Below are positions 1 through 64,000 of a stretch of DNA of 64,000 bases, piece after piece. Where the stretch lies: NCBI GenBank assembly GCA_016845585.1, contig JAERSO010000129.1:1-64000 (forward strand), in the 5' to 3' direction. Each line of letters starts with the position of its first letter. The stretch's first letter is position 1. The notes beneath the pieces were generated by a model. That model was not told the origin of the DNA and did not search any database. It saw only the letters and a program-made list of their open reading frames with translations. Source of the stretch: Acidimicrobiaceae bacterium. GTDB lineage: Bacteria; Actinomycetota; Acidimicrobiia; Acidimicrobiales; Aldehydirespiratoraceae. The translations under genes and the position numbers were made by a program.

Positions 1-177
1 GTCGAGTTCTGCCTGTCGCTGCCGGATCGCGCCGGCGTCGTGGCCGTGCCGAGCCAGGTCTTCTACGACAACACCGAAGCCGGTCGCACGCTCGTGCGGT
101 TCGCGTTCTGCAAGAAGGACGAGGTGCTCGACGAGGCCATCGAACGGCTCGCCGTTCTGGCCGAGGGCTCGGCATGA
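1..177 (+). CDS. Class I/II aminotransferase, C-terminal fragment
   Basis: The frame is open from base 1 and ends at the TGA at 175-177; the 5' part lies outside the window. The 58 visible residues end in a pattern typical of fold-type I PLP aminotransferases: GVVAVPSQVFY, then LVRFAFCK, then VLDEAIERL. This is seen in the KAT/DapC/YbdL group (glutamine transaminase K, methionine aminotransferase, succinyl-DAP aminotransferase). The stop overlaps the ATG of the next gene (ATGA), so the two are translationally coupled. Because the partner is an omega-amidase, a glutamine- or methionine-transaminating role is favoured over DapC. That is an inference from context. Confidence 0.75.
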   Translation, partial: VEFCLSLPDRAGVVAVPSQVFYDNTEAGRTLVRFAFCKKDEVLDEAIERLAVLAEGSA

Positions 178-938
178 GCCTTCGCACCGCCGCCATTCAG
201 CACGACATCGTGTGGGAGGACCCGGCGGCCAACATGACGCACGTCCGCCCGATGGTCGAGTCGGCTGCGGGTGAGGGTGCCCGTCTGATCGTGATCTCGG
301 AGATGTGGTCGACGGGTTTCACGATGAACGCCACCGAGATGGCCGAGGCGCCGGACGGTCCCACGCCGACGTTCATGCACGAGATGGCTGCGTCGACCGG
401 CGCGTGGATCGCCGGCTCCTTCCCGGAGCGGACCGCCGGCTACGAGCGGCCGACGAATCGACTCCTCCTCGCCGGGCCGGACGGCGAGGATCACCGGTAC
501 TCGAAGGTCCATCCGTTCTCCTACTCCGGCGAGGATCAGCACTATGACGCGGGCCTCGACCGCACGACGGTCGTCGAGATCGATGGTGTGCGAGTGACGC
601 CGACGATCTGCTTCGACCTGCGGTTCGCCGACCAGTACTGGGACATGGCTGCCGACACCGACTGCTATCTCGTCCCCGCCAATTGGCCCGCCAGCCGCAG
701 CACGCATTGGACGTCACTGCTTCGAGCGCGGGCGATCGAGAACCAGGCCTACGTCGTCGGCGTGAACCGGGTTGGTTCCGGCAATGGCCTCGACTACTCC
801 GGTGACACGCGCATCATCGATCCGATGGGCGAGATCACCGAAGCAATGCCGGGGGCGGAGGAGACGATCTACGCCGACATCGACCCGAGCGTCGTCGCCG
901 ACACCCGTGCTCGATTCCCGTTCATGCTCGACCGCTAG
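174..938 (+). CDS. Omega-amidase, carbon-nitrogen hydrolase family (YafV/Nit2-like)
   Basis: 254 residues, a single nitrilase-superfamily domain. The catalytic triad is visible as Glu43 (in EMWSTG), Lys111 (in YSKVHPF) and Cys146 (in TICFDLRF). The EMWSTGF and YSKVHPFSYSGE stretches are typical of the YafV/Nit2 omega-amidase branch. These enzymes hydrolyse alpha-ketoglutaramate or alpha-ketosuccinamate to the keto acid and ammonia, pulling glutamine transamination forward, for example in methionine salvage. The start ATG overlaps the stop of an aminotransferase gene, which matches the known glutamine transaminase-omega-amidase pairing. Its stop overlaps that of the convergent ligase gene. The enzyme is expected to be cytosolic. 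Confidence 0.85.
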   Translation: MSLRTAAIQHDIVWEDPAANMTHVRPMVESAAGEGARLIVISEMWSTGFTMNATEMAEAPDGPTPTFMHEMAASTGAWIAGSFPERTAGYERPTNRLLLAGPDGEDHRYSKVHPFSYSGEDQHYDAGLDRTTVVEIDGVRVTPTICFDLRFADQYWDMAADTDCYLVPANWPASRSTHWTSLLRARAIENQAYVVGVNRVGSGNGLDYSGDTRIIDPMGEITEAMPGAEETIYADIDPSVVADTRARFPFMLDR

Positions 939-2659
939 GCGAGAGATTCGCGGAGTTGGCGCTTGACGAACTTGCCGTTGGCGTTCTGCGGGAGCGGCTC
1001 CGAGACGAAGAACACGGCTTCGGGGTGCTTGAACTTGGCGATGCGGTCGGTCAGATGTGCCGACAGGCCGGCTTCGTCCATGGTGCTGTCCGGGGTGCGG
1101 TAGATGGCCACGGCCACCTTCTCGCCGAGACGCTCGTCCTCGAGACCGAAGACGGCACATTCGGCGACATCGGGATGCTCGTAGATGGCCGACTCGACCT
1201 CGGAGCAGTAGATGTTCTCGCCGCCGCGGATCACCATGTCCTTGGCGCGATCGACGATGAAAACGAAGCCGTGCTCGTCGACGGTGACGATGTCGCCGGT
1301 GCGGAACCAGCCCTCCGGCATCGACTCCTCGGTGGCATCGGGACGGTTCAGGTAGCCCTTCACCACGGCGGGACCCTGGACGACGAGTTCGCCGAATCCG
1401 CCCGGGCCGACTTCGTTGCCGTCCTCGTCGAGGACCTTGTGCTGGAAAGTCGGCATGATCGGACCGGCGGAGGCCGGCTCGGCCGTGAAGAAGGCAGCGG
1501 CGATGGCAGTGACGATGCCGTGGGTTTCGGTGAGGCCGTAGCCGGTCGAGGGCTTGACATTCTCGCCCGCGTTGTCGATCTTCTCGACGAGGTCGGGCTG
1601 CAGTGCCGCGCCGCCGCCCCCCAGCGATTCGAGGCTGGAGGTGTCGCGGGTCTCCCAATCGGGGTGCATCAGCATCTCGCGGCTCATGGTGGGAACACCG
1701 GTGAAGTTGGTGACCCTCTCGCGCTCGATCAGTTCGAGGGCGCGAGCCGGGTCCCACTTGCGCAGGAGCACGACCGTGCCTCCGACGGCGGTGCCGGGGT
1801 GCAGCACACAGTTGTTGGCGGTGACGTGGAACAGCGGGGTCGGCACCATGATCGTCGGCGGCGCCGGAGCGGCGGCAGCGTCGCCGGCAGCAGGAGCCTC
1901 GCCCGCGGCGGCGAGCAGCTTGGCGCCGGCCATGTCGGCCGCGGTCATGGCGAACGCCATGTGGAGGAGATTGTGGATGCAGCCGCGATGGGTGAGCTGC
2001 GCTCCCTTCGGGAACCCTGTGGTGCCCGACGTGTAGAAGATGCACATGTCGTCGTCGGGATCGATCTCGGCGGCGGGCAGCGCTTCGGGAGCATTGGCCG
2101 GATCGACGACGTCTTCCCAACGGCTGGCGTCGTCGGGGAGTTCACGGTCGGTGCGCACGGAGATGACGTGCATCGACCCTGCTTCACGGAGCTCGGCGAG
2201 TTCGGACGTGACGCGTTCGAGGCGCTCGTCGTCACAGATGAGCACCTTCGGGCGGGAGTCGTTGAGTCCGAAACTCATCTCCCTGCTGGTCCACCACGCG
2301 TTCATGCCGACGACGGCGGCGCCGAGCGATGAGATCGCCCAGTAGGAGAAGACCCACTCGGGGAAGTTGCGCATGGCGATGGCCACACGATCACCGGCAC
2401 GGACACCGTGGTCGTCGTGAAGCACACCGGCCAGCGAGCGGACGATGGCGTGGGCCTCGTTGTAGGTGTAGGTCTCGTCTTCGTAGACCAGATAGGAGGC
2501 ATCGCCGTGGCCGGCCGACATCTCCCACAAGAGCCGCATGTTCGGTGGAGCGGCGTCGAAGGTGCGCATGGTCATGCCTCGCACCTCGGTCTCGCTCCAC
2601 GCGAAGGGCGCACCCTCGGCGGTCAGTTCGGCCCACGTTTCCATCAGGACGTCTTTCAC
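935..2659 (-). CDS. Long/medium-chain acyl-CoA ligase (FadD-like, ANL superfamily)
   Basis: 574 residues with all adenylate-forming motifs: the phosphate loop YTSGTTGFPKG, GYGLTETHG, the GWFRTGDIV motif near the C-terminal hinge, and the lysine-bearing tail (NANGKFVKRQLR). It should activate a carboxylic acid with ATP and CoA in the cytosol for beta-oxidation or lipid synthesis; the substrate cannot be read. An alanine/proline-rich insertion (roughly residues 245-270) follows the phosphate loop and is unusual for the family. The GTG start at 2659 gives the usual length; an ATG five codons later is an alternative. It is divergent from psuG. Confidence 0.85.
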   Translation of the reverse strand: MKDVLMETWAELTAEGAPFAWSETEVRGMTMRTFDAAPPNMRLLWEMSAGHGDASYLVYEDETYTYNEAHAIVRSLAGVLHDDHGVRAGDRVAIAMRNFPEWVFSYWAISSLGAAVVGMNAWWTSREMSFGLNDSRPKVLICDDERLERVTSELAELREAGSMHVISVRTDRELPDDASRWEDVVDPANAPEALPAAEIDPDDDMCIFYTSGTTGFPKGAQLTHRGCIHNLLHMAFAMTAADMAGAKLLAAAGEAPAAGDAAAAPAPPTIMVPTPLFHVTANNCVLHPGTAVGGTVVLLRKWDPARALELIERERVTNFTGVPTMSREMLMHPDWETRDTSSLESLGGGGAALQPDLVEKIDNAGENVKPSTGYGLTETHGIVTAIAAAFFTAEPASAGPIMPTFQHKVLDEDGNEVGPGGFGELVVQGPAVVKGYLNRPDATEESMPEGWFRTGDIVTVDEHGFVFIVDRAKDMVIRGGENIYCSEVESAIYEHPDVAECAVFGLEDERLGEKVAVAIYRTPDSTMDEAGLSAHLTDRIAKFKHPEAVFFVSEPLPQNANGKFVKRQLRESLA

Positions 2660-2679
2660 GCCGTTCTTCCTAGCGCCCG

Positions 2680-2685
2680 TAGGCT
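2680..2685 (+). promoter_or_regulatory. -10 box (TAGGCT) of psuG; leaderless start
   Basis: TAGGCT lies exactly 6 nt before the GTG at 2692, so transcription should begin at or next to the start codon. No Shine-Dalgarno sequence is visible. No good -35 is seen. Confidence 0.5.
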
Positions 2686-2691
2686 CCGTCC

Positions 2692-3597
2692 GTGCACTCG
2701 AGTCTGCGAATCAATGACGAGGTTTCGACGGCCCTGGCCGAGAGCCGACCGATCGTGGCCATGGAATCCACGATCTACAGCGGGATGGGGTTGCCATCGC
2801 CCGCCAATGCGGAGTGTCACGAACGATGCTCCGCCGTGATCCGAGCCGGTGGTGCGGTGCCGGCGCTCACCGCGATCCTCGATGGCCAGGCCGTGGTCGG
2901 GGTCGATGCCGGTGAGCTGGATCGCGTGCTCGCCGGCGAGGCGAAGATCGCGGCTCGTGACCTGCCGTTGGCGCTGGCGTCCGGGCTTGACGTCGGCGTC
3001 ACCACCGTGTCCGCCACCGTCACGATCTGCGCCGCGGCCGGCGTCGAGGTCTTCGCCACCGGTGGCATCGGCGGTGTGCACCGGGGGAGCGAGTTGACCG
3101 GCGACGTGAGCCATGACCTGCTCGCCATGTCGCGCCATCCCGTCGTGACAGTGTCGGCCGGGGCCAAGGCCTTCCTCGACCTCGCCCGCACGCTCGAAGA
3201 GCTCGAAACCCTTGGCGTGCCGGTCGTCGGTTGGAACACCGATCGGTTCCCCGCGTTCTACGTCCGTGACAGTGGCTTGCCCGTCGCCGCCACTGTCTCG
3301 AGCGGGAGGGAGGTCGCTGGCATGCTTCGCGCCGCCGCCGCCCTGGGTCACCGCGGCGGCATCCTCGTTGCCAATCCCATCCCCACCGCTGACGAACTGG
3401 ACCCCCAGCGCATCAACGCCGCTCTGGAGCGGGCGCTCGCAGACGTGGCCGCACAGGGCATCGCCGGTCCGGGTGTCACGCCGCTGGTGCTGGCCGCTAT
3501 CGCCGAAGCCACCGATGGCGACTCCGTCCCGGCCAACCTCGCCCTGGCCGAGAACAACGCCCGCGTCGCCACCGAGATCGCGGTGGCCCTCTCCTAA
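2692..3597 (+). CDS. psuG: Pseudouridine-5'-phosphate glycosidase
   Basis: 301 residues, full length for the PsuG/IndA family. Diagnostic segments are the N-terminal VAMESTIYSGMG (family MEST.. motif), the ATGGIGGVHRG loop, and the lysine-bearing TVSAGAKAFLD and VGWNTDRFPAFY stretches. The enzyme reversibly splits pseudouridine 5'-phosphate to uracil and ribose 5-phosphate. No psuK kinase lies next to it, so the pathway partner must be elsewhere. The GTG start is supported by the -10 box 6 nt upstream. The TAA stop forms the edge of a strong hairpin shared with the convergent M24 gene. Confidence 0.92.
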   Translation: MHSSLRINDEVSTALAESRPIVAMESTIYSGMGLPSPANAECHERCSAVIRAGGAVPALTAILDGQAVVGVDAGELDRVLAGEAKIAARDLPLALASGLDVGVTTVSATVTICAAAGVEVFATGGIGGVHRGSELTGDVSHDLLAMSRHPVVTVSAGAKAFLDLARTLEELETLGVPVVGWNTDRFPAFYVRDSGLPVAATVSSGREVAGMLRAAAALGHRGGILVANPIPTADELDPQRINAALERALADVAAQGIAGPGVTPLVLAAIAEATDGDSVPANLALAENNARVATEIAVALS

Positions 3598-3627
3598 CGC
3601 ACACTGGGGTCTGGCCCCAGTGTGCGT
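3597..3627. terminator. Bidirectional hairpin, repeat family copy A
   Basis: A perfect 13-bp stem: ACGCACACTGGGG at 3597-3609, loop TCTGG, right arm at 3615-3627. It fills the whole gap between two convergent genes. The outer base pair belongs to the TAA of psuG and the complement of the TGA of the M24 gene. There is no T-tract. Related copies occur at 37296, 54935 and 59103. Confidence 0.75.
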
Positions 3628-4895
3628 CAGAGCAACAGGTCGGGTTCGAAGGGGAACGTCGAAAGGACCTCGAGGCCGGTTTCGGTGACGAGGCAGTGCT
3701 GTTCGAGCTTGACGCCCTCGCCGCCGTGCTCGGCGCCGATGTAGCTCTCGACACAGATCGTCATGTTCGGCTCGAACACGCCGTCGTAGCCGGCGTCGGC
3801 GTAGTCGCGATGGTGGTAGAGGTACGGGTACTCGCCGGTCATGCCGACGCCGTGGGCCGACAGGTAGTACCGCCTCGCCTCGTACTTCGCCGGGATGTTC
3901 CACGCTCGCTCGGAGTATTCCTTGAAGCTCACGCCGGCCCGGATGATGTCCATGTTGTGGTGGACCTGCTCATGGGCCACCCGGTAGAGCTCGCGCTGGT
4001 CGGCGGTGGGTGCCTCGGGGCCCGCGTGGAAGGTGCGCGAGAAGTCGGCGTAGTAGCCGAACGTGCCGACGACATCGGTGTCGAGGGCCACGAGTTCGTT
4101 CGGCTGGATCTCCCGCTCACTCGCCTCCTGGAACCACGGGTTGGTGCGGGCTCCCGAACTGAGCAGACGGGTCTCGACATAGTCGCCGCCCTGGGCGATC
4201 ACTGCCTGGTGAAGGACACTCCACAGCTGCTGTTCGGTGATCCCGGGTTCGATGGCCTCTCGCAGCGCCGCCACGCCGAGTTCGGTGGCCCGCACTGAGG
4301 AGCGCACACACTTCATCTCCTCGTCACTCTTGATGGCGCGGGCTCGTTCGACCGGCTGTTGGGCATCGACGATCCGGAACCCTTCGCCGGCGAGGGCCAT
4401 CGCAGCACCGGCGTTGACCCGCTCGACACCGACGACGGCATCGGGGCCGCAGTGCTGACGGATGACCGCCGCCGTCTCGCGAGCCCAGAGCCGCTCCCTG
4501 TCGGCGATGTCGTCACCGGCCGCGACGAAGCTGGCGGTGATTGCAGGACGGATCTCGTCGATGGTCTCCAACCCCTCGGCCAAGTGCATGCAGCCGGTGA
4601 ACTCGTAGAGGATCACCGGTCCGTCGAGCGGAACGAACAGATACCGGGCCGGATTGCGGGCCGAGAAGATCTGCATGTTGCGGGAGTCGCTCGCGTACCG
4701 GATGTTCACCGGGTCGAAGAGCAGGCAGGCGTCGACCCCGTATCGGGCCATCTCCTCTCGCACCCGCTGCAGTCGAAAGAGCCGCACGGTGGACAGGTCG
4801 ATCAGGTCGTCGCTGGCTTGGCGGTCGAGCATGGCGAGACGGTAGTGCCGTCGCGGGTTTGTCCGCGGCGCAACCGGTGGGTCATCGTTGGCCAT
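3627..4895 (-). CDS. DddP-family M24 metalloenzyme (DMSP lyase-like / Xaa-Pro peptidase fold)
   Basis: 422 residues from the ATG at 4895 (an alternative ATG at 4832 leaves more room for a promoter). It has creatinase/M24 architecture with all six metal ligands: Asp272, Asp274, Asp284, His348, Glu383, Glu398. As I recall the characterised DMSP lyase DddP, its ligands are 295, 297, 307, 371, 406 and 421, a constant offset of 23, so the C-terminal halves align without gaps. Segments such as LFDPVNIRYASDS and ETRLLSSGARTNPWFQE also look DddP-like. However, the residue aligned with the proposed catalytic Asp377 is Gly354. Lyase activity is therefore doubtful, and a related C-S lyase or peptidase is possible. 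The start shares the tetranucleotide CATG with the divergent P450. Confidence 0.75.
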   Translation of the reverse strand: MANDDPPVAPRTNPRRHYRLAMLDRQASDDLIDLSTVRLFRLQRVREEMARYGVDACLLFDPVNIRYASDSRNMQIFSARNPARYLFVPLDGPVILYEFTGCMHLAEGLETIDEIRPAITASFVAAGDDIADRERLWARETAAVIRQHCGPDAVVGVERVNAGAAMALAGEGFRIVDAQQPVERARAIKSDEEMKCVRSSVRATELGVAALREAIEPGITEQQLWSVLHQAVIAQGGDYVETRLLSSGARTNPWFQEASEREIQPNELVALDTDVVGTFGYYADFSRTFHAGPEAPTADQRELYRVAHEQVHHNMDIIRAGVSFKEYSERAWNIPAKYEARRYYLSAHGVGMTGEYPYLYHHRDYADAGYDGVFEPNMTICVESYIGAEHGGEGVKLEQHCLVTETGLEVLSTFPFEPDLLL

Positions 4896-6126
4896 GGCAG
4901 ACGGCTCCAGTGATGACGCGTTCGATGCGGATTCGGCGATTCTCACGGTCTTGACCGACCGCTCGGTGATCCCTGAGCCGTACGGCCACTACCGAGACAT
5001 CCGGGAGCACGCTCCGATCCACAAGGCAGCGATCGGCAAGATGTGGATCGTCAGCAGCTACGACGAGGCCAGAGCGGTCCTCCGGGATCCCCGATGCGGC
5101 AACCCGACACCCGAGGCGTTCGAGAAGGGACGCACGGGCATCGACGGCTCGACACGGCGTCCGCGTCCTCGCGAGTCGCTGTCGATGTTGAGTCTCAATC
5201 CTCCGGGTCACACCCGCATCCGCAGTCTCGTCTCTCGCGCCTTCACACCGCGCCGAGTCGAGGAGATGCGCCCGATCGTGGAGGAGATCGCCGATGAGCT
5301 CCTCCACGCTCTCGACGGCGGGGGAGATCTGGTCAGCGGTCTCGCCCACCCGCTTCCCGCCAACGTCATCTCCGCGATGGTCGGTGTGCCCAGCGACGAT
5401 CGTGAACAGTTGCGCCCACTCATCGCCGATCTCACCGTCGGCATCGAGCCGACGGCCTCGGCGGAGGAGATCGATATGGCCGACGCAGCGGGATCGGAGA
5501 TCCGCCGTTACCTCGTCGACCTCATCGCCGAGCGCCGGGAGAATCCGGGCGACGATCTCCTGAGCGTCCTGATCCACGCCAATGAGGACGGCGATCGGCT
5601 CACCGAGAACGAGATCATCGTCAACACATTGCTCATCTACGCCGCGGGTTTCGAGACCACGACGCATCTGATCGGCAACATGTTCCGTGCGTTCGTCGCC
5701 AATCCCGAGCAGCTGGCGCGTGTTCGAGCTGACCGTTCCCTGATCCCGGGCGCCGTCGAGGAAGTGCTTCGCTACGACCCGCCGGTCCAGATCGATGGTC
5801 GGTTCGTGCACGAGGACATCGAGATGGGCGGCCAGGCCGTGCCGGCAGGCGACTCGATCATCACGCTCATCGGAGCGGTGAACCGCGACCCCGCCCACTT
5901 CGAGGACCCCGACATGTTCGACATCACCCGGGTCGACACCCAGGTGCTCTCTTTCGGTTCCGGCATCCACTTCTGCCTCGGTTCCGCCCTCGCCCGTCTC
6001 GAAGGCCAGGTGGTGCTCGGCAAGCTGCTCGAGCGCTACGAGAACTGGGAGATCGTCGGTGAGCCGACCTGGCGCCCCCGCATCACCCTCCGGGGCGTTG
6101 AACGCATGGACGTCCGCCTGTCCTGA
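4894..6126 (+). CDS. Cytochrome P450
   Basis: 410 residues, a soluble bacterial class I P450. Visible landmarks are the I-helix AGFETTTHLIG (oxygen-binding Glu-Thr pair), the K-helix ExxR in EEVLRYDPPVQ, and the heme-thiolate loop FGSGIHFCLGSALARLE with its Cys ligand. It needs a ferredoxin and reductase, none of which is adjacent. The substrate is unknown; the closest feel is the CYP107/CYP125-like actinobacterial hydroxylases. The ATG at 4894 is preferred over a TTG two codons earlier. It is divergent from the DddP-family gene with overlapping start codons, so each promoter must lie inside the other gene. Confidence 0.92.
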   Translation: MADGSSDDAFDADSAILTVLTDRSVIPEPYGHYRDIREHAPIHKAAIGKMWIVSSYDEARAVLRDPRCGNPTPEAFEKGRTGIDGSTRRPRPRESLSMLSLNPPGHTRIRSLVSRAFTPRRVEEMRPIVEEIADELLHALDGGGDLVSGLAHPLPANVISAMVGVPSDDREQLRPLIADLTVGIEPTASAEEIDMADAAGSEIRRYLVDLIAERRENPGDDLLSVLIHANEDGDRLTENEIIVNTLLIYAAGFETTTHLIGNMFRAFVANPEQLARVRADRSLIPGAVEEVLRYDPPVQIDGRFVHEDIEMGGQAVPAGDSIITLIGAVNRDPAHFEDPDMFDITRVDTQVLSFGSGIHFCLGSALARLEGQVVLGKLLERYENWEIVGEPTWRPRITLRGVERMDVRLS

Positions 6127-6160
6127 GACACGTGACCCGTCGGGCTGCAAGGATCCTCCG

Positions 6161-6422
6161 ATGAGCGACACCACAGCCGACGCGGTGTTCCGTGATCTCG
6201 GGGGCACCGATCCGGTCGGTCGCGACATCATCCTGGAACTGGCCGGGAAACGACCCCTCGGTCACCCCGAGAAGTTCATGGACGCGCACACCGGAGCCGT
6301 TCGGGCGCTGCGGGAATCCTCCGAAGGACCAGTCCAAGACGTTCGCCCTGATCGCCATGATCATCCTTGCGGTGAGCTGGGTGCTGATTCCGGTCGGATT
6401 GATCGGAATCCTCTTCGAATAG
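6161..6422 (+). pseudogene. Small single-pass membrane protein, frameshifted
   Basis: From the ATG at 6161 the frame reads a soluble N-terminus (MSDTTADAVFRDLGG... through GAVRALRE). The matching C-terminus, one clear transmembrane helix (KTFALIAMIILAVSWVLIP) ending in TAG at 6420-6422, lies in the next frame. The switch falls near a GGG run around 6310-6320; removing one G there joins the halves into a protein of about 87 residues. Either the gene is broken or the consensus carries one extra base. The function is unknown. A weak hexamer, AAGGAT, lies 6 nt before the start. Confidence 0.5.
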
Positions 6423-6462
6423 CACCGCACCGACGACGCTGGTCGCTAGCGTCGCCAGCCGG

Positions 6463-8124
6463 ATGAACCGCAGCATCACGCTTCGAACCTGGCAACACGA
6501 CGCACTGCGGTCCTTTCTGGCGCATGATCGACCCGACTTCCTGACGGTCGCGTGTCCGGGTGCGGGAAAGACGACGTTCGCGCTCACCGCGGCCCGCCAT
6601 TGGCTGCGCGGTGAGCGAAAGCCGCTCGTCGTCGTGGCGCCGACACGTCACCTCAAGGTTCAGTGGGCCTCCGCGGGGGAGCGGTTCGGTTTCCATCTCG
6701 AACCAGAGTGGGACCCGACCACGGGGTCGATCCCCGAGGACATGCACGGCATCGTCGTCACGTATGCCCAGGCGGCCTCGGCGTCACGGGTGCTGAGTCA
6801 GGTGAGCCGCGAGGGCATGGTGATCCTCGATGAGGTCCACCACGCCGGCGGCGATCTCACCTGGGGCGAAGGCGTCGCCACCTCCTTCGCCGATTCGGCG
6901 GTGCGGCTCCTTCTCTCCGGGACGCCCTTCCGTTCGGACGATGCGCCGATCCCCTTCGTGCGCTACACGCTCGGCGATCACGGTGACGCCGTCTCGGACT
7001 ACGAGTACGACTACGGCGCGGCCCTCAAGGAGGGCGGCGTGGTCCGCCCCGTGTTCTTCCCCCGTTTCGACGGGCACATGGAGTGGATCTCGGCCGATGG
7101 CAGCCACCGCGAGGCGAGTTTCGGCGACGACATCGCTCGCGAAGAACTCGGTGCCCGACTCCGAACCGCGCTGAGCCCCGATGGCGACTGGCTGGCCACG
7201 GTTCTCAACCGGGCAGATCACAAGCTGCGTCAGATCCGCCAGCAGGTCCCTGATGCTGGAGGACTCGTGATCGCCATCGATCAGGACCACGCCCGCTCTA
7301 TCGCCAAGCTGCTGCATCGCTGGACGGGCGAAGAGCCGGCCATCGCGCTCTCCGACGACCCGAAAGCATCGCAGGTCATCGAGCGCTACGCCAGTGGCGA
7401 CCAGGCGTGGGTCATCGCGGTGCGGATGATCAGCGAGGGAGTCGACATCCCCCGCCTTCGCGTCGGCGTCCACGCCACCACGACGGCGACCGCACTGTTC
7501 TTCCGCCAAGCGGTCGGCCGGATCGCGCGATGGACACCCGGACACGCATCGCAGAAGGCCTACTTCTACGTACCCGACGACCCGCGCCTGCGCCACCACG
7601 CCCGCACCGTGGCCGAGCAGCGGCGGCACTCGATCGCGGAGCGCGTCGCGGCCGGCGACCAGCGCGAATCCGCCCTCGACGATCTCGAGCGGGCGGTGCA
7701 GATCGATGAACAGCCGTCGCTGTTCCAGGCGCTGTCCTCGACCGCCGTCGACGCCGACATGGAAGCGCCGACGCCGGCCGACGACGGCATCGACCCCCAC
7801 GAGGACCTGATCGTGGATGCCGAGGACCTCGCCGGCGAGCCGGTCGACCTGCCCCCGCCGCCGGCGCTGCCCGGTCGGGGCCCCGATGCCAAGTCGATGC
7901 TCGGCGACCTCCGATCGAAGCATGCCCGCAAGAAGGAGCTGCGCGAGTGGAACGCCGATCGGGTGCTCGAACTCGTGCGAGCCACCGGCATGGACCACCG
8001 CCAGGTCAACACCGAGCTGAACCGGCGTTCGAGCGTCGATCGGGTTGCCGAGGCCGATGAGCGGGCATTGCGCCGCCGCCTCGACCAGGCGGAGAGCTGG
8101 CTCGAGTCGCTTCGGGTTCGCTGA
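6463..8124 (+). CDS. DEAH-box superfamily 2 helicase (ResIII-type)
   Basis: 553 residues. The N-terminal RecA domain has a Q-like LRTWQHDAL, Walker A CPGAGKTT (residues about 28-35), the DEVHH box and motif III SGTPF. The second RecA domain carries MISEGVDIPRLRVGVH and FRQAVGRIAR (motifs V and VI). The C-terminal 150 residues are acidic then basic and match no domain I recognise. The family acts as an ATP-driven nucleic-acid translocase, often annotated type III restriction res subunit, but no methylase or nuclease is adjacent, so a housekeeping DNA repair role is more likely than defence. Start: ATG at 6463. Confidence 0.85.
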   Translation: MNRSITLRTWQHDALRSFLAHDRPDFLTVACPGAGKTTFALTAARHWLRGERKPLVVVAPTRHLKVQWASAGERFGFHLEPEWDPTTGSIPEDMHGIVVTYAQAASASRVLSQVSREGMVILDEVHHAGGDLTWGEGVATSFADSAVRLLLSGTPFRSDDAPIPFVRYTLGDHGDAVSDYEYDYGAALKEGGVVRPVFFPRFDGHMEWISADGSHREASFGDDIAREELGARLRTALSPDGDWLATVLNRADHKLRQIRQQVPDAGGLVIAIDQDHARSIAKLLHRWTGEEPAIALSDDPKASQVIERYASGDQAWVIAVRMISEGVDIPRLRVGVHATTTATALFFRQAVGRIARWTPGHASQKAYFYVPDDPRLRHHARTVAEQRRHSIAERVAAGDQRESALDDLERAVQIDEQPSLFQALSSTAVDADMEAPTPADDGIDPHEDLIVDAEDLAGEPVDLPPPPALPGRGPDAKSMLGDLRSKHARKKELREWNADRVLELVRATGMDHRQVNTELNRRSSVDRVAEADERALRRRLDQAESWLESLRVR

Positions 8125-8127
8125 AAT

Positions 8128-8145
8128 CTGGGCCACAGCGCCCAG
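8128..8145 (+). terminator. Short hairpin after the helicase gene
   Basis: A six-bp GC-rich stem (CTGGGC ... GCCCAG) begins 3 nt after the helicase TGA, with no T-tract. A weak terminator at best. Confidence 0.3.
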
Positions 8146-8280
8146 CAAGAAATGGGACTTCTGCACCTTTTCCGGCTTCAGACGCCCGAATCGACCCCGC
8201 TAGCCTCAGATCCTGCGTTATGGTGACCGACCATTGAGTGACCGACTGGTTGAAATACCGGGTGGCGAGGAGATGTTGTG

Positions 8281-8538
8281 ATGGGTATGAACGACCTGGA
8301 AATCACGATTCGCTCGATGCGAGAAGACGTTGAGGGCGATGTGTGCAGCCGCTCGCGTGTGATGGACTCGCTCCTCGACCTGCGTCTCGAGGCCGGCAGC
8401 CGCCACGACATGCTGACCGAAATCGATCGGGCACTCGGCGAACTTCCGGGCAAGAACATGGTTCCCGCCGACTGGTGGCGCGAGCAGCTCGACTCGTTCG
8501 AGATGGTTGCGATCAACCCCGTCGAGCCGGTCGGCTGA
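8281..8538 (+). CDS. Hypothetical 85-residue protein
   Basis: A small acidic protein with no recognised domain, mostly predicted helix, containing GDVCSRSRVMDSLLDLR and a PADWWREQLD segment. The ATG at 8281 is preferred because a Shine-Dalgarno-like GAGGAGA lies about 8 nt upstream; a GTG directly before it is an alternative. Upstream, GTGACCGAC occurs twice, 15 bp apart (8223-8231 and 8238-8246), and may be a regulator site. The last 26 nt overlap the convergent HxlR gene. Codon use looks like its neighbours, so the gene is probably real. Confidence 0.6.
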   Translation: MGMNDLEITIRSMREDVEGDVCSRSRVMDSLLDLRLEAGSRHDMLTEIDRALGELPGKNMVPADWWREQLDSFEMVAINPVEPVG

Positions 8539-9214
8539 AGCCGAACAGCCGCTTCACCACCGCCGTATCACCCCGGCCACCCGCGAGGGTGATCGCTCCT
8601 GAGTCCAGCGCCTCTTTGCCGCTGAGATCACCGCGCCGGACCCACAGCAGGGCGCCGAGTGAGCCGGTGACGCGCGTCGCGGCATTGGTCGCGGCTGGGG
8701 TGGGGGAGACCTCGACGCGCTCGAGTGCCGGCACCCGCCGCCCTGGTGCGGCCTGGGGAACCACTGTGAGACGCGCGAATCCCTCGTCCAGGTCGAAGTC
8801 GATCACGATGCCGCTGTCGGGGAGTTCCTCGACGAGTACGAGGGTGGCGATTGCCTCCGGCAGCATCCCGTCGAGCATCGGCTGAAGGTCGGTCGGCATG
8901 TCGAGGTAGGGGAGTCCGAACCGGCCGACGGCGAGCACGACGGGCCGGAGTTCCTCGCCGCGTTCGGTGAGCGAGTAGAGGGCCCGAGCGTTGGGCTCGC
9001 CGGTGGTCTCGCGGCGAACGAGACCGGCTTCCTCCATCTCGGTCAGGCGCTGGCCGAGGAGATTGGAGGCCATTCCGGGCATGCCGGCCCGGAGGTCGGT
9101 GTGGCGGCGCGGACCCCGCAGCAGATCGCGCACGATCAGCAGCGTCCAGCGCTCACCGATGAGATCGAGGGCACGGCTGGCCGGACAGAATTGTTTGTAG
9201 GAGCGCTTGGGCAT
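8513..9214 (-). CDS. HxlR-family transcriptional regulator with C-terminal SCP2-like domain
   Basis: 233 residues. The first 100 form an HxlR winged helix: CPASRALDLIGERWTLLIVRD, then DLRAGMPGMASNLLGQRL, then EMEEAGLVRR. The rest resembles the sterol-carrier-like ligand domain common behind HxlR heads in actinomycetes. The conserved Cys near position 10 is where redox- or aldehyde-sensing members react, but sensing here is not shown. It is divergent from a two-domain VOC protein with 65 nt between them, so it probably controls that gene and itself. Confidence 0.85.
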   Translation of the reverse strand: MPKRSYKQFCPASRALDLIGERWTLLIVRDLLRGPRRHTDLRAGMPGMASNLLGQRLTEMEEAGLVRRETTGEPNARALYSLTERGEELRPVVLAVGRFGLPYLDMPTDLQPMLDGMLPEAIATLVLVEELPDSGIVIDFDLDEGFARLTVVPQAAPGRRVPALERVEVSPTPAATNAATRVTGSLGALLWVRRGDLSGKEALDSGAITLAGGRGDTAVVKRLFGFSRPARRG

Positions 9215-9247
9215 GGATGCGTGTCCCGACCGAGACGGTCCCGTTGA

Positions 9248-9268
9248 TAGGTTGAAAAAGCGTACCTA
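9248..9268. promoter_or_regulatory. Candidate HxlR operator between regulator and VOC gene
   Basis: An inverted repeat, TAGGT at 9248-9252 and ACCTA at 9264-9268, separated by 11 bp, lies in the short divergent intergenic region. Position and symmetry suit a winged-helix dimer. The arms are only 5 bp. Confidence 0.4.
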
Positions 9269-9279
9269 GCGTCGACGGC

Positions 9280-9945
9280 ATGTCCACACGTGAGTCCCAT
9301 GCCCCCGGAACCCCCTCATGGCTCGACCTCGCCACGACCGACATGGAGGGCGCGAAAGCCTTCTATGGCGCGTTGTTCGGCTGGGAGTTCTTCACCGAAC
9401 CCGACCCCGAAGCCGGCGGCTACACGATGGCGATGCTCGACGGCAAGGCGGCGGCCGCCATGATGCCGCAACCCCAGGACATGATCGACATGGGGATTCC
9501 GCCGTGCTGGAACATCTACGCCACGGTCGAGGACCTCGATGCCACCGTGGCCACGGTCGAGGCCATCGGCAGCGAGGTCGTGAACGAGCCCGGCGCCTTC
9601 ACCTGGGCCGAGCTCCAGACGAACGATCAGGCCGGCGCCGCCGAGTTCTATGGCAAGGTGCTCGGCATCACGTCGGAGGCCATGGACATGGGCGACATGG
9701 GCTCCATGCTCGTCCTCAAGGCCGGCGAGAACGATGTGGCGACCGCGATGGATCTCATGATGGACGGCGTTCCGCCCCACTGGGGTGCCTACTTCGGCGT
9801 CGCCGACACCGACGCCAAGGTCGCCCAGGTCACCGAGTTGGGTGGGTCCGTGCTGGCCCCGCCGATGGACATCCCGCCCGGCCGGATGGCGGTGCTGGCC
9901 GACCCGGCGGGCGCGGTGTTCTCGATCATTGCATTGGCGGGCTAG
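9280..9945 (+). CDS. Two-domain VOC family protein (CFP30B-like)
   Basis: 221 residues with two glyoxalase/bleomycin-resistance modules. The first begins PSWLDLATTDMEGAKAFYGALFGWEF; the second begins FTWAELQTNDQAGAAEFYGKVLG and ends DPAGAVFSIIALAG. This layout is that of the mycobacterial CFP30B group, whose function is not firmly known; members bind small electrophiles or metals. The divergent HxlR gene suggests induction by a reactive compound. The ATG at 9280 is the only start that keeps the first beta strand. Confidence 0.85.
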   Translation: MSTRESHAPGTPSWLDLATTDMEGAKAFYGALFGWEFFTEPDPEAGGYTMAMLDGKAAAAMMPQPQDMIDMGIPPCWNIYATVEDLDATVATVEAIGSEVVNEPGAFTWAELQTNDQAGAAEFYGKVLGITSEAMDMGDMGSMLVLKAGENDVATAMDLMMDGVPPHWGAYFGVADTDAKVAQVTELGGSVLAPPMDIPPGRMAVLADPAGAVFSIIALAG

Positions 9946-9948
9946 CTT
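9943..9948 (+). promoter_or_regulatory. -10 box (TAGCTT) of the first PLP enzyme gene; leaderless
   Basis: TAGCTT is placed exactly 6 nt before the ATG at 9955 and overlaps the TAG stop of the VOC gene. No ribosome binding site is visible. Confidence 0.5.
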
Positions 9949-9954
9949 TACAGA

Positions 9955-11499
9955 ATGTCAAAGGGCTCAATCGACGCTGCCGAAATCGCCCGAGCGCACG
10001 CCTCGCTCGGACTCACCACCGAGGTCGCCGATTCGGCGGTCTATGACCGCACGGTCGATCGCTTCCGTGATCGCGGGATCGCGCTTCCGACCTTCGGCGA
10101 GCTCGCTGATCCATCGACCATTCCCGCGGCCCGACTGGCACCGCTGGCTGGTCTCGATCGCAACGAGCCCGACAGCCGCAACCTGTTCCGCGTGCACTGG
10201 TTCGGTGGCCTCGATGGCAGCGGCCCGCACGACGTGCCCGACTACATCGAGTTGCCGCCGGAGATGACCGGTGTCGAGGCGCGCATCATCCTCGCCTTCG
10301 GCAACCGCTTCCCGATGATCAAGGCGCACAAGGTGCTGGCGGCGTACGCCTGCCTCGTGCCCCGACTCGTCACCGGCCGATTCGACCCGACCGCCCATCG
10401 TGCGGTCTGGCCGTCCACCGGCAACTACGCCCGCGGTGGCATCGCGATCTCCCGGATCATGGATTGCCGCGGCGTCGCCGTGCTCCCCGAAGGAATGAGC
10501 AAGGCCCGCTTCGACTGGTTGGAGCAATGGACCCTCGACCCGGCCAACGACATCATCCGCACGCCGGGCACCGAATCGAACGTCAAGGAGATCTACGACG
10601 CCTGCAACGAGCTGGAGAAGGATCCCGAGATCGAGATCATCAACCAGTTCTCGGAATTCTCGAATCACCTCGGCCACTACGCCGTCACCGGCCCTGCGCT
10701 CGCCCGGGCGTTCGAGCACGCCACGAGCGGCTCGGGCACCGCCAACCTCGCCGCCTACGTGTCCGCCAGCGGTTCTGCCGGCACGCTCGGCGCCGGCGAC
10801 TACCTCAAGGACCACTACGGTTCCCGCATCGTGGCCGTCGAGGCTCTCGAATGCCCCACGCTCCTGGAGAACGGGTTCGGTGATCACAACATCCAGGGCA
10901 TCGGCGACAAGCATGTCCCGCTGATCCACAACGTCATGAACACCGATGACGTCGTGGCGGTGAGCGATCGCTCCACCGACGCCATGGATGCTCTGTTCAA
11001 CACGCCGGCCGGCAAGGCCCATCTCGTCGATCGAGTGGGTCTCGACCCAGCCTTCGTCGAGGCGCTCCAGCACATGGGCTACTCGTCGAGCTGCAACGCG
11101 CTCGCTGCCATCAAGATCGCCAAGGAGCGCGGGCTCGGGCGCGACGACGTCATCGTCACCGTCGCCACCGACGGCTCCGAGCTCTACGACGCCGAGCGCG
11201 CCGAATACCTCGCATCGCACCATCCGGGCGGTTACGACGCCGTGGCCGCAGCCGCCGACTTCGGTCGTGAGCTCGAGGCCGGCGACACCGCCCAGCATCT
11301 GGAGCTCACCGAGCAGGAACGCCGTCGGGTCTTCAACCTCGGCTACTTCACCTGGGTCGAGCAGCAGGGCACCGACTTCGCCGACTTCACTGCTCGCGGC
11401 GACCAGCGATTCTGGGACGGCATGCGTCACTTCGTGGCCGAGTGGGACGAGCAGATTGCCGAGTTCAACGCCCGCACGGGCACCCGCGACGACGACTGA
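9955..11499 (+). CDS. PLP-dependent enzyme, cysteine synthase/threonine dehydratase fold (type II)
   Basis: 514 residues. Fold-type II PLP signatures are a lysine in NRFPMIKAHKVLAAY (Lys123 the likely Schiff base), the cofactor loop STGNYARGG (about 154) and a phosphate cradle SASGSAGTLGAGDYL. It is longer than cysteine synthase (about 310 residues), with an N-terminal extension of about 100 residues and a C-terminal tail rich in acidic residues. The reaction is a beta-elimination or replacement on an amino acid; the substrate is unknown. The next gene, 3 nt downstream, is a second type II enzyme, then a major facilitator. This suggests a dedicated amino-acid pathway with export or uptake. 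Confidence 0.75.
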   Translation: MSKGSIDAAEIARAHASLGLTTEVADSAVYDRTVDRFRDRGIALPTFGELADPSTIPAARLAPLAGLDRNEPDSRNLFRVHWFGGLDGSGPHDVPDYIELPPEMTGVEARIILAFGNRFPMIKAHKVLAAYACLVPRLVTGRFDPTAHRAVWPSTGNYARGGIAISRIMDCRGVAVLPEGMSKARFDWLEQWTLDPANDIIRTPGTESNVKEIYDACNELEKDPEIEIINQFSEFSNHLGHYAVTGPALARAFEHATSGSGTANLAAYVSASGSAGTLGAGDYLKDHYGSRIVAVEALECPTLLENGFGDHNIQGIGDKHVPLIHNVMNTDDVVAVSDRSTDAMDALFNTPAGKAHLVDRVGLDPAFVEALQHMGYSSSCNALAAIKIAKERGLGRDDVIVTVATDGSELYDAERAEYLASHHPGGYDAVAAAADFGRELEAGDTAQHLELTEQERRRVFNLGYFTWVEQQGTDFADFTARGDQRFWDGMRHFVAEWDEQIAEFNARTGTRDDD

Positions 11500-11502
11500 C
11501 CC

Positions 11503-12756
11503 GTGGCCGTCTCCACCTTCGAGCAACACCTCGATCGGCTCGACGTGTCGCGTCTCGTCGACGACGGCACGATCTCACGCGACGAGCTGGTTGGTGTGAT
11601 CCGACGACTCGACGCCGCTGTTGCCGCGATCGACGGACACGGGTTCGAGCCGACCCCGTTCGAGCCGCAACCGCGGCTGCGCGAGGCGGTCGGGCTGCCC
11701 GACGGCGTCCAGCTGTGGGTCAAGAACGAGACCGGCAATGTGTCGGGCAGTCACAAGGCCCGTCACCTGTTCGGTGTCGCCATCGGCGAGACCGTTTCCC
11801 CGTCGGGGGATGGGGCATGGGCGATCGCCTCGTGCGGCAACGCCGCGCTCGGTGCATCGGTCGTGGCCGCTGCAGTCGGGCACGAGCTCGAGGTCTTCGT
11901 CCCGACATGGGCCAACGACGCGGTGGTCGAACACATGGAAGGGCTCGGTGCCGCGGTGGTGCGAACCGACCGTGAGCCCGGCGTCCTGGGCGACCCGGCA
12001 CACCACGCGATGGTGGCGGCCGTCGCCACTGGGGCCACCGCCTTCTCCTGCCAGGGCACCGAAACGCCGGCTGCGATCGATGGTGGACGCACCATCGCGT
12101 ACGAGATGGTCGACACACTCGCCGACCATGATCTGCCAGGTGCCCCTCGACTCGACCGCCTGTTCATCCAGGTCGGTGGCGGCGCCCTCGGCACGGCGGT
12201 GGTGACCGGGTTGGCCCGAACGGAGCTCGACGCGTTGCCGGTTGTCCACGCGGTCCAACCGGTCGGCAATCATCCGCTCGTTCGAGCATGGGACATCCTG
12301 GTCGCCCAGCTGATCGGTGCACCCGTCGAGCCTTCGGTTGCCGGACGGTTGGCCGCGGCGAAGGAACTCGGCCGGCTCGACGATCCGGCGATTCGTGAAG
12401 CTCTCACTCGCCTCGCGGCCGATCCGTCGGCCTACATGCGGGCCTGGGACGACGAACCAACGTCCTACGCCACCGGCATCCTCGACGACATCACCTACGA
12501 CTGGATGCAGCTGATCGAGGCGATGCTGCGCACGAGCGGTTGTCCGATCGTGGCGACGGAGGGCGCGCTTCGCGAGGCGCATCGTGTTGCTCACGAGAAC
12601 ACCGATATCCCGGTGTGTCCCACCGGCTCCGCCGGGCTCGGCGGCTTGATCACGCTTCGGGCGTCGGCACCGGCCGCAATTGTCGACGGCGAACGGATCG
12701 CCGTACTGTTCACCGGCCGGATGCGACCAGGCGATCCGGATCCCCTCGTGAACTGA
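11503..12756 (+). CDS. Second PLP fold-type II lyase (threonine synthase/dehydratase-like)
   Basis: 417 residues. Schiff-base Lys85 sits in ETGNVSGSHKARHLFG. The cofactor loop is ASCGNAALG and the glycine-rich phosphate site is QVGGGALGT. The C-terminus has CPTGSAGLGGL. It resembles threonine synthase and 2,3-diaminopropionate ammonia-lyase relatives but has no diagnostic motif for either. The GTG start follows the previous stop by 3 nt, so the two PLP enzymes are co-translated. They are not paralogues close enough to be a recent duplication; the motifs differ throughout. Confidence 0.75.
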   Translation: MAVSTFEQHLDRLDVSRLVDDGTISRDELVGVIRRLDAAVAAIDGHGFEPTPFEPQPRLREAVGLPDGVQLWVKNETGNVSGSHKARHLFGVAIGETVSPSGDGAWAIASCGNAALGASVVAAAVGHELEVFVPTWANDAVVEHMEGLGAAVVRTDREPGVLGDPAHHAMVAAVATGATAFSCQGTETPAAIDGGRTIAYEMVDTLADHDLPGAPRLDRLFIQVGGGALGTAVVTGLARTELDALPVVHAVQPVGNHPLVRAWDILVAQLIGAPVEPSVAGRLAAAKELGRLDDPAIREALTRLAADPSAYMRAWDDEPTSYATGILDDITYDWMQLIEAMLRTSGCPIVATEGALREAHRVAHENTDIPVCPTGSAGLGGLITLRASAPAAIVDGERIAVLFTGRMRPGDPDPLVN

Positions 12757-12763
12757 ACGCTGC

Positions 12764-13939
12764 ATGTCCGATCACCTCCGAGAACGGCGCGTCCTCTCGT
12801 TGGCGATCGTCATGTCCTCGGCCGCGGTCGCCCAGGCATTCGGCCGATTCACGTGGGGTGTGGTCCTGCCCGATGCCCGTGACGATGTCCTGGACGGATC
12901 GAACACGCTGGCAGGACTCTTCGGATCGATCAACGTCGGGGCGTATCTCCTCGGCACGATCCTGGTGGCCTGGCTGTCGTCGCGACTCACCCTGGTCTGG
13001 TTGGTGCGAGTGGGTCTGATGCTGTCCACCACGGGACTTGCGTTGGCCTCGTTCGCGCCGGCTCCCTGGGTGCTCGGGGTGTCGCTGTTCATCATGGGCC
13101 TTGGTGGCGCCGTGATCTGGGTACCGGCGCCGGGCATCGCCGTTCGGTACTTCCCGGCGTCACGCCGGGGTCTGGCCTCGGGCATCGTCGGAGCCGGCAT
13201 CGGGGTCGGCATCGTGTTCGCCGGTCGCCTCGGGGGCTGGGTCGACGACGGCTCCGACGGCGCCTGGCAACGGGTCTATCGGATCGAGCTGGCACTCGCG
13301 ATCATCGTCTTGTTCCTCGTGTTCACCGTCCTCAAGTCCCGCGGCGAGCGGCCGGCGGTGGCGGGTGGCTTCGGAGGTTTCGGTGCGCTTCGAACGGTCG
13401 CCGCATGGAAGCCGATGACCTTGGCCTACACCGCCTACGGATTCAGCTACATCCTGATCATCTCGTTCCTGGTCGCTCGCCTCGAGGACGACAGCGGCTA
13501 CAGCGAGGAGCGAGCGGCCTTCGTCTTCTCGGTGGTCGGTCTGGCGATCATCGTGGGTGGCCTCACCGTGGTGCCGATGTCGGATCGGATCGGTCGCCGT
13601 CTCACCCTCGTGATCGCGTTTGCCTCGTGGGCCGTCGCCTCGGTCCTGATCCTGACCGGAGTCACCGTTCTGGTCTTCGTCGCCGCCGGACTGATCGGCC
13701 TGATGTTCAGCGGCATTCCGGGGACCATCGTGGCGCACATCATGTCCCACACCGACGAGTCGACCTATGGACCAGCCTTCAGTGCGATGACCCTGGCGTT
13801 CGGCTTGGCCCAGGCCATCTCGCCCCAGATCGGTGGAGCGATCGCGGACTGGCGGGGCTCGTTCACGGCGGTCTTCGTTCTGGCTGCAGTCGTGGCCGGA
13901 TTGGGCGCGGTGGCGTCAGCGAAGATCTCCGCCCGCTGA
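12764..13939 (+). CDS. Major facilitator transporter (YbfB/YjiJ-like, 12 TM)
   Basis: 391 residues, about twelve hydrophobic helices with the short central loop typical of MFS. The N-terminus FGRFTWGVVLPDARDDV resembles the YbfB/YjiJ family. The cytoplasmic loop SDRIGRRLTL lies between helices 8 and 9, in place of the stricter A-type motif. It follows the two PLP enzymes by 7 nt and is probably the permease of that operon. Cargo unknown. The 3' end overlaps the convergent helicase-nuclease gene by 24 nt. Confidence 0.85.
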   Translation: MSDHLRERRVLSLAIVMSSAAVAQAFGRFTWGVVLPDARDDVLDGSNTLAGLFGSINVGAYLLGTILVAWLSSRLTLVWLVRVGLMLSTTGLALASFAPAPWVLGVSLFIMGLGGAVIWVPAPGIAVRYFPASRRGLASGIVGAGIGVGIVFAGRLGGWVDDGSDGAWQRVYRIELALAIIVLFLVFTVLKSRGERPAVAGGFGGFGALRTVAAWKPMTLAYTAYGFSYILIISFLVARLEDDSGYSEERAAFVFSVVGLAIIVGGLTVVPMSDRIGRRLTLVIAFASWAVASVLILTGVTVLVFVAAGLIGLMFSGIPGTIVAHIMSHTDESTYGPAFSAMTLAFGLAQAISPQIGGAIADWRGSFTAVFVLAAVVAGLGAVASAKISAR

Positions 13940-16900
13940 GAGCTCGGCCAGGTCGGCGGCTCGTCTCACGACCTCGTCCATCGCGGCCGGAAGGTCGGGG
14001 AGGTCGACCTCGGTCGCTCCATCTTCCCGCAGGAAGACGAATGTCATCCGCGAGATCTTCTCGCCCGTGGCGGCGGCGAGCGCGGCGGCGTAGGACGCAC
14101 CCTGCAATCGGTAGCGCGCGACTTTGGCGTCGAGTTCGTCGGGGGAGCCGACCTGATCGGTCTTCCAATCCACGACGACGAGTCCGTCCGGGGTGCGGTA
14201 GAGCAGGTCGATGTAGCCCTCGACCAGACGATCGCCGACGGGTGCGGCAACCCAGAGCTCGCGCCAGTGCTGGCCACCGGCCGCGGTGCGTGCCGCTTCG
14301 GTCATCAACCCGGCCTGCGCCAAACGGGCAACGACCTTCTCCTGCTTGGTGACTCCCTCGGCCGCGCTCTGGGCGGCGGCCGCGTCGGCGAGACCCTCGC
14401 CCGTGGCGAGGTCGATCACCTGCATCACGCCATGCACAGCGCGGCCGACCGCAGTGCCGTAGCGACCCTTCTGCCACGGTGGGAGATCGAGGTCCCGGGT
14501 GCGCTTGTCGAGACCCGGATCAGCGGCGGCGGACGCCTCGGCGGCGAGCGTCGTGGCGGCCACGACCGTGCGAGTCGAGGCCGCGGTGACCACCCGTTGG
14601 CGTTCGGCGGCCCATTCATCCCGGTCAGGGACCGGGACACGGGACGGCACGACCACTTTCCCGGACGCCGCGGGTGTCGGATCGTGCGCCGCGGCCGCTG
14701 CTCGCGCCATGGCGGGCTCGGCGAGCACTGAGGCACTGGTACGGACCTTACGATCCTCGCGGTGCAGGGAGACCACGAGGTGATCTCGGGCTCGGGTGGC
14801 GGCGACATAGAGCAGGCGAAGGCGCTCGTGTTCGTCCATCTGATCGTCGATCGGCTGCCAGGCGTCGTATCCCTCCGACGCGATACGGCTCGAGACCTTG
14901 AGCAGGACGTCGCCGCCCGGGGGAAAGACCACGGTCGGACCTCTCGAGGGCTGCTGGAAGCGGGTGGTCATGCCCGACAGCACCGTGATGGGGAACTCGA
15001 GGCCCTTGGCACCGTGAATCGTCATGATGCGGACCGAGTCGTCGTCGGTTTCGGGCAACACGGTCTCCGACACGCGGGCATTGTCCGCCCCTTGGAGGCG
15101 AGCCCATTCGAGGTAGGCCCGCAAGTCGGTGCCGCCGGCATCGACCCATGCTCGCGCCTGGTCGAGGACGAAGCGGAGGCGGCGCCACACGTCTCGGGGG
15201 GCTCCGGTGGCGATGGCGGTCTCGAGCACCGCCCGCTCGCGGATCACGCGATCGAGCAGCTCCGCCGGGGTCGACCACAGCCGCTGCTCGTGAAGGTGGG
15301 CGAGATGGCGGAGGCCGTCGGCGACCGGATGGTCATCTGCTTCTTCGGGCAGATCGGCGCGCAGCGAGAACGTGCCGCGCAGGCCGAGCCGCCAGTGGAC
15401 GAGGTCGTCGTCGCCGCACCCGTAGACGAAGCTGCGCAGGGCAGCAACCGTGGCCAACTCGTCGGTCGGGTCGGCCACCGCCCGCAGGGCGAGCATCAGC
15501 TCCCGTACTTCGCGTGAGGCATAGACGAGGGACGAGGTCTCGGCCCGGTGGGGAATGGCGACGAGGTCGAGAGCTCGCTCCAGTGCCGGGAGGCTCGTGC
15601 GGGCGGGGAGCAGGATGCACACGTCGCTCGGGCGCGCCGGGCGCCATCCACCCTCACCATCCTCGACTGACCAGGGTGTGTCGCCTCGCACCGCCTCGGC
15701 CACGGCGAGGGCCACCGAACGTGCTTCGACTGCCCGTAGGGCCTCGGCGTCGAGGCGCTCGGGGATCGGATCGGCGCCGAGGAGAGCGACCGACGGGCCG
15801 CTCGGCGCGGCGTCGGCGCGATGTGCGGACAACGCGACATACGCCGGCTGACTCCCATCCGCCGCAGTGATCAGGGATGAGAAGATGTCGTTGATGAAGT
15901 CGATGATCGGTGCGGTCGTGCGGAAGTTGACGGTCAGGTCGGCACGATCGTCCACCCGATCGCGGGCGTCCAGGTACACGCCGATGTCGGCCCGCCGAAA
16001 GCGGTAGATCGACTGTTTCGGGTCGCCGACGAGGAACAACCGTCCCGGCTCGACCTCGATCTCGTTCCACGGCCGCCCGGCAAGCGACGGACTATTCTCA
16101 GCCGCTGCGATCAGCACGGCCAGCTCGATCTGAATGGGGTCGGTGTCCTGGAACTCGTCGAGCAGGAGTCGGCGGTATCGAGCACGCAGCGAGGCGCGGA
16201 CGACCTCTCCATGGTCGGTGCTGCGCAGGAGACGGCGGGCCCGCACGAGAAGATCGTGGAACTCGAGACGCCCGGAGGCCCGGCGTTCCTCGGCGGCATC
16301 GAGGACGAATCGACCGATCCGGGCGCCGATGTGATGAAGGGCCGCGGTGGTGACCTGCGTGGTGGCCTGGTCGCATTCTGCGCCGAGTCCCCGTATCGAT
16401 CGCCGCACGTCGCCGACATCGATCGTCCAGTTGGCGGCTTTGCCCTTGTTGCCCGGCTTCAGCGTTCGAGTCGCCTTGGGGCCCTCGCCCATGTCGGCCA
16501 CGATGGCCAACGCGTCGATCTCGTCGAAGGCATCGAGAAGGGCGGCCTTGTTGTCTTCGAGGCGGTGGAAGAAGGGGAGGAGGGCATCGTCAGCGAAACA
16601 TCGCTCCCGGAGCGCGAGCACTTGGTCGAACCGGGCGACGAGTCCGTCCACGTCGAACGGCGGGGGTTCGGGCGGCGTCAGATCCAGGCGTTCCTCGATG
16701 AGGTCCCAGTTCGCGGCCATCTGCAGGGCCACGGCTCGCAGGGCGTCGAGTCGTACCCCTCCCGCTTCGAGAATCAGCAATGAACGCCCGACGGTGACGT
16801 CGTCGAGGAATTCGTCCAGAAACGCCCGCCACCGCAGCTCGAATTCGACCTGGGATCCGATCTCGTCGAGCACTTCCACGCCCGGAGGCAGGCCGGCTTC

Positions 16901-17254
16901 CACCGGGTGCTCGCCGAGGATCCGCTGAGCGAAGGCATGGAGGGTTCCGACGGCGGCTCCGTCGAGTTGCTGGACCGCGTCGCGAGCGGCGGAGGCGAAG
17001 AGGTCGCCGACGGCGATGCGGTCCTCGAAGCGTTGACGGATTCGGTCGCGCAACTCCGCGGCCGCCTTCTCGGTGAACGTGATCGCGGCGATCGACTCCA
17101 TCGCCACGCCGTCGTCGAGGACGAGTGCCTCGATCCGGTCGACGAGGGCCCGGGTCTTTCCGGAGCCGGCGCCCGCTTCGACGAACAGGGTGAGGTCGCG
17201 CCGTTCCCGGACCAGGCGCCGCTGGTCTTCATCGACCGGAAGCACCTCAGCCAT
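13916..17254 (-). CDS. UvrD-type helicase-nuclease, AddA/AdnB-like subunit
   Basis: 1112 residues. Helicase motifs: AGAGSGKTRALVDR (Walker A, 27-34), LLLDEFQDTDPIQ, VGDPKQSIYRFRRAD, TIHGAKGLEFPITVLSG and LYVAATRARDHL. The C-terminal RecB-type nuclease shows Asp1016, Asp1029 and Lys1031 (VVVDWKTD) and the distal YRLQ motif, so both activities look intact. With its partner it should process double-strand breaks for RecA loading. The start ATG at 17254 overlaps the stop of the upstream subunit by 8 nt; the open frame continues upstream only as a shadow of that gene. Confidence 0.87.
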   Translation of the reverse strand: MAEVLPVDEDQRRLVRERRDLTLFVEAGAGSGKTRALVDRIEALVLDDGVAMESIAAITFTEKAAAELRDRIRQRFEDRIAVGDLFASAARDAVQQLDGAAVGTLHAFAQRILGEHPVEAGLPPGVEVLDEIGSQVEFELRWRAFLDEFLDDVTVGRSLLILEAGGVRLDALRAVALQMAANWDLIEERLDLTPPEPPPFDVDGLVARFDQVLALRERCFADDALLPFFHRLEDNKAALLDAFDEIDALAIVADMGEGPKATRTLKPGNKGKAANWTIDVGDVRRSIRGLGAECDQATTQVTTAALHHIGARIGRFVLDAAEERRASGRLEFHDLLVRARRLLRSTDHGEVVRASLRARYRRLLLDEFQDTDPIQIELAVLIAAAENSPSLAGRPWNEIEVEPGRLFLVGDPKQSIYRFRRADIGVYLDARDRVDDRADLTVNFRTTAPIIDFINDIFSSLITAADGSQPAYVALSAHRADAAPSGPSVALLGADPIPERLDAEALRAVEARSVALAVAEAVRGDTPWSVEDGEGGWRPARPSDVCILLPARTSLPALERALDLVAIPHRAETSSLVYASREVRELMLALRAVADPTDELATVAALRSFVYGCGDDDLVHWRLGLRGTFSLRADLPEEADDHPVADGLRHLAHLHEQRLWSTPAELLDRVIRERAVLETAIATGAPRDVWRRLRFVLDQARAWVDAGGTDLRAYLEWARLQGADNARVSETVLPETDDDSVRIMTIHGAKGLEFPITVLSGMTTRFQQPSRGPTVVFPPGGDVLLKVSSRIASEGYDAWQPIDDQMDEHERLRLLYVAATRARDHLVVSLHREDRKVRTSASVLAEPAMARAAAAAHDPTPAASGKVVVPSRVPVPDRDEWAAERQRVVTAASTRTVVAATTLAAEASAAADPGLDKRTRDLDLPPWQKGRYGTAVGRAVHGVMQVIDLATGEGLADAAAAQSAAEGVTKQEKVVARLAQAGLMTEAARTAAGGQHWRELWVAAPVGDRLVEGYIDLLYRTPDGLVVVDWKTDQVGSPDELDAKVARYRLQGASYAAALAAATGEKISRMTFVFLREDGATEVDLPDLPAAMDEVVRRAADLAELSAGGDLR

Positions 17255-20200
17255 GATCGCCCCCGTTGACTGCGAGATAGGGGGCCAGGTCGGGGTCGTC
17301 GGCGATGCGGCGCCAGTCCCGGTGCTGGTGCGACAGGCCGAGGCCGTCGGGCTCGCAGAACCAGCAGTCGACCCACGGACGGAAACTCGGTGTGGCGGGA
17401 TGTTGGGGGAAGAGGCCTGCGCCGATCCCGTCGCTGATCTGCGCGACCACATCGAGGGCGGTGTCGGTGACGACGTCGGTGATCGGGTAGCCGACGGTGG
17501 AGAATCGACCCCGTGAGGTGACGAACCAGTAGGCGCCGCGGGCGGGATTGTCGACCCCGAGCACTCGCCGCGCCGCGAGTGCGTACAACACCAGTTGCAG
17601 GTGGGCACCGCCCGGGACGGGGTCTTCGGCCGTGAGCTTGTCGTAGCCGCGTGTGGAGCCGGTCTTGTAGTCGATGACGGTGATGGTGCCGTCGTGGGCT
17701 TCGTCGATGCGGTCGATGGCGCCGCGGAGCCGCAGGGTGCGACCGTCGGGGATCGGCACCTCGGTCGGTGGCGTGGGCGAGCCGGGCATGCCGAAGGGGA
17801 GCTCGGTGGCGGTCGGTCGCGTGCCATGGGCGGCGCGCTGGATGTCGTCGAACGCGACGAACCCGGCGAGGTCCTGCAGGATCACCTGTCGATCCCGTTG
17901 CCAGTAGATGCGTCGACCGACCATGCCCCGGGCGGCGAGCCGGTCGGCCTCGGCCACACCGAGTTGAAGGAGCCGATCGAGTTGTGGCTCACTCCAACCG
18001 ATGCCCGGCTCGGGCACCGCGTTGGTGGCGATCTGCTCGTCGAGCCATTGGTCGAGCACGTTGTGGATGAGCGAGCCCCGGATCAGGGGAGTGATCCGAT
18101 ACGACTCCTCCGGGTCCTCGACGGGGTCGACTCGCAGGACGTGGCGGACGAGATAGGCGTGGGGGCACGCCGCCCAGCTCTCGAGCCGAGTCGCCGAGGT
18201 GATCTGCTCGGGGTTGGTCGGCGACGGAAGAACGACGCCGCGAAGATCGCCGTCACCGGCGAGGTTGCCGTCGAAACGGGTGAAGCGGCGCGAGAGGCGC
18301 CCGGCCGTCAGGGCCACACCGCGGGCCACTTCCCGTCGAGCCTGAACCAGCGGGTGGTGGTCGATCGCGCCACCGTCCTCGGCGTGGTCGAGGAGGGCAC
18401 GGACGTCGTACTCCTGGGCATGGGCAGGGAAGTCGGTGGCCCGGAGCCCGGCGATGAACGACGGGACCTCGCTGAGCCAGTCGCCGGTGCGCTGATTCAT
18501 CTCCTCGGCGGACGGGCGACAGTGATCGCGTTGTTCCACGGTGTCGAGCAGCCATCGCGACGGTGCTCGCTCGGCGCTGCGGCGGAGGTCGCCCCGCGGG
18601 AACATGAAGGTGGTGTGCGAGGCCGCGTTCATCACGGCCAGCAGCGCCCGGTGTTGATTGTCGGCGGCTGCCGCCAGGAGTGGGAGATCTCGTCCGGCGG
18701 CCCCGCGGACGCGATCGGGGATGAGGGGATCGTCGCGTCGTCGGGCGGGCATGGATCCTTCGGCCAGGCCGAGCACGACTGCGGTGTCGAGCTCGAGGCC
18801 GAGCGCCTGGTCGACGGGCCCGACCAGGACGCCGTGGCCGAACGTGCCGTGGCGCCCGAGGTCGTCGCCGAGCTGGAGTTCGAGCGCGCGACGAAAGGCG
18901 CTGGTGGATGGCGACGGGTCGATGCCGTCGAGATCGCCCAACCGGTCGATCGCGGCGTCGATGCGTTGACCGGCCGCACGTTCCTCCGCCGGCCAGCTCT
19001 CGCGTAGCGACTCGCCACCCAGATAGGTGCGCACGAGTGAGCGACACCAGCTCGCCAGCCCCGACCAGGTGGCGCCGCGCCCGCCGGGGTTCAGCGCATC
19101 GACGAGGGTGAGCATGAACGTGCGGAGATCGGCGGCGGTGGCTGCCTCGCGACGCAGGCGGGCGGCCCGCCAGGCCTCTTCCTCATTTCGTTCGTGGCGC
19201 TCGGCGTCGGACTCCAGATCGATGCGCAGCTGGTCCAGCCGTTCATCCCATTGCGTCGGCCCGGCGACGATACCGGCGGCGCGGGATGCTCGTTCCCATG
19301 CGGCGACCGGGGCGGGTCGGTTGTCGACCCCACGGATGGGCGCACCGGCGAGCCATGCCGCCACGTCGTGACGGGAGAAATCGTGATCGGCCAGCCCGAG
19401 CAGGGCCAGGAGTGAGCGACCCAACAGAGATGTGTCAGCCGTGCGCACAGATGCCCCGAACCAGGGGATCTCGGCGGCGTCGAGGGCATCGCCGGCGAGC
19501 CGCGCATAGGGCTTTCGCGAACCGAACACGATCGCCGTGCGGTCGAACGGCGTTCCCGCCCGGGCCGCCTCGGTGATGAGACGCACCGCATGACGCACCT
19601 CGTCGTCGGCGTCGGACACGCTGATGGCACGGTCGGCGATCGGCACCGTGGGCGCCGTGTCGACTCGCCAGGTGAGCCCCAGTGCTTCGGTCAGCTCCCG
19701 CACGGCAGCGTCCGCCTCGACGACACCCGTGACGCCGGCGATCACCTCGACAGGCTGGGATGCGGCCAGCGCCTGGATGAGCCGGACCTGATTGCTCGTC
19801 AACCGCTGGGGGAGATGGATCAGGGTCGGGCCCAGCTCGCGGGCAACCGGCGACCCCGCCTCGAGTTGCTCGATCGCCGCGGCGATGAGGTCCTGTTCGT
19901 CGGAGAACCGCGGTGCGAGACGAGCGTGAACCTGCTCATGGATCCGAACGATGTCGGCGAGACGAGGCGAGGTGGCACGCAGACGCGCCCGACCTCCAGC
20001 GTCCACCTCGGACAGGGCCCGATGGGAGCGAACGAGGGACCGCTCAGTGGTCGGATGTGTGTGGACGCCGGCGAAATGGCCGGGATCCTCGGCCAGTACG
20101 GCCCGCACCGCACCTGCGAGAACGGGAGTGGAAACGGGCCGTCGCCCCGATGCCGCCACCCGTCCCGCGCCGAGCAGCTCGGCCAGTCGGTACGGCGTGA

Positions 20201-20387
20201 GGAAGGTGACGCCGGCGACCCCGCCCCGACGACCGAGCGCCCGCCGGGCCGCCACGCCGATCTGGTTGGAGTGCACGACAACGGTGACCGGCGCCAACGC
20301 GTCGTCGGTCTTGTGCGCGGCGATTCGCTCAGCGAGGGCCTCGTGGGCCGCCGGGCCGTAGGGGGTCGTGGTGAGGGAGATCGCCAT
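17247..20387 (-). CDS. AddB/AdnA-like subunit: inactive helicase fold with PD-(D/E)XK nuclease
   Basis: 1046 residues. The N-terminal position where a Walker A should sit reads VVVHSNQIGVAARRAL, so ATP binding is probably lost. The C-terminal nuclease keeps LRGAIDRIDE, then TVIDYKTGS, then LQLVLYA. Cysteines flank it: one in ESWAACPHAYLVRH, two in CWFCEPDG (1008 and 1011). AddB-type iron-sulfur proteins normally have a fourth Cys six residues on; here that position is Gly, so the cluster may use another ligand or be absent. It is first in a two-gene operon and probably acts as the Chi-scanning or structural subunit. Confidence 0.8.
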   Translation of the reverse strand: MAISLTTTPYGPAAHEALAERIAAHKTDDALAPVTVVVHSNQIGVAARRALGRRGGVAGVTFLTPYRLAELLGAGRVAASGRRPVSTPVLAGAVRAVLAEDPGHFAGVHTHPTTERSLVRSHRALSEVDAGGRARLRATSPRLADIVRIHEQVHARLAPRFSDEQDLIAAAIEQLEAGSPVARELGPTLIHLPQRLTSNQVRLIQALAASQPVEVIAGVTGVVEADAAVRELTEALGLTWRVDTAPTVPIADRAISVSDADDEVRHAVRLITEAARAGTPFDRTAIVFGSRKPYARLAGDALDAAEIPWFGASVRTADTSLLGRSLLALLGLADHDFSRHDVAAWLAGAPIRGVDNRPAPVAAWERASRAAGIVAGPTQWDERLDQLRIDLESDAERHERNEEEAWRAARLRREAATAADLRTFMLTLVDALNPGGRGATWSGLASWCRSLVRTYLGGESLRESWPAEERAAGQRIDAAIDRLGDLDGIDPSPSTSAFRRALELQLGDDLGRHGTFGHGVLVGPVDQALGLELDTAVVLGLAEGSMPARRRDDPLIPDRVRGAAGRDLPLLAAAADNQHRALLAVMNAASHTTFMFPRGDLRRSAERAPSRWLLDTVEQRDHCRPSAEEMNQRTGDWLSEVPSFIAGLRATDFPAHAQEYDVRALLDHAEDGGAIDHHPLVQARREVARGVALTAGRLSRRFTRFDGNLAGDGDLRGVVLPSPTNPEQITSATRLESWAACPHAYLVRHVLRVDPVEDPEESYRITPLIRGSLIHNVLDQWLDEQIATNAVPEPGIGWSEPQLDRLLQLGVAEADRLAARGMVGRRIYWQRDRQVILQDLAGFVAFDDIQRAAHGTRPTATELPFGMPGSPTPPTEVPIPDGRTLRLRGAIDRIDEAHDGTITVIDYKTGSTRGYDKLTAEDPVPGGAHLQLVLYALAARRVLGVDNPARGAYWFVTSRGRFSTVGYPITDVVTDTALDVVAQISDGIGAGLFPQHPATPSFRPWVDCWFCEPDGLGLSHQHRDWRRIADDPDLAPYLAVNGGDHG

Positions 20388-20430
20388 CCGTCAGTGATGG
20401 TACGCACACCCTGTGACGGCGGGCGGATCG

Positions 20431-22119
20431 CTAGGTGAGCGCGGCGCGATCCACGATCTCGCGAAGCGTGTCCGCATCCTGATCGAGCGTGCCGTACTCG
20501 TTGCCCCACTCGCCGCCGAGACGTGAGGCGCAGAAGGTGTCGGCGACGGCGGGGGTCGACTGGCGCAGGAGCAGGCTGCCCTGAGTGGCCTTGGCGATCA
20601 TCGTCATGAGGCGACGTGCGTGTGGTTCGAAGTCGCCCCGGGCCCGAAGCAGCTCCCGTTCCAGGTCCGTGACATAGGTGTCGAGGTGCCGGTTGGCGCC
20701 GGCGGCGAGCTTGATCTCGTCCAGCAGGGCGTCGCCGGTTTCAGGGGTGCGGAGCAGGGAGCGCTCCACGTCGAGACCCATGATCACCGAGGTGCCCTCC
20801 CACACGCTGTTGAGGGGGGCTTCCCGGTAGAGCAGCGGGATGGGCTGATCCTCGATGTAGCCCATGCCGCCGTGGCATTCCAGGGCTTCGAGCGTGACCG
20901 AGCTGGCCCGACGACAATTCCAGTACTTGGCGATCGGCACGAGGATCCGGTTGAGCAACTCGGCGGACTCCATCGATGCGGAGTCGTCGGCGGCCCTGGT
21001 CACGCGCGTGCCCAGCAGCAGCGCGGCTTCGCTCTCGATGGCGAGGTCGGCGAGGGTGTTCTGCATCATCGGCTGGTCGCGCACCGTCGCGCCGAAGGCT
21101 TTGCGATGGGTGGTGTGGTGGATGGCGGATGTGACGGCTCGCCGCATGATCCCCGCCGACCCCGTAGCAAGGGCCATGCGGATGTAGTGCGTCATGTGCT
21201 TGACGAACGAGGCGATGCCCCGGCCCTCCTCGCCGATCCGGTAGCCGACGGCGACCTCGAACTCCACCTCGGAGGTGGCATTCGACGTGTTGCCGAGCTT
21301 GTCCTTCAGGCGCTGGATCCGGATGTTGTTGCGCGTGCCGTCGTCGAGGATCCGTGGAGCGATGAAGAGGGTGACACCGGCGTCGGTCTGGGCGGTGAGG
21401 AGAAGGATGTCGCCCATGGGGGCGGAGACGAAGTACTTGTGGCCGGTGATGAGGTATTCCCGGCCGTTGCCCGTGGGCACGGCTCGGGTGGTGTTGGCCC
21501 GGACATCGGAGCCGCCCTGCTTCTCGGTCATGGCCATCGCCACCGAGATGGCTGCCTTGTCGTCGACGTGCGCCGGGCGCGGGTCGTACCCCGGCGCCAC
21601 GATCTTGTCGAGCCAGCGGTTGCCGATCTCGGGGTCGCTGCGCAGGAGGGGGACGATCGCCCACGTCATGCAGTTGGGGCAGCCGACCGCACCGTTCTCC
21701 GCCTGGTTCCAGAGGTAGTAGAGGACGTTGCGGGCGGTCTGGCCGCCGGGCTCGTCGACCGTCCACGGCAACGAGTGCGTCTCGGTCTCGAACGTGGCGG
21801 CCATGACCTCGTGGTAGGCGGGGTGGAAGTCGACCTGATCGATCCGGTTGCCGACGCCGTCATGGGTGCGCAGCGTCGGCCTCTCGTGGTTCGCCACACG
21901 CGCCAGCTCGCGCATGCGCGCGCTGCCGACGATCTCGCCGACGTTCACGGCGCGATCGTGGACCCACTCGATCTCCTCTCGCCTGACGAGATCGACCAGC
22001 ACGGGATCTTCGAGGTACAGGTTCTGGTCCGGCGGCGCCGGCGGCACGTTCTCCACCGTGTGGGTCGTGCCGGCCGCCTGCCGGGGGCCGCTGGGGACCC
22101 AGAGTTGATCCCGGCTCAT
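20431..22119 (-). CDS. AidB-like acyl-CoA dehydrogenase
   Basis: 562 residues, the length of AidB rather than of classical acyl-CoA dehydrogenases (about 380). FAD-binding segments match AidB closely: MTEKQGGSDVRANTTRA, LKDKLGNTSNATSEVEFE, LECHGGMGYIEDQPIPLLYRE and NSVWEGTSVIMGLDVER. AidB has weak isovaleryl-CoA dehydrogenase activity and a DNA-protection role in E. coli. Here the gene is last in a TetR-led operon with a diiron-like protein and an epoxide-isomerase-like protein, so a catabolic oxidation is more likely. The start ATG at 22119 overlaps the previous stop (ATGA). The longer open frame upstream is a shadow. Confidence 0.88.
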   Translation of the reverse strand: MSRDQLWVPSGPRQAAGTTHTVENVPPAPPDQNLYLEDPVLVDLVRREEIEWVHDRAVNVGEIVGSARMRELARVANHERPTLRTHDGVGNRIDQVDFHPAYHEVMAATFETETHSLPWTVDEPGGQTARNVLYYLWNQAENGAVGCPNCMTWAIVPLLRSDPEIGNRWLDKIVAPGYDPRPAHVDDKAAISVAMAMTEKQGGSDVRANTTRAVPTGNGREYLITGHKYFVSAPMGDILLLTAQTDAGVTLFIAPRILDDGTRNNIRIQRLKDKLGNTSNATSEVEFEVAVGYRIGEEGRGIASFVKHMTHYIRMALATGSAGIMRRAVTSAIHHTTHRKAFGATVRDQPMMQNTLADLAIESEAALLLGTRVTRAADDSASMESAELLNRILVPIAKYWNCRRASSVTLEALECHGGMGYIEDQPIPLLYREAPLNSVWEGTSVIMGLDVERSLLRTPETGDALLDEIKLAAGANRHLDTYVTDLERELLRARGDFEPHARRLMTMIAKATQGSLLLRQSTPAVADTFCASRLGGEWGNEYGTLDQDADTLREIVDRAALT

Positions 22120-22649
22120 GCCGGTGCCTTGGCCAGCCCGATCGCCTGCTTCAGGCAGAGGCCGGTGGTGATGACGGCGCCGACGACGGCGGCGTAGAAC
22201 GTGAAGTACGAGATCAGGTTCTGCCAGTCGCCGACCGGCTGCAGGCCCCGCTCGGGGGCGTAGACGGCGAAGGAGTAGCCGATCGTGTTGCCCCACAGAG
22301 TGACGATCGCTGCGTAGAAGAACCACTTGGCCTGGCGCATGCTGAAGTTGAGCCGCTTGCTGAGCAGCACCATCACCATCACATAGGTCGAGTTCATGAT
22401 CGGCCCGGTGTGGGCGTTGCGTAGGAGTTCCTTCTGCTCGGGCGTGTCGGGCACCTCGATGTCGAGGCTCGGGATCGGGAACAAGTGCAGCACGTTGTCG
22501 GCGAGGGCGATCAACCAGACGAAGCCGCCGATGAACCCGAGGAACATCACGACGAAGCAGTGAACGAGGAGCTTCCCGCCGATGCGAGACGAGAAGCCTT
22601 CGCCTTCGACGACCCAGGGCTCCTCGGAGGTGGTCGAGGTGGTGGTCAT
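22116..22649 (-). CDS. Styrene oxide isomerase (StyC)-like integral membrane protein
   Basis: 177 residues, four predicted transmembrane helices (about 28-50, 86-99, 108-127, 146-166). The family link comes from NAHTGPIMN and LWGNTIGYSFAVYAPERGL, which mirror the ARAHSGPALN and WANVGFYLF..SPNRGL stretches of StyC as I recall it. Residues reported for the StyC heme and active site (His58, Asn64, Asn99, Tyr103) fall on His80, Asn86, Asn121 and Tyr125, a constant offset of 22. StyC performs a Meinwald rearrangement of an epoxide to an aldehyde using ferric heme b. The substrate here is unknown; no styrene monooxygenase genes are present. It is ATGA-coupled to both neighbours. Confidence 0.75.
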   Translation of the reverse strand: MTTTSTTSEEPWVVEGEGFSSRIGGKLLVHCFVVMFLGFIGGFVWLIALADNVLHLFPIPSLDIEVPDTPEQKELLRNAHTGPIMNSTYVMVMVLLSKRLNFSMRQAKWFFYAAIVTLWGNTIGYSFAVYAPERGLQPVGDWQNLISYFTFYAAVVGAVITTGLCLKQAIGLAKAPA

Positions 22650-23545
22650 GCGGCGCTCCCGGGGTGGTCTGTGTCGAAGGGGACGGGGATGTCGGGGTGA
22701 TCGGTGTCGAGCCGGGGGACGAAGTCGGGGTCGGCCGTGGCGTAGCCGGCGATCCAGTCGCGAACCCACTCGGGGTCGTCCTCGCGGCGCGGATCATGGC
22801 CGGGCAGCGCCGTGCGCAAGGCGCCGGGGACAACGGCCACGAAGAACGCCCCGGTGCGCATCCAGAGCCGGATCCGTGAGCGCGGGTTGCGCCAGCGGCC
22901 GTCGTGCTTGAGCATCGCGATGCAGCCCTTGCGCGCCCACCAGAACACGTGGGCCGATCCGGTCAGGACTCCCAGCGCCCGCTGCCAGTAGGGCCCCCCG
23001 GCAGCCTGATAGGCATCGAAGGCCACCCGCTTGTGCTCGACCTCCTCCACCATGTGCCACAGTGCGAACGAAGCGACCCGGGTGTCGGATCCACCGAAGA
23101 GCTTGCGGCGGTCGTTGACCAGCCAGGCGGTGACGCCCATGGTCATGCTCTCGAATCCGGCGCTGTAGGCGAGCCGGTACGTGAGCGAGCGACGATCTCG
23201 CATGCGCTGATAGCCGGCCTTCAGCGCGTCTTCGACGTCGGCAAGCATCGGGTAGCCGTTGGCCTTGAGGATCTCGTTGTAGCGGCGGTGGGTGCGGAAG
23301 TGCTGCCCCTCCTGGGAACAGAATCCGGCGATCTCCTCGAGTACGTCGGGGTCCTCGATCTCGCCCGCGGCTTCCCGCAGGGTGGCGATCAGGAACGGTT
23401 CCAGGTACGGCATCGTCAGCGACGCCCCGTTGATCATGTGAGACCACTCGTGATGGCCCGGGTTCCACACCGGCTCGATGTCGTCGGGGAACTCGAACGG
23501 GATCTTGCGAACCTCGATCGGCGTGTGCTGCTCGGTGACGGTCAT
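22646..23545 (-). CDS. PF10118-type ferritin-like diiron protein (annotated metal-dependent hydrolase)
   Basis: 299 residues. A four-helix-bundle pattern of carboxylate ligands is visible: Glu49, Glu79xxHis82 (in CSQEGQHFRTH), Glu132 (GFESMTMG) and Glu168xxHis171 (MVEEVEHKR). This is the E...ExxH...E...ExxH arrangement of diiron oxygenases and ferritin-like proteins. The family name says hydrolase but its chemistry is not established. In this operon, immediately before an epoxide-isomerase-like membrane protein, an oxygenase that makes an epoxide is an attractive guess, not a fact. The start at 23545 overlaps the tetR stop (ATGA). Confidence 0.8.
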   Translation of the reverse strand: MTVTEQHTPIEVRKIPFEFPDDIEPVWNPGHHEWSHMINGASLTMPYLEPFLIATLREAAGEIEDPDVLEEIAGFCSQEGQHFRTHRRYNEILKANGYPMLADVEDALKAGYQRMRDRRSLTYRLAYSAGFESMTMGVTAWLVNDRRKLFGGSDTRVASFALWHMVEEVEHKRVAFDAYQAAGGPYWQRALGVLTGSAHVFWWARKGCIAMLKHDGRWRNPRSRIRLWMRTGAFFVAVVPGALRTALPGHDPRREDDPEWVRDWIAGYATADPDFVPRLDTDHPDIPVPFDTDHPGSAA

Positions 23546-24174
23546 GTTGCTACCTCCTTGGCCAGGTTCTGCTTGCTCAACCCCAGGATCAGGGTGGAGA
23601 CGAAGACGGGGAGCAGGTCGTCGATTGAACGACCCACGACGAAGAAGCCGCCGAGATGAAGTTCGACGAGCCCGTGGGCCCCGGCCCAGAACGTGTGGGC
23701 GGCGGTGAGCGGGTCGACGGCGAGTTCGATCGTGCCGGCCTTCTCGGCTGCGTCGATCACGTCGCGGCAGACACCCAGGGCGGCGAGCTTCGCGGTGAGC
23801 AGCGTCGGATCCGACTCCTCGATGCTCCCGGCGTCGGTGTAGAGCAGGTCGTACATCCGGGGCCGGTCGAGCCCGGCCCGCACGTAGGCCTCCGAGAGGG
23901 CCTGCAACGCGGCGATCGGCTCGTCATGCAGCGCCGCGGCGGTCGAGAGGACTCCGAGCAGCCATTCGTAGGACCGGACCCGCAACGCGTCGATGATGTC
24001 GGCCTTCGAACCGAAGTACGAGTACGGCTTCGTGTGGCTGCACCCGGCCCGGTTGGCGATGGCCCGAAACGACATCGCCTCGATGCCGTCCTCTTCAAGC
24101 AGGGCCTGGGCCGTGTCGAGCAGCGACTCGCGAGTGGAGCTGATCTCTTCGGCTGAACTCGGGCGGCGCGGCAT
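23542..24174 (-). CDS. TetR-family repressor of the diiron/isomerase/AidB operon
   Basis: 210 residues. The N-terminal helix-turn-helix is clear (LLDTAQALLEEDGIEAMSFR, then AIANRAGCSHTKPYSYF, then SKADIIDALR). The C-terminal domain is all-helical, with WAGAHGLVELHLGG typical of the TetR_C fold that binds a hydrophobic ligand. It is the first gene of the operon it probably controls; the other three genes follow with 4-nt overlaps. The ATG at 24174 begins 6 nt after a -10 box inside a long palindrome, so autorepression is very likely. The inducer is presumably the pathway substrate or its CoA thioester. Confidence 0.9.
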   Translation of the reverse strand: MPRRPSSAEEISSTRESLLDTAQALLEEDGIEAMSFRAIANRAGCSHTKPYSYFGSKADIIDALRVRSYEWLLGVLSTAAALHDEPIAALQALSEAYVRAGLDRPRMYDLLYTDAGSIEESDPTLLTAKLAALGVCRDVIDAAEKAGTIELAVDPLTAAHTFWAGAHGLVELHLGGFFVVGRSIDDLLPVFVSTLILGLSKQNLAKEVAT

Positions 24175-24210
24175 CCAGTGAGTTAACAGCGTTAATTTAA
24201 CGGTGTCAAC
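24175..24210 (-). promoter_or_regulatory. Leaderless promoter covered by a TetR operator
   Basis: Reading the minus strand: TTGACA, a 17-nt spacer, TTAACT, 6 nt, then the tetR ATG. A 29-bp imperfect palindrome (24182-24210) spans exactly from -35 to -10; its core at 24190-24202 is CGTTAATTTAACG, symmetric around one base. A bound repressor would block the polymerase completely. Confidence 0.8.
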
Positions 24211-24225
24211 AAGAGCGGATGTGTC

Positions 24226-25059
24226 CTAGTGCTCGGGCGGGGCGACGAAGTCGATGAGTTCTTCGACCGCGCCCAGTAGCGGGATTTCGAGATCGGTCCA
24301 GGACGTGACACGGGCCAGGATCTGTTGCCAGAACTCGCCCGTGGACCCGGTGGCGCCGAGCGCGGCCATCACGCCTTCCTTCCACGACTGCCCCATCGGC
24401 ACGTCGGGCCACCGTTCGATCCCGACCGTGGCCGGCTTCACGGCCTGCCAGATGTCGACGAACGGATGGCCGCAGATCTTCACGTTGGGATCATTGACCT
24501 CGGCGGCGATGTGGGATTCCTTGGTGCCGTCGAGGAGATGATCGAGGAGCACACCGAGGCGACGGTTGGGCCCGGGCCGGAATCCTCGCACCCGCTCGGC
24601 GAGGTCATCGGCGCCGTCGAGCTGCTCGACCACCACACCCTCGACCCGCAGGTCGTCACCCCACACCTTCTCGATCAGGGCGGCATCGTGCACGCCTTCT
24701 ACCCACAGGCGGCTGGCGCGAGCGATTCGGGCCGGCACATCGCCGACCGAGATCGACCCGCTCGCAGTGGTCTGGGGCTCGGCGGCCTCCTTCTTTGGGA
24801 CGACGAGCTTGCACGGCACGCCCTTGCCGTCGATGTCGGCTCGGACCGAGCCCGGCTCGTACCGCACGGAGTGATCACGCCCGTGGCGATCGCGCAGCAC
24901 CAACTTCGGGTCGCTGAACTGCACCACCATGCCGACCACACCGCTCGCACGGTCCTCGAGCACGAGTCCCGTGCGCACGGCCACCAGGGGATAGTCCCGC
25001 CTCGTCTTGGCGGGTGCGTTCAGATCGAGGGGCTCGGAGAGCATGCCGTCACGCTGCAT
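24226..25059 (-). CDS. DUF3097 family protein
   Basis: 277 residues, matching the actinobacterial DUF3097 family, whose function is unknown. Recognisable conserved blocks are TASGSISVGDVPARIARASR, LWVEGVHDAALIEKVWGDDL, RVEGVVVEQLDGADDL, LGVLLDHLLDGTKES and GHPFVDIWQAVKP. The Glu of WVEGVHD and the Asp/His of VLLDHL recall a TOPRIM-like metal site; that is my inference. The start ATG at 25059 overlaps the stop of the upstream MFS gene by one base (TGATG). An ATG five codons later is possible. The upstream extension of the open frame is a shadow. Confidence 0.85.
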   Translation of the reverse strand: MQRDGMLSEPLDLNAPAKTRRDYPLVAVRTGLVLEDRASGVVGMVVQFSDPKLVLRDRHGRDHSVRYEPGSVRADIDGKGVPCKLVVPKKEAAEPQTTASGSISVGDVPARIARASRLWVEGVHDAALIEKVWGDDLRVEGVVVEQLDGADDLAERVRGFRPGPNRRLGVLLDHLLDGTKESHIAAEVNDPNVKICGHPFVDIWQAVKPATVGIERWPDVPMGQSWKEGVMAALGATGSTGEFWQQILARVTSWTDLEIPLLGAVEELIDFVAPPEH

Positions 25060-26119
25060 CAACCGATCGTAGAACCGGACGTCCCCGCGGGGACGCTTTT
25101 GTCTCGGTCGGCTTCCGTGCGACCGATCGGCCGAGCAACGAACCAGACGCTGATCGCGCCACACGCCAGCAGGATGGCGACTTGACCATTGAAGACGGTC
25201 CGTGCGCCGGTGATCTCGAGCAGGAGACCGGCCGCCGTGGATCCGATGCCCATTCCGAGCGCGGTGGAGGCTGACATCAAGCCGCCGAGGCGGCCGAGCA
25301 CTTCGGGCGGCGAGAGGACTTGAGCCGTGGATCTGGTGCCGACCTGGGTGGCGACGTTGGGGAATCCGGTGAGCGCGAACAGGGCCAGGTACAGCCAGAG
25401 CGCGGTCGTGGCCGAGGGTGCGTTGACGAAGACGATGAAGACGACGGGGAAGATCCCGAAGCCGACCATCGCGAGGGTCTGGACCCACAACAGCGCGGCC
25501 ATGCCCGGCAACGAGCGAATGGTTCGCAGGCCGGATCTGATCGATGTGTCCGGTTCATCGTCGGAATCCTCGTCGATTGCGGACTGGTTGGTGGCCGCGC
25601 TCATCAACCCGGCAGCGAGTGCGCCGACGGCGAACGTGGCGCCGTCCAACACGGCCACGGCGGGCATACCGCCGGCGCTCAAGGCGATGCCGCCCGCCGC
25701 GGCACCGATGAGGCGCGCGATCGAACCGCCGGCCGACATCGCCGAGTTCGCGGCGATGAGCCGTTCGCCGGAGACCAGACGGGGGAGCAGGGCGAAGCTC
25801 GCCGGGTCGTTGACGCTGCTGATCATCCCTTGGGCGACGACGACGATGAAGACCGGCCAGACCCGCTCCGAGTCGACAACGAGGAGCGGCGCCAGCGCGA
25901 GGATCTGCAACAGATTGGTCGCCACGAGTGTTGGTCGGAGTCGCCACCGATCGGCCAGGCTGCCGCCGAGCGGACCGAGCAGCACTCCGATGAGGAGGCG
26001 GAGCAATAGACGGCCGCGGTGAGCACGCCCGAATCGGTCTCGAGGAACACATAGACGGGCAGCGCCAGCTCCAGCAACCGGTCGCCGATGCTGTTGACCG
26101 TCGTTCCCCCGAACAGCAA
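25059..26119 (-). pseudogene. MFS transporter, frameshifted near its N-terminus
   Basis: The bulk (25059-26006) encodes about 315 residues of a major facilitator beginning LLRLLIGVLLGPLGGSLADR. The missing first helix is found in another frame further upstream: SIWRNRDFALLFGGTTVNS, then GDRLLELALPVYVFLETDSG, then VLTAAVY. The break is at about 26005-26012 and fits loss of one base. In the N-terminal frame no ATG or GTG is available before a stop at 26198-26200; only the TTG at 26119 exists, which would cut into helix 1. So the start is also uncertain. This could be a decayed gene or consensus error. It is linked to DUF3097 by a 1-nt overlap. Confidence 0.7.
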
Positions 26120-26188
26120 TGCGAAGTCACGGTTTCGCCAGATGGACTGCCCTGGTTCGGTCGCGGTGAACGAACCTCGTCTCGCGGG

Positions 26189-26906
26189 ATGGAAGCATCA
26201 CTCGAACCACTGCCGGAGGACTGGGACCGGGTGATCGCGGTCGTGGCCCATCCCGATGATCTGGAATACGGGGCGGCGGCAGCCGTTTCTCGCTGGGCGG
26301 GGCAGGGCGAGGACATCCGGTACGTCCTGGCGACCCGAGGCGAGGCCGGGATCGACTCCATGCCTCCCGAGCAGGCCGGGCCGCTTCGAACGCAGGAGCA
26401 GGAGGCGAGCGCTGCCGTCGTCGATGTGAGCGACGGTCGAGTTCCTCGACCATCCGGACGGACTCGTGATCAACGGGGTCGACCTTCGGCGGGACCTGGC
26501 CGCGGCGATTCGTCGGCACCGGCCCGATGTGGTCATCGCGTCGAACTACCGGCAGCGATGGGGCGACACCGGTCCATGGAACCACGTCGACCATCGCGAA
26601 CTCGGAGCAGCGTTGCCCGACGCTGTCCGAGACGCGGCGAACCGATGGCTGTTCACCGACCAAGGCGAACCATGGAACGGCGTCAAGTGGATCGCCTACG
26701 GGTCGTCGACCGCGCCGACGCATGCGGTCGACGTGACCGACACCTTCGACCGCGGCGTCGCATCACTCGAATGCCACCGCACCTACCTCGATGCACTCGG
26801 CGACCCTGACTTCGATCCGGACGCCTTCCTCCGCGGTGCGGCATCATCGGCGGGACCGCTGCTCGGCGTGGATCTGGCCGTGGCCTTCGAGCTCGTTCCG
26901 GCCTGA
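26189..26906 (+). pseudogene. PIG-L/LmbE-family deacetylase, frameshifted
   Basis: The N-terminal half from the ATG at 26189 reads RVIAVVAHPDDLEYGAAAAV with the zinc motif AHPDD, to about TQEQEASAAVVDV. The rest lies in another frame: ATVEFLDHPDGLVINGVDLR, then RHRPDVVIASNY, then NHVDHRELGAA (zinc His), to the TGA at 26904-26906. Dropping one base around 26428-26432 restores a protein of about 238 residues. Family members are zinc-dependent N-acetyl (hydrolytic) deacetylases, such as the mycothiol enzyme MshB and its paralogue Mca; which substrate applies here is unknown. The neighbouring divergent MFS gene is also frameshifted. Confidence 0.7.
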
Positions 26907-26916
26907 TCAGACGCTG

Positions 26917-26951
26917 GGAGCTGTCACTCGTGGAGTCACAGCTCCTACAAT
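26917..26951 (+). promoter_or_regulatory. MerR-type dyad and leaderless promoter of the men operon
   Basis: The -10 TACAAT (26946-26951) is 6 nt before the GTG start. A 29-bp dyad (26917-26945) centred on 26931 pairs GGAGCTGT with ACAGCTCC and ACTC with GAGT, with a single mismatch. A -35-like CTGTCA at 26921-26926 gives a 19-bp spacer. Long spacer plus spacer-centred dyad is the hallmark of MerR-activated promoters. Confidence 0.75.
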
Positions 26952-26957
26952 GCGGTC

Positions 26958-28955
26958 GTGGAGCACTTTCGTGTCGAGGAACTCTCGGAGGCCGCAGGAG
27001 TCGCGGTCGACACCATCCGCTACTACCAGCGACAGCAGTTGCTGGCCGCGCCGCGGCGTGAGGGTCGACGAGCAATCTATGACACGTCGCATCTCGACCG
27101 ACTGAGTGAGATCCGGCGTCTCGCCGACGAGGGTTTCAGCCTCACCCAGATCCGCAGCCTGTCAACCGATGATGCGTCCGGGTTGCTGGCTGACCTCGCC
27201 GAACAGAACGCCGCCGACCCTGAATTGGACAAGGCCGAATTGGCGCGTCGGGCCGACGTCCCGGAGTTCATCGTCGATGTGGTCGTCAGCGCCGGGCTGA
27301 TCGCGCCTTCCGGCGAGGTCGGTGACGAACGATTCCCGGCCGACGCCGTCGACATGCTCGCGGCCGCCAAGACGCTCGTGAACGCCGGCGTCTCGATGGA
27401 GGAGCTCACCGCGCTGGCCCTTCGCCACGCCACCCACATCGAGGACGTCGTCGACGACGCCATTGGGGTGTTCAAGCGCCAGAGCGATCGAAGCGGTGGC
27501 GATCGCGATGAGTTGATCGAGCTCATGCACCGGCTCGTGCCCGTGGCGTCGTCCCTGGTCGGCCAGCACTTCGAGCGCACCTTGCGCACCCGGGCCCTCG
27601 CCCGACTCGGCGACGAGACGCCGGAGGACGACGGCGGTATCGTCGTGTTCTCCCGACGGTTGACCGAGCGCATCGATCCGGTTGCGGTGTTCATGACCGC
27701 CACCGACGGACACCGCGCGTTGTGGATTCGGCCCGAACTCGGGTCTGCCATCGTCGGCATCGGCGCCGTGGACACGATCGAGCCCTACGGCGACACGCGG
27801 TTCTCCGCCGCGTCGGCGGCTCGTGCCGCGCTGGCGGCCAGGGTCCGGCGTCATGGCCCCGCCGATGCCCCGGCCCCGGTCCTGCTCGGCGGCTTCTCGT
27901 TCGCCACCGGTTCGACCACCCACACGCCCGACTGGGCCGGCTTCCCCGACGCCCGATGGGTGCTGCCGGAGTTGACATTCGTCGACCGCGCCGACGGTTC
28001 GTGGTTGATCGCCTCCGCTCGGCTCGCCCCCGGCGACGACGAGTCCGCGGTGCTCGAGTCGCTCGAGGCTCGCGTCGACGCGCTCGCATCCGCCACCGTA
28101 CCCGCCGTGCTCGACCCGTCCGATGTGGCCCGCGGCGAACCCACCGCCGACGATCAGGACTATGTCGATCTCGTGGCCGCGGCGGTCCGTGACATCCGCG
28201 CGAGCGACATGGGCAAGGTGGTGTGTGCCCGCGTGCAGGAACGCGGGCCGATCGACATCGGGGTCACGCTCCAGCGACTCGTACCCCGGTACCCGACCTG
28301 CGCGGTGTTCGCGTTCGGGGTCGGCGAACGCACCTTCCTCGGCGCCAGTCCCGAACAACTGGTGCTGCTGGATGGTCGGGAAGTCCAGACCGTCGCTCTC
28401 GCCGGCACCACCGCCCGCGGATGGGATGAGACCACCGATGAAGCGCTTGCTGCCGAGATGATGGGCTCGGCGAAAGTCCGTGAGGAGCACCAGTTCGTCG
28501 TCGACGACATCACCGAGCGTCTCGCCACGCTCGGCCTGGTGGGGCGCACACCCGAGGAACCGGAAGTGCTGCGGCTCGCACGGGTGCAGCATCTGCGCAC
28601 CCCGATCACCGCTCGCGTGGAACGTCGCCGCGGTGGGGTGAGCGACATGGACGTGCTGCGGGTGGCGAGCGTGTTGCACCCGACGCCGGCGGTCGCCGGC
28701 ACACCCACTCAGGATGCCCTCGACTGGCTCCGCGACACGGAGGAACTCGACAGGGGCTGGTACGCGGCGCCCGTCGGTTGGTGTGACCTCGACGGCAACG
28801 GTGAGCTGCGGGTGGCGCTTCGCTCGGCGCTCGTCGATCCCGACCGGGTGCAGCTCATCGCCGGGGCCGGCATCGTCGCCGACTCGGTGCCCGAGGATGA
28901 GTTGGCCGAAACTGCGGTGAAGCTCCGGGCATTGCTCGACGTGATGGAGGTGTGA
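26958..28955 (+). CDS. menF: MerR regulator-isochorismate synthase fusion (MenF-type)
   Basis: 665 residues in one uninterrupted frame. Residues 4-75 are a MerR winged helix (VEELSEAAGVAVDTIRYYQR, then DEGFSLTQIRSL). Residues about 90-170 look like a second, degenerate MerR-like helical module. From about 220 a complete chorismate-binding enzyme follows: Lys420 in DMGKVVCAR, LAGT at 481-484, Glu510 in REEHQFVVDDI, HPTPAVAGTP at 574-583, and GAGIVADSVPEDELAET near the end. The enzyme isomerises chorismate to isochorismate, the first menaquinone step. menD follows after 1 nt. A MerR-type dyad in its own promoter suggests self-regulation. Ordinary MenF is about 430-450 residues with no DNA-binding head. 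Confidence 0.87.
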   Translation: MEHFRVEELSEAAGVAVDTIRYYQRQQLLAAPRREGRRAIYDTSHLDRLSEIRRLADEGFSLTQIRSLSTDDASGLLADLAEQNAADPELDKAELARRADVPEFIVDVVVSAGLIAPSGEVGDERFPADAVDMLAAAKTLVNAGVSMEELTALALRHATHIEDVVDDAIGVFKRQSDRSGGDRDELIELMHRLVPVASSLVGQHFERTLRTRALARLGDETPEDDGGIVVFSRRLTERIDPVAVFMTATDGHRALWIRPELGSAIVGIGAVDTIEPYGDTRFSAASAARAALAARVRRHGPADAPAPVLLGGFSFATGSTTHTPDWAGFPDARWVLPELTFVDRADGSWLIASARLAPGDDESAVLESLEARVDALASATVPAVLDPSDVARGEPTADDQDYVDLVAAAVRDIRASDMGKVVCARVQERGPIDIGVTLQRLVPRYPTCAVFAFGVGERTFLGASPEQLVLLDGREVQTVALAGTTARGWDETTDEALAAEMMGSAKVREEHQFVVDDITERLATLGLVGRTPEEPEVLRLARVQHLRTPITARVERRRGGVSDMDVLRVASVLHPTPAVAGTPTQDALDWLRDTEELDRGWYAAPVGWCDLDGNGELRVALRSALVDPDRVQLIAGAGIVADSVPEDELAETAVKLRALLDVMEV

Positions 28956-28956
28956 C

Positions 28957-30687
28957 GTGACCGATCCCGTGTACGACCCGATTGCCGCGTTCGCCGCGAC
29001 TCTGGCGGGTCACGGCGTCACCGACATCGTCATCAGCCCGGGCTCCCGGTCCACACCGCTGAGCATCGCATTCCACGCACGCCCCGACCTGCGGACGACG
29101 ATCCACCTGGACGAACGTTCGGCGGGGTTCTTCGCACTCGGCCAGGCCCGGGCAACGGGACGGCCGTCCGTGCTCATCTGCACCTCCGGGACGGCGGCGG
29201 CCAACTATCTCCCGGCCATGGTCGAAGCGAATCACGCGGGATTGCCACTGATCGTCTGCACGGCCGACCGTCCGCCGGAACTACGGGGATGGGGTGCCGG
29301 CCAGACGATCGATCAGGTCGGCATCTACGGCACCAACACCCGCTGGTTCGCCGACCTGCCCGTTCCGTCGGACTGGACCGAAGCGGCGGCGTCGATGGCG
29401 GCCATGCGTGCGATGGCCCTGGCAACCGGACCTCGCCGCGGTCCCGTCCATCTCAACTGGCCTCTGCGCGAGCCGCTCGAACCCGTGGGGGCCGTGCCCG
29501 TGCCCGAGCCGATCGTGCCTCGCCGCGACAGCCACGCCAACTTCCAGCTCGCCGAGGATCCGCTCGGCGATCTCACCGAACTGGAGAAGGGCGTCATCAT
29601 CGTCGGGCCGGACGTCGCCCCCGGCATCGACGCACAGCACCAGGTCTCCGACTGGATCCTCCGCTTCGCCGAATCGGTCGCCTGGCCCATCTTCGCCGAG
29701 CCCATCTCGCAGCTTCGCCGTGGTCACCATCACGGCGAGGAATACGTGATGAACGCGGCCGACCATCTGTGCAAGCACGTCACGGTCGACTCCTTGCGCC
29801 CCGACGTCGTCGTCCGTCTCGGCGCCAGTCCCACGACGAAGCCGGTGCGCCGATGGCTCGAACGGGTCAAGCCCGAACACGTCGTACTGATCGACCAGGA
29901 ACAGCGTTGGCACGACGCGTCGTTCACGGCGACCGAACACCACACGGTGTCGCCGGTCACCGCCCTCGGCCGCGCCCGCCGGCTCGGCAGTGGGGTACGC
30001 AATCGCAGCGAGTGGCTCGATGCATGGTGGGACCTCGACGACATCGCCTCGAAGACCGTCGACCGGCTCATCGCCGACGGCCCGCGGCTCAGTGCTCGGG
30101 TGACGCGGGAGTTCGTCGATGCACTCCCTGACGAGGCGGTGGTCATGACCTCGAACTCGATGCCGGTACGAGATCTCGACAGCTTCCTCGCCAATGGCGG
30201 ACCGAACACGACCTTCGTGGGCAACCGCGGCGCCAGCGGCATCGACGGGATCGTCTCCACCGGTCTCGGCCTCGCCGCCTCCCAGGACGGGCCGGTCGTG
30301 GTCTACACCGGCGATCTCGCTCTGCTGCACGATCTGACCGGGCTGGCATCGGCCGTGCGTCTCGGACTTCATCTCACCATCGTGTGCATCGACAACGACG
30401 GTGGTGGGATCTTCTCCATGCTGCCGATCGCCCAGGGTGACCGCGGCGTGGACTTCGAGACGCTGTTCCGCACGCCGCACGGTGTCGATCTCGCGGGGCT
30501 CGACGGCTTCGCAGGCATTCGCGCCACGACCCTCGGCGAGCACGACTCGGTCAGGGACGCAGTCAGCGCGGCGATCTCCGTCGTCGAACCCGGTGTGGAT
30601 CTGCTGATCGTGCCGGTCGACCGCGACGCCGACGTCGCCCAACGGCGCAGCATCGCCGAGGCAGTCGGCGAGGCACTCGCTCGATGA
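28957..30687 (+). CDS. menD: SEPHCHC synthase (2-succinyl-5-enolpyruvyl-6-hydroxy-3-cyclohexene-1-carboxylate synthase)
   Basis: 576 residues, full length for MenD. The N-terminal thiamine diphosphate (PYR) domain shows VISPGSRSTPLSIAFH, HLDERSAGFFALG (ThDP Glu) and ICTSGTAAANYLPAMVEA, then CTADRPPELRG. The C-terminal PP domain has GNRGASGIDGIVSTGLG, TGDLALLHD and the metal-binding CIDNDGGGIF. It condenses isochorismate with 2-oxoglutarate, releasing CO2. The GTG start follows the menF stop by 1 nt, and the stop overlaps the menH ATG, so the order menF-menD-menH-menC is one transcription unit. Confidence 0.95.
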   Translation: MTDPVYDPIAAFAATLAGHGVTDIVISPGSRSTPLSIAFHARPDLRTTIHLDERSAGFFALGQARATGRPSVLICTSGTAAANYLPAMVEANHAGLPLIVCTADRPPELRGWGAGQTIDQVGIYGTNTRWFADLPVPSDWTEAAASMAAMRAMALATGPRRGPVHLNWPLREPLEPVGAVPVPEPIVPRRDSHANFQLAEDPLGDLTELEKGVIIVGPDVAPGIDAQHQVSDWILRFAESVAWPIFAEPISQLRRGHHHGEEYVMNAADHLCKHVTVDSLRPDVVVRLGASPTTKPVRRWLERVKPEHVVLIDQEQRWHDASFTATEHHTVSPVTALGRARRLGSGVRNRSEWLDAWWDLDDIASKTVDRLIADGPRLSARVTREFVDALPDEAVVMTSNSMPVRDLDSFLANGGPNTTFVGNRGASGIDGIVSTGLGLAASQDGPVVVYTGDLALLHDLTGLASAVRLGLHLTIVCIDNDGGGIFSMLPIAQGDRGVDFETLFRTPHGVDLAGLDGFAGIRATTLGEHDSVRDAVSAAISVVEPGVDLLIVPVDRDADVAQRRSIAEAVGEALAR

Positions 30688-31442
30688 GCTCGACGGTCGT
30701 GGTGCTGCACGGATTCACGGGATGTGGCGCGGCCATGGACCCGCTGACACAGCGCTTGCGGGCCGGGCTCGATGACACAACCGTCCTGGCCCCCGATCTG
30801 GCCGGTCATGGCCTCGGGCCGGCGTCGATCGACCCGGCCGACTACACCATCGTGGCCATGGCCTCGGCCGTCGGCACGCTCGTGGACGGCCCCTTCCATC
30901 TCGTCGGCTATTCGATGGGTGGTCGCGTGGCGCTGACGTTGGCCTGTCGGCGCCCCGATCGGGTGGCGAGCCTGTCCCTGATCGGTGCATCGGCGGGCCT
31001 GGAGCGCGACGACGAGCGGGCTGCACGACTCGCGTCCGACGCCGCGCTCGCCGCCGCGCTCGAAGCAGACCCGGAGGCGTTCATCGACCGCTGGATGCAC
31101 AACCCGCTGTTCGCCACCCAGCAGCGGCTGGGCGCCGAAGCCTGGGCCGCCTCGCGCTCCCAGCGACTCGCCAACGACCCCGCCGGGATGGCGCTCAGTC
31201 TCCGAATGGGGAGCACCGGCCGCATGACGCCACTGCATGTCGAACTCGCGGCGTGCCGGTTGCCGGTCGGTCTGATCGTCGGTGCGCTCGACGCGAAGTT
31301 CCAGGGGATCGCCGCCGACATGGCCGCGGCTCTGCCCTCGGCCGACGTCATCACCATCGAGAACGCGGGACACGCCGCTCACATCGAGGAGCCCGATGCC
31401 GCCGCGGCGGGGGTCTTGGCCACGATCGGTCGTGGCCGTTGA
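30684..31442 (+). CDS. menH: SHCHC synthase (alpha/beta hydrolase)
   Basis: 252 residues. The oxyanion loop VLHGFTGCGAAM, the nucleophile elbow VGYSMGGR (Ser77), the acid in GALDAKF and the His in NAGHAAHIEEP make a Ser-Asp-His triad. The overall pattern fits MenH, which removes pyruvate from SEPHCHC to give SHCHC. The assignment is firm because of its place between menD and menC; sequence alone would only say alpha/beta hydrolase. ATGA overlap with menD upstream and TTGA overlap with menC downstream. Confidence 0.9.
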   Translation: MSSTVVVLHGFTGCGAAMDPLTQRLRAGLDDTTVLAPDLAGHGLGPASIDPADYTIVAMASAVGTLVDGPFHLVGYSMGGRVALTLACRRPDRVASLSLIGASAGLERDDERAARLASDAALAAALEADPEAFIDRWMHNPLFATQQRLGAEAWAASRSQRLANDPAGMALSLRMGSTGRMTPLHVELAACRLPVGLIVGALDAKFQGIAADMAAALPSADVITIENAGHAAHIEEPDAAAAGVLATIGRGR

Positions 31443-32467
31443 GGTTCAGCGTCACCCCGTTCGATCTGGCGCTGGTGGTGCCCTTCACCACAGCGCACGC
31501 CACGGTGTCGAGTCGCTCCGGCATGCTCGTCACCGTCATCGACGGCGGGCACGTCGGACACGGCGAGGTGTCGCCGATGCCGGGGTGGTCGCCGATCGAC
31601 ACGGATCGAGCGGGAGCGCTGTTGTTGAGTTCGATCACCGCGGTGGACGCAGGTCGTGACTTCGACGACGTCCTCGACGACCTCGAGGATGCCCCCGAGG
31701 TCCGTGCCGGCCTGGCGGGTGCCGTCGCGGACTTCGCGGCACGCCGACGGGGCCTGTCGCTGGCTCAGTTCCTCGACCCGGACGCGCTGACGTCTGTGGC
31801 CGTGAATGCCGTTGTCGGATCCGGAGCGCCCGTGCAGAGCGCGGCGACGGCACGCGAGGCGGTCGGCCGCGGCTTCGCCACCATCAAGATGAAGGTGGGG
31901 GTCGAGTCGCCGGAGATCGACATCCGTCGTGTGGCCGAGGTGCGTGAAGCGATCGGTCCCGGGGTAGAACTCCGGCTCGACGCCAATGGCGGCTGGTCGG
32001 CGCGCGATGCCCAACGGGTACTCGATGCCGTTGCCCTCTACGACATCTCGTTCTGCGAGGAGCCGGTCTCCGGTATCGATGCGATAGCGGCGCTCGGAGC
32101 ATCCAGCCCCATCCCGCTGGCCGTCGACGAGTCGGCTCGTACCGTTGACGATGTGGCGCGAGCGCTGGGTACCGGCGCGATCGACGTCGTGGTCATCAAA
32201 CCACAGGCGATCGGCGGGCCGGACCTGGCGATGCGGGCCGTCCGACTCGCCCTCGAGTTCGGCGCCACGCCGGTGGTCACGACCATGATCGACAGCGGGG
32301 TCGGGGTGCGCCACGCGCTCCACGTGGCGGCAGCGGCCGGGCTGCCGCTGGCGCATGGGCTGGCGACGGCAGCCATGCTCGCCGAGGACCTCGCTGAGCC
32401 GCTGCGAATCATCGACGGGGTGATCACACTCGGGACCGAATCGGGTCTCGGTGTGACCCTGCCCTGA
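31439..32467 (+). CDS. menC: o-Succinylbenzoate synthase (enolase superfamily)
   Basis: 342 residues from a TTG at 31439 that overlaps the menH stop (TTGA); no ATG or GTG fits before the first conserved strand (RFSVTPFDLALVVPF). Enolase-superfamily residues are visible: the KxK in TIKMKVG, metal ligands in LRLDANGGW, CEEPVSG and AVDESART, and the second catalytic Lys in VVIKPQAIGG. It dehydrates SHCHC to o-succinylbenzoate. menE, menB and menA are not in the window. The rare TTG start may lower its expression relative to menD. Confidence 0.92.
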   Translation: MRFSVTPFDLALVVPFTTAHATVSSRSGMLVTVIDGGHVGHGEVSPMPGWSPIDTDRAGALLLSSITAVDAGRDFDDVLDDLEDAPEVRAGLAGAVADFAARRRGLSLAQFLDPDALTSVAVNAVVGSGAPVQSAATAREAVGRGFATIKMKVGVESPEIDIRRVAEVREAIGPGVELRLDANGGWSARDAQRVLDAVALYDISFCEEPVSGIDAIAALGASSPIPLAVDESARTVDDVARALGTGAIDVVVIKPQAIGGPDLAMRAVRLALEFGATPVVTTMIDSGVGVRHALHVAAAAGLPLAHGLATAAMLAEDLAEPLRIIDGVITLGTESGLGVTLP

Positions 32468-32481
32468 GTGCTGGGTACCCT
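32453..32481 (+). promoter_or_regulatory. Leaderless promoter of the histidine phosphatase gene
   Basis: GTGACC at 32453, a 17-nt spacer, TACCCT at 32476-32481, then 6 nt to the GTG at 32488. The -35 lies inside the end of menC, so the next gene can be transcribed on its own. Confidence 0.5.
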
Positions 32482-32487
32482 CCCGCC

Positions 32488-33096
32488 GTGGATCTCTACA
32501 TCATTCGTCATGGTCGTCCCGTCCGTCAGGTCGTCGGAGAGGGTGAAGGAGGCGCCGATCCGGACCTCTCCGAGATCGGTGTGCGCCAGGCGGAGCGAGT
32601 GGCCGAGTTCCTCCGACACGAGGGGATCGATCACATCGTCGCCTCGACGATGCGACGTGCCCACCAGACGGCGCAGCCGCTCGTCGACGTGCTCGGCATG
32701 GAGCCGGAGCTCCTGGAGGATCTGATCGAGAGCGACCATCGGTCCAAGGCGTACGTGCCCTCGGAGGAGATGTCGCCCGATGATCCCGAGACCGCCCACT
32801 ACTTCCACGGGAATCTCCACGAGATCGTGTTCAGTGATGGCTATGACGCGTTCGAGGAACGAGTCCGTCGTGGGTTTCAGCACATCATCGACACGAACCG
32901 GTCGAAGAGGGTCGCGGTGTTCTGCCACGGCATGGTCACTGCGGTGTTCGTCAAGACGATCATCGGCCTCGACGACGTGTTCTCGATCTCGGTCGACTAC
33001 TGCGGCGTCACCCGGGTGCAGGCGAGCAGCGGCGGCCATCGCACCGTGCGCTCGGTGAACGAGACCCACCATGTCCGCGATCTGATCGAGTGGTGA
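32488..33096 (+). CDS. Histidine phosphatase superfamily protein (first copy)
   Basis: 202 residues. The phosphohistidine motif IIRHGRP is at the start, MRRAHQTAQPL carries the second Arg, and CHGMVTAV carries the second catalytic His. Broad-specificity phosphatase or phosphoglycerate mutase-like; the substrate is not readable. A second paralogue lies at 43072. It sits behind the men operon but has its own apparent leaderless promoter, so a role in menaquinone synthesis is not implied. The GTG start is 20 nt after menC. Confidence 0.85.
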   Translation: MDLYIIRHGRPVRQVVGEGEGGADPDLSEIGVRQAERVAEFLRHEGIDHIVASTMRRAHQTAQPLVDVLGMEPELLEDLIESDHRSKAYVPSEEMSPDDPETAHYFHGNLHEIVFSDGYDAFEERVRRGFQHIIDTNRSKRVAVFCHGMVTAVFVKTIIGLDDVFSISVDYCGVTRVQASSGGHRTVRSVNETHHVRDLIEW

Positions 33097-33100
33097 TCAG

Positions 33101-33934
33101 ATGAGTCTCACACTGGTCGTCATGGCTGCCGGGCTGGGTTCGCGCTTCGGTGGCATCAAGCAGCTGGCGGAGATCGGCCCGAACGGCGAAGCGTTCCTCG
33201 ATTTCGCCATCACCGATGCGGTGGACGCAGGTGCCGACAAGGTCGTCCTGATCGTCCGATCCGACATCGAAGCGGACGTGCAGCGGCACCTCGATGGTCG
33301 CCACGACGAGGTCGACATCGCCTTCGTGATGCAGGACACCCATGGTCCGAGCCGCCAGAAGCCGTGGGGTACCGGTCACGCCGTTCTCACCGCCGCCCCC
33401 GAGGTCGACGACACGTTCATCGTGATCAACGCCGACGACTACTACGGGCGATCGACCTATGCCGCGTTGGCAGTGGCCGCCGTCGACCTCCCCGATGATC
33501 GCTGCCTCCTCGCCGGCTTCCGTCTCGATCAAACGCTGCCTGACGTGGGTGAGGTCAGCCGGGGGATCTGTCGCGTCGAGGGAACCGAGATGGTGTCGCT
33601 CGTCGAGACACACGGCATCGGCCGTCGCGCCGACGGCTTGATCACGGCCGCCGATCCGGCCGGGTCGCTGGCCGACGACACGGTCGCCTCGATGAACTGT
33701 TGGGTCTTCCCCAATCGACTCTTCGGTGATCTCGAGCGGGGTTTTGCCGAGTTCCTCGCCGAACACGGTGACCAGGAGAAGAGCGAGTATCTGCTCCCGA
33801 GCGTGGTGCACGAGCTGATGGCATCAGGGGAGATGACCGTCGGTGTCGTGCCGACGTCAGAACCGTGGGTGGGCGTCACCAACCCGGGCGACCTCGAGGT
33901 CGCCCGGATGCGTATCGCCGAGGTGCGCGACTAG
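33101..33934 (+). CDS. Sugar-phosphate nucleotidyltransferase family protein
   Basis: 277 residues. The nucleotide-binding loop MAAGLGSRFGGIKQL at the N-terminus and INADDYYG (metal-binding Asp pair) mark a Rossmann-like NTP transferase. Relatives join NTP to a sugar or polyol phosphate, or act on nucleoside-diphosphate sugars. MQDTHGPSRQKPWGTGHAV is the sugar-side loop. It follows the phosphatase gene by 4 nt, which suggests the two are co-expressed. No pathway can be assigned. Its stop overlaps the convergent HxlR gene. Confidence 0.8.
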   Translation: MSLTLVVMAAGLGSRFGGIKQLAEIGPNGEAFLDFAITDAVDAGADKVVLIVRSDIEADVQRHLDGRHDEVDIAFVMQDTHGPSRQKPWGTGHAVLTAAPEVDDTFIVINADDYYGRSTYAALAVAAVDLPDDRCLLAGFRLDQTLPDVGEVSRGICRVEGTEMVSLVETHGIGRRADGLITAADPAGSLADDTVASMNCWVFPNRLFGDLERGFAEFLAEHGDQEKSEYLLPSVVHELMASGEMTVGVVPTSEPWVGVTNPGDLEVARMRIAEVRD

Positions 33935-34620
33935 CTGTTGTTCGCTCGGAGGTAGTCACCCAGGATCGCAGCGGCTTCGGGGTCGCCGGTGACCGTGACC
34001 TCGCCGTTGGCGACCGCGTCGTTGTAGGTCAGGGCGCCGCCCAGCACTGTTGCCAGCGTCGGGCTCGTGCACGAGATCGTGGCGTCAGCCTCGACACACT
34101 CCACGGCTCTCAACATCCCTGGTCCGATCTCCACGCCCACACACGCCTCATCGACGCTGAGCCGGACCGTGACGCTTCGGGGGACATCGAGCAGCGAGAA
34201 CCGGTGCCGTCTTCCGAGATCGGCCACCGCGTACGCGAGCATCGGGTCGCTGATCTCGGAGTCCATGATGATCGGGATCCCGAATTCGTAGAGGGCACCG
34301 ATCACGCCACCGATGCGTTGGCCGGATTCGGTGAGGACGAGGCGGCGTTTGGGTTCGTCGAGTTCGGCGAGGAGGCCGTGGGCTGTCAGCGTCGCGATCC
34401 GATCGGTCAGCTCGTCATCGGTCAGGCCGGGGTTGCGTTCGCTGAGCAGCTCACGACGCTGGGGCCCGGACCACAACAGGTCGCGAAGCAGGAGGATCGT
34501 CCACGGCTCTCCGAGGACGTCGAGCGACACCGCCACCGGACAGAACTGATCGTACGGGGGGACCAACTGCCCCTCGGTCGCTGTGGGTAGTGGTGTTGGT
34601 GTTCCTGCACGTTCCGCCAT
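33931..34620 (-). CDS. HxlR-family regulator with SCP2-like domain (second copy)
   Basis: 229 residues. The winged helix (FCPVAVSLDVLGEPWTILLL, RDLLWSGPQRRELL, TDRIATLTAHGLLAEL) is followed by a C-terminal sterol-carrier-like module ending in GEVTVTGDPEAAAILGDYLR. A 25-residue Pro/Thr-rich extension precedes the HTH, so the true start may be later. It has the same architecture as the regulator at 8513. The target is unknown; it is convergent with the nucleotidyltransferase gene and lies downstream of a DUF427 gene on the same strand. Confidence 0.8.
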   Translation of the reverse strand: MAERAGTPTPLPTATEGQLVPPYDQFCPVAVSLDVLGEPWTILLLRDLLWSGPQRRELLSERNPGLTDDELTDRIATLTAHGLLAELDEPKRRLVLTESGQRIGGVIGALYEFGIPIIMDSEISDPMLAYAVADLGRRHRFSLLDVPRSVTVRLSVDEACVGVEIGPGMLRAVECVEADATISCTSPTLATVLGGALTYNDAVANGEVTVTGDPEAAAILGDYLRANNS

Positions 34621-34640
34621 ACCGCCATCTCATCACGTTT

Positions 34641-35276
34641 TCAGCTGAACGGGGTGACCGGTTGCGACACAGGGTCGCCATCGATCGTGAGATCGACCTT
34701 CTCGTTGTAGAAGCACATGAGGCCCTTGACCGGCGCCGACTCTCGGAAGGGCTCGTCGTAGCCCCACACCAGATCCTCGTAGAGCTCACCGTCGACGGCC
34801 ACGCTCCAGTACCGGGCGAAGCCCTTGTAGGGGCAACCGGTGCTCGTGGCGGTCGGTTGGAGCAGCTCCGTCCGAACGTCGTCCAGGGGCAGGTAGTAGC
34901 GCGCTGGGAGCCCGGTCTCGAAGAGGATCGTGGGTCGGGTCGAGTCGGCCAGAACGGTGCCATCGAGAGACACCACCACATGGCGCGAGGATGCCAAGCA
35001 GTCGATGCGCGTGAACGGGCTGCGCGGATGGATGAAGACCTCCTCGTCCTCCTCGAACCACTGATCGACCGCGTTCCAGTCCACCTTCACGTGATCCGCA
35101 AGGTTGTCGGCGGTGGTCGCGGGAAGGTTCTCGTCGACATCGGCACGGGGGAAGTACCACCATGGGTAGTACTGGTGCTCCCAGCCGAGCTTTGCCTCGG
35201 TCGAATCGATGACGACCTGCCCGTCGATCATCCCGCGAATCCACTTGCCGGTCGGCTCGATGCGGAACAGTTCCAT
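34641..35276 (-). CDS. Tandem DUF427 domain protein
   Basis: 211 residues with two DUF427 modules: one around VVIDSTEAKLGWEHQYYPWWYFPRAD-type sequence (residues 22-48), the second around VVVSLDGTVLADSTRP, ARYYLPLDDV and CPYKGFARYWSV. The family has a small beta-barrel fold and no proven function; members are common in actinomycetes and cyanobacteria. The start ATG at 35276 is 2 nt from the M20 peptidase stop, so the two genes are probably co-transcribed. The upstream extension of the open frame is a shadow of the peptidase gene. Confidence 0.85.
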   Translation of the reverse strand: MELFRIEPTGKWIRGMIDGQVVIDSTEAKLGWEHQYYPWWYFPRADVDENLPATTADNLADHVKVDWNAVDQWFEEDEEVFIHPRSPFTRIDCLASSRHVVVSLDGTVLADSTRPTILFETGLPARYYLPLDDVRTELLQPTATSTGCPYKGFARYWSVAVDGELYEDLVWGYDEPFRESAPVKGLMCFYNEKVDLTIDGDPVSQPVTPFS

Positions 35277-35278
35277 GA

Positions 35279-36631
35279 TCAACCCAGGAGGTCGGTGACG
35301 ACGTCGTGGTAGAAGCGCGTCGTCAGGTGCAGCGACTCGGTGTCGATCCGTTCGTTGTGGCCGTGGAAGCGGGTGGAGAAGTCGCCCTGTGTCACCGTCG
35401 GACTCAGGAGACCGGCGCCGTAGCTCACGGCGCCGAGCTCTCGATGGACGCGGGCGTCGGTGAACCCGACCGACATCTGCGGCACCAGTCGCACTGACGG
35501 GAACGGGCGTTCGGCGGCTCGCTGCATGGCATCCCACAGTGGCGTGTCGACGCGGCTCACCGACGACGCGTCATTGATCAACATGGTGACCTCGACATGG
35601 TCGTAGAGGTCGCCGAGCGCAGCCCGGAGATGCGCGTCGACCTCCTCAGTGGTGTCGCCGGGGACCGTGCGGATGTCGACATCGATGTCAACGGTGTCGG
35701 GGATGACGTTGGTCTTGGTTTGGCCGACGGCCACGTTGGGCGAGAACGTCGTGTGGGTGCACGAGTGCAGGAAGCTCGCCGCCGCGGCATTCGGCATCGA
35801 GGCGAGTGCGATGTCGATCTGGGTCTCGTCGAGCAGCGCCGATTTCGCCTCGTCGTCGATCTTCATGGCCTGGACCTGGGCGCGCCAGAACTCGTGGAAC
35901 TTCGGCGCCGGCCCGTAGTCGGCGAGGCGCTGGACGATGCCGGCCGCCTTGATCAGCGCATTGTCCTTACGGAAGGGCATCGAACCGTGACCAGGCACAC
36001 CACGCACGCGGAGCCGCCGCCAGGCGACCCCCTTCTCGCCAACGGTCATGCTGAGCGTCGGACCGTGCTCGTCGCCGCCATGGAGACCGCCGTTCTCTGT
36101 CAGGAGGTAGTCGGTCGTGATCACGTCGGGGTGGTTGTCGGCCATCCAGCGGGCGCCGTAGGCCGAACCGGCCTCCTCGTCGGCCACCGCGAAGTAGACG
36201 AGATCACCCTTCGGTTGGAAGCCGCCGGTCGCCAGATTGCGAAAGACCACCGCCATGGACGACGTGAGGTTGAGCATGTCGACGGCGCCGCGGCCCCACA
36301 CTTCATCGATCCCATCGGCATTGCGGATGATCTCACCCCCGAACGGATCCTCGTCCCAACCGTCCTCGTTGACCGGCACGACATCGGTGTGGCCGTTCAG
36401 ACACAACGAGGGGGCATCGGGATCAGAACCTTCGATGCGGGCGACGAGCGAGGTGCGGCCGGGCGCGGCATCGTACCGCTCGACGTCGATGCCGGCGCCC
36501 TCGAGGAACGTCGTGATCACATCGGCGTTGCGCGACTCCTGGCCCGAGTCCTCCGTGCCCTCGTTCACGCATGCGTTCTGGATCAACGCCTGGAGCAGTT
36601 CGATCGTTTCTTCACCACGGGGTTCAGCCAT
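35279..36631 (-). CDS. M20-family metallopeptidase
   Basis: 450 residues from the ATG at 36631 (a TTG at 36643 is less likely). Zinc ligands are visible in NGHTDVVPV (His, first), WGRGAVDMLN (bridging Asp) and AVADEEAGSAYG (catalytic Glu-Glu). The dimerisation domain follows (VRGVPGHGSMPFRKD). M20 enzymes remove acyl groups or cleave dipeptides and carboxypeptidase substrates; carboxypeptidase or acetylornithine deacetylase-like activity is possible. The length and VGFTDARVHRELG near the C-terminus fit the M20 ArgE/DapE group. Cytosolic; no signal peptide. Confidence 0.88.
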   Translation of the reverse strand: MAEPRGEETIELLQALIQNACVNEGTEDSGQESRNADVITTFLEGAGIDVERYDAAPGRTSLVARIEGSDPDAPSLCLNGHTDVVPVNEDGWDEDPFGGEIIRNADGIDEVWGRGAVDMLNLTSSMAVVFRNLATGGFQPKGDLVYFAVADEEAGSAYGARWMADNHPDVITTDYLLTENGGLHGGDEHGPTLSMTVGEKGVAWRRLRVRGVPGHGSMPFRKDNALIKAAGIVQRLADYGPAPKFHEFWRAQVQAMKIDDEAKSALLDETQIDIALASMPNAAAASFLHSCTHTTFSPNVAVGQTKTNVIPDTVDIDVDIRTVPGDTTEEVDAHLRAALGDLYDHVEVTMLINDASSVSRVDTPLWDAMQRAAERPFPSVRLVPQMSVGFTDARVHRELGAVSYGAGLLSPTVTQGDFSTRFHGHNERIDTESLHLTTRFYHDVVTDLLG

Positions 36632-36667
36632 GGCGCCAGTCAACTACACGGAGGTCACGTCGGGGAA

Positions 36668-36673
36668 TACAGT
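36668..36673 (+). promoter_or_regulatory. -10 box (TACAGT) of the D-aminoacylase remnant
   Basis: TACAGT is exactly 6 nt before the ATG at 36680, the same leaderless spacing as other genes here. The promoter looks intact although the gene is truncated. Confidence 0.5.
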
Positions 36674-36679
36674 CCCGAG

Positions 36680-37138
36680 ATGCGACGCGATGTCCAGGTG
36701 AACGACGCCGTCGACCTCGTCATCCGGGGGGCGACGATCGTCGACGGTACGGGCACGACCGCCCGGGCAGGAGATGTCGCGGTTCGGGGCGGGCGAATCG
36801 TCGCGGTCGGTGCAGTCGGGGCGGTCGCCGCGCCGTCGGCGGAAATGGTCGACGGCACCGGGCTGGTCCTCGCACCGGGATTCATCGACGTCCACGCTCA
36901 CGACGATGCTGCCGTTCTCGACACGCCGGACATGACGGCCAAGGTGTCCCAGGGTGTCGCCACGGTGGTGGCCGGCAACTGTGGCATCAGCCTCGCCCCG
37001 ATGCGCCCGGCGGAGCTTCCATCACGGAGGCGGTGGGTGAACGCATCAGGTGGAGTGCTCGCGGTTGAGCGGGCCTCACTTCGGCGCGAGACCGCAAGGG
37101 GCTCTACGATCCCCCGATGCGCGAGCGACGGGGACTGA
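36680..37138 (+). pseudogene. N-acyl-D-amino-acid deacylase, truncated N-terminal remnant
   Basis: About 115 residues match the start of D-aminoacylase-type amidohydrolases: DLVIRGATIVDGTGTTARAG, LVLAPGFIDVHAHDDAAVLD with the HxH metal motif, and VSQGVATVVAGNCGISLAP. Full-length members are about 500 residues. After about residue 118 the sequence stops resembling the family, and TGA arrives at 37136. The catalytic barrel is absent, so this is a dead remnant with roughly three quarters deleted. A tiny lipoprotein gene begins inside its tail. Confidence 0.75.
37105..37110 (+). promoter_or_regulatory. -10 box (TACGAT) of the small lipoprotein gene
   Basis: TACGAT lies 6 nt before the ATG at 37117. 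The exact spacing supports this very short gene being real. Confidence 0.45.
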
Positions 37139-37272
37139 CGACGCGCCGCGTCATCGCGGCGATGGGGCTGCTGATCATCCTCACGACTGGGTGTACGCGT
37201 GCGTCGGATGTCCATCTCTCGGAGTCGGACCCGGACGCACAAACGCCGACGACCGAAGTCGCCGGGGTCTGA
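37117..37272 (+). CDS. Very small putative lipoprotein (51 residues)
   Basis: Positively charged n-region (MRERRGLTTRRV), hydrophobic core (IAAMGLLIIL) and a lipobox TTGC with Cys26. The mature part is only 25 residues, acidic and Thr/Pro-containing. The gene has the leaderless -10 spacing of its neighbours and ends in TGA at 37270-37272. It could be the stump of a larger lipoprotein whose 3' part was lost with the same deletion that removed the D-aminoacylase barrel. It overlaps the end of that remnant in another frame. Function unknown. Confidence 0.5.
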   Translation: MRERRGLTTRRVIAAMGLLIILTTGCTRASDVHLSESDPDAQTPTTEVAGV

Positions 37273-37295
37273 TCCCCGTTGGGGAGGGTTCTCGA

Positions 37296-37330
37296 GAAAG
37301 CACGCTGGGGTCTGTCCCCAGCGTGCTTTC
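37296..37330. terminator. Bidirectional hairpin, repeat family copy B
   Basis: A perfect 15-bp stem (37296-37310 with 37316-37330), loop TCTGT, core CTGGGG...CCCCAG. It lies between the convergent lipoprotein and ino1 genes. A reduced core, GGGG-TCTGAT-CCCC, is also present at 37264-37277 over the lipoprotein stop codon. Confidence 0.75.
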
Positions 37331-37333
37331 TGG

Positions 37334-38635
37334 CTAGCCGACCTCGGAGTGGGTGACGGGCTGCTCGCCCATCCACTCGCGCAGCGTGTTCTTGAGCTTG
37401 GTCTGCTGGATGAAGAGGTCCTGCTCGGCGGGCGCATCGCCGGCCGACTGCGGAGCCTTCAGGTAGAAGCTCAACCATTCCTGCACACCGGACTCACCGG
37501 CACGCATGGCGAGGTCCATGAACAGGGCGAGATCGAGGACGATCGGGGCCGCAAGGATGGAGTCGCGGCACAGGAAGTCGATCTTGATCTGCATCTTGTA
37601 GCCCATCCAGCCGAAGATGTCGACGGCGTCCCAGCCTTCCTTGTTGTCGCCACGCGGCGGGTAGTAGTTGATGCGGACGACGTGATCGACGTCGCCGTAC
37701 AGCTCGGGGTAGACCTCGGGCTCGAGGATCTTGTGTAGGACGCCGAGCTTCGACTCTTCCTTGGTCTTGAAGTTCTCGGGGGCGTCGAGCACCTCGCCGT
37801 CACGGTTGCCGAGGATGTTGGTGGAGTACCAACCCTCGAGACCGAGCATGCGGGCCTTGAGGCCAGGAGCGAGCAGGGTCTTCATGAGGGTCTGACCCGT
37901 CTTGAAGTCCTTGCCGGCGATCGGGACGCCGCGGGTCTTCGACAGTTCGAGCATGCAGGGAAGGTCGGTCGAGAGGTTCGGAGCGCCGTTGGCGAAGGGC
38001 ACGTCGCTCTGGAGGGCGGCGTAGACGTAGATCTGCGACGGGGAGATGTTGTCGTCGTTGTCCTTGAGGCCCTGCTCGAAAGCCGCGACGGTGTCGTGGA
38101 CGGCGGATGGCTCCTGGAAGGCCTCGGTGGAGCCGCACCACACCATGACGAGACGGTCACAGTCGTTCTCGGTGCGGAAGTTCTCGATGTCGGCCATGAG
38201 CGCCATGGCCTGGTCCCACTTGTTGGTCTCGGACTTCACGCGGGTGCCGTCGAGGCGGCTGACCCACCGCTGATCGAAGACGGCGTCCATGGCCACGACA
38301 CCCTCGAGCTCCGACGAGATCGGGGCGAGGTCCTTCTCCTCGAGCACGCCGCAGGTGCGGGCGGCCTCGAGCGCATTGGCCGAGATGGGATCCCAGCCGC
38401 CGAAGACGATGTCGTCGAGCGTGGCGATGGGGGCGAAGTCCTTGATGAGCGGGTTGCGACCCTCCTCTCGGGTGCCGAGGCGGATGTGCGCCATCTGGGA
38501 GACGGAGCCGAGCGGGGCGACGCCCTGCTGGCGGGCGGTGAGTACACCGGCAATGAAGGTGGAGGCCACGGCGCCGAGCCCGGGCGTCAGGACGCCGAGC
38601 TTGCCGGTGGCGGGAGCGATATCGCGAGCAGTCAT
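37334..38635 (-). CDS. ino1: Inositol-3-phosphate synthase
   Basis: 433 residues. It starts with the NAD-binding GKLGVLTPGLGAVASTFIAG and carries the family blocks GGWDPISANALEAA, VMVWCGSTEA, PIAGKDFKTGQTLMKT, LGNRDGEVL and IKIDFLCRDSILAAPIVLDL. It converts glucose 6-phosphate to 1D-myo-inositol 3-phosphate, the entry to mycothiol and phosphatidylinositol in actinomycetes. A mycothiol-dependent enzyme elsewhere in the window fits. It is divergent from a LysR gene with 71 nt between, so LysR control is plausible. ATG at 38635. Confidence 0.93.
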   Translation of the reverse strand: MTARDIAPATGKLGVLTPGLGAVASTFIAGVLTARQQGVAPLGSVSQMAHIRLGTREEGRNPLIKDFAPIATLDDIVFGGWDPISANALEAARTCGVLEEKDLAPISSELEGVVAMDAVFDQRWVSRLDGTRVKSETNKWDQAMALMADIENFRTENDCDRLVMVWCGSTEAFQEPSAVHDTVAAFEQGLKDNDDNISPSQIYVYAALQSDVPFANGAPNLSTDLPCMLELSKTRGVPIAGKDFKTGQTLMKTLLAPGLKARMLGLEGWYSTNILGNRDGEVLDAPENFKTKEESKLGVLHKILEPEVYPELYGDVDHVVRINYYPPRGDNKEGWDAVDIFGWMGYKMQIKIDFLCRDSILAAPIVLDLALFMDLAMRAGESGVQEWLSFYLKAPQSAGDAPAEQDLFIQQTKLKNTLREWMGEQPVTHSEVG

Positions 38636-38706
38636 GGGCGAGAACGATAAGCGATCTTGTATAAGAAGAACAGTCAGTGAAGAAAGACTGAACTATTCTG
38701 CGCGGG
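38636..38706. promoter_or_regulatory. Divergent ino1/lysR promoter region
   Basis: Unusually AT-rich for this DNA. For lysR: TATTCT at 38694-38699, 7 nt before its GTG (leaderless). For ino1 on the minus strand: TATCGT, 8 nt before its ATG. Between them is an inverted repeat AGTC-N10-GACT (38672-38689), a size suited to a LysR site, and near-palindromic CTTGTATAAG at 38655-38664. Confidence 0.55.
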
Positions 38707-39564
38707 GTGCGAGTGATCACGCTTCCCGACCTGTCCATCCGTCAACTCGAGTACCTCGTCGCGGTGAACGAGGAGCCGAACTGGGCCGCGGCGGCAGAAC
38801 GCGTGGGCGTCTCGCCCTCGGCGTTGTCGCAGGGTCTCTCCGAACTCGAACGGCGAATCGGCGTGGCACTGTTCGATCGCGATGGACGCCGGCGTGTGTT
38901 TCGACCCGCAGCCGCCGAGGTGCTGGCACACGCTCGCCAGGTCGTTGCGCTCACCACCGACCTCGCGGCCTGGGCCGAGCGCAGTCGAACCGGAGCCAGC
39001 GGCCAGTTGCGCGTCGGAATGATCGACGCCGCGGCATTGGGTCACTATCCCGACGTCATCGCCCGCTTCCGAGAGGGTCATCCGTCCGTCGAGTTCCGGC
39101 TCCGGGTCGCCCCGTCCGGCGTGCTGCTCGACGAGCTGGAGTCCGGCAGCCTCGATCTCGTGGTGTGTGTCGATCCTGTTGGGGCCCGGCGTGGGATTCG
39201 CATGGATCATGTGATGACCGAGGAGTTGGCGATCATCACGGCAGGCGATCCGGTGCCGCGTGATCCCGCGAAGTGGGGGCCATGGGTTCTGTTCGCCGCG
39301 ACCTCACACACTCGAGCAGTGATCGAACGGGCGCTGGTCGATCTGGGGGCGCCGGTCGACGTCGTGACCGAATCGAATCAGCCCGAGGTCCTGCGGGCCA
39401 TGGTCGCGCTGGGGGAGGGGTGGACCGTTCTGCCCAAAGTGCAAGCGGGTGAGGGGCTGCGGGTCGGTCGAGTGATCGCCGGACGCCAACTCGTGCTGGC
39501 GCGTCGCGACGGCGCCGCGGTGGACCCTGTCGCCGAGATGTTCGCCGAGGCAGTCCTCGCCTAA
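38707..39564 (+). CDS. LysR-family transcriptional regulator
   Basis: 285 residues. The winged helix is at the N-terminus (LSIRQLEYLVAVNEEPNWAA, then AERVGVSPSALSQGLSELER, then GVALFDRDGR). A periplasmic-binding-type effector domain follows (RVGMIDAAALGHYPDVIARF, then HPSVEFRL). It is transcribed divergently from ino1, and LysR regulators usually control the divergent neighbour, here inositol synthesis. The effector is unknown. The GTG start is supported by the -10 box 7 nt upstream. Confidence 0.9.
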   Translation: MRVITLPDLSIRQLEYLVAVNEEPNWAAAAERVGVSPSALSQGLSELERRIGVALFDRDGRRRVFRPAAAEVLAHARQVVALTTDLAAWAERSRTGASGQLRVGMIDAAALGHYPDVIARFREGHPSVEFRLRVAPSGVLLDELESGSLDLVVCVDPVGARRGIRMDHVMTEELAIITAGDPVPRDPAKWGPWVLFAATSHTRAVIERALVDLGAPVDVVTESNQPEVLRAMVALGEGWTVLPKVQAGEGLRVGRVIAGRQLVLARRDGAAVDPVAEMFAEAVLA

Positions 39565-39567
39565 GGT
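39562..39567 (+). promoter_or_regulatory. -10 box (TAAGGT) of the MaoC gene
   Basis: TAAGGT begins on the lysR stop codon and ends 7 nt before the ATG at 39575, giving a leaderless or near-leaderless message. Confidence 0.45.
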
Positions 39568-39574
39568 CGCGGCC

Positions 39575-40045
39575 ATGAGCAACGCAGCAGCCGCCTACGA
39601 AATCCTCAAAGCCCAGGAAGGCGCCGAAGAAGGCGTCGGTGAATGGCATCAGATCACCCAGGAGCAGATCAACGAGTTCGCCGACGTCACTCTCGACCAT
39701 CAGTTCATCCACCTCGACGAGGAGCGGGCCACCCCGATCTTCGGCGGCACGATCGCCCACGGGTTCCTGACCCTCTCGATGCTCGTGCATCTCAGCTCCA
39801 CGGTGCCGAACAACACCCCGCCCCTCGACGGTGTGATGATGGGGATCAACTATGGATTCGAGAAGGTGCGCTTCCTCAACCCGGTTCTCTCCGGCAAGCG
39901 GGTTCGGGCCAGCTCCACGGTCAAGTCCGTCGAACTCAAGGGCACGGCCATCAACCAGACCCGCACGTTCACCGTGGAGATCGAGGGCGACGACAAGCCC
40001 GCGCTCGTGGCCGACTGGATCGGCCGCATGGTGTTCGACGGCTGA
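39575..40045 (+). CDS. MaoC-family hot-dog dehydratase
   Basis: 156 residues, a single hot-dog domain. The hydratase 2 motif is clear: FADVTLDHQFIHLDEERA (catalytic Asp and His), followed by FGGTIAHGFLTLSMLVHL. Likely (R)-specific enoyl-CoA hydratase, hydrating enoyl-CoA in beta-oxidation or polyester supply; NodN-like members exist too. Cytosolic. The next gene, a secreted peptidase, begins about 12 nt downstream and may be co-transcribed without a functional link. Confidence 0.88.
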   Translation: MSNAAAAYEILKAQEGAEEGVGEWHQITQEQINEFADVTLDHQFIHLDEERATPIFGGTIAHGFLTLSMLVHLSSTVPNNTPPLDGVMMGINYGFEKVRFLNPVLSGKRVRASSTVKSVELKGTAINQTRTFTVEIEGDDKPALVADWIGRMVFDG

Positions 40046-40056
40046 GGTTTCGACCT

Positions 40057-41595
40057 CTGAGCGTTCCACAGCTGAGTAGTCGCCTCGGCGCTCTGATCGT
40101 CGCGGCGGCGCTGGTCGCGGCCGGTTGCACCTCCGACGGTGATGGTGAGGCCGCGCCGGCGCTCGTGACGACCTCGGTCGCGCTGGGTGTCGATGATGCC
40201 CCTGCTCCGGCGGAGACGTCTCGGGACATCGCGGCTGAAATCCGCCAGATCGACTGTCCTGAGTATCTGGCTGTAGCCGATGTTGCCTGCGGCATCGCCA
40301 GCGTGCCGCTCGACCGTTCAGCCCCCGAACTCGGCGATGCCGAGATCTCCTTCGCCGCCATGGAGGGGGCGGGGGCGATCGCTCGTCCGATGGCGGTGAT
40401 GCAAGGTGGGCCGGGCGGCGCGAGTAGCGAACTCGCGGCCTGGTTTCCGCAGCGTCTGTTCCCGCAGGTGTTCATTGATCAACGCGGGACCGGATTCGCC
40501 CCCGTTGATTTCGACTGTGATGAGTTTGACGCGGCGCTTGGCGACTCCTTCGCGGAGCTGGCCGACGACGCCGTCGACACTCTCGACGGCAGCCTGGCGC
40601 AGTGTGCCAACCGGCTCGCCGACACCTCAGCCGATCACGTCGCCCTGTTCGCTCACGCCACCACGGCGAACCATGCCAACGATGTCGAGGCGATCATGGT
40701 TGCGTTGGGATACGGGGAGTGGACCGCCTATGGCGTCAGTTATGGGTCGACCATCGGCTTCGCCCTCTTGGCCGAGGAGCGCGATGGAATGGTCGGTGTG
40801 GTGCTCGATGGCGTCTACCCGCCCGACCTCGACATCGAAGCCGGCTACGCCTTCTCGGCGCAGCAGTCGCTCGATGCGCTGACGCAGGCGTGCGCGGCGA
40901 GTGGTCCGTGCCGCGACTCCAACGATGATGTCGCCGCCTCGGTGGAACGTCTCCTCGACCGTTTCGCCGCGGAGCCGGTCAGTCTCACCGTGGACGGAAC
41001 CATGGTCGTCGTCGATGATGTGCGTCTGGCCGAATATGTGTTCCTGCTCTCCTACAGCGAACGACAGATGCGCTACCTGCCGGCGGTGCTCGCCAGGATC
41101 GAAGCGGGCGACGGTACGGCATTGCAATGGCTCGCTCGTACCGGATCGACCACCCTGCTCTCGGCCTACGGGGTCAACGACGAGGCGACCTACTTCGCGG
41201 TGACGTGCCATGACCGGCTTCCGTTCATCGACGGCCCGACGGGCGACCTGAGCGCCTACGCGACCGCGTTGACTTCCGCACCGGTGGGCGAGGCCTGTGA
41301 GCCATGGGGAGCGAAGGCGTCGTCGGCCTCGGCCGGTGCACCGGTCGAGAGCGATCTTCCGGTCCTGCTGTTGTCCGGCGAATTCGATCCGATCACCCCA
41401 CCGGCCTTCGCCGAGTCCGCGGCCGAAGGATTCAGCAACGCCACCCTCGTCACCCAGGCCGGCCGGGGCCACGGAATCTGGGTCGGCGACGATTGCATCG
41501 GCTCGATCGTGGACGAGTTCGTCGCCGATCCGGGCGGCACCTTCGACACTGCGTGCGCCGATGTCGGCGTGCCGGTCGAGTGGGCACAGCCATGA
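40057..41595 (+). CDS. Secreted S33 tripeptidyl aminopeptidase-like lipoprotein
   Basis: About 512 residues. A lipoprotein signal is visible: LGALIVAAALVAAGC. The catalytic Ser is in YGVSYGSTIGFALL, the acid in LSGEFDPITPPAFAES, and the His in GRGHGIWVGD; the oxyanion region is VMQGGPGGAS. The C-terminus is the TAP-like domain. It should clip short peptides outside the membrane. Oddity: no ATG, GTG or TTG exists in frame before the signal peptide. The coordinate used is a CTG (40057) preceded by GAGG; CTG at 40072 is an alternative. A sequencing error or a rare start codon are both possible. Confidence 0.8.
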   Translation: MSVPQLSSRLGALIVAAALVAAGCTSDGDGEAAPALVTTSVALGVDDAPAPAETSRDIAAEIRQIDCPEYLAVADVACGIASVPLDRSAPELGDAEISFAAMEGAGAIARPMAVMQGGPGGASSELAAWFPQRLFPQVFIDQRGTGFAPVDFDCDEFDAALGDSFAELADDAVDTLDGSLAQCANRLADTSADHVALFAHATTANHANDVEAIMVALGYGEWTAYGVSYGSTIGFALLAEERDGMVGVVLDGVYPPDLDIEAGYAFSAQQSLDALTQACAASGPCRDSNDDVAASVERLLDRFAAEPVSLTVDGTMVVVDDVRLAEYVFLLSYSERQMRYLPAVLARIEAGDGTALQWLARTGSTTLLSAYGVNDEATYFAVTCHDRLPFIDGPTGDLSAYATALTSAPVGEACEPWGAKASSASAGAPVESDLPVLLLSGEFDPITPPAFAESAAEGFSNATLVTQAGRGHGIWVGDDCIGSIVDEFVADPGGTFDTACADVGVPVEWAQP

Positions 41596-42185
41596 GCGCG
41601 CCGGCCAGACTGGCGGCGTCGCTCGTGATCATCGACGATCGACCGGATCTCCAGGTGTTGATGGGACGGCGACTCACCACCCTTCGATTCGCGCCGGGGA
41701 TGATCGTGTTTCCGGGAGGTGCGGTTGAGGAGGAGGACTTCGTCGCGGCCAGGTCGATGACGAATACGGCCGTCCGCGGCATGGATCCGACGGACGCCGC
41801 GGCGAACCTGTACGCGGCGCTTCGAGAGACCGAGGAGGAGGCCGGGGTGTGGGTCGGCGGTGATTCGCCGATCGACGCAGCCCGTTTCCCGTACATCGGG
41901 CACTGGGTGACGCCGGAGAGTTCACCCCGCCGATTCGACACCCGGTTCTTTCTCGCCCGCTTTCCCGGTGGTGACGTGCGCGCGGACCGTGACGAGTTCG
42001 AGGATCTCTGGTGGGCCCGTCCCATCGAGATCCTCAAGCAGGTGGAATCCGGCGAGTTGAGCGCCATCACGCCCACGCTTTCCTTCCTCACCTCGCTAAC
42101 GCAGTACCGTGATGTGGACAGTGTATTTGCGGGGACAAAGCGTGGCATTTGGCGGCGATTCCAAAAGGATTCCGTCTACTTCTGA
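41592..42185 (+). CDS. NUDIX hydrolase
   Basis: 197 residues. The Nudix box is split by an insertion: FPGGAVEEEDF, then about 35 residues, then ALRETEEEAGVWVG with the REtEEE core. This long-insert form resembles the eukaryotic-type NUDT19/CoA-diphosphatase-like branch. It hydrolyses a nucleoside diphosphate linked to another group; a CoA or nucleotide-sugar substrate is likely. The ATG at 41592 overlaps the peptidase stop (ATGA). The last 25 codons are AT-richer than the rest of the gene and run into an AT-rich gap. Confidence 0.85.
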   Translation: MSAPARLAASLVIIDDRPDLQVLMGRRLTTLRFAPGMIVFPGGAVEEEDFVAARSMTNTAVRGMDPTDAAANLYAALRETEEEAGVWVGGDSPIDAARFPYIGHWVTPESSPRRFDTRFFLARFPGGDVRADRDEFEDLWWARPIEILKQVESGELSAITPTLSFLTSLTQYRDVDSVFAGTKRGIWRRFQKDSVYF

Positions 42186-42406
42186 AGCTATTCGGGACGA
42201 AACGTTGCGGTCCGATTGCGATTTTTTTACTTCGTGATTGGGAACCTCGTTGCGCCTTGCACTAAGGTCGCTCTGGGTTCGGTGTTGCACGGGTGCAGGG
42301 CCGTGAAACACTTAGCTCGGGAGTTTGGCTCCCGATCCCCCTCCAGGGAAACTAGGGCCCGGTCGACGGCGACCGCCGACCGGGCCCAAGCCCCGGATCT
42401 GACTGG
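42186..42406 (+). other. Structured intergenic leader before the MIP channel gene
   Basis: A 221-nt gap. A run of seven T at 42222-42228 may end the NUDIX transcript, though no strong stem precedes it. Then GGGAACC at about 42239 and TAAGGT at 42263 could be promoter elements. Downstream lie three stems: CACGG/CCGTG, a 7-bp TCGGGAG/CTCCCGA (42317-42335) and an 11-bp GGGCCCGGTCG/CGACCGGGCCC (42355-42387). The last stem ends 19 nt before the start codon. A riboswitch or attenuator is possible; I recognise no known class. Confidence 0.45.
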
Positions 42407-43075
42407 ATGCTCATGACCGCGCCCCTGCCCCGACGGCTACTGGCCGAGTTCATCGGCACTGCGTTCCTTCTCGCCGGGGTCATCGGCTCCGGCATCATGG
42501 CCGAGCGGCTCACCGACGACGTCGGCCTGCAGTTGCTGGCGAACGCGGGGGCCACGGTCGGCGTGCTCTACGCGATCATCCTCATGTTCGGTCCCGTGTC
42601 CGGTGCTCACTTCAATCCTGCCGTCACGTTGAGCGATGCGGCGCTGATGGCGCGTCGATGGTCCGATGTCGGACCGTACATCGCCGCTCAGATCGCCGGT
42701 GGCGCCGTCGGCGTGATCACGGCGAACCTCATGTTCGAACTCGATGCCATCAACATGAGCAAGAAGCCGCGTGACGGCTCAGGTCAGTACATCGGTGAGG
42801 TCGTGGCCACTTTCGGACTTGTCTTCCTGATCTTCTCGCTGGTCCGCACCGGGCGAGACGCACTCGCTGCCAGTGCAGTCGCCGCCTACATCGGTGGCGC
42901 CTACTGGTTCACCTCGTCCACGTCGTTCGCCAATCCCGCCGTCTCGATCACCCGAACGCTCAGCAACACCTTCGCCGGCATCGATCCCGGATCGATGCCG
43001 ATGTTCGTCCTGATGCAACTGATCGGGGCCGGACTGGCCGTCGCCGCGATCCGCACGATCTACCCCAGCCGATGA
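42407..43075 (+). CDS. MIP-family channel (aquaporin/glyceroporin)
   Basis: 222 residues, six helices and two half-helices. Both NPA motifs are present: AHFNPAVTLSD in the first half and FANPAVSITR in the second. The N-terminal RRLLAEFIGTAFLLAGVIGS is typical. AqpS-type arsenite channels and water/glycerol channels share this layout; no ars genes are adjacent, so the solute is open. ATG at 42407 (a second ATG two codons on). The stop overlaps the start of the next gene by ATGA. The upstream structured leader suggests regulated expression. Confidence 0.9.
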   Translation: MLMTAPLPRRLLAEFIGTAFLLAGVIGSGIMAERLTDDVGLQLLANAGATVGVLYAIILMFGPVSGAHFNPAVTLSDAALMARRWSDVGPYIAAQIAGGAVGVITANLMFELDAINMSKKPRDGSGQYIGEVVATFGLVFLIFSLVRTGRDALAASAVAAYIGGAYWFTSSTSFANPAVSITRTLSNTFAGIDPGSMPMFVLMQLIGAGLAVAAIRTIYPSR

Positions 43076-43722
43076 CGTCGATGGAGATCGTCCTCGTTCG
43101 GCACGGCCGACCGCTCATCGAGCGCCGTCGCACCGGCATCGCCGATCCCGGCCTCGACCCCTACGGCGAATGGCAGGCCGAACGGGTGTCGAACTGGCTC
43201 GCCCACGAGCCCATCGATGCGATCGTGACGAGTCCCAAGGCTCGCGCCATCGAGACGGTCACGCCGCTGATGACCCGCCTCGGCCTGACCAACGAGGTCA
43301 TCGATGACCTCGACGAGATCGATCGGGGGTCGGCCACCTACATCCCGACCGATCTCCTTCCGACCGAGGGCGGTGACTACTGGGACAAGATCATCGCCCA
43401 GGAGTGGGATGAGATCGGCTGGGACCCTCCTGTGGTCTTCACCGATCGGGTTCGTGGCGCGTGGAACGACCTGCTCGCCAACCCGCGCGGCGATCATGTC
43501 GTCGTGGGTTGCCACGGCGGCACCATCCGGTCGGTTCTCGCTGCGGTGATCGGCGAGAACACGCCGCAGTTCCAGGTGAGCATGCAGTTCGCGTCGATCA
43601 CTCGGGTGATGGTCGAGAACGGCCATCCCCGGATCATCTCCGCGAACGAGACCGGGCATTTCGACGCCGATCGGATCGCGGCTCGAGGACCGATGAACAC
43701 CCACGCAGACATGGAAGGCTGA
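43072..43722 (+). CDS. Histidine phosphatase superfamily protein (second copy)
   Basis: 216 residues. LVRHGRP carries the phosphorylated His; VVVGCHGGTIRSVL carries the distal His. It shares with the copy at 32488 the order of motifs and an N-terminal RHGRP, but the overall identity is low. It is ATGA-coupled to the channel gene. The ATG at 43072 or three codons later (43081) are both possible; the later one sits directly on the first beta strand. Substrate unknown. Confidence 0.85.
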   Translation: MTSMEIVLVRHGRPLIERRRTGIADPGLDPYGEWQAERVSNWLAHEPIDAIVTSPKARAIETVTPLMTRLGLTNEVIDDLDEIDRGSATYIPTDLLPTEGGDYWDKIIAQEWDEIGWDPPVVFTDRVRGAWNDLLANPRGDHVVVGCHGGTIRSVLAAVIGENTPQFQVSMQFASITRVMVENGHPRIISANETGHFDADRIAARGPMNTHADMEG

Positions 43723-43726
43723 CGCG

Positions 43727-44479
43727 ATGGTCGTCAAACCGCGCATCCTCATCACCCCGTGGGTCCGCAACGTCAGCACGACGCACGAGGGGACAACGCT
43801 CGATCTGGTGTCACTCTCGCCGTCGTACAGCAACGCCGTCGTCGCGTGTGGCGGTGTCCCACTCGTCATGGCGCCGTGCGAGGTCGGCGACGTCCCGGCG
43901 CTCATGGACGGGATGGCCGGCCTGCTGCTGAGCGGCGGCCGAGACCTGGAGCCTTCGCTGTACGGGCAGGAAAACACCGACAGCGTGCGGATTCGACGCG
44001 ACCTCGACGAGCTCGACATCGAGTTGACGCGTGAGGCGATGCGGCGCGAACTGCCGATCCTCGGAATCTGCCGCGGAATGCAGGTGGTGAACGTGGCGCT
44101 CGGTGGTGATCTGCGCCAGGAAGTGCTCTCCGAAGGCAGTGCTTCTCATCCCACCTACCCGGAGATGCGGGAGGTCGGTGATCCTCGCGACCACCGCCAT
44201 GGGGTCGCGCTCCGTCCTGGCTCCCGAATCGCGGCCATCTACGACGACTCCGAGCGCATCACCGTCAACTCCCTGCACCACCAAGCGGTGGGTCGCGTGG
44301 GGGAGGGCCTCGTCGTCACGGCCACGGCGGAGGACGGCACGATCGAGGCCGTCGAGCACCCGTTGAACGACCTCGTCGCCGTGCAATGGCACCCCGAGCA
44401 GATGCGCGAGGACGGTGGCGAAGTTCTCTTCGCCGATCTGGTGGAACGGGCACGCTCACGTGCGACGATGACGCCGTGA
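43727..44479 (+). CDS. Gamma-glutamyl-gamma-aminobutyrate hydrolase-like class I amidotransferase (PuuD family)
   Basis: 250 residues. The nucleophile elbow LGICRGMQVVNVALGG holds the Cys, LLLSGGRDLEPSLYG is the oxyanion strand, NSLHHQAV is the family-specific loop, and AVQWHPEQM holds the His and Glu. This is the peptidase C26/PuuD pattern, which releases glutamate from gamma-glutamyl amides in polyamine breakdown. No other puu genes are near, so the substrate may differ. It starts 5 nt after the phosphatase and couples to the following membrane gene by GTGA. Confidence 0.88.
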   Translation: MVVKPRILITPWVRNVSTTHEGTTLDLVSLSPSYSNAVVACGGVPLVMAPCEVGDVPALMDGMAGLLLSGGRDLEPSLYGQENTDSVRIRRDLDELDIELTREAMRRELPILGICRGMQVVNVALGGDLRQEVLSEGSASHPTYPEMREVGDPRDHRHGVALRPGSRIAAIYDDSERITVNSLHHQAVGRVGEGLVVTATAEDGTIEAVEHPLNDLVAVQWHPEQMREDGGEVLFADLVERARSRATMTP

Positions 44480-44871
44480 ACGACTTCAATCTCGACACCG
44501 TCCGTCTCTCCCTTCACATACTCGCCGTTGCGGTCTGGGTCGGCGGCCAGGTCCTAATGATGGGGCTCGTGCCGGTTCTTCGGGAGCTGTCCCCGGATGC
44601 ACCCCGGCAGGCGGCGGCTCGTTTCGGGCAGATCGCCTGGTCGGCGTTCGGCATCGCCGTTCTCACCGGCATCTGGAACATTCTCGACCTCGAAGGCACC
44701 CAGACCAACGAGTACAACGTCACCCTCGGCATCAAGCTCCTGGCGGTCACTCTCTCCGGTCTTGCCGCATTCCTGCACCAGCGCACACCCTCAGCCGCCG
44801 TGCGGGGCATCACCGGTGCCGTCGGCTTTCTCGCGGCGCTCGCGGCGCTGATTCTCGGCGTGATGTTGTGA
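44476..44871 (+). CDS. CopD-like four-helix membrane protein
   Basis: 131 residues, four predicted transmembrane helices. The N-terminal SLHILAVAVWVGGQVLMMG is the CopD-type heme/copper membrane pattern (His in helix 1), and FGQIAWSAFGIAVLTGIWNI follows. The family includes copper resistance proteins and uncharacterised relatives. The GTG start at 44476 overlaps the previous stop, and the stop overlaps the tag start, so it belongs to a tightly coupled run with no obvious functional theme. Confidence 0.75.
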   Translation: MNDFNLDTVRLSLHILAVAVWVGGQVLMMGLVPVLRELSPDAPRQAAARFGQIAWSAFGIAVLTGIWNILDLEGTQTNEYNVTLGIKLLAVTLSGLAAFLHQRTPSAAVRGITGAVGFLAALAALILGVML

Positions 44872-45488
44872 GCGAACCCTTCCAGATCGGCGCCGACGGA
44901 ATCGGTCGGTGCTGGTGGCCCGGCGAGGCGCCGGACTATGTCGAGTACCACGACAACGAGTGGGGCCGGCCGGTCGTCGACGACATCCGCCTCTTCGAGA
45001 AGATCTGTCTCGAGGGGTTCCAGTCGGGCCTGGCCTGGATCACGATCCTGCGCAAGCGAGAGAACTTCCGCGCCGCGTTCGCGCGCTTCGACTTCGAGAA
45101 GGTCGCCGCGTTCGACGAGTCCGATGTCGAGCGACTGCTGAGCGACGCCGGCATCGTGCGCCACCAGGGCAAGATCCGCTCCACCATCAGCAACGCCGCA
45201 CGGGCCATCGAGCTGGTCGAAGAAGCCGGTTCGTTGGCGGCGTGGTTCTGGTCATTCGAGCCGACCGATATCGAAGGCGATCGTTCCGGCGACATCCCCG
45301 TTCCCGCCACGACGCCGACCTCGACCCGGATCGCCAAAGAGCTGAAGAAGCGCGGCTGGTCTTTCGTCGGCCCCACCACCGTCTACGCCTTCATGCAGGC
45401 CATGGGCATGGTCAACGACCACGTCGTGGGGTGCGCTGCAGGTGAGGAGTGCGAGGCGGAGCGCTCGAATCTCGTTCGGCCCTCGTGA
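44868..45488 (+). CDS. tag: DNA-3-methyladenine glycosylase I
   Basis: 206 residues. Family hallmarks: RCWWPG near the N-terminus (zinc Cys), EYHDNEWGRPV, LFEKICLEGFQSGLAWITIL with the catalytic Glu, and MVNDHVVGC (zinc His and Cys) near the C-terminus. It removes 3-methyladenine from alkylated DNA. The window also holds an AidB-like gene, but in a different operon. The GTG start overlaps the stop of the CopD-like gene and its own stop overlaps the transporter start (GTGA). Confidence 0.93.
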   Translation: MSEPFQIGADGIGRCWWPGEAPDYVEYHDNEWGRPVVDDIRLFEKICLEGFQSGLAWITILRKRENFRAAFARFDFEKVAAFDESDVERLLSDAGIVRHQGKIRSTISNAARAIELVEEAGSLAAWFWSFEPTDIEGDRSGDIPVPATTPTSTRIAKELKKRGWSFVGPTTVYAFMQAMGMVNDHVVGCAAGEECEAERSNLVRPS

Positions 45489-46360
45489 CCGTTCGCGCCG
45501 AGGACGTTCATTTCGAACCGCGGGACTGGGGGCTGCTGCTTACCCTCTCCGGGATCTGGGGTTCTTCGTTTCTGCTGATCGCGATCGGGCTCGACGCCTT
45601 CGAGCCCGGCCTCGTCGCCCTCCTGCGAGTGGGCCTCGGTGCGGTGACCTTGGCGTTCCTGCCCGGTGCCCGGGGATCGATCCCTCGCCGTGATCAGGCC
45701 AAGTGCGCGCTGGTGGGGTTCACGTGGATGGCGTTCCCGCTCTCCCTGTTCCCGATCGCCCAGCAATGGATCGACTCGTCGGTGGCGGGCATGCTCAACA
45801 GCGCCATGCCGTTGATGACGATCCTCATCTCGTGGCTGGTGTTCTCGACGCCGACCGGCCCCCGACGGCTGTTCGGCGTCGGGGTCGGTTTCGTCGGCAT
45901 TCTGCTGATCGGCATTCCCGAGGCAACGAGTGCCGGGACGAACGCGATCGGGGTGATCCTGGTCGTCGTTGCAGTGGCGTCCTATGGCGTCGCTGCCAAC
46001 ATCGCCGGGCCTCTCCAACGCGAGCACGGCTCGCTTCCGGTCGCCGCTCGGGCCTTGGCCTTCGCCACGCCGTTCTGTGTTCCGTACGGGGTGGTCGGGA
46101 TCGTCGGCTCGTCCTTCGCGTGGAGCTCCCTGATCGCGTGTGTCGCGATCGGTGTCGGCGGTACCGGCATCGCCTATGCCATCGCCGTGACCCTCAGCGG
46201 GCGGGTGGGTGCGGTGCGGTTCTCCATCGTCACCTACATCATCCCGGCCGTCTCGATCGTGCTCGGTGTCGTGTTCCGCGACGAGACGATCAGCGCGTGG
46301 GCCATCGCCGGCACTGCTGTCGTCCTCATCGGTGCCTTCTTGAGTTCACGGGTGGATTGA
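45485..46360 (+). CDS. EamA/DMT-superfamily transporter
   Basis: 291 residues from the GTG at 45485, about ten transmembrane helices in two EamA repeats (WGLLLTLSGIWGSSFLLIAI begins the first; IGVILVVVAVASYGVAANIA the second). A typical exporter of amino acids, metabolites or nucleosides; cargo unknown. A GTG further upstream would overlap tag by 40 nt and is less likely. It is last in the five-gene coupled run that starts at the MIP channel. Confidence 0.87.
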   Translation: MTVRAEDVHFEPRDWGLLLTLSGIWGSSFLLIAIGLDAFEPGLVALLRVGLGAVTLAFLPGARGSIPRRDQAKCALVGFTWMAFPLSLFPIAQQWIDSSVAGMLNSAMPLMTILISWLVFSTPTGPRRLFGVGVGFVGILLIGIPEATSAGTNAIGVILVVVAVASYGVAANIAGPLQREHGSLPVAARALAFATPFCVPYGVVGIVGSSFAWSSLIACVAIGVGGTGIAYAIAVTLSGRVGAVRFSIVTYIIPAVSIVLGVVFRDETISAWAIAGTAVVLIGAFLSSRVD

Positions 46361-46373
46361 CCGACGGAGACCC

Positions 46374-46826
46374 ATGGTCGACATGGTCAAGAAGGTCAAC
46401 AAGAAGTCCGAGTTCCTGGACCTCGGCGAGACGGTCCTCGCCGCCAGCGCGGTGGGAGAGGTCGGCCAGTTCCAGAAGGTGCTGGCGGCAGGCAACGGCG
46501 TCCTTGCTCGTGCTGACGCCCACCGCAACGCCGATCGGGCTCCCGCGCTTGCGGCCGGAACGCTGTCGGCCTCGTGGCCCGCGCTCAAGGCAGGGATCCT
46601 CGCGGTCACCGACCAGCGCCTGATTCTGTTCGAGCAGTCGAAGCTCCACTTCGGCCCCACGGGCGTGGCCGGCTCATGGCCGCGCCAGCAGATCGCAGGC
46701 GTCACCGTGGCGGAAGGCAAGGCGTCAACCCTGGTCAACATCCAGTTCTCCGACGGCTCCACCGCTCAGATGGAGTCGATTGTCACGGCGAAGCCCGAAC
46801 TCCTCGCCGCAGCGTTCGTGGGTTGA
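46374..46826 (+). CDS. Hypothetical protein, possible bacterial PH-like domain
   Basis: 150 residues. The C-terminal two thirds look like a beta-rich PH-type fold: AGILAVTDQRLILFEQSKLH, PRQQIAGVTVAEGK, STLVNIQFSDGSTAQMESI. The Lys-rich N-terminus (MVDMVKKVNKKSEF) is short and soluble. A Shine-Dalgarno-like GGAG stands 5 nt before the ATG at 46374. Bacterial PH-like domains are found in membrane-associated and phage-shock-type proteins; no specific role can be given. Follows the EamA gene by 13 nt. Confidence 0.6.
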   Translation: MVDMVKKVNKKSEFLDLGETVLAASAVGEVGQFQKVLAAGNGVLARADAHRNADRAPALAAGTLSASWPALKAGILAVTDQRLILFEQSKLHFGPTGVAGSWPRQQIAGVTVAEGKASTLVNIQFSDGSTAQMESIVTAKPELLAAAFVG

Positions 46827-46862
46827 GGTCGCCCAGTTCGGCGGAACGGCGGAGGGACAGCA

Positions 46863-47045
46863 ATGGCGGCATTGGTCCGATCGACGCGGGCGATCTGGGT
46901 GATCGTCGCGCTGCTGGCCTTCGTCGGCGGATGGCCACTGCTCAGCTGGCTACCTGCCGATGACGACGTCGAACACGGCGTCCATGTCATTACCGATGTC
47001 GACTCCTCCGTTGCGCGGGTACCGAGGTCGTTCGACAATCCGTGA
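46863..47045 (+). CDS. Small membrane-anchored protein, 60 residues
   Basis: One N-terminal hydrophobic helix (IWVIVALLAFVGGWPLL) followed by an acidic tail (PADDDVEHGVHVITDVDSS). A clear ribosome site, GGAGGGACAGCA, precedes the ATG. The stop overlaps the next start (GTGA). The next protein has no signal or anchor but looks extracellular, so the two could be halves of one exported protein split by a frameshift, or a coupled pair. Function unknown. Confidence 0.55.
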   Translation: MAALVRSTRAIWVIVALLAFVGGWPLLSWLPADDDVEHGVHVITDVDSSVARVPRSFDNP

Positions 47046-47482
47046 ACGACCATGACGACTACGTGGCGGCGATGGCACCGATTACCCCGGAGATGCGCTG
47101 TCACGCACGGTTCTTCTTCGCCAACGAGTCAGGCCGGAAGGTGGAGATTACGTCCATCGCCATGCCGGGGATCGGCGAGCACGGCGGGTCGGGTGTGCAG
47201 GCGGTGCACCTGGATCCGGTCGTCAATGGTGCGGAAGGCCCGAGTCCTGACGGTCCGAACGCCTTGTGGTCGACGAACGCCAGTCTGTTCGATGATGAGC
47301 TTGTGGCCTATGAGTTCTGGATCGAGTTCCGCCCAGGGGGCTGTACGTCATCGGGTGGGAGCATCTCGTTCCCGGAGTGGCCGTACGTGGTCGTGTCCGC
47401 TGGAGGACGCGACATCGCCATCGATCCTGAATCCGCCAAGATCGGTTTCATCGGGACCGAACACTCAAGGTGTGACGGTTAG
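47042..47482 (+). CDS. Hypothetical protein, probably extracytoplasmic
   Basis: 146 residues with no recognised domain. Sequence has the look of a beta-sandwich: HARFFFANESGRKVEITSIA, then LVAYEFWIEFRPGGCTSSGG, ending EHSRCDG. Three Cys (near positions 19, 102 and the C-terminus) could form disulfides, fitting an exported protein, yet it lacks a signal peptide. The upstream 60-residue gene supplies a membrane helix and overlaps by 4 nt. The GTG start is uncertain for that reason. Confidence 0.5.
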   Translation: MNDHDDYVAAMAPITPEMRCHARFFFANESGRKVEITSIAMPGIGEHGGSGVQAVHLDPVVNGAEGPSPDGPNALWSTNASLFDDELVAYEFWIEFRPGGCTSSGGSISFPEWPYVVVSAGGRDIAIDPESAKIGFIGTEHSRCDG

Positions 47483-47484
47483 CG

Positions 47485-49032
47485 CTACTCAGTTGCGTCG
47501 GCGGTGAACTGGTCGCGCAGCACGCGTTTGAGGACCTTGCCCGTGGGGTTGCGGGGGATGACATCGACGAACTCGACGGCCTTCGGCTGCTTGAAGCGGG
47601 CCAGCTTGCCGTCGGTGAACTCGAGTACGGCCTCGGCGGTGACCGAGTCGTCACCACGAACGACGACGGCGAGGGGCGATTCCCCCCATTTCTCCGAAGC
47701 GATGCCGATCACCGCGACCTCGTTCACACCGTCCATGCCGAGGATGACGTTCTCGATCTCGGCGGGGTAGACGTTCTCGCCACCCGAGATGATCATGTCC
47801 TTGACCCGATCCTGGATGTAGACGAAACCGTCGTCGTCGGAGATGGCGACATCACCGGTGAGCAGCCAACCATCGACCAACGTCTCGGCGGTGGCCTCGG
47901 GGCGGTTCCAGTATCCGAGCATGATCTGGGGACCGGAGAGGTACACCTCGCCGGGTTCGTGGGGGGCGCAGTCGTCGCCGGCCTCGTTGACGATGCGGAC
48001 GTCGCCGTAGAAGAACGCCTTGCCGGTCGAGCCGGCCCGCTCCAGTGCGTCCTGCGGCGAGATGAGGCAGCCCGGGCCACCGCTCTCGGTGAGCCCGTAC
48101 ACCTGATGGATCTCGATGCCCATCGCCTCATAGGTCTTGATCAGCGTTTCCGGGACCGGTGCGGCGCCGCTCATCACCCAGCGCAGCGACGAGATGTCGT
48201 GGTTCTCGGCGTCATAGGTCAGCAACATGAACTGCAACATGGCGGGGACGGCCAGGGTGACGGTGACCCGCTCCTCGCCGAACACCTCCCAGATCCGCAC
48301 CGGGTCGAATTCGCTCATGATCACAGCGGTGCCGCCGAGATTGGCGATGCTCAGCATCGGGTTGAGTGCACCCACGTGGAAGAGCGGCAGGCAGATCAGG
48401 TAGATGTCGTCGTAGCGGGTGTCGGCGGTGGTGTTGGCCGTGACGACCGACCAGAGCGCCGTGTTGTGCGAGTGCATCACGCCCTTGGGCAGGCCGGTGG
48501 TGCCCGAGGTGTACATGATGAAGAGGAGATCGTCGTCGCCGGCGGTGACGTCCGGTTCGTGTGCCGATGCCGCAGCCAGGAGATCCTCGTAGCCCTCGGC
48601 GAAAGCGGGACGATCGGCGGCATCGCCGACATGGATCCAGCGAGTGATCTGGGTGCCGTCCGTTCCCCGCTCGTGCAGCTCGCTCACCACTGGGGTGAAG
48701 GCGCTGTCGAAGATCATGACCGACGATCCGGAGTCGGTGAGGATGAAGGACAACTCGTCGGCGACGAGGCGCCAGTTCAACGCCACGATCACACCGCCGA
48801 CCTTGGCGGCGCCGAAGAAGGTCTCGACAAACTCCGGTCCGTTCATCAACAGAGTGGCGACTCGGTCACCCGTGGTGAGACCTCCGTCGGTCAGGGCGTT
48901 GCCCGCTTTGTTGACCCTGGCGTTGAGTTCCGGGTACGTCATCCGCGTGCCACTGGTGATGTCGACGACAGCCTCGGTTGTCGGGTTCAAGTTGGCGCGC
49001 TTGGAGATGAACTGGCCGATGTTGTACTGCAT
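47485..49032 (-). CDS. Acyl-CoA synthetase (FadD3/FadD-like)
   Basis: 515 residues, a standard-length ANL ligase. Motifs: FIMYTSGTTGLPKGVMHSH, VYGLTESGGPG, LLTGDVAISDDDGFVYIQDR, KDMIISGGENVYPAEIE, and the C-terminal lysine region NPTGKVLKRVLRDQF. It activates a carboxylic acid, with FadD3-like ligases acting on steroid-derived acids; this substrate is not proven. It is divergent from an enoyl-CoA hydratase gene with only 23 nt between the starts, so the two are co-regulated and probably act in the same degradation route. Confidence 0.88.
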   Translation of the reverse strand: MQYNIGQFISKRANLNPTTEAVVDITSGTRMTYPELNARVNKAGNALTDGGLTTGDRVATLLMNGPEFVETFFGAAKVGGVIVALNWRLVADELSFILTDSGSSVMIFDSAFTPVVSELHERGTDGTQITRWIHVGDAADRPAFAEGYEDLLAAASAHEPDVTAGDDDLLFIMYTSGTTGLPKGVMHSHNTALWSVVTANTTADTRYDDIYLICLPLFHVGALNPMLSIANLGGTAVIMSEFDPVRIWEVFGEERVTVTLAVPAMLQFMLLTYDAENHDISSLRWVMSGAAPVPETLIKTYEAMGIEIHQVYGLTESGGPGCLISPQDALERAGSTGKAFFYGDVRIVNEAGDDCAPHEPGEVYLSGPQIMLGYWNRPEATAETLVDGWLLTGDVAISDDDGFVYIQDRVKDMIISGGENVYPAEIENVILGMDGVNEVAVIGIASEKWGESPLAVVVRGDDSVTAEAVLEFTDGKLARFKQPKAVEFVDVIPRNPTGKVLKRVLRDQFTADATE

Positions 49033-49038
49033 GGCTGG

Positions 49039-49044
49039 ATGGTA
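49039..49044 (-). promoter_or_regulatory. -10 box (TACCAT on the minus strand) of the ligase gene
   Basis: TACCAT ends exactly 6 nt before the ligase ATG, giving a leaderless start inside the 23-nt divergent gap. Confidence 0.5.
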
Positions 49045-49055
49045 GACCGTGGCCC

Positions 49056-49817
49056 ATGGATGATGTTCTTCACGTCGAACTCGATGCCGAGGTGGCCACG
49101 GTCGTCCTCAACCGGCCCCATGTTCGCAATGCGCTGAATGCTCTGCTCATCGGCGGGCTGCGTTCGACCATGCAGGCACTGGACGAGCGCGAGGACGTGA
49201 GGGCCATCGTGCTGACCGGCGCCGACCCGGCCTTCTGTGCCGGCCTCGACCTGGGTGACGTTGCCGCCGGCGCCCTCGGCGGTGGGGGCGCGGGTCCTCC
49301 AATCGCGGCCGACATGGCCACTCCGGTCATCGGCGCCGTCAATGGTGCGGCAGTCACTGGTGGACTCGAGCTCGCGTTGTGTTGCGACTTCCTGATCGGC
49401 TCGGAGCGCGCCCGGTTCGCCGACACCCACGCCCGCGTCGGCATCCTGCCCGGCTGGGGCCTGTCGGTCGAGCTCCCTCGTGCCGTCGGCGTTCGGCGAG
49501 CGCGACAGATGAGCTACACGGGAAACTATGTGCATGCCGAACAGGCGCTGGCGTGGGGGTTGCTCAATGAGATGGTGGCGCACGAGCACCTGGTGGCCCG
49601 AGCTCAGGAACTCGCCCGCGACATGGCGGGAGTACCCGCGCCTGCGGTGGGCGCCATGAAGCGGTTGTACTGGGCGGCCACCTCGGTCGCGCCAAGCGAC
49701 GGTCTCACGGTCGAACGAGAGGTCGGTTCGGCGTGGCAGGACCGGGGAGGGTTCGACCGCGAGGCCTTCGCCGCCAATCGTGCGTCGATCGAGGCGCGGG
49801 GACGATCCCAGATCTGA
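49056..49817 (+). CDS. Enoyl-CoA hydratase/isomerase
   Basis: 253 residues, crotonase fold. The oxyanion loops are visible: VLTGADPAFCAGLDLGD and then VIGAVNGAAVTGGLELALCC. One catalytic Glu equivalent, ADTHARVGILPGWG, lies in the region 125-140. Hydrates a trans-2-enoyl-CoA in beta-oxidation or acts as an isomerase; the ethylmalonyl or EchA-type branch cannot be chosen. Divergent from the acyl-CoA ligase gene. ATG at 49056. Confidence 0.88.
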   Translation: MDDVLHVELDAEVATVVLNRPHVRNALNALLIGGLRSTMQALDEREDVRAIVLTGADPAFCAGLDLGDVAAGALGGGGAGPPIAADMATPVIGAVNGAAVTGGLELALCCDFLIGSERARFADTHARVGILPGWGLSVELPRAVGVRRARQMSYTGNYVHAEQALAWGLLNEMVAHEHLVARAQELARDMAGVPAPAVGAMKRLYWAATSVAPSDGLTVEREVGSAWQDRGGFDREAFAANRASIEARGRSQI

Positions 49818-49826
49818 CTCGATCTT

Positions 49827-49868
49827 CTGGCAGTCCAACTGACAGATCATTCGGCGCGTGTCTAGAGT
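49827..49868 (+). promoter_or_regulatory. Promoter-operator of the sulfatase operon
   Basis: CTGACA at 49839-49844, an 18-nt spacer, TAGAGT at 49863-49868, then 6 nt to the tetR GTG (leaderless). A 19-bp palindrome, CTGGCAGT-CCA-ACTGACAG with one mismatch (49827-49845), covers the -35 and is the likely TetR site. Confidence 0.7.
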
Positions 49869-49874
49869 GCTCGA

Positions 49875-50483
49875 GTGGACCAAGCGGCGGAAGCAGTACC
49901 CGATCTCGTACCTGACGGACGCCGCGTTCGGCGCGAAGCCAATCGTGAGCGCGTCGTCGACGCGTTGCTCGAACTGTTTCAGCAGGGGCATGTCGTCCCA
50001 TCCCTTGCTCTCGTCGCCGAACGCTCGGGTGTCAGCCATCGCAGCGTCTTTCGCTACTTCGACGATCTCGAGGAGCTGCATCGGGTTGCCATCGAACGCA
50101 GTTTCTCCCGCTACTCCCATCTCTTCGACCTCCCCGGGGTCAGCGAGGGTTCGCTGGCGGCGCGGATCGAACGGTTCGTCGATCACCGTCTCGCGCTTTA
50201 CGACGCGACCGCAAACCTCGCCCGGGTGGCGCGGATGAAGGCGCCGACCCATCCGGTGTTGGCGCAGAACATCGCGGCCAATCGATCCATGCTGCGCGAT
50301 CAGCTGGTCGCCCACTTCGGCTCCGAGCTCGAACGAGCCGGTACTGCGGTCCTCGTGACCGCCTCGGCCCTCACCGCCATGGAGGCGATTGACGTGATGA
50401 TGACCGACCACGACCGTGCCTCCGTCCGTACGGGCCTCATCGAGAGTCTCGCCCGACTTCTTGCCGACAAGGGTTCCCAATGA
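49875..50483 (+). CDS. TetR-family regulator of the sulfatase operon
   Basis: 202 residues. HTH: RVVDALLELFQQGHVVPS, then LALVAERSGVSHRSVFRYFD. The C-terminal domain is all helical and not assigned to a subfamily. It leads a co-directional operon whose next genes follow with 4-nt overlaps (SRPBCC, sulfatase-DJ-1), then a 1-nt overlap (metallohydrolase). The palindrome over the -35 of its own promoter suggests autorepression. The GTG is fixed by the -10 box 6 nt upstream. Confidence 0.88.
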   Translation: MDQAAEAVPDLVPDGRRVRREANRERVVDALLELFQQGHVVPSLALVAERSGVSHRSVFRYFDDLEELHRVAIERSFSRYSHLFDLPGVSEGSLAARIERFVDHRLALYDATANLARVARMKAPTHPVLAQNIAANRSMLRDQLVAHFGSELERAGTAVLVTASALTAMEAIDVMMTDHDRASVRTGLIESLARLLADKGSQ

Positions 50484-50929
50484 CCGAGGTTGCGCATTCA
50501 CGCGTGATCGCCGCGCCGACAACCGTCGTATGGGCGGTTCTCGCCGACTTCCCATCGCTCGCCGAGTGGGCTCCCGCCATCACCCACAGCAGTTCGATGT
50601 CGGACGCCACCGAAGGCATCGGCATGGTTCGGCGCGTGGCGGTCGGCGCCACGATCCTGCTCGAACGGGTGAGCGAATGGGAACCAGAGGCATCGCTTGC
50701 CTACGAAGTCGAAGGGCTCCCGCCGGTGGTTGCATCGGTCGTGAACCAGTGGACGCTCAGCCCCGAGGGGGCGGGCACGGCGGTCACGTTGACAGCAACC
50801 GTCGAGCCCGGTCCGAAGCCGCCGATGAAGGTTGTGGCGGCGCTGGCTGCTCGCAAGATCGGGTCGACCAACAAGATGCTCCTCGATTGCCTTGCCGCCG
50901 AAGCCGAGAAGAGGGGAGCCGCCTCGTGA
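50480..50929 (+). CDS. SRPBCC/START-like ligand-binding protein
   Basis: 149 residues, the helix-grip fold used by polyketide cyclases and ligand carriers: VAHSRVIAAPTTVVWAVLAD, then FPSLAEWAPAITHS, then VEGLPPVVASVVNQWTLSP, ending in a long C-terminal helix. No catalytic residues can be pointed out. In this operon it may bind or shape the substrate of the sulfatase fusion. ATGA overlap with tetR and GTGA overlap with the next gene show tight coupling. Confidence 0.8.
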   Translation: MTEVAHSRVIAAPTTVVWAVLADFPSLAEWAPAITHSSSMSDATEGIGMVRRVAVGATILLERVSEWEPEASLAYEVEGLPPVVASVVNQWTLSPEGAGTAVTLTATVEPGPKPPMKVVAALAARKIGSTNKMLLDCLAAEAEKRGAAS

Positions 50930-53478
50930 GTCGGCCCGACGTGATCGTGATCCTCACCGACGAGGAGCGGGCCGCTCCCGCCTACGAACCCCCCGAGGTC
51001 ACGGCATGGCGACATGACAACCTGCCCGGTCGACGGTGGTTCACCGACAACGGCGTCGACTTCCGTCGGCACTATGTGGCAGCGACGGCCTGCGTGCCGA
51101 GCCGCCCGTCGCTGCTCACCGGCCAGTTCCCCGACGTGCACGGGGTGACGCAGACCGATGGACTCGGGAAGACGCACAGCGACACCCGGATGCGCTGGTT
51201 GCGGTCCGACGAAGTGCCCACCATGGGTCACTGGTTCCGGGCCGCGGGCTACGACACCCACTACGACGGCAAGTGGCACGTCAGCCATGCCGACCTGATG
51301 GTCGACGGTCGTCCGCTGGCAACCAACACGAACGACGGCGAGATCATCCCTGGCGCGGTCCAGGCCTATCTCGATGCCGACCCGCTCGACGAGTTCGGAT
51401 TCTCGGGATGGGTCGGACCCGAACCCCACGGTGGCCGTGCCGCGGATTCCGGCTATATCCGCGATCCGTTGATCGCTGATCGCGTCGTGGCGTGGCTGTC
51501 CGATCGCTATGAGCGTCGTGCCGCCGGGGATGCGGAAGCCGCCAAGCCGTTCCTCCTCGTTTGCTGCTTCGTCAATCCGCACGACATCGTGCTGTGGCCG
51601 CTCTTCATGCGCACCGGCAAGCCGTTCCCTCCCTCGACAGCCGAGCCGCCTCCGATCCCCGCCTCGCCCACCGACGACGAGGACCTGCGATCGAAACCGG
51701 CTGTGCAGAGTGCGTTCCGGGACTCGTACTACTCGGCGTATGGGCCGTCCCGAATGGTCCGTCCGTCGTACGAGAAGAACCTCGACGACTATCGCCGGAC
51801 GTACTACCGCATGCACCACGACGTCGACGGTCCGATCGACCGGGTGCGTCGGGCGGTGACCTCCGGATCCGACGATGCCGTCCTCGTCCTCAGCGCCGAC
51901 CACGGCGACATGCTCGGCTCTCATGGCGGCATGCACCAGAAGTGGTATCAGCTGTACGACGAGGCCGTTCGGGTTCCCTTCATCATTGCTCGCGTCGGCG
52001 ATGCCGCCACCGCGAGCGCGGTTGTCGAGGACGCGCCGACGAGCCATGTCGACCTGCTGCCAACCATGCTCGGCTTCGCCGGCGTCGATGTCGATGCCGT
52101 CGGCGCCGAACTGGCGGAGCGCCATCGTGAGGTTCATCCGTTCCCGGGGCGGGATCTGAGCGCCGTGGTGGCCGATCCATCAACTGCGGCCGCCGATGAC
52201 GCCGTCTACCTGTTCACCCGCGACAACATGATGGAGGGCGACGGGTCGGGTTCGGCCGCTGCACGGGCTCGCGGCCAACTGGAACCCCCGTTCCCGCTGC
52301 AGATCCGAATTCCGGCGCATGCCGCCACCAATGTCGAAGCACTGGTGGTGCGCCACGAGGGCACGTTGTGGAAGGTGGTCCGCACCTTCGACGACCCGGC
52401 CACATGGTCCGAACCCCATGTGCGGCACCTCTCGGCGCGAACACCGGGCGGTCCCCGGTACCGGACCGAACCGATTCCGGACCACTGGGAGCTCTACGAC
52501 CTCGACGCCGACCCGGCAGAGGCGGTGAACCTCGCGGTCTGCGGCGAACACGTCGACACGCTGTCGGCACTCGCCGAGCGGATGCGCACGACGCGAGCCG
52601 AGTCCGTTCCTGTGCGCAATGAGCCGTGGCCCTACGCCGTTCGGCCCGAACGGGCCACGCCCAGGCTCGAGCGGCCCCCGCGTCCGGCTCGGCGGGTCCG
52701 CAAGCTCGTGCAGCGCCTCGGCATGCACCCCGAGGACCCCGAGAGCACCACACTCGACGCCACTGGTCGCCGAGCCCTGATCGTGGCCACCAACCACGGC
52801 ACCCTGGCCATCGGCAAGCCCACCGGGGTGTTCGCATCGGAACTCACCGTGCCGTACTACGTCTTCCTCGATGCGGGGATGAACGTCGACATCGCGTCGC
52901 CGCGCGGTGGTGACATCCCATTCGATCCCAAGTCGTTTCGGCCGGTGGTCCGCACCGAACACGACGATCGCTTCCTCGCCGACCGCGAAGCCAAGGACGC
53001 ATGCCTGAACTCCCTGGCGATCGGGGAGATCGACGTGGAGGGGTACGACATCGTCTACTTCGCCGGGGGATGGGGCGCGGCCTTCGACCTCGGACTGTCC
53101 GACGCCGTCGGCGATCAGGTCTCCGCGGCCGCGGCCGCCGGAGCGGTGCTGGGCGGGGTGTGTCATGGTCCGCTCGGCCTGTTGAAGGCGGTCGATGCCG
53201 ACGGGCGTCCCTTCGTCGAGGGTCGCCGATTGACCGCCGTCACCGACAAGCAGGTCCGCGAGCTCGGCATCACCTCCACCCCGCAGCATCCGGAGACGGA
53301 GCTCCGACGCCTCGGCGCCGACTTCGAATCGGCCACCGGGCGTCGGGATGCGCTCGCGAACCATGTGGTGGAGGACGGTGACCTGATCACCGGCCAGAAC
53401 CAAAACGCCGCGCCGATGGTGGCACGCCTGATGGTGCAGCGCATGCTCGCCAACGAAACGACCACGGAGGTCAGCTGA
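50926..53478 (+). CDS. Sulfatase fused to a DJ-1/PfpI (glyoxalase III-like) domain
   Basis: 850 residues from the GTG at 50926. Residues 1-590 are a type I sulfatase: IVILTDEERAAP metal site, Cys56-Val-Pro-Ser-Arg60 formylglycine motif in ATACVPSRPSLLTG, GKWHVSH, and LSADHGDMLGSHG. After a basic linker (about 590-614), residues 615-850 form a DJ-1/PfpI domain with Glu639, nucleophile Cys746 and His747 (GGVCHGPLG). It should hydrolyse a sulfate ester; the second domain could act as a glyoxalase, deglycase or redox module. No signal peptide is seen. This fusion is not one I know. The longer open frame upstream overlaps tetR and SRPBCC and is not used. Confidence 0.85.
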   Translation: MSRPDVIVILTDEERAAPAYEPPEVTAWRHDNLPGRRWFTDNGVDFRRHYVAATACVPSRPSLLTGQFPDVHGVTQTDGLGKTHSDTRMRWLRSDEVPTMGHWFRAAGYDTHYDGKWHVSHADLMVDGRPLATNTNDGEIIPGAVQAYLDADPLDEFGFSGWVGPEPHGGRAADSGYIRDPLIADRVVAWLSDRYERRAAGDAEAAKPFLLVCCFVNPHDIVLWPLFMRTGKPFPPSTAEPPPIPASPTDDEDLRSKPAVQSAFRDSYYSAYGPSRMVRPSYEKNLDDYRRTYYRMHHDVDGPIDRVRRAVTSGSDDAVLVLSADHGDMLGSHGGMHQKWYQLYDEAVRVPFIIARVGDAATASAVVEDAPTSHVDLLPTMLGFAGVDVDAVGAELAERHREVHPFPGRDLSAVVADPSTAAADDAVYLFTRDNMMEGDGSGSAAARARGQLEPPFPLQIRIPAHAATNVEALVVRHEGTLWKVVRTFDDPATWSEPHVRHLSARTPGGPRYRTEPIPDHWELYDLDADPAEAVNLAVCGEHVDTLSALAERMRTTRAESVPVRNEPWPYAVRPERATPRLERPPRPARRVRKLVQRLGMHPEDPESTTLDATGRRALIVATNHGTLAIGKPTGVFASELTVPYYVFLDAGMNVDIASPRGGDIPFDPKSFRPVVRTEHDDRFLADREAKDACLNSLAIGEIDVEGYDIVYFAGGWGAAFDLGLSDAVGDQVSAAAAAGAVLGGVCHGPLGLLKAVDADGRPFVEGRRLTAVTDKQVRELGITSTPQHPETELRRLGADFESATGRRDALANHVVEDGDLITGQNQNAAPMVARLMVQRMLANETTTEVS

Positions 53479-54314
53479 TGGAGATCGTCCTGCTCGGAAC
53501 CGGTTCGCCGATTCCCGATCCCAATCGCGCCGGGCCGGCGACGCTGCTGAAGGTCGGCGAATTCGAGCACCTGCTCGTTGATGCTGGGCGCGGATGCATC
53601 ATGCGAATGGCCGGCGCCGGATCGCTCCCCGGATTCCTCGCTGGCGTGCTGGTCACCCATCTCCACAGCGACCACCTGACCGATCTGAACGACGTGATCA
53701 CCACCCACTGGATCATGTCGCAGCAGCCCACCCCGCTGCGGATCTGGGGCCCGGTTGGCATCGCCGACTACGTCAACCACATGATGGATGCGCTCGCCCC
53801 GGACGTGAGCTACCGCGTCGCCCATCACGACGACCTCACCTGGGAGCCGATCGTCGAGGTGATTGAGGTCGCGCCCGGCGACCGCTTCGAGGTCGGCACG
53901 TCGTCGGTCTCCGTTCACCGCACCGCGCACGAGCCCGTCGAACCGTCGATCGGGTTCCGTCTCGAGCACGGCCACTATGTCGTCGCTCTCGCGGGCGACA
54001 CGATCCCGTGTGACGGCGTCGACGAAATGTGTGTCGATGCGGACGCCTACGTCCAGACGGTGATCCGAGATGACCTGGTGATGCAGATCCCCAACCAACG
54101 GTTCAACGACATCCTCGACTACCACTCGTCGGTGATCGATGCTGCGCAGACCGCGGCTCGCAACCGCGTGGGTCGTCTCGTGCTCACCCACATGGTTCCC
54201 GCGCCCCAACCCGAGCAGTACCCGGAGTGGGTCGCCATCGCTGCCGAACACTTCGATGGCGAAATCGTGGTCGGTGACGACCTCACCACCGTCGACCTCG
54301 TCGAACGGGACTAG
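53478..54314 (+). CDS. MBL-fold metallohydrolase, RNase Z/AtsA-like
   Basis: 278 residues. The N-terminal LLGTGSPIPDPNRAGPAT and the zinc motif THLHSDHLTDL are typical of RNase Z-like proteins; the PDPNR.GP stretch also occurs in the type III arylsulfatase AtsA of Pseudoalteromonas as I recall it. RTAHEPVEPSIGFR and VLTHMVPAP supply the remaining metal ligands. Its position directly after a sulfatase gene (TGATG overlap) favours a sulfatase or related esterase over tRNA processing. No signal peptide. Confidence 0.8.
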   Translation: MEIVLLGTGSPIPDPNRAGPATLLKVGEFEHLLVDAGRGCIMRMAGAGSLPGFLAGVLVTHLHSDHLTDLNDVITTHWIMSQQPTPLRIWGPVGIADYVNHMMDALAPDVSYRVAHHDDLTWEPIVEVIEVAPGDRFEVGTSSVSVHRTAHEPVEPSIGFRLEHGHYVVALAGDTIPCDGVDEMCVDADAYVQTVIRDDLVMQIPNQRFNDILDYHSSVIDAAQTAARNRVGRLVLTHMVPAPQPEQYPEWVAIAAEHFDGEIVVGDDLTTVDLVERD

Positions 54315-54325
54315 CTTGCTGTCAC

Positions 54326-54937
54326 ATGACCGAGTCACAGACCTCGTTTCGCCTGGCTGACCTGGCACCGCAGGACGGATACAAGCTCGCCACCGGGCTG
54401 ATCGTTCCTCGACCGATCGGCTGGATTGGCACCGTCTCAGCCGATGGGGTCGACAATGTGGCGCCCTACTCGTTCTTCAACGTGATGAGCGGCGACCCGG
54501 TACACGTCATCTTCTCGCCTGGCGGCAGCGCTCGGCGCGACACACTCGACAATGTGCGCGAGGTTCCGGAGTTCACCGTCAACATCGTCACGGCCGAGAC
54601 GGTGGAGGCGATGAACGCCACGGCGGCGTCGCTCCCGGCTGACGAGGACGAGTTCGAGCACGCGGGAATCACGAAACTCCCGTCGACGGAGATCGGCCCG
54701 TGCCGAGTTGCCGAGGCGACCGCCACGATGGAATGCCGAGTCATCGACATCATTCACATCGGTCGCGAGGGCGCCGGCAACCACCTCGTCATCGGCGAGG
54801 CGGTGATGATCCACGCCGCCGACCGCGTGCTCGACGGCACCCGTGTCCTCCAGGAGGAGTTGCGCGCGATCGGTCGTCACGCCGGCAGCTGGTACAGCAA
54901 CGCCACCGACTTGTTCTCCCTCGACCGCCCGGCCTAA
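54326..54937 (+). CDS. Flavin reductase-like FMN-binding protein
   Basis: 203 residues, split beta-barrel: KLATGLIVPRPIGWIGTVSA, then NVAPYSFFNVMSGDPVHVIF, then LVIGEAVMIHAADRVL. Such proteins bind FMN and reduce flavin or act as small oxidoreductases. It follows the metallohydrolase by 11 nt; a TAGCTT box 8 nt before the ATG could also give it its own leaderless transcript. It is the last gene of the sulfatase operon. The TAA stop lies in a convergent hairpin. Confidence 0.85.
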   Translation: MTESQTSFRLADLAPQDGYKLATGLIVPRPIGWIGTVSADGVDNVAPYSFFNVMSGDPVHVIFSPGGSARRDTLDNVREVPEFTVNIVTAETVEAMNATAASLPADEDEFEHAGITKLPSTEIGPCRVAEATATMECRVIDIIHIGREGAGNHLVIGEAVMIHAADRVLDGTRVLQEELRAIGRHAGSWYSNATDLFSLDRPA

Positions 54938-54969
54938 CGCACACTGGGGACAGACCCCAGCGTGCGTTA
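54935..54969. terminator. Bidirectional hairpin, repeat family copy C (inverted)
   Basis: A 15-bp stem with one mismatch (54935-54949 with 54955-54969). The loop ACAGA is the complement of the loop in the other copies, so this copy is in the opposite orientation. Both outer triplets are TAA stop codons, one for each convergent neighbour. Confidence 0.75.
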
Positions 54970-55593
54970 TTCGACCCCGAGTTCGGCCATCCGATCGAGC
55001 ACGCGCTCGCGCTCGTCGTCGATGACTGTGGTGTCGCCGTGGCCGGTGTGCACGATTGTTTCGCCCGGCAGGGTCAGCAGCCGATCACGGATCGACCGCA
55101 GGATGGTGGGCTCGTCGCTGTAGCTGCGCCCGGTGGCACCGGGGCCACCGCAGAACAGCGTGTCGCCGCTGACCACACGACCGGCCGCCACATCATGGAA
55201 GCAGCAGCACCCGGGGGAGTGGCCCGGCGTGTGGATGATGCCGACATCATGGCCGCCCGCGGAGAGCGTCGTGCCGGGCACGACCTCGCCGTCGGGAGAC
55301 GAGTCGGGGTAGACGACGTCCCACAGCATCCGATCGTCGGGGTGGAGAAGGATCGGAGCATCCACCGCGTCACGCAACGCTTCGGCGGCATTGATGTGGT
55401 CATTGTGACCGTGGGTCAACACGATCGCGGTGACGTTGCGCCCGTTGACGGCGTCGACGATCGGCTGGTGATCGTGGGCCGCGTCGAACACCATGACCTC
55501 ACGGTCGTCGCCCACGAGCCAGATGTTGTTGGTGACTTCCCACTCGCCGCCATCGAGCGCGAAGACACCGTCAGTGGTTACAAGCTCGATCAC
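54967..55593 (-). CDS. MBL-fold hydrolase paired with mycothiol formaldehyde dehydrogenase
   Basis: 208 residues, glyoxalase II-type metallo-beta-lactamase. Zinc ligands: [41 protein letters not shown], and the C-terminal HTGHGDTTV. The start GTG overlaps the stop of the dehydrogenase gene (GTGA). The same neighbourhood (mscR plus an MBL gene, as in Rv2259-Rv2260) is known in mycobacteria. A thioesterase that releases formate from S-formylmycothiol, or a similar step, is the likely role; it is inferred from context. The upstream part of the open frame is a shadow. Confidence 0.85.
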
Positions 55594-56675
55594 AGCTCGA
55601 CGACCGAGCGCAGGACTTCGCCGCGCTCCATCTTGTGGAAGGCCTCCTCGACACCGTCGAGCGGGATCGTCTCCGACACGAAACCATCGAGGTCGAGTCG
55701 ACCCTGCTGGTAGAGATCGATCAGCATCGGGAAGTCGCGACTCGGCAGGCAATCGCCGTACCAGCTGGACTTCAGGGCGCCGCCGCGGCCGAACACGTCG
55801 ATGAATGGGAGCTCGAGCACCATGTCGGGGTGAGGCACACCCACGAGCACGACGGTGCCGGCCAGGTCACGCGCCTCGAAGCACTGCTTGTAGACCTCGG
55901 GGAGACCGATCGCGTCGATGGCCACGTCGACGCCGTTGCCGCCGGTGAGCTCCCGGATCTTCTCGACCGCGTCCTCGGTCCTGGAGTTGATCGTGTGGGT
56001 GGCGCCGAAGCCCTCGGCCCACTCGAGCTTCTGGTCGTCGAGATCGACGGCGATGATGATCGACGCTCCTGCGAGTTTGGAGCCCGCGATCGCCGCGTCG
56101 CCCACGCCGCCGCAGCCGAAGACGGCAACGGAGTCGCCCCGGCTCACGCCGCCGGTGTTGATGGCTGCGCCGATGCCGGCCATCACGCCACAGCCGAGCA
56201 GACCCGCTGCCGCTGGGGACGCGTTGGGGTCGACCTTGGTGCACTGCCCGGCGGCGACCAGCGTCTTCTCGGCGAACGCGCCGATGCCGAGCGCGGGGGA
56301 GAGTTCGGTGCCGTCCTCCAGCGTCATCTTCTGCTCGGCGTTGTGTGTGGCGAAACAGATCTGTGGCTTGCCCTTGAGGCAGCTGCGGCACTGGCCGCAC
56401 ACGGCGCGCCAGTTCAGGATGACGAAGTCGCCGGGCTCGACATCGGTGACGCCCTCGCCCACGGACTCCACGAGGCCACTCGCCTCATGACCGAGCAGGA
56501 ACGGGAACTCGTCGTTGATCCCGCCCTCGCGGTAGTGGAGGTCCGTGTGGCACACGCCGCACGCCTGAATGGCGACGACCGCCTCACCCGGCCCCGGGTC
56601 GGGAATCACGATGTTCTCGATCGTGACCGGTTCGCCGACCGCCTTCGCGACAACACCCTCCACCGTTTGCGCCAT
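55590..56675 (-). CDS. mscR: S-(hydroxymethyl)mycothiol dehydrogenase (mycothiol-dependent formaldehyde dehydrogenase)
   Basis: 361 residues, zinc-dependent medium-chain dehydrogenase. Catalytic zinc Cys is in [17 protein letters not shown] follows, the structural zinc cysteines are [15 protein letters not shown], and the NAD site is [10 protein letters not shown]. The blocks [18 protein letters not shown] and [11 protein letters not shown] match the mycothiol-specific enzyme closely. It oxidises the formaldehyde-mycothiol adduct (and can reduce S-nitrosomycothiol). A Shine-Dalgarno AGGAGAG precedes the ATG at 56675, unlike the many leaderless genes here. It couples to the MBL gene downstream. 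Confidence 0.92.
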
Positions 56676-56741
56676 GAGATTCTCTCCTCGTGAGTTCGTA
56701 AACCGAGGCGAACCCTAGACGCTGAGCACGGTGCACGTCGC

Positions 56742-57371
56742 CTATGTCACCAGGCCCAGGAGCTCGACTCGACCGATGCGGTCGAGGTCGTTGTAGGCGA
56801 ACTGATCGATCTCGGCGACGATCTCGTCGTACTCGTCGAACAGCACGGTGTTCGCCGGGTCGAGACCGGTCACGACGGCCAGACCGGTCGGCTCGACGTC
56901 GATTGTTCGCACGGAGAGGTCGGGTCGGAATCGGCGCAGCGCCACGACGGTCTTCCAGACGTCGCCGGACCAGACGATGGTCGTTCGTTCCCGAGCTGAG
57001 GTGACATCGTCGATCGGGTTGCAGTCGTGAACGAGGATCGTGCCGTCCGGTGCCGAGTGCCGTTCCAGATTCGCCACGTCGCGCAGCGTCTGTTCCCAGT
57101 GGTGGAGCCCGTCGGCGAATCCGAGATCGATCGGCTGTCCCTCGAGCGCTGCGGGATCGGCGAAGAAGTCGTCGCTCGTGGTCTCCACGATGGTGCACGA
57201 CGGCGGTGGCTCGGCCACCTTCGGTTCGGGGTCGACACCGACGATTCGGGTGCCGGGTTGCACCAGGGCCAGCGAGTGACCTTGGTGCACCCCGACCTCC
57301 ACGTAGAGATCCGGTTTCAGCTGCTCGTGGAACCAGGCCAGCAGTTCGTAGTAGGTGGCGAAGTCGCTCAT
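56742..57371 (-). CDS. Class I SAM methyltransferase-like protein
   Basis: 209 residues. The glycine-rich SAM loop reads LYVEVGVHQGHSLALV, with the acidic turn IVGVDPEPK and the motif GFADGLHHWEQTLRD, a methyltransferase-24/TylF-type pattern. The metal-binding Asp is in TILVHDCNPID. Probably an O-methyltransferase of small size; substrate unknown. Its start overlaps the stop of the TylF-like gene (ATGA). Confidence 0.75.
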   Translation of the reverse strand: MSDFATYYELLAWFHEQLKPDLYVEVGVHQGHSLALVQPGTRIVGVDPEPKVAEPPPSCTIVETTSDDFFADPAALEGQPIDLGFADGLHHWEQTLRDVANLERHSAPDGTILVHDCNPIDDVTSARERTTIVWSGDVWKTVVALRRFRPDLSVRTIDVEPTGLAVVTGLDPANTVLFDEYDEIVAEIDQFAYNDLDRIGRVELLGLVT

Positions 57372-58174
57372 GACTTCCTCCAGTAGATGCCGGTCCAGTC
57401 GACCTCGATGATCTCGTCGGTGATGTCGTGAGTCGAGCGGTAGTCGTCGACTGCCTTACGACACGGCTCCCATGCGCCGTAGTCGTCGACGATGACGTAG
57501 CCCGCGGGCGACACCTTGGCGTAGAGCGCTTCGAGGGCATCCATCGTGGACTCGTAGAGATCACCATCGAGTCGGAGCACCGCCAGCTGCTCGATCGGTG
57601 CTGTCGGCAACGTGTCTCGGAACCACCCTTCGAGGAACCCCACCTGGTCGTCGAGCAGCTGGTAGCGAGCGAAGTTGGCCCGCACCTGATCCGCGGACAC
57701 GGCGAGCGTCGTCACGCCCGAGAGGTCGTGACCGACATCGGCCGGGAAGGCCTCGACGTCAGGGGCGGGCAGGCCCTTGAAGGAATCGGCGACCCACACA
57801 CGACGATCGGTGTCGCCCCACGCAGCCAGGATGCCGCGCATGAGGATCGTGACACCGCCTCGCCAGACCCCGGTCTCGATCAGGTCACCGGGAACTCCGT
57901 CGCGCAGGGCCGACTCGACACAAGAGCGCACATTGGCGAGGCGTTGGCGCCCGACCATGGTCTCGGCCGTCGGCGGCCAGTCGTTGCCGTCGTGTCGTTT
58001 TGTGGCATCACCGCCACGACGGGTGAGCCGCCAGCCTTCGGCGCGCATGCGGTTGCGGAGTTCCGAGCCGACCATGTCCTCCCACTCGCCGCGGGCGACG
58101 TCGTGTACCTCCTCATCGAGGAAGAGTTCGCGGGTGAGACACTGCTGCAGGAGGTCGAGGTAGCGATCGGTCAC
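57368..58174 (-). CDS. TylF/MycF-type O-methyltransferase
   Basis: 268 residues. LIETGVWRGGVTILMRGIL is the SAM loop, then VWVADSFKGLPAPD, LAVLRLDGDLYESTMDALE (metal and catalytic Asp pair) and YVIVDDYGAWEPCRKAV. This is the macrocin O-methyltransferase family that methylates sugar hydroxyls with Mg2+. Together with the coupled second methyltransferase it suggests modification of a glycan or glycolipid; no glycosyltransferase is adjacent, so the target is open. Confidence 0.88.
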   Translation of the reverse strand: MTDRYLDLLQQCLTRELFLDEEVHDVARGEWEDMVGSELRNRMRAEGWRLTRRGGDATKRHDGNDWPPTAETMVGRQRLANVRSCVESALRDGVPGDLIETGVWRGGVTILMRGILAAWGDTDRRVWVADSFKGLPAPDVEAFPADVGHDLSGVTTLAVSADQVRANFARYQLLDDQVGFLEGWFRDTLPTAPIEQLAVLRLDGDLYESTMDALEALYAKVSPAGYVIVDDYGAWEPCRKAVDDYRSTHDITDEIIEVDWTGIYWRKS

Positions 58175-58183
58175 GGGCGGAGC

Positions 58184-58720
58184 CTAGGACGGTCGGGGCA
58201 GCTCCCAGATCCCGATGGGCTTGTCAGGCACGAACGACAGGACCTTCTCCTCGCGCCACGCGAACCCGAGGCGTCGGGCCACGGCCTGTGACGGCGTGTT
58301 CGACGGCAGGATCACGCTGACGAGATGGTCGTCGTCATGGTTGGCGAATGCCCACTCGATCGACGCGGCCCCGCCCTCCGTCGCGTAGCCCCTGCCCCAG
58401 TGGTCGGGATCCAGGGTCCAGCCGATCTCGAGGCCGGGCCAGTCGGGCCGCGGGGGACGGTGGGGGCCACAGCGGCCGATCAACTGGCCTGTCTCGCGGA
58501 GTTCGATCGCCCATTGTCCACTGTTGCGAAGCGTCCACTGGCCATTCCATCGGGTCAGATGGTTCCAGGCCTCGAGTTCGTCGAAGTCCTCGGGGATGCT
58601 CAGGGAGCGGCGGACCTCCGGATGTCGGTGGATGCGGGTGTAGGCGTCGACGTCGCGTTCTTCGAAGCCGCGCAGGATGAGTCGCTCGGTCTCGACGGTG
58701 GGGGTGGTGAACATGGGCAT
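58184..58720 (-). CDS. GNAT-family acetyltransferase (RimJ/RimL-like)
   Basis: 178 residues. TERLILRGFEERDVDAYTRI begins the fold; DPDHWGRGYATEGGAASIEW is the acetyl-CoA binding V-motif, and LPSNTPSQAVARRLGFAWRE is the family-specific end. RimJ/RimL members acetylate protein N-termini or small molecules. Three starts are possible: the chosen ATG at 58720, a later one at 58714, and an earlier one at 58750. It is divergent from the VOC gene; the starts are only 11 nt apart. Confidence 0.85.
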   Translation of the reverse strand: MPMFTTPTVETERLILRGFEERDVDAYTRIHRHPEVRRSLSIPEDFDELEAWNHLTRWNGQWTLRNSGQWAIELRETGQLIGRCGPHRPPRPDWPGLEIGWTLDPDHWGRGYATEGGAASIEWAFANHDDDHLVSVILPSNTPSQAVARRLGFAWREEKVLSFVPDKPIGIWELPRPS

Positions 58721-58725
58721 AGTGT
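58720..58725 (+). promoter_or_regulatory. -10 box (TAGTGT) of the VOC gene; leaderless
   Basis: TAGTGT lies 6 nt before the ATG at 58732, in the 11-nt gap between the divergent starts. Confidence 0.5.
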
Positions 58726-58731
58726 CGCGCC

Positions 58732-59109
58732 ATGGCCCACTTCGACGCACTTGGAATCACCGCCTCCGACCTGGCGGCCACCCTCGACTTCTATCGACTC
58801 GCCGGACTCGACATCCCCGAGGCCGACGAGGGCCACGTCGAGGTCGAGTCGGCCGGCGGATTCCGTCTGATGTTCGACGACAGGGCGGTGGTCGAATCGT
58901 TCTCCACCTATGAGCCGGCCGTCGGTGGGCGCAACGTCGGGCTCGCGTTTCGCTGCGACACTCCGGCGGACGTCGACGTGACCCACGCGGCGATGGTCGC
59001 CGCCGGCCACACCTCGAAGGAGGAGCCGTTCGATGCGTTCTGGGGGCAGCGCTACGCCACCGTTCTGGACCCCGACGGCAACCCCGCCGACTTCTACTGT
59101 CCGCTCTAA
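58732..59109 (+). CDS. Single-domain VOC (glyoxalase/dioxygenase fold) protein
   Basis: 125 residues, one beta-alpha-beta-beta-beta pair: FDALGITASDLAATLDFYRL, then GLDIPEADEGHVEVE, ending in VLDPDGNPADFYCPL with the metal-binding Glu replaced by Asp/Tyr-type residues. Likely a small ligand-binding or isomerase-type member. Leaderless start as noted. The TAA stop forms part of the stem of hairpin copy D. Confidence 0.8.
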   Translation: MAHFDALGITASDLAATLDFYRLAGLDIPEADEGHVEVESAGGFRLMFDDRAVVESFSTYEPAVGGRNVGLAFRCDTPADVDVTHAAMVAAGHTSKEEPFDAFWGQRYATVLDPDGNPADFYCPL

Positions 59110-59138
59110 CTCACACTGGGGTCTGTCCCCAGTGTGCG

Positions 59139-59145
<7 letters not shown>
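59103..59145. terminator. Bidirectional hairpin, repeat family copy D
   Basis: The longest copy: 19-bp arms with one mismatch (59103-59121 with 59127-59145), loop TCTGT. The stem reaches into both coding regions; both TAA stops lie inside the paired arms. Confidence 0.8.
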
Positions 59146-60750
<1,605 letters not shown>

Positions 60751-60758
<8 letters not shown>

Positions 60759-60924
60759 GCGAGTCAGTCTCGCGCTTCAACCTCCCGGCATCCAGAACGG
60801 CCTTGCGCAGCAGGAACTCGATCTGGGCGTTGACGGACCGGAGCTCGTCAGCCGCCCAGCGTTCGAGTGCTGCGTGGACGTCGGGGTCGATGCGGAGCGG
60901 GTAGCTCTTGCGTTGACGAGCCAT
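60751..60924 (-). CDS. Ribbon-helix-helix (Arc-like) DNA-binding protein, 57 residues
   Basis: A short basic protein: [20 protein letters not shown] forms the beta strand and first helix, and [19 protein letters not shown] the second helix, the Arc/MetJ-type ribbon-helix-helix. Such a protein binds DNA as a dimer of dimers and could be a repressor of this operon or an antitoxin; no toxin is visible. It overlaps the ligase start and lies 22 nt from the SPFH gene. Confidence 0.7.
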
Positions 60925-60946
60925 GGCCGGGCCTCGAGCGGGATCC

Positions 60947-61858
60947 CTAGTAGAGCGATCCGGTGTTGACGATCGGCGTGGTCTGCTGCTCGCTCGTGAG
61001 CACGACCAGCAGGTTGCTGACCATCTGGGCCTTGCGTTCCTCGTCGAGTTCGACGATCTGGTTTTCGGCGAGGAGCTCGAGGGCGTCCTCGACCATGCCG
61101 ACGGCGCCTTCCACGATCGTGCGACGAGCGGCCACGACGGCGGCGGCCTGCTGGCGACGCAGCATGGCCTCGGCGATCTCGGTGGCGTAGGCGAGGTGCG
61201 TGAGCCGGGTCTCGACGACTTCGATGCCGGCATCGCTGAGGCGCTGTTGGAGCTCCTCGTGAAGCGAGGTGGCCACCACGTCGGGATCGGCGCGTAGCGA
61301 TGTACGAGTGCCTTCGAAGTCGTCGTACGGGTACTGCGTGCCCAGGTGCCGGATGGCGGTCTCGGACTGCACGACCACATAGTCCTCGTAGTCATCGACG
61401 TCGAAGACCGCCCGCGCGGTGTCGACCACGCGCCAGACCACGACCGCTGCGATCTCGATCGGGTTGCCCTCGGCGTCGTTCACTTTCGACACCTGGGTGG
61501 TGAAGTTGTGCACCCGTTGGCTGATCTTGCGGGACTCGAGTTTGGTGAATGGATTTGCCGTCCAGTACCAGCCGGGTTCGGTGATCGTGCCCTTGTAGCG
61601 GCCGAAAAGGATCAGCACGAGGGCGGTGTTCGGTTGGATCAGGTAGTGCGCCGGCAAGAACGCGGCGAAGAACAGAGCGGCGACGATGACGAGCGGCACG
61701 AACGCGGGGCTGACCGTGGCGGTCAGGGTCACGCCGACGATGAAGAGCACGACCGTTCCGAGGAGCGCCAGGATGCCGGTGACGCCGGGCAGGGCGCTGC
61801 CTGCCTTTTCCTGAACCATCTGGGATGCCGAGTTCGGGGATTCGGTAATTTCATTCAT
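60947..61858 (-). CDS. SPFH/Band 7 (prohibitin-like) membrane protein
   Basis: 303 residues from the ATG at 61858. Two adjacent hydrophobic segments ([20 protein letters not shown] and [19 protein letters not shown]) anchor it. The SPFH domain follows: [32 protein letters not shown] and [15 protein letters not shown]. Coiled-coil-like [14 protein letters not shown] and [13 protein letters not shown] fit slipin-type oligomers that form membrane microdomains. It is first in the SPFH-RHH-ligase operon. The upstream extension of the frame is discarded because it overlaps the LLM gene. Confidence 0.88.
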
Positions 61859-61864
61859 AGATCT

Positions 61865-61878
61865 AAGTGATATCACTT
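61865..61878. promoter_or_regulatory. 14-bp perfect palindrome between SPFH and LLM genes
   Basis: AAGTGATATCACTT sits in the 56-nt divergent gap, 6 nt from the SPFH start. It may be an operator for the ribbon-helix-helix protein of the SPFH operon; that link is an inference. Confidence 0.5.
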
Positions 61879-61914
61879 TTCGCGTGTCCTGCAACGTCGG
61901 GGCAGGATGCAGGC

Positions 61915-62781
61915 ATGAAATTTGCTGTGGGATTCGCCAACACCATGAGGTTCGCCACGGGCGCCGGAGCGCGGGAGCTCGGCCTCGCGGCCGAGGCCGC
62001 CGGTTTCGAGTCGGTCTGGACCGTGGAACACATCGTCTACCCGGAGGGCTATGAGTCGACATACCCCTACGCTCCCGACGGAAAGATGCCCGGCTCGGGT
62101 GACAATCCGATCCCCGATCCGCTCGTCTGGCTCAGTTGGATCGGTGCCGTCACGACGAACCTGCGGCTCGCCACAGGCATCTCGTTGTTGCCGGAGCGCC
62201 ACCCCCTCACCTACGCCAAGGAGGTGGCGACGCTCGATGCCATGTCGGGTGGTCGCGTCGAGCTCGGCATCGGCATCGGGTGGTTGAAAGAGGAGTTCGC
62301 CGCACTCGATGTGTCATGGCCCCGTCGGGGACCCCGCACCGAGGAGTACGTCGACGCGATGCGGCAGGTCTGGGCAGGCGACGACGTCACCTTCGAGGGC
62401 GAGTTCGTGAACTTCGAGCGCATCTCATCGAACCCGAAGCCGGCCAACGGCAGTGTGCCGATTCACATCGGTGGTCACAGTCGTGCCGCAGCGGAGCGAG
62501 CCGGTCGAATGGGTGACGGGTTCTATCCGGCCAAGGGCAACGCTGCCGAACTCTTCGAGATCTGTCGCCAGACTGCCGCCGACAATGATCGGGATCCGGA
62601 GGGGATCGAGTTCACCGGTGTGCACGCGGGTCTGTTCGGCGACGATCCTGACGCAGCGGTCGAGGAGGCCGCGTCGTGGGGAATGGACCGCATCATGGTC
62701 CCGGTCTACCTCCACCGCAAAGACACCCACGCGTCGATGACCGCGTTCGGTGAGCAAGTCATCGCGAAACACGCGGACTAG
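61915..62781 (+). CDS. Luciferase-like (LLM) F420-dependent oxidoreductase
   Basis: 288 residues, a TIM-barrel LLM. The TIGR03619-like features are FAVGFANTMRFATG at the start, AAGFESVWTVEHIVYP, LRLATGISLLPERHPLTYAK, and GGRVELGIGIGWLKEEFAAL. Members use F420H2 or FMN; F420 is likely in an actinomycete but cannot be read from the sequence. Substrate unknown. It is divergent from the SPFH gene. ATG at 61915; a CAGGAT box 6 nt upstream fits the leaderless pattern weakly. Confidence 0.87.
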   Translation: MKFAVGFANTMRFATGAGARELGLAAEAAGFESVWTVEHIVYPEGYESTYPYAPDGKMPGSGDNPIPDPLVWLSWIGAVTTNLRLATGISLLPERHPLTYAKEVATLDAMSGGRVELGIGIGWLKEEFAALDVSWPRRGPRTEEYVDAMRQVWAGDDVTFEGEFVNFERISSNPKPANGSVPIHIGGHSRAAAERAGRMGDGFYPAKGNAAELFEICRQTAADNDRDPEGIEFTGVHAGLFGDDPDAAVEEAASWGMDRIMVPVYLHRKDTHASMTAFGEQVIAKHAD

Positions 62782-62944
62782 GGACTGAATTCAGTTCCAA
62801 TTCGCAACGGAGGATGTGAACCAACACCTTCTGTTGTGACTTTGACTCGCCCAGGCGGTCCAGCCAACCCTTGAAATACAGGGCCTTTCGGCCCATTTCT
62901 AGTTCACAACGATTTGCCAATTCTGAGTCGCAACTCTGGCCTTC
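62782..62944. repeat. AT-richer intergenic region with nested repeats
   Basis: 163 nt with lower GC than its surroundings. It holds a 12-bp palindrome ACTGAATTCAGT (62784-62795), the arms GTTGTGA/TCACAAC (62833-62839 and 62904-62910), a GGGCC-TTTC-GGCCC hairpin (62881-62894), and a direct repeat CCAATTC...CGCAAC at 62797 and 62917. It looks like a remnant of a small inserted element, but no terminal structure is certain. Confidence 0.4.
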
Positions 62945-63205
62945 GTGTTGTTGTGGGATTTCGACTTCAACGAAGACGTGATCGAGGTCGGTCCGGGCAC
63001 GGAGCTGAGCTTCATTCTTCACAACATCGGTGACTCACAACACAACCTCGGTCGGAGCGAAGACGATGTCTCCGACCGGGTCAAGTCGGGCGAAACCGGC
63101 CACTACGACGCCGGCGTCATAGAGCACGACACGATCTTCTACTGCGTCGTCCCCGGACATCGGGATCTCGGTATGGAGTTGACCGTGAAAGTCGCCGCGT
63201 CGTAA
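62945..63205 (+). CDS. Cupredoxin-like domain lacking a signal peptide (N-terminally truncated?)
   Basis: 86 residues. A blue-copper fold is visible: FDFNEDVIEVGPGTELSFIL, His in SQHNLG, and Cys-His-Met in YCVVPGHRDLGMEL, so all four type 1 copper ligands are present. Normal members begin with an export signal; here only seven in-frame codons precede the GTG before a stop. The AT-rich repeat region directly upstream may have replaced the 5' end. It is followed by a second cupredoxin lipoprotein. Probably a broken or mis-started gene. Confidence 0.6.
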   Translation: MLLWDFDFNEDVIEVGPGTELSFILHNIGDSQHNLGRSEDDVSDRVKSGETGHYDAGVIEHDTIFYCVVPGHRDLGMELTVKVAAS

Positions 63206-63241
63206 CGAGATGACGCAGTGAAATTGGGAAAGGGACAAGAA

Positions 63242-63691
63242 ATGAAGACTGCAAAGCGGGTAGTCGCAGTCGTCGCGGTCATGGGAGCGTTGCTCTCCTC
63301 GTGTAGCTCCGACGACGACTCGAGCCTCACCGTCGAACTGAGCGAGTGGGCGGTCACGCCCGAGGTCTCGTCCATCGATGCCGGCGAAATCGAGATCATT
63401 GCCGACAATGTCGGTGGCGAGCCGCACGAACTCGTGATCGTGAAGGGTGTCTCCGTCGACGACCTTCCGTTCAACGCCGAGACCGGCAAAGTCGTCGAGG
63501 ACGATCTTCCGGAGGGTTCGTTCATCGGTGAGATCGAGGAGTTCGAGGGCGGCGAGAAGATGTCGCAGACCTTCGACCTCGAGGCCGGTGAGTACGTGTT
63601 CTTCTGCAACCTCGCCGAGATCGAGGAAGATGGCGAACTCGAGAGCCACTTCGCCGAAGGCATGGTCACCACATTCACCGTGAACGGCTGA
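63242..63691 (+). CDS. Cupredoxin-like lipoprotein
   Basis: 149 residues. The signal peptide MKTAKRVVAVVAVMGALLSS ends in a lipobox with Cys21. The mature domain is a plastocyanin-like sandwich: His in GEPHELVIVKG, then Cys, His and Met in YVFFCNLAEIEEDGELESHF and AEGM. It should be anchored on the outer face of the membrane and carry electrons or bind copper. A ribosome site (AAAGGGA) precedes the ATG; the GTG at 63218 is ignored as it adds residues before the signal. A strong terminator follows. Confidence 0.82.
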   Translation: MKTAKRVVAVVAVMGALLSSCSSDDDSSLTVELSEWAVTPEVSSIDAGEIEIIADNVGGEPHELVIVKGVSVDDLPFNAETGKVVEDDLPEGSFIGEIEEFEGGEKMSQTFDLEAGEYVFFCNLAEIEEDGELESHFAEGMVTTFTVNG

Positions 63692-63712
63692 TCCTTCTCC
63701 GTCCCCAGAGAT

Positions 63713-63744
63713 GACGGTGCCGGCCCTGCGGGGCCGGCACCGTC
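63713..63744. terminator. Strong bidirectional terminator hairpin
   Basis: A perfect 14-bp GC-rich stem (GACGGTGCCGGCCC at 63713-63726 with 63731-63744) and a TGCG loop, between the convergent lipoprotein and SDR genes. It is unrelated in sequence to the CTGGGG repeat family. Confidence 0.8.
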
Positions 63745-63753
63745 GCGTCCGGT

Positions 63754-64000
63754 TCAGTCGAACGACACGCCATCGACGCGGACGTCGTCCGGCCAGCCGG
63801 TACGGAGGGTCTCGGTGTTGCCGTCGACGCTCACGATCTCGCCGTTGAGGAACCGGGCGGCGTCGCTGCACAGAAACGCCGCCATCGCCGCGATGTCGGT
63901 TGCATCGATGAAGGTCCGCATCGACACCTGATCCTCGTAGCCGGCCTTCACTTCATCGGCCGTCAGGCCGAGCGACTCGGCCTCGCGCTCCATCACCCCG
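63754..64000 (-). CDS. Short-chain dehydrogenase/reductase, C-terminal part
   Basis: About 82 residues visible; the gene continues beyond the window. DATDIAAMAAFLCSDAARFL and NGEIVSVDGNTETLRTG are the typical C-terminal end of SDR enzymes (after the catalytic YxxxK, which is not in view). NAD(P)-dependent oxidoreductase; substrate unknown. Convergent with the cupredoxin lipoprotein across a strong terminator. Confidence 0.82.
   Translation of the reverse strand, partial: GVMEREAESLGLTADEVKAGYEDQVSMRTFIDATDIAAMAAFLCSDAARFLNGEIVSVDGNTETLRTGWPDDVRVDGVSFD

Follow-up and report, generated by a model that had tools for sequence, protein, structure and literature searches.

Amongst the closest described counterparts of the locus considered here is the styABCD styrene operon, which encodes the flavin epoxidase StyAB and the styrene oxide isomerase (SOI) StyC. 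The heme of StyC is held by H58, whilst its open sixth site is used for the substrate; the N99A and Y103A mutants are inactive, with N64A and D95A being impaired (PMC11374702). In the SOI enzyme of Rhodococcus, the heme ligand is H57 (PMC12502698). A second point of reference is provided by DnfA, AurF and CmlI, the diiron ligands of which follow the order E, ExxH, E, HxxxExxH (PMC9478400), and by the CylC-type halogenases, which display QExxH and HxxDExxH motifs (PMC12101540). Such 3-His/4-carboxylate sites are familiar mainly from N-oxygenases, not from epoxidases (PMC12101540). For PF10118, a family that carries the name of a hydrolase, no functional study was found in the literature searched, where it is named just once, in passing, as a 'protease' in a correlation.

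The window (the whole 64,000 nt stretch of DNA analysed) belongs to a genome of 4.67 Mb in 176 contigs. On its minus strand it harbours four genes that overlap at three ATGA junctions, as claimed in the original prediction and confirmed by reading the junctions directly and by matching each family with profiles. The features of this operon are:

24225-24175, minus strand: operon leader, 51 bp, with TTGACA (24209-24204), the palindrome CGTTAAATTAACG (24202-24190) and the operator-like box TTAACGCTGTTA (24195-24184)
24174-23542, minus strand: TetR-family regulator, 210 aa (PF00440, TetR_N, and PF13305, TetR_C_33), homologues of which adjoin PF10118 in two other loci, L002 and L003
23545-22646, minus strand: PF10118 protein, 299 aa, a putative ferritin-like diiron enzyme (Pfam 192.5 bits, cut-off 33.2)
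22649-22116, minus strand: SOI-family membrane hemoprotein homologue, 177 aa (NCBIfam StyC NF045734, E = 1.4e-13)
22119-20431, minus strand: AidB-like flavoprotein of acyl-CoA dehydrogenase fold, 562 aa (PF18158, AidB_N, 160.8 bits, cut-off 22.9; PF00441, PF02770)

The single promoter that had been proposed for these genes is only partly upheld. The leader does contain TTGACA and a palindrome (an arm of equal length arises in 4.7 % of shuffles), but a sigma-70 scan of the leader returns no complete promoter match, and a DUF3097 gene on the same strand ends just 51 bp upstream, so that transcriptional read-through into the operon is possible. GC and GC3 of the operon resemble those of its surroundings, with no sign of recent foreign origin. 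Directly downstream of the operon lies an AddA/AddB-like helicase-nuclease pair (13916-20387, minus strand), with the AddB-like protein scoring far under the AddB cut-offs. Elsewhere in the window, on the plus strand, a 665 aa frame (26958-28955) combines an N-terminal MerR-type DNA-binding domain (residues 4-68) with an isochorismate-synthase-like domain that binds chorismate (residues 399-655), an unusual fusion of regulator and enzyme.

When compared across genomes, the conserved core of this arrangement is the pair of PF10118 and SOI homologue, and not the set of four genes. A genome-collection scan with the window SOI-like protein as query identifies relatives of 64-65 % identity in two alphaproteobacterial MAGs, of Hellea (L002) and Hyphomonas (L003). 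The former displays the order TetR-PF10118-SOI, and in the latter TetR-PF10118 is divergent from SOI; a genome of the same genus as that of the window (L013) harbours PF10118-SOI without TetR and without AidB. Convincing relatives are absent from 396 sampled genomes of the phylum and 397 of the order, the window's own genome excepted, and the module is thus patchy. The matches retrieved from the phylum (L004, situated within an unrelated membrane-protein gene) and from the order (L017) are both weak and partial, and were rejected.

To place the pairing on a numerical footing, all SOI-like genes (n=43) were located in 25 genomes that possess them, as were the PF10118 genes (n=55) of these and two sister genomes. 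PF10118 is found within 1.5 kb of 23 of the 43 SOI-like genes (19 of the 25 genomes), where 0.13 would be expected under random placement, although this share is biased upwards because the genomes were selected by a profile made from three PF10118-linked SOI sequences. The excess over random placement is, however, far too large for this choice of genomes to account for it. Most commonly, PF10118 sits directly upstream of the SOI-like gene on the same strand. On a 41-row tree of SOI-like proteins the distribution of the PF10118 label requires 6 changes, of which 5 are forced, as opposed to 14 with shuffled labels, indicating an ancient link with subsequent losses or one that has arisen several times. 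Pairwise distances in one family correlate with those in the other (r = 0.68), a value that none of 5000 permutations reaches. The case for a functional link between PF10118 and the SOI family is strong, and the recurrence of the pair in bacteria of two phyla suggests an undescribed two-enzyme oxidation unit. No literature on the pair was found in a search that mostly did not cover subscription journals and preprints, such that an earlier description is possible; SOI was never coupled with the hydrolase name of PF10118 and appears together with 'diiron' only in one general review. The order of the pair varies between loci (L058 and L076 as compared with L047, L048 and L050), with PF10118 being upstream, downstream or divergent, and in L068 (5975-7021) two tandem SOI-like genes follow one PF10118 gene.

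With regard to the original prediction of a conserved neighbourhood of PF10118, StyC-like protein and AidB, the first two members do recur well beyond this strain, whereas AidB drops out of the set. Amongst the loci compared, the AidB-like gene adjoins the pair only in the window genome; L056 and L073, with weakly matching acyl-CoA dehydrogenases, are the only fetched loci with a counterpart at E <= 1e-10, and no match at E <= 1e-50 exists in three genomes of the same genus or in the two alphaproteobacterial carriers. The window protein reaches 435 bits against the AidB equivalog NF008594, below the cut-off of 545. As AidB is not conserved with the pair, the acyl-CoA oxidation step once assigned to it is without comparative support. 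Epoxides act as alkylating agents, and AidB of E. coli is associated with the response to alkylation; a protective role is therefore as likely as the acyl-CoA step. The confinement of AidB to one operon, along with the missing TetR of L013, might also be taken to mean that the four genes came together by chance and have no joint function, but this is extremely unlikely for the operon as a whole, given how greatly the pairing exceeds random placement and how it reappears over the tree, with distances that correlate; for AidB alone, chance is still a possible reading.

For the PF10118 protein itself, comparison by sequence leads no further than its own family. All 20 paired members match the PF10118 profile, which is their sole Pfam match at E <= 0.01, with no AurF/CmlI-type or CylC-type family being returned; a PDB sequence search yields nothing credible, and thus no solved relative, and no PF10118 relatives were found in viral contigs. 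Alignment of the 20 paired members, in contrast to what the name of the family implies, reveals E49, Q78-E79xxH82, E132 and H164xxE167-E168xxH171 to be invariant in every one. This signature, E…QExxH…E…HxxEExxH, corresponds to the 3-His/4-carboxylate arrangement of diiron enzymes of the AurF/CmlI type, and the predicted diiron ligands of the window protein are E49, E79, H82, E132, H164, E168 and H171. In an AlphaFold model built on three sequences (pLDDT 68.7, 80-90 in the core), these residues are located on four successive helices (45-60, 66-95, 121-144 and 155-181). The best fold matches are to RNR R2, R2-like oxidases and CmlI, with Z scores of up to 12.6, although helical bundles reach ~13 by common arrangement; for CmlI, 227 residues align with an rmsd of 4.4 at Z 11.0, which is likewise in the range open to helical bundles generally. 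Judged from motif and model, PF10118 has the appearance of an O2-activating diiron protein and not of a hydrolase, in agreement with its initial description as diiron oxygenase-like. A metal-dependent hydrolase, e.g. one that opens epoxides or esters in competition with, or following, the SOI-like protein, takes its cue from the Pfam name only and is very improbable beside an invariant E/ExxH/E/HxxxExxH set on four helices, fold matches to diiron proteins and top fold matches that include no hydrolase families. The name is probably wrong, being without support in these data.

The same ligand pattern, together with the second-shell Q and E positions, also fits the AurF and CylC motifs, and PF10118 might accordingly be an AurF/CylC-like N-oxygenase or a C-H oxidase/halogenase, with the SOI-like protein acting on a non-epoxide product or removing a toxic by-product. 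Such an activity is, however, distinctly unlikely given the conserved pairing with the SOI family, the sole known chemistry of which is epoxide rearrangement. PF10118 is widespread, occurring in 2 to 9 copies in many of the genomes examined. A second gene in the window genome (L091:3962-4930, at ~199.5-200.4 kb of the same contig and outside the window; 170.2 bits) encodes QExxH and HxxEExEH motifs, has no SOI neighbour and lies next to a luciferase-like oxidoreductase frame in divergent orientation.

The likeness of the third protein to StyC is one of true homology, as originally proposed: phmmer matches it to PDB 30tw at E 4.2e-9, a profile search reaches E 1.7e-48 for 8pnu and 1e-44 or better for the StyC structures, and the StyC model matches all 30 SOI-like members scanned. 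Its score against the StyC equivalog NF045734 is just 51.1 bits for a cut-off of 150, and it is thus a homologue of StyC and not StyC. Four helices are predicted by a low-confidence AlphaFold model (three sequences), the quality of which was insufficient for fold comparison. Residue mapping equates window H80 with the StyC heme ligand H58, and N86/N121/Y125 with N64/N99/Y103, with D95 replaced by T; in this alignment D95 is confined to the StyC references. No StyA, StyB or StyD genes lie beside the SOI-like gene in the window, unlike in the two reference StyC loci, both of which harbour StyA together with genes for a flavin reductase and for an aldehyde dehydrogenase, with no PF10118 annotated. 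Oxygenase-type neighbours are also seen for some SOI relatives that are not accompanied by PF10118, namely a flavin reductase (L055), a luciferase-like monooxygenase (L064) and a 2Fe-2S ferredoxin (L060). Those SOI homologues that fall closest to StyC in the tree (L055:5391-8002 and L057:4561-7203) adjoin a gene resembling that of 3-hydroxyacyl-CoA dehydrogenase and a frame that is PaaZ-like, with the flavin reductase of L055 also adjoining.

The heme-ligand histidine is invariant in all aligned SOI-like sequences, yet the catalytic residues are not uniformly retained. N64, N99 and Y103 are all present in the window clade, as they are in L047, L048, L050 and L058, whilst 13 of 21 PF10118-linked SOI homologues are without N99, Y103 or both, the other linked lineages displaying F99/Y103, F99/A103, I99/S103 or F99/T103. 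StyC itself makes up only a minority of the SOI-family proteins identified, and the pair may not follow StyC chemistry in every lineage; in lineages without N99/Y103, a redox or substrate-handling role for the heme, or another substrate class, is to be considered. Extended to the whole family, this would make the SOI-like protein a membrane redox partner or anchor of PF10118, supplying electrons to the diiron site or a membrane-dissolved substrate, and StyC a specialised branch of a wider family. That N99A and Y103A inactivate StyC lends some weight to this proposal, as does the fact that no reductase is consistently linked to the pair; nor, amongst the neighbouring genes, is an aldehyde dehydrogenase or a common substrate gene, with SDR, GST, alpha/beta hydrolase and ABC genes recurring inconsistently. 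Retention of all three residues in the window clade and the four loci above, and the use of the sixth heme site of StyC for its substrate, nevertheless render a partner or anchor unlikely, if still worthy of attention.

The TetR regulators encoded in the window, in L002 and in L003 are homologues of one another, and in all three cases the gene is preceded by the box TTWACRCTGTW. Within the window this box occurs once, and across ~0.7 Mb of fetched loci its sole further occurrences are those that precede the TetR genes in L002 and L003, a rarity that is only indicative, since the motif was picked by eye after comparing the three leaders. It is plausible that the box is a candidate operator travelling with the module. 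Transfer of the module between phyla appears likely. The regulators of PF10118-SOI pairs differ amongst loci, with TetR of two kinds and a PadR-like frame in L054.

The mechanism favoured for the window operon is that of a TetR-controlled module with a core of two cooperating proteins. PF10118, as a ferritin-like diiron enzyme, would activate O2 and oxidise a small lipophilic substrate, most likely converting a C=C bond to an epoxide, and the SOI-like heme protein would then rearrange this epoxide to a carbonyl. In doing so, PF10118 would occupy the position that StyAB has amongst the styrene genes. TetR probably keeps the operon repressed as long as neither substrate nor product is present, and the AidB-like flavoprotein may be an addition specific to this lineage, which could serve a later oxidation or guard against alkylating intermediates. 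For the window operon, the chances of this complete scheme being correct, argued as it is by analogy, appear evenly balanced. The broader proposition, that PF10118 proteins are misnamed diiron alkene epoxidases that achieve net alkene-to-carbonyl conversion with SOI heme proteins, as a unit that passes from phylum to phylum along with a TetR and an operator of its own, is put forward tentatively, as a possibility that falls short of even chances. Irrespective of this, a conserved link to an enzyme family of known chemistry provides the first testable role for PF10118, a large enzyme family, and is itself an argument against the hydrolase name. If the epoxidase reading is true, the pair would constitute a compact two-gene route from alkene to carbonyl, of interest for biocatalysis.

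Comparison with known systems reveals shared as well as differing features. AidB-type acyl-CoA dehydrogenases have AidB_N and acyl-CoA dehydrogenase domains in common with the window protein, which differs in missing the NF008594 cut-off and in an operon context seen nowhere else. The N-oxygenases AurF, CmlI and DnfA and the dimetal halogenases CylC and NocO resemble PF10118 in the order and type of spacing of their seven ligands, including the QExxH and HxxEExxH motifs, but are unlike it in sequence (with no Pfam or PDB match) and in gene context. The styABCD operon (StyC; PDB 8pnu/8pnv, 30tw) has in common with the window a homologous membrane hemoprotein, its heme ligand, N64/N99/Y103 and an adjoining oxygenase-type gene; it differs in that the window locus has PF10118 in place of StyA/StyB/StyD and is missing D95, and in that the window protein forms a separate clade on a long branch, far under the equivalog cut-off. 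In the phenylacetyl-CoA epoxidase route (PaaABCDE), a ferritin-like diiron epoxidase is followed by epoxide isomerisation, as proposed for the window pair. Although this route is multi-subunit, acts on a CoA-bound substrate and employs an unrelated isomerase, and no Paa genes lie beside the window pair, it demonstrates that the logic of epoxidation and subsequent isomerisation exists in nature.
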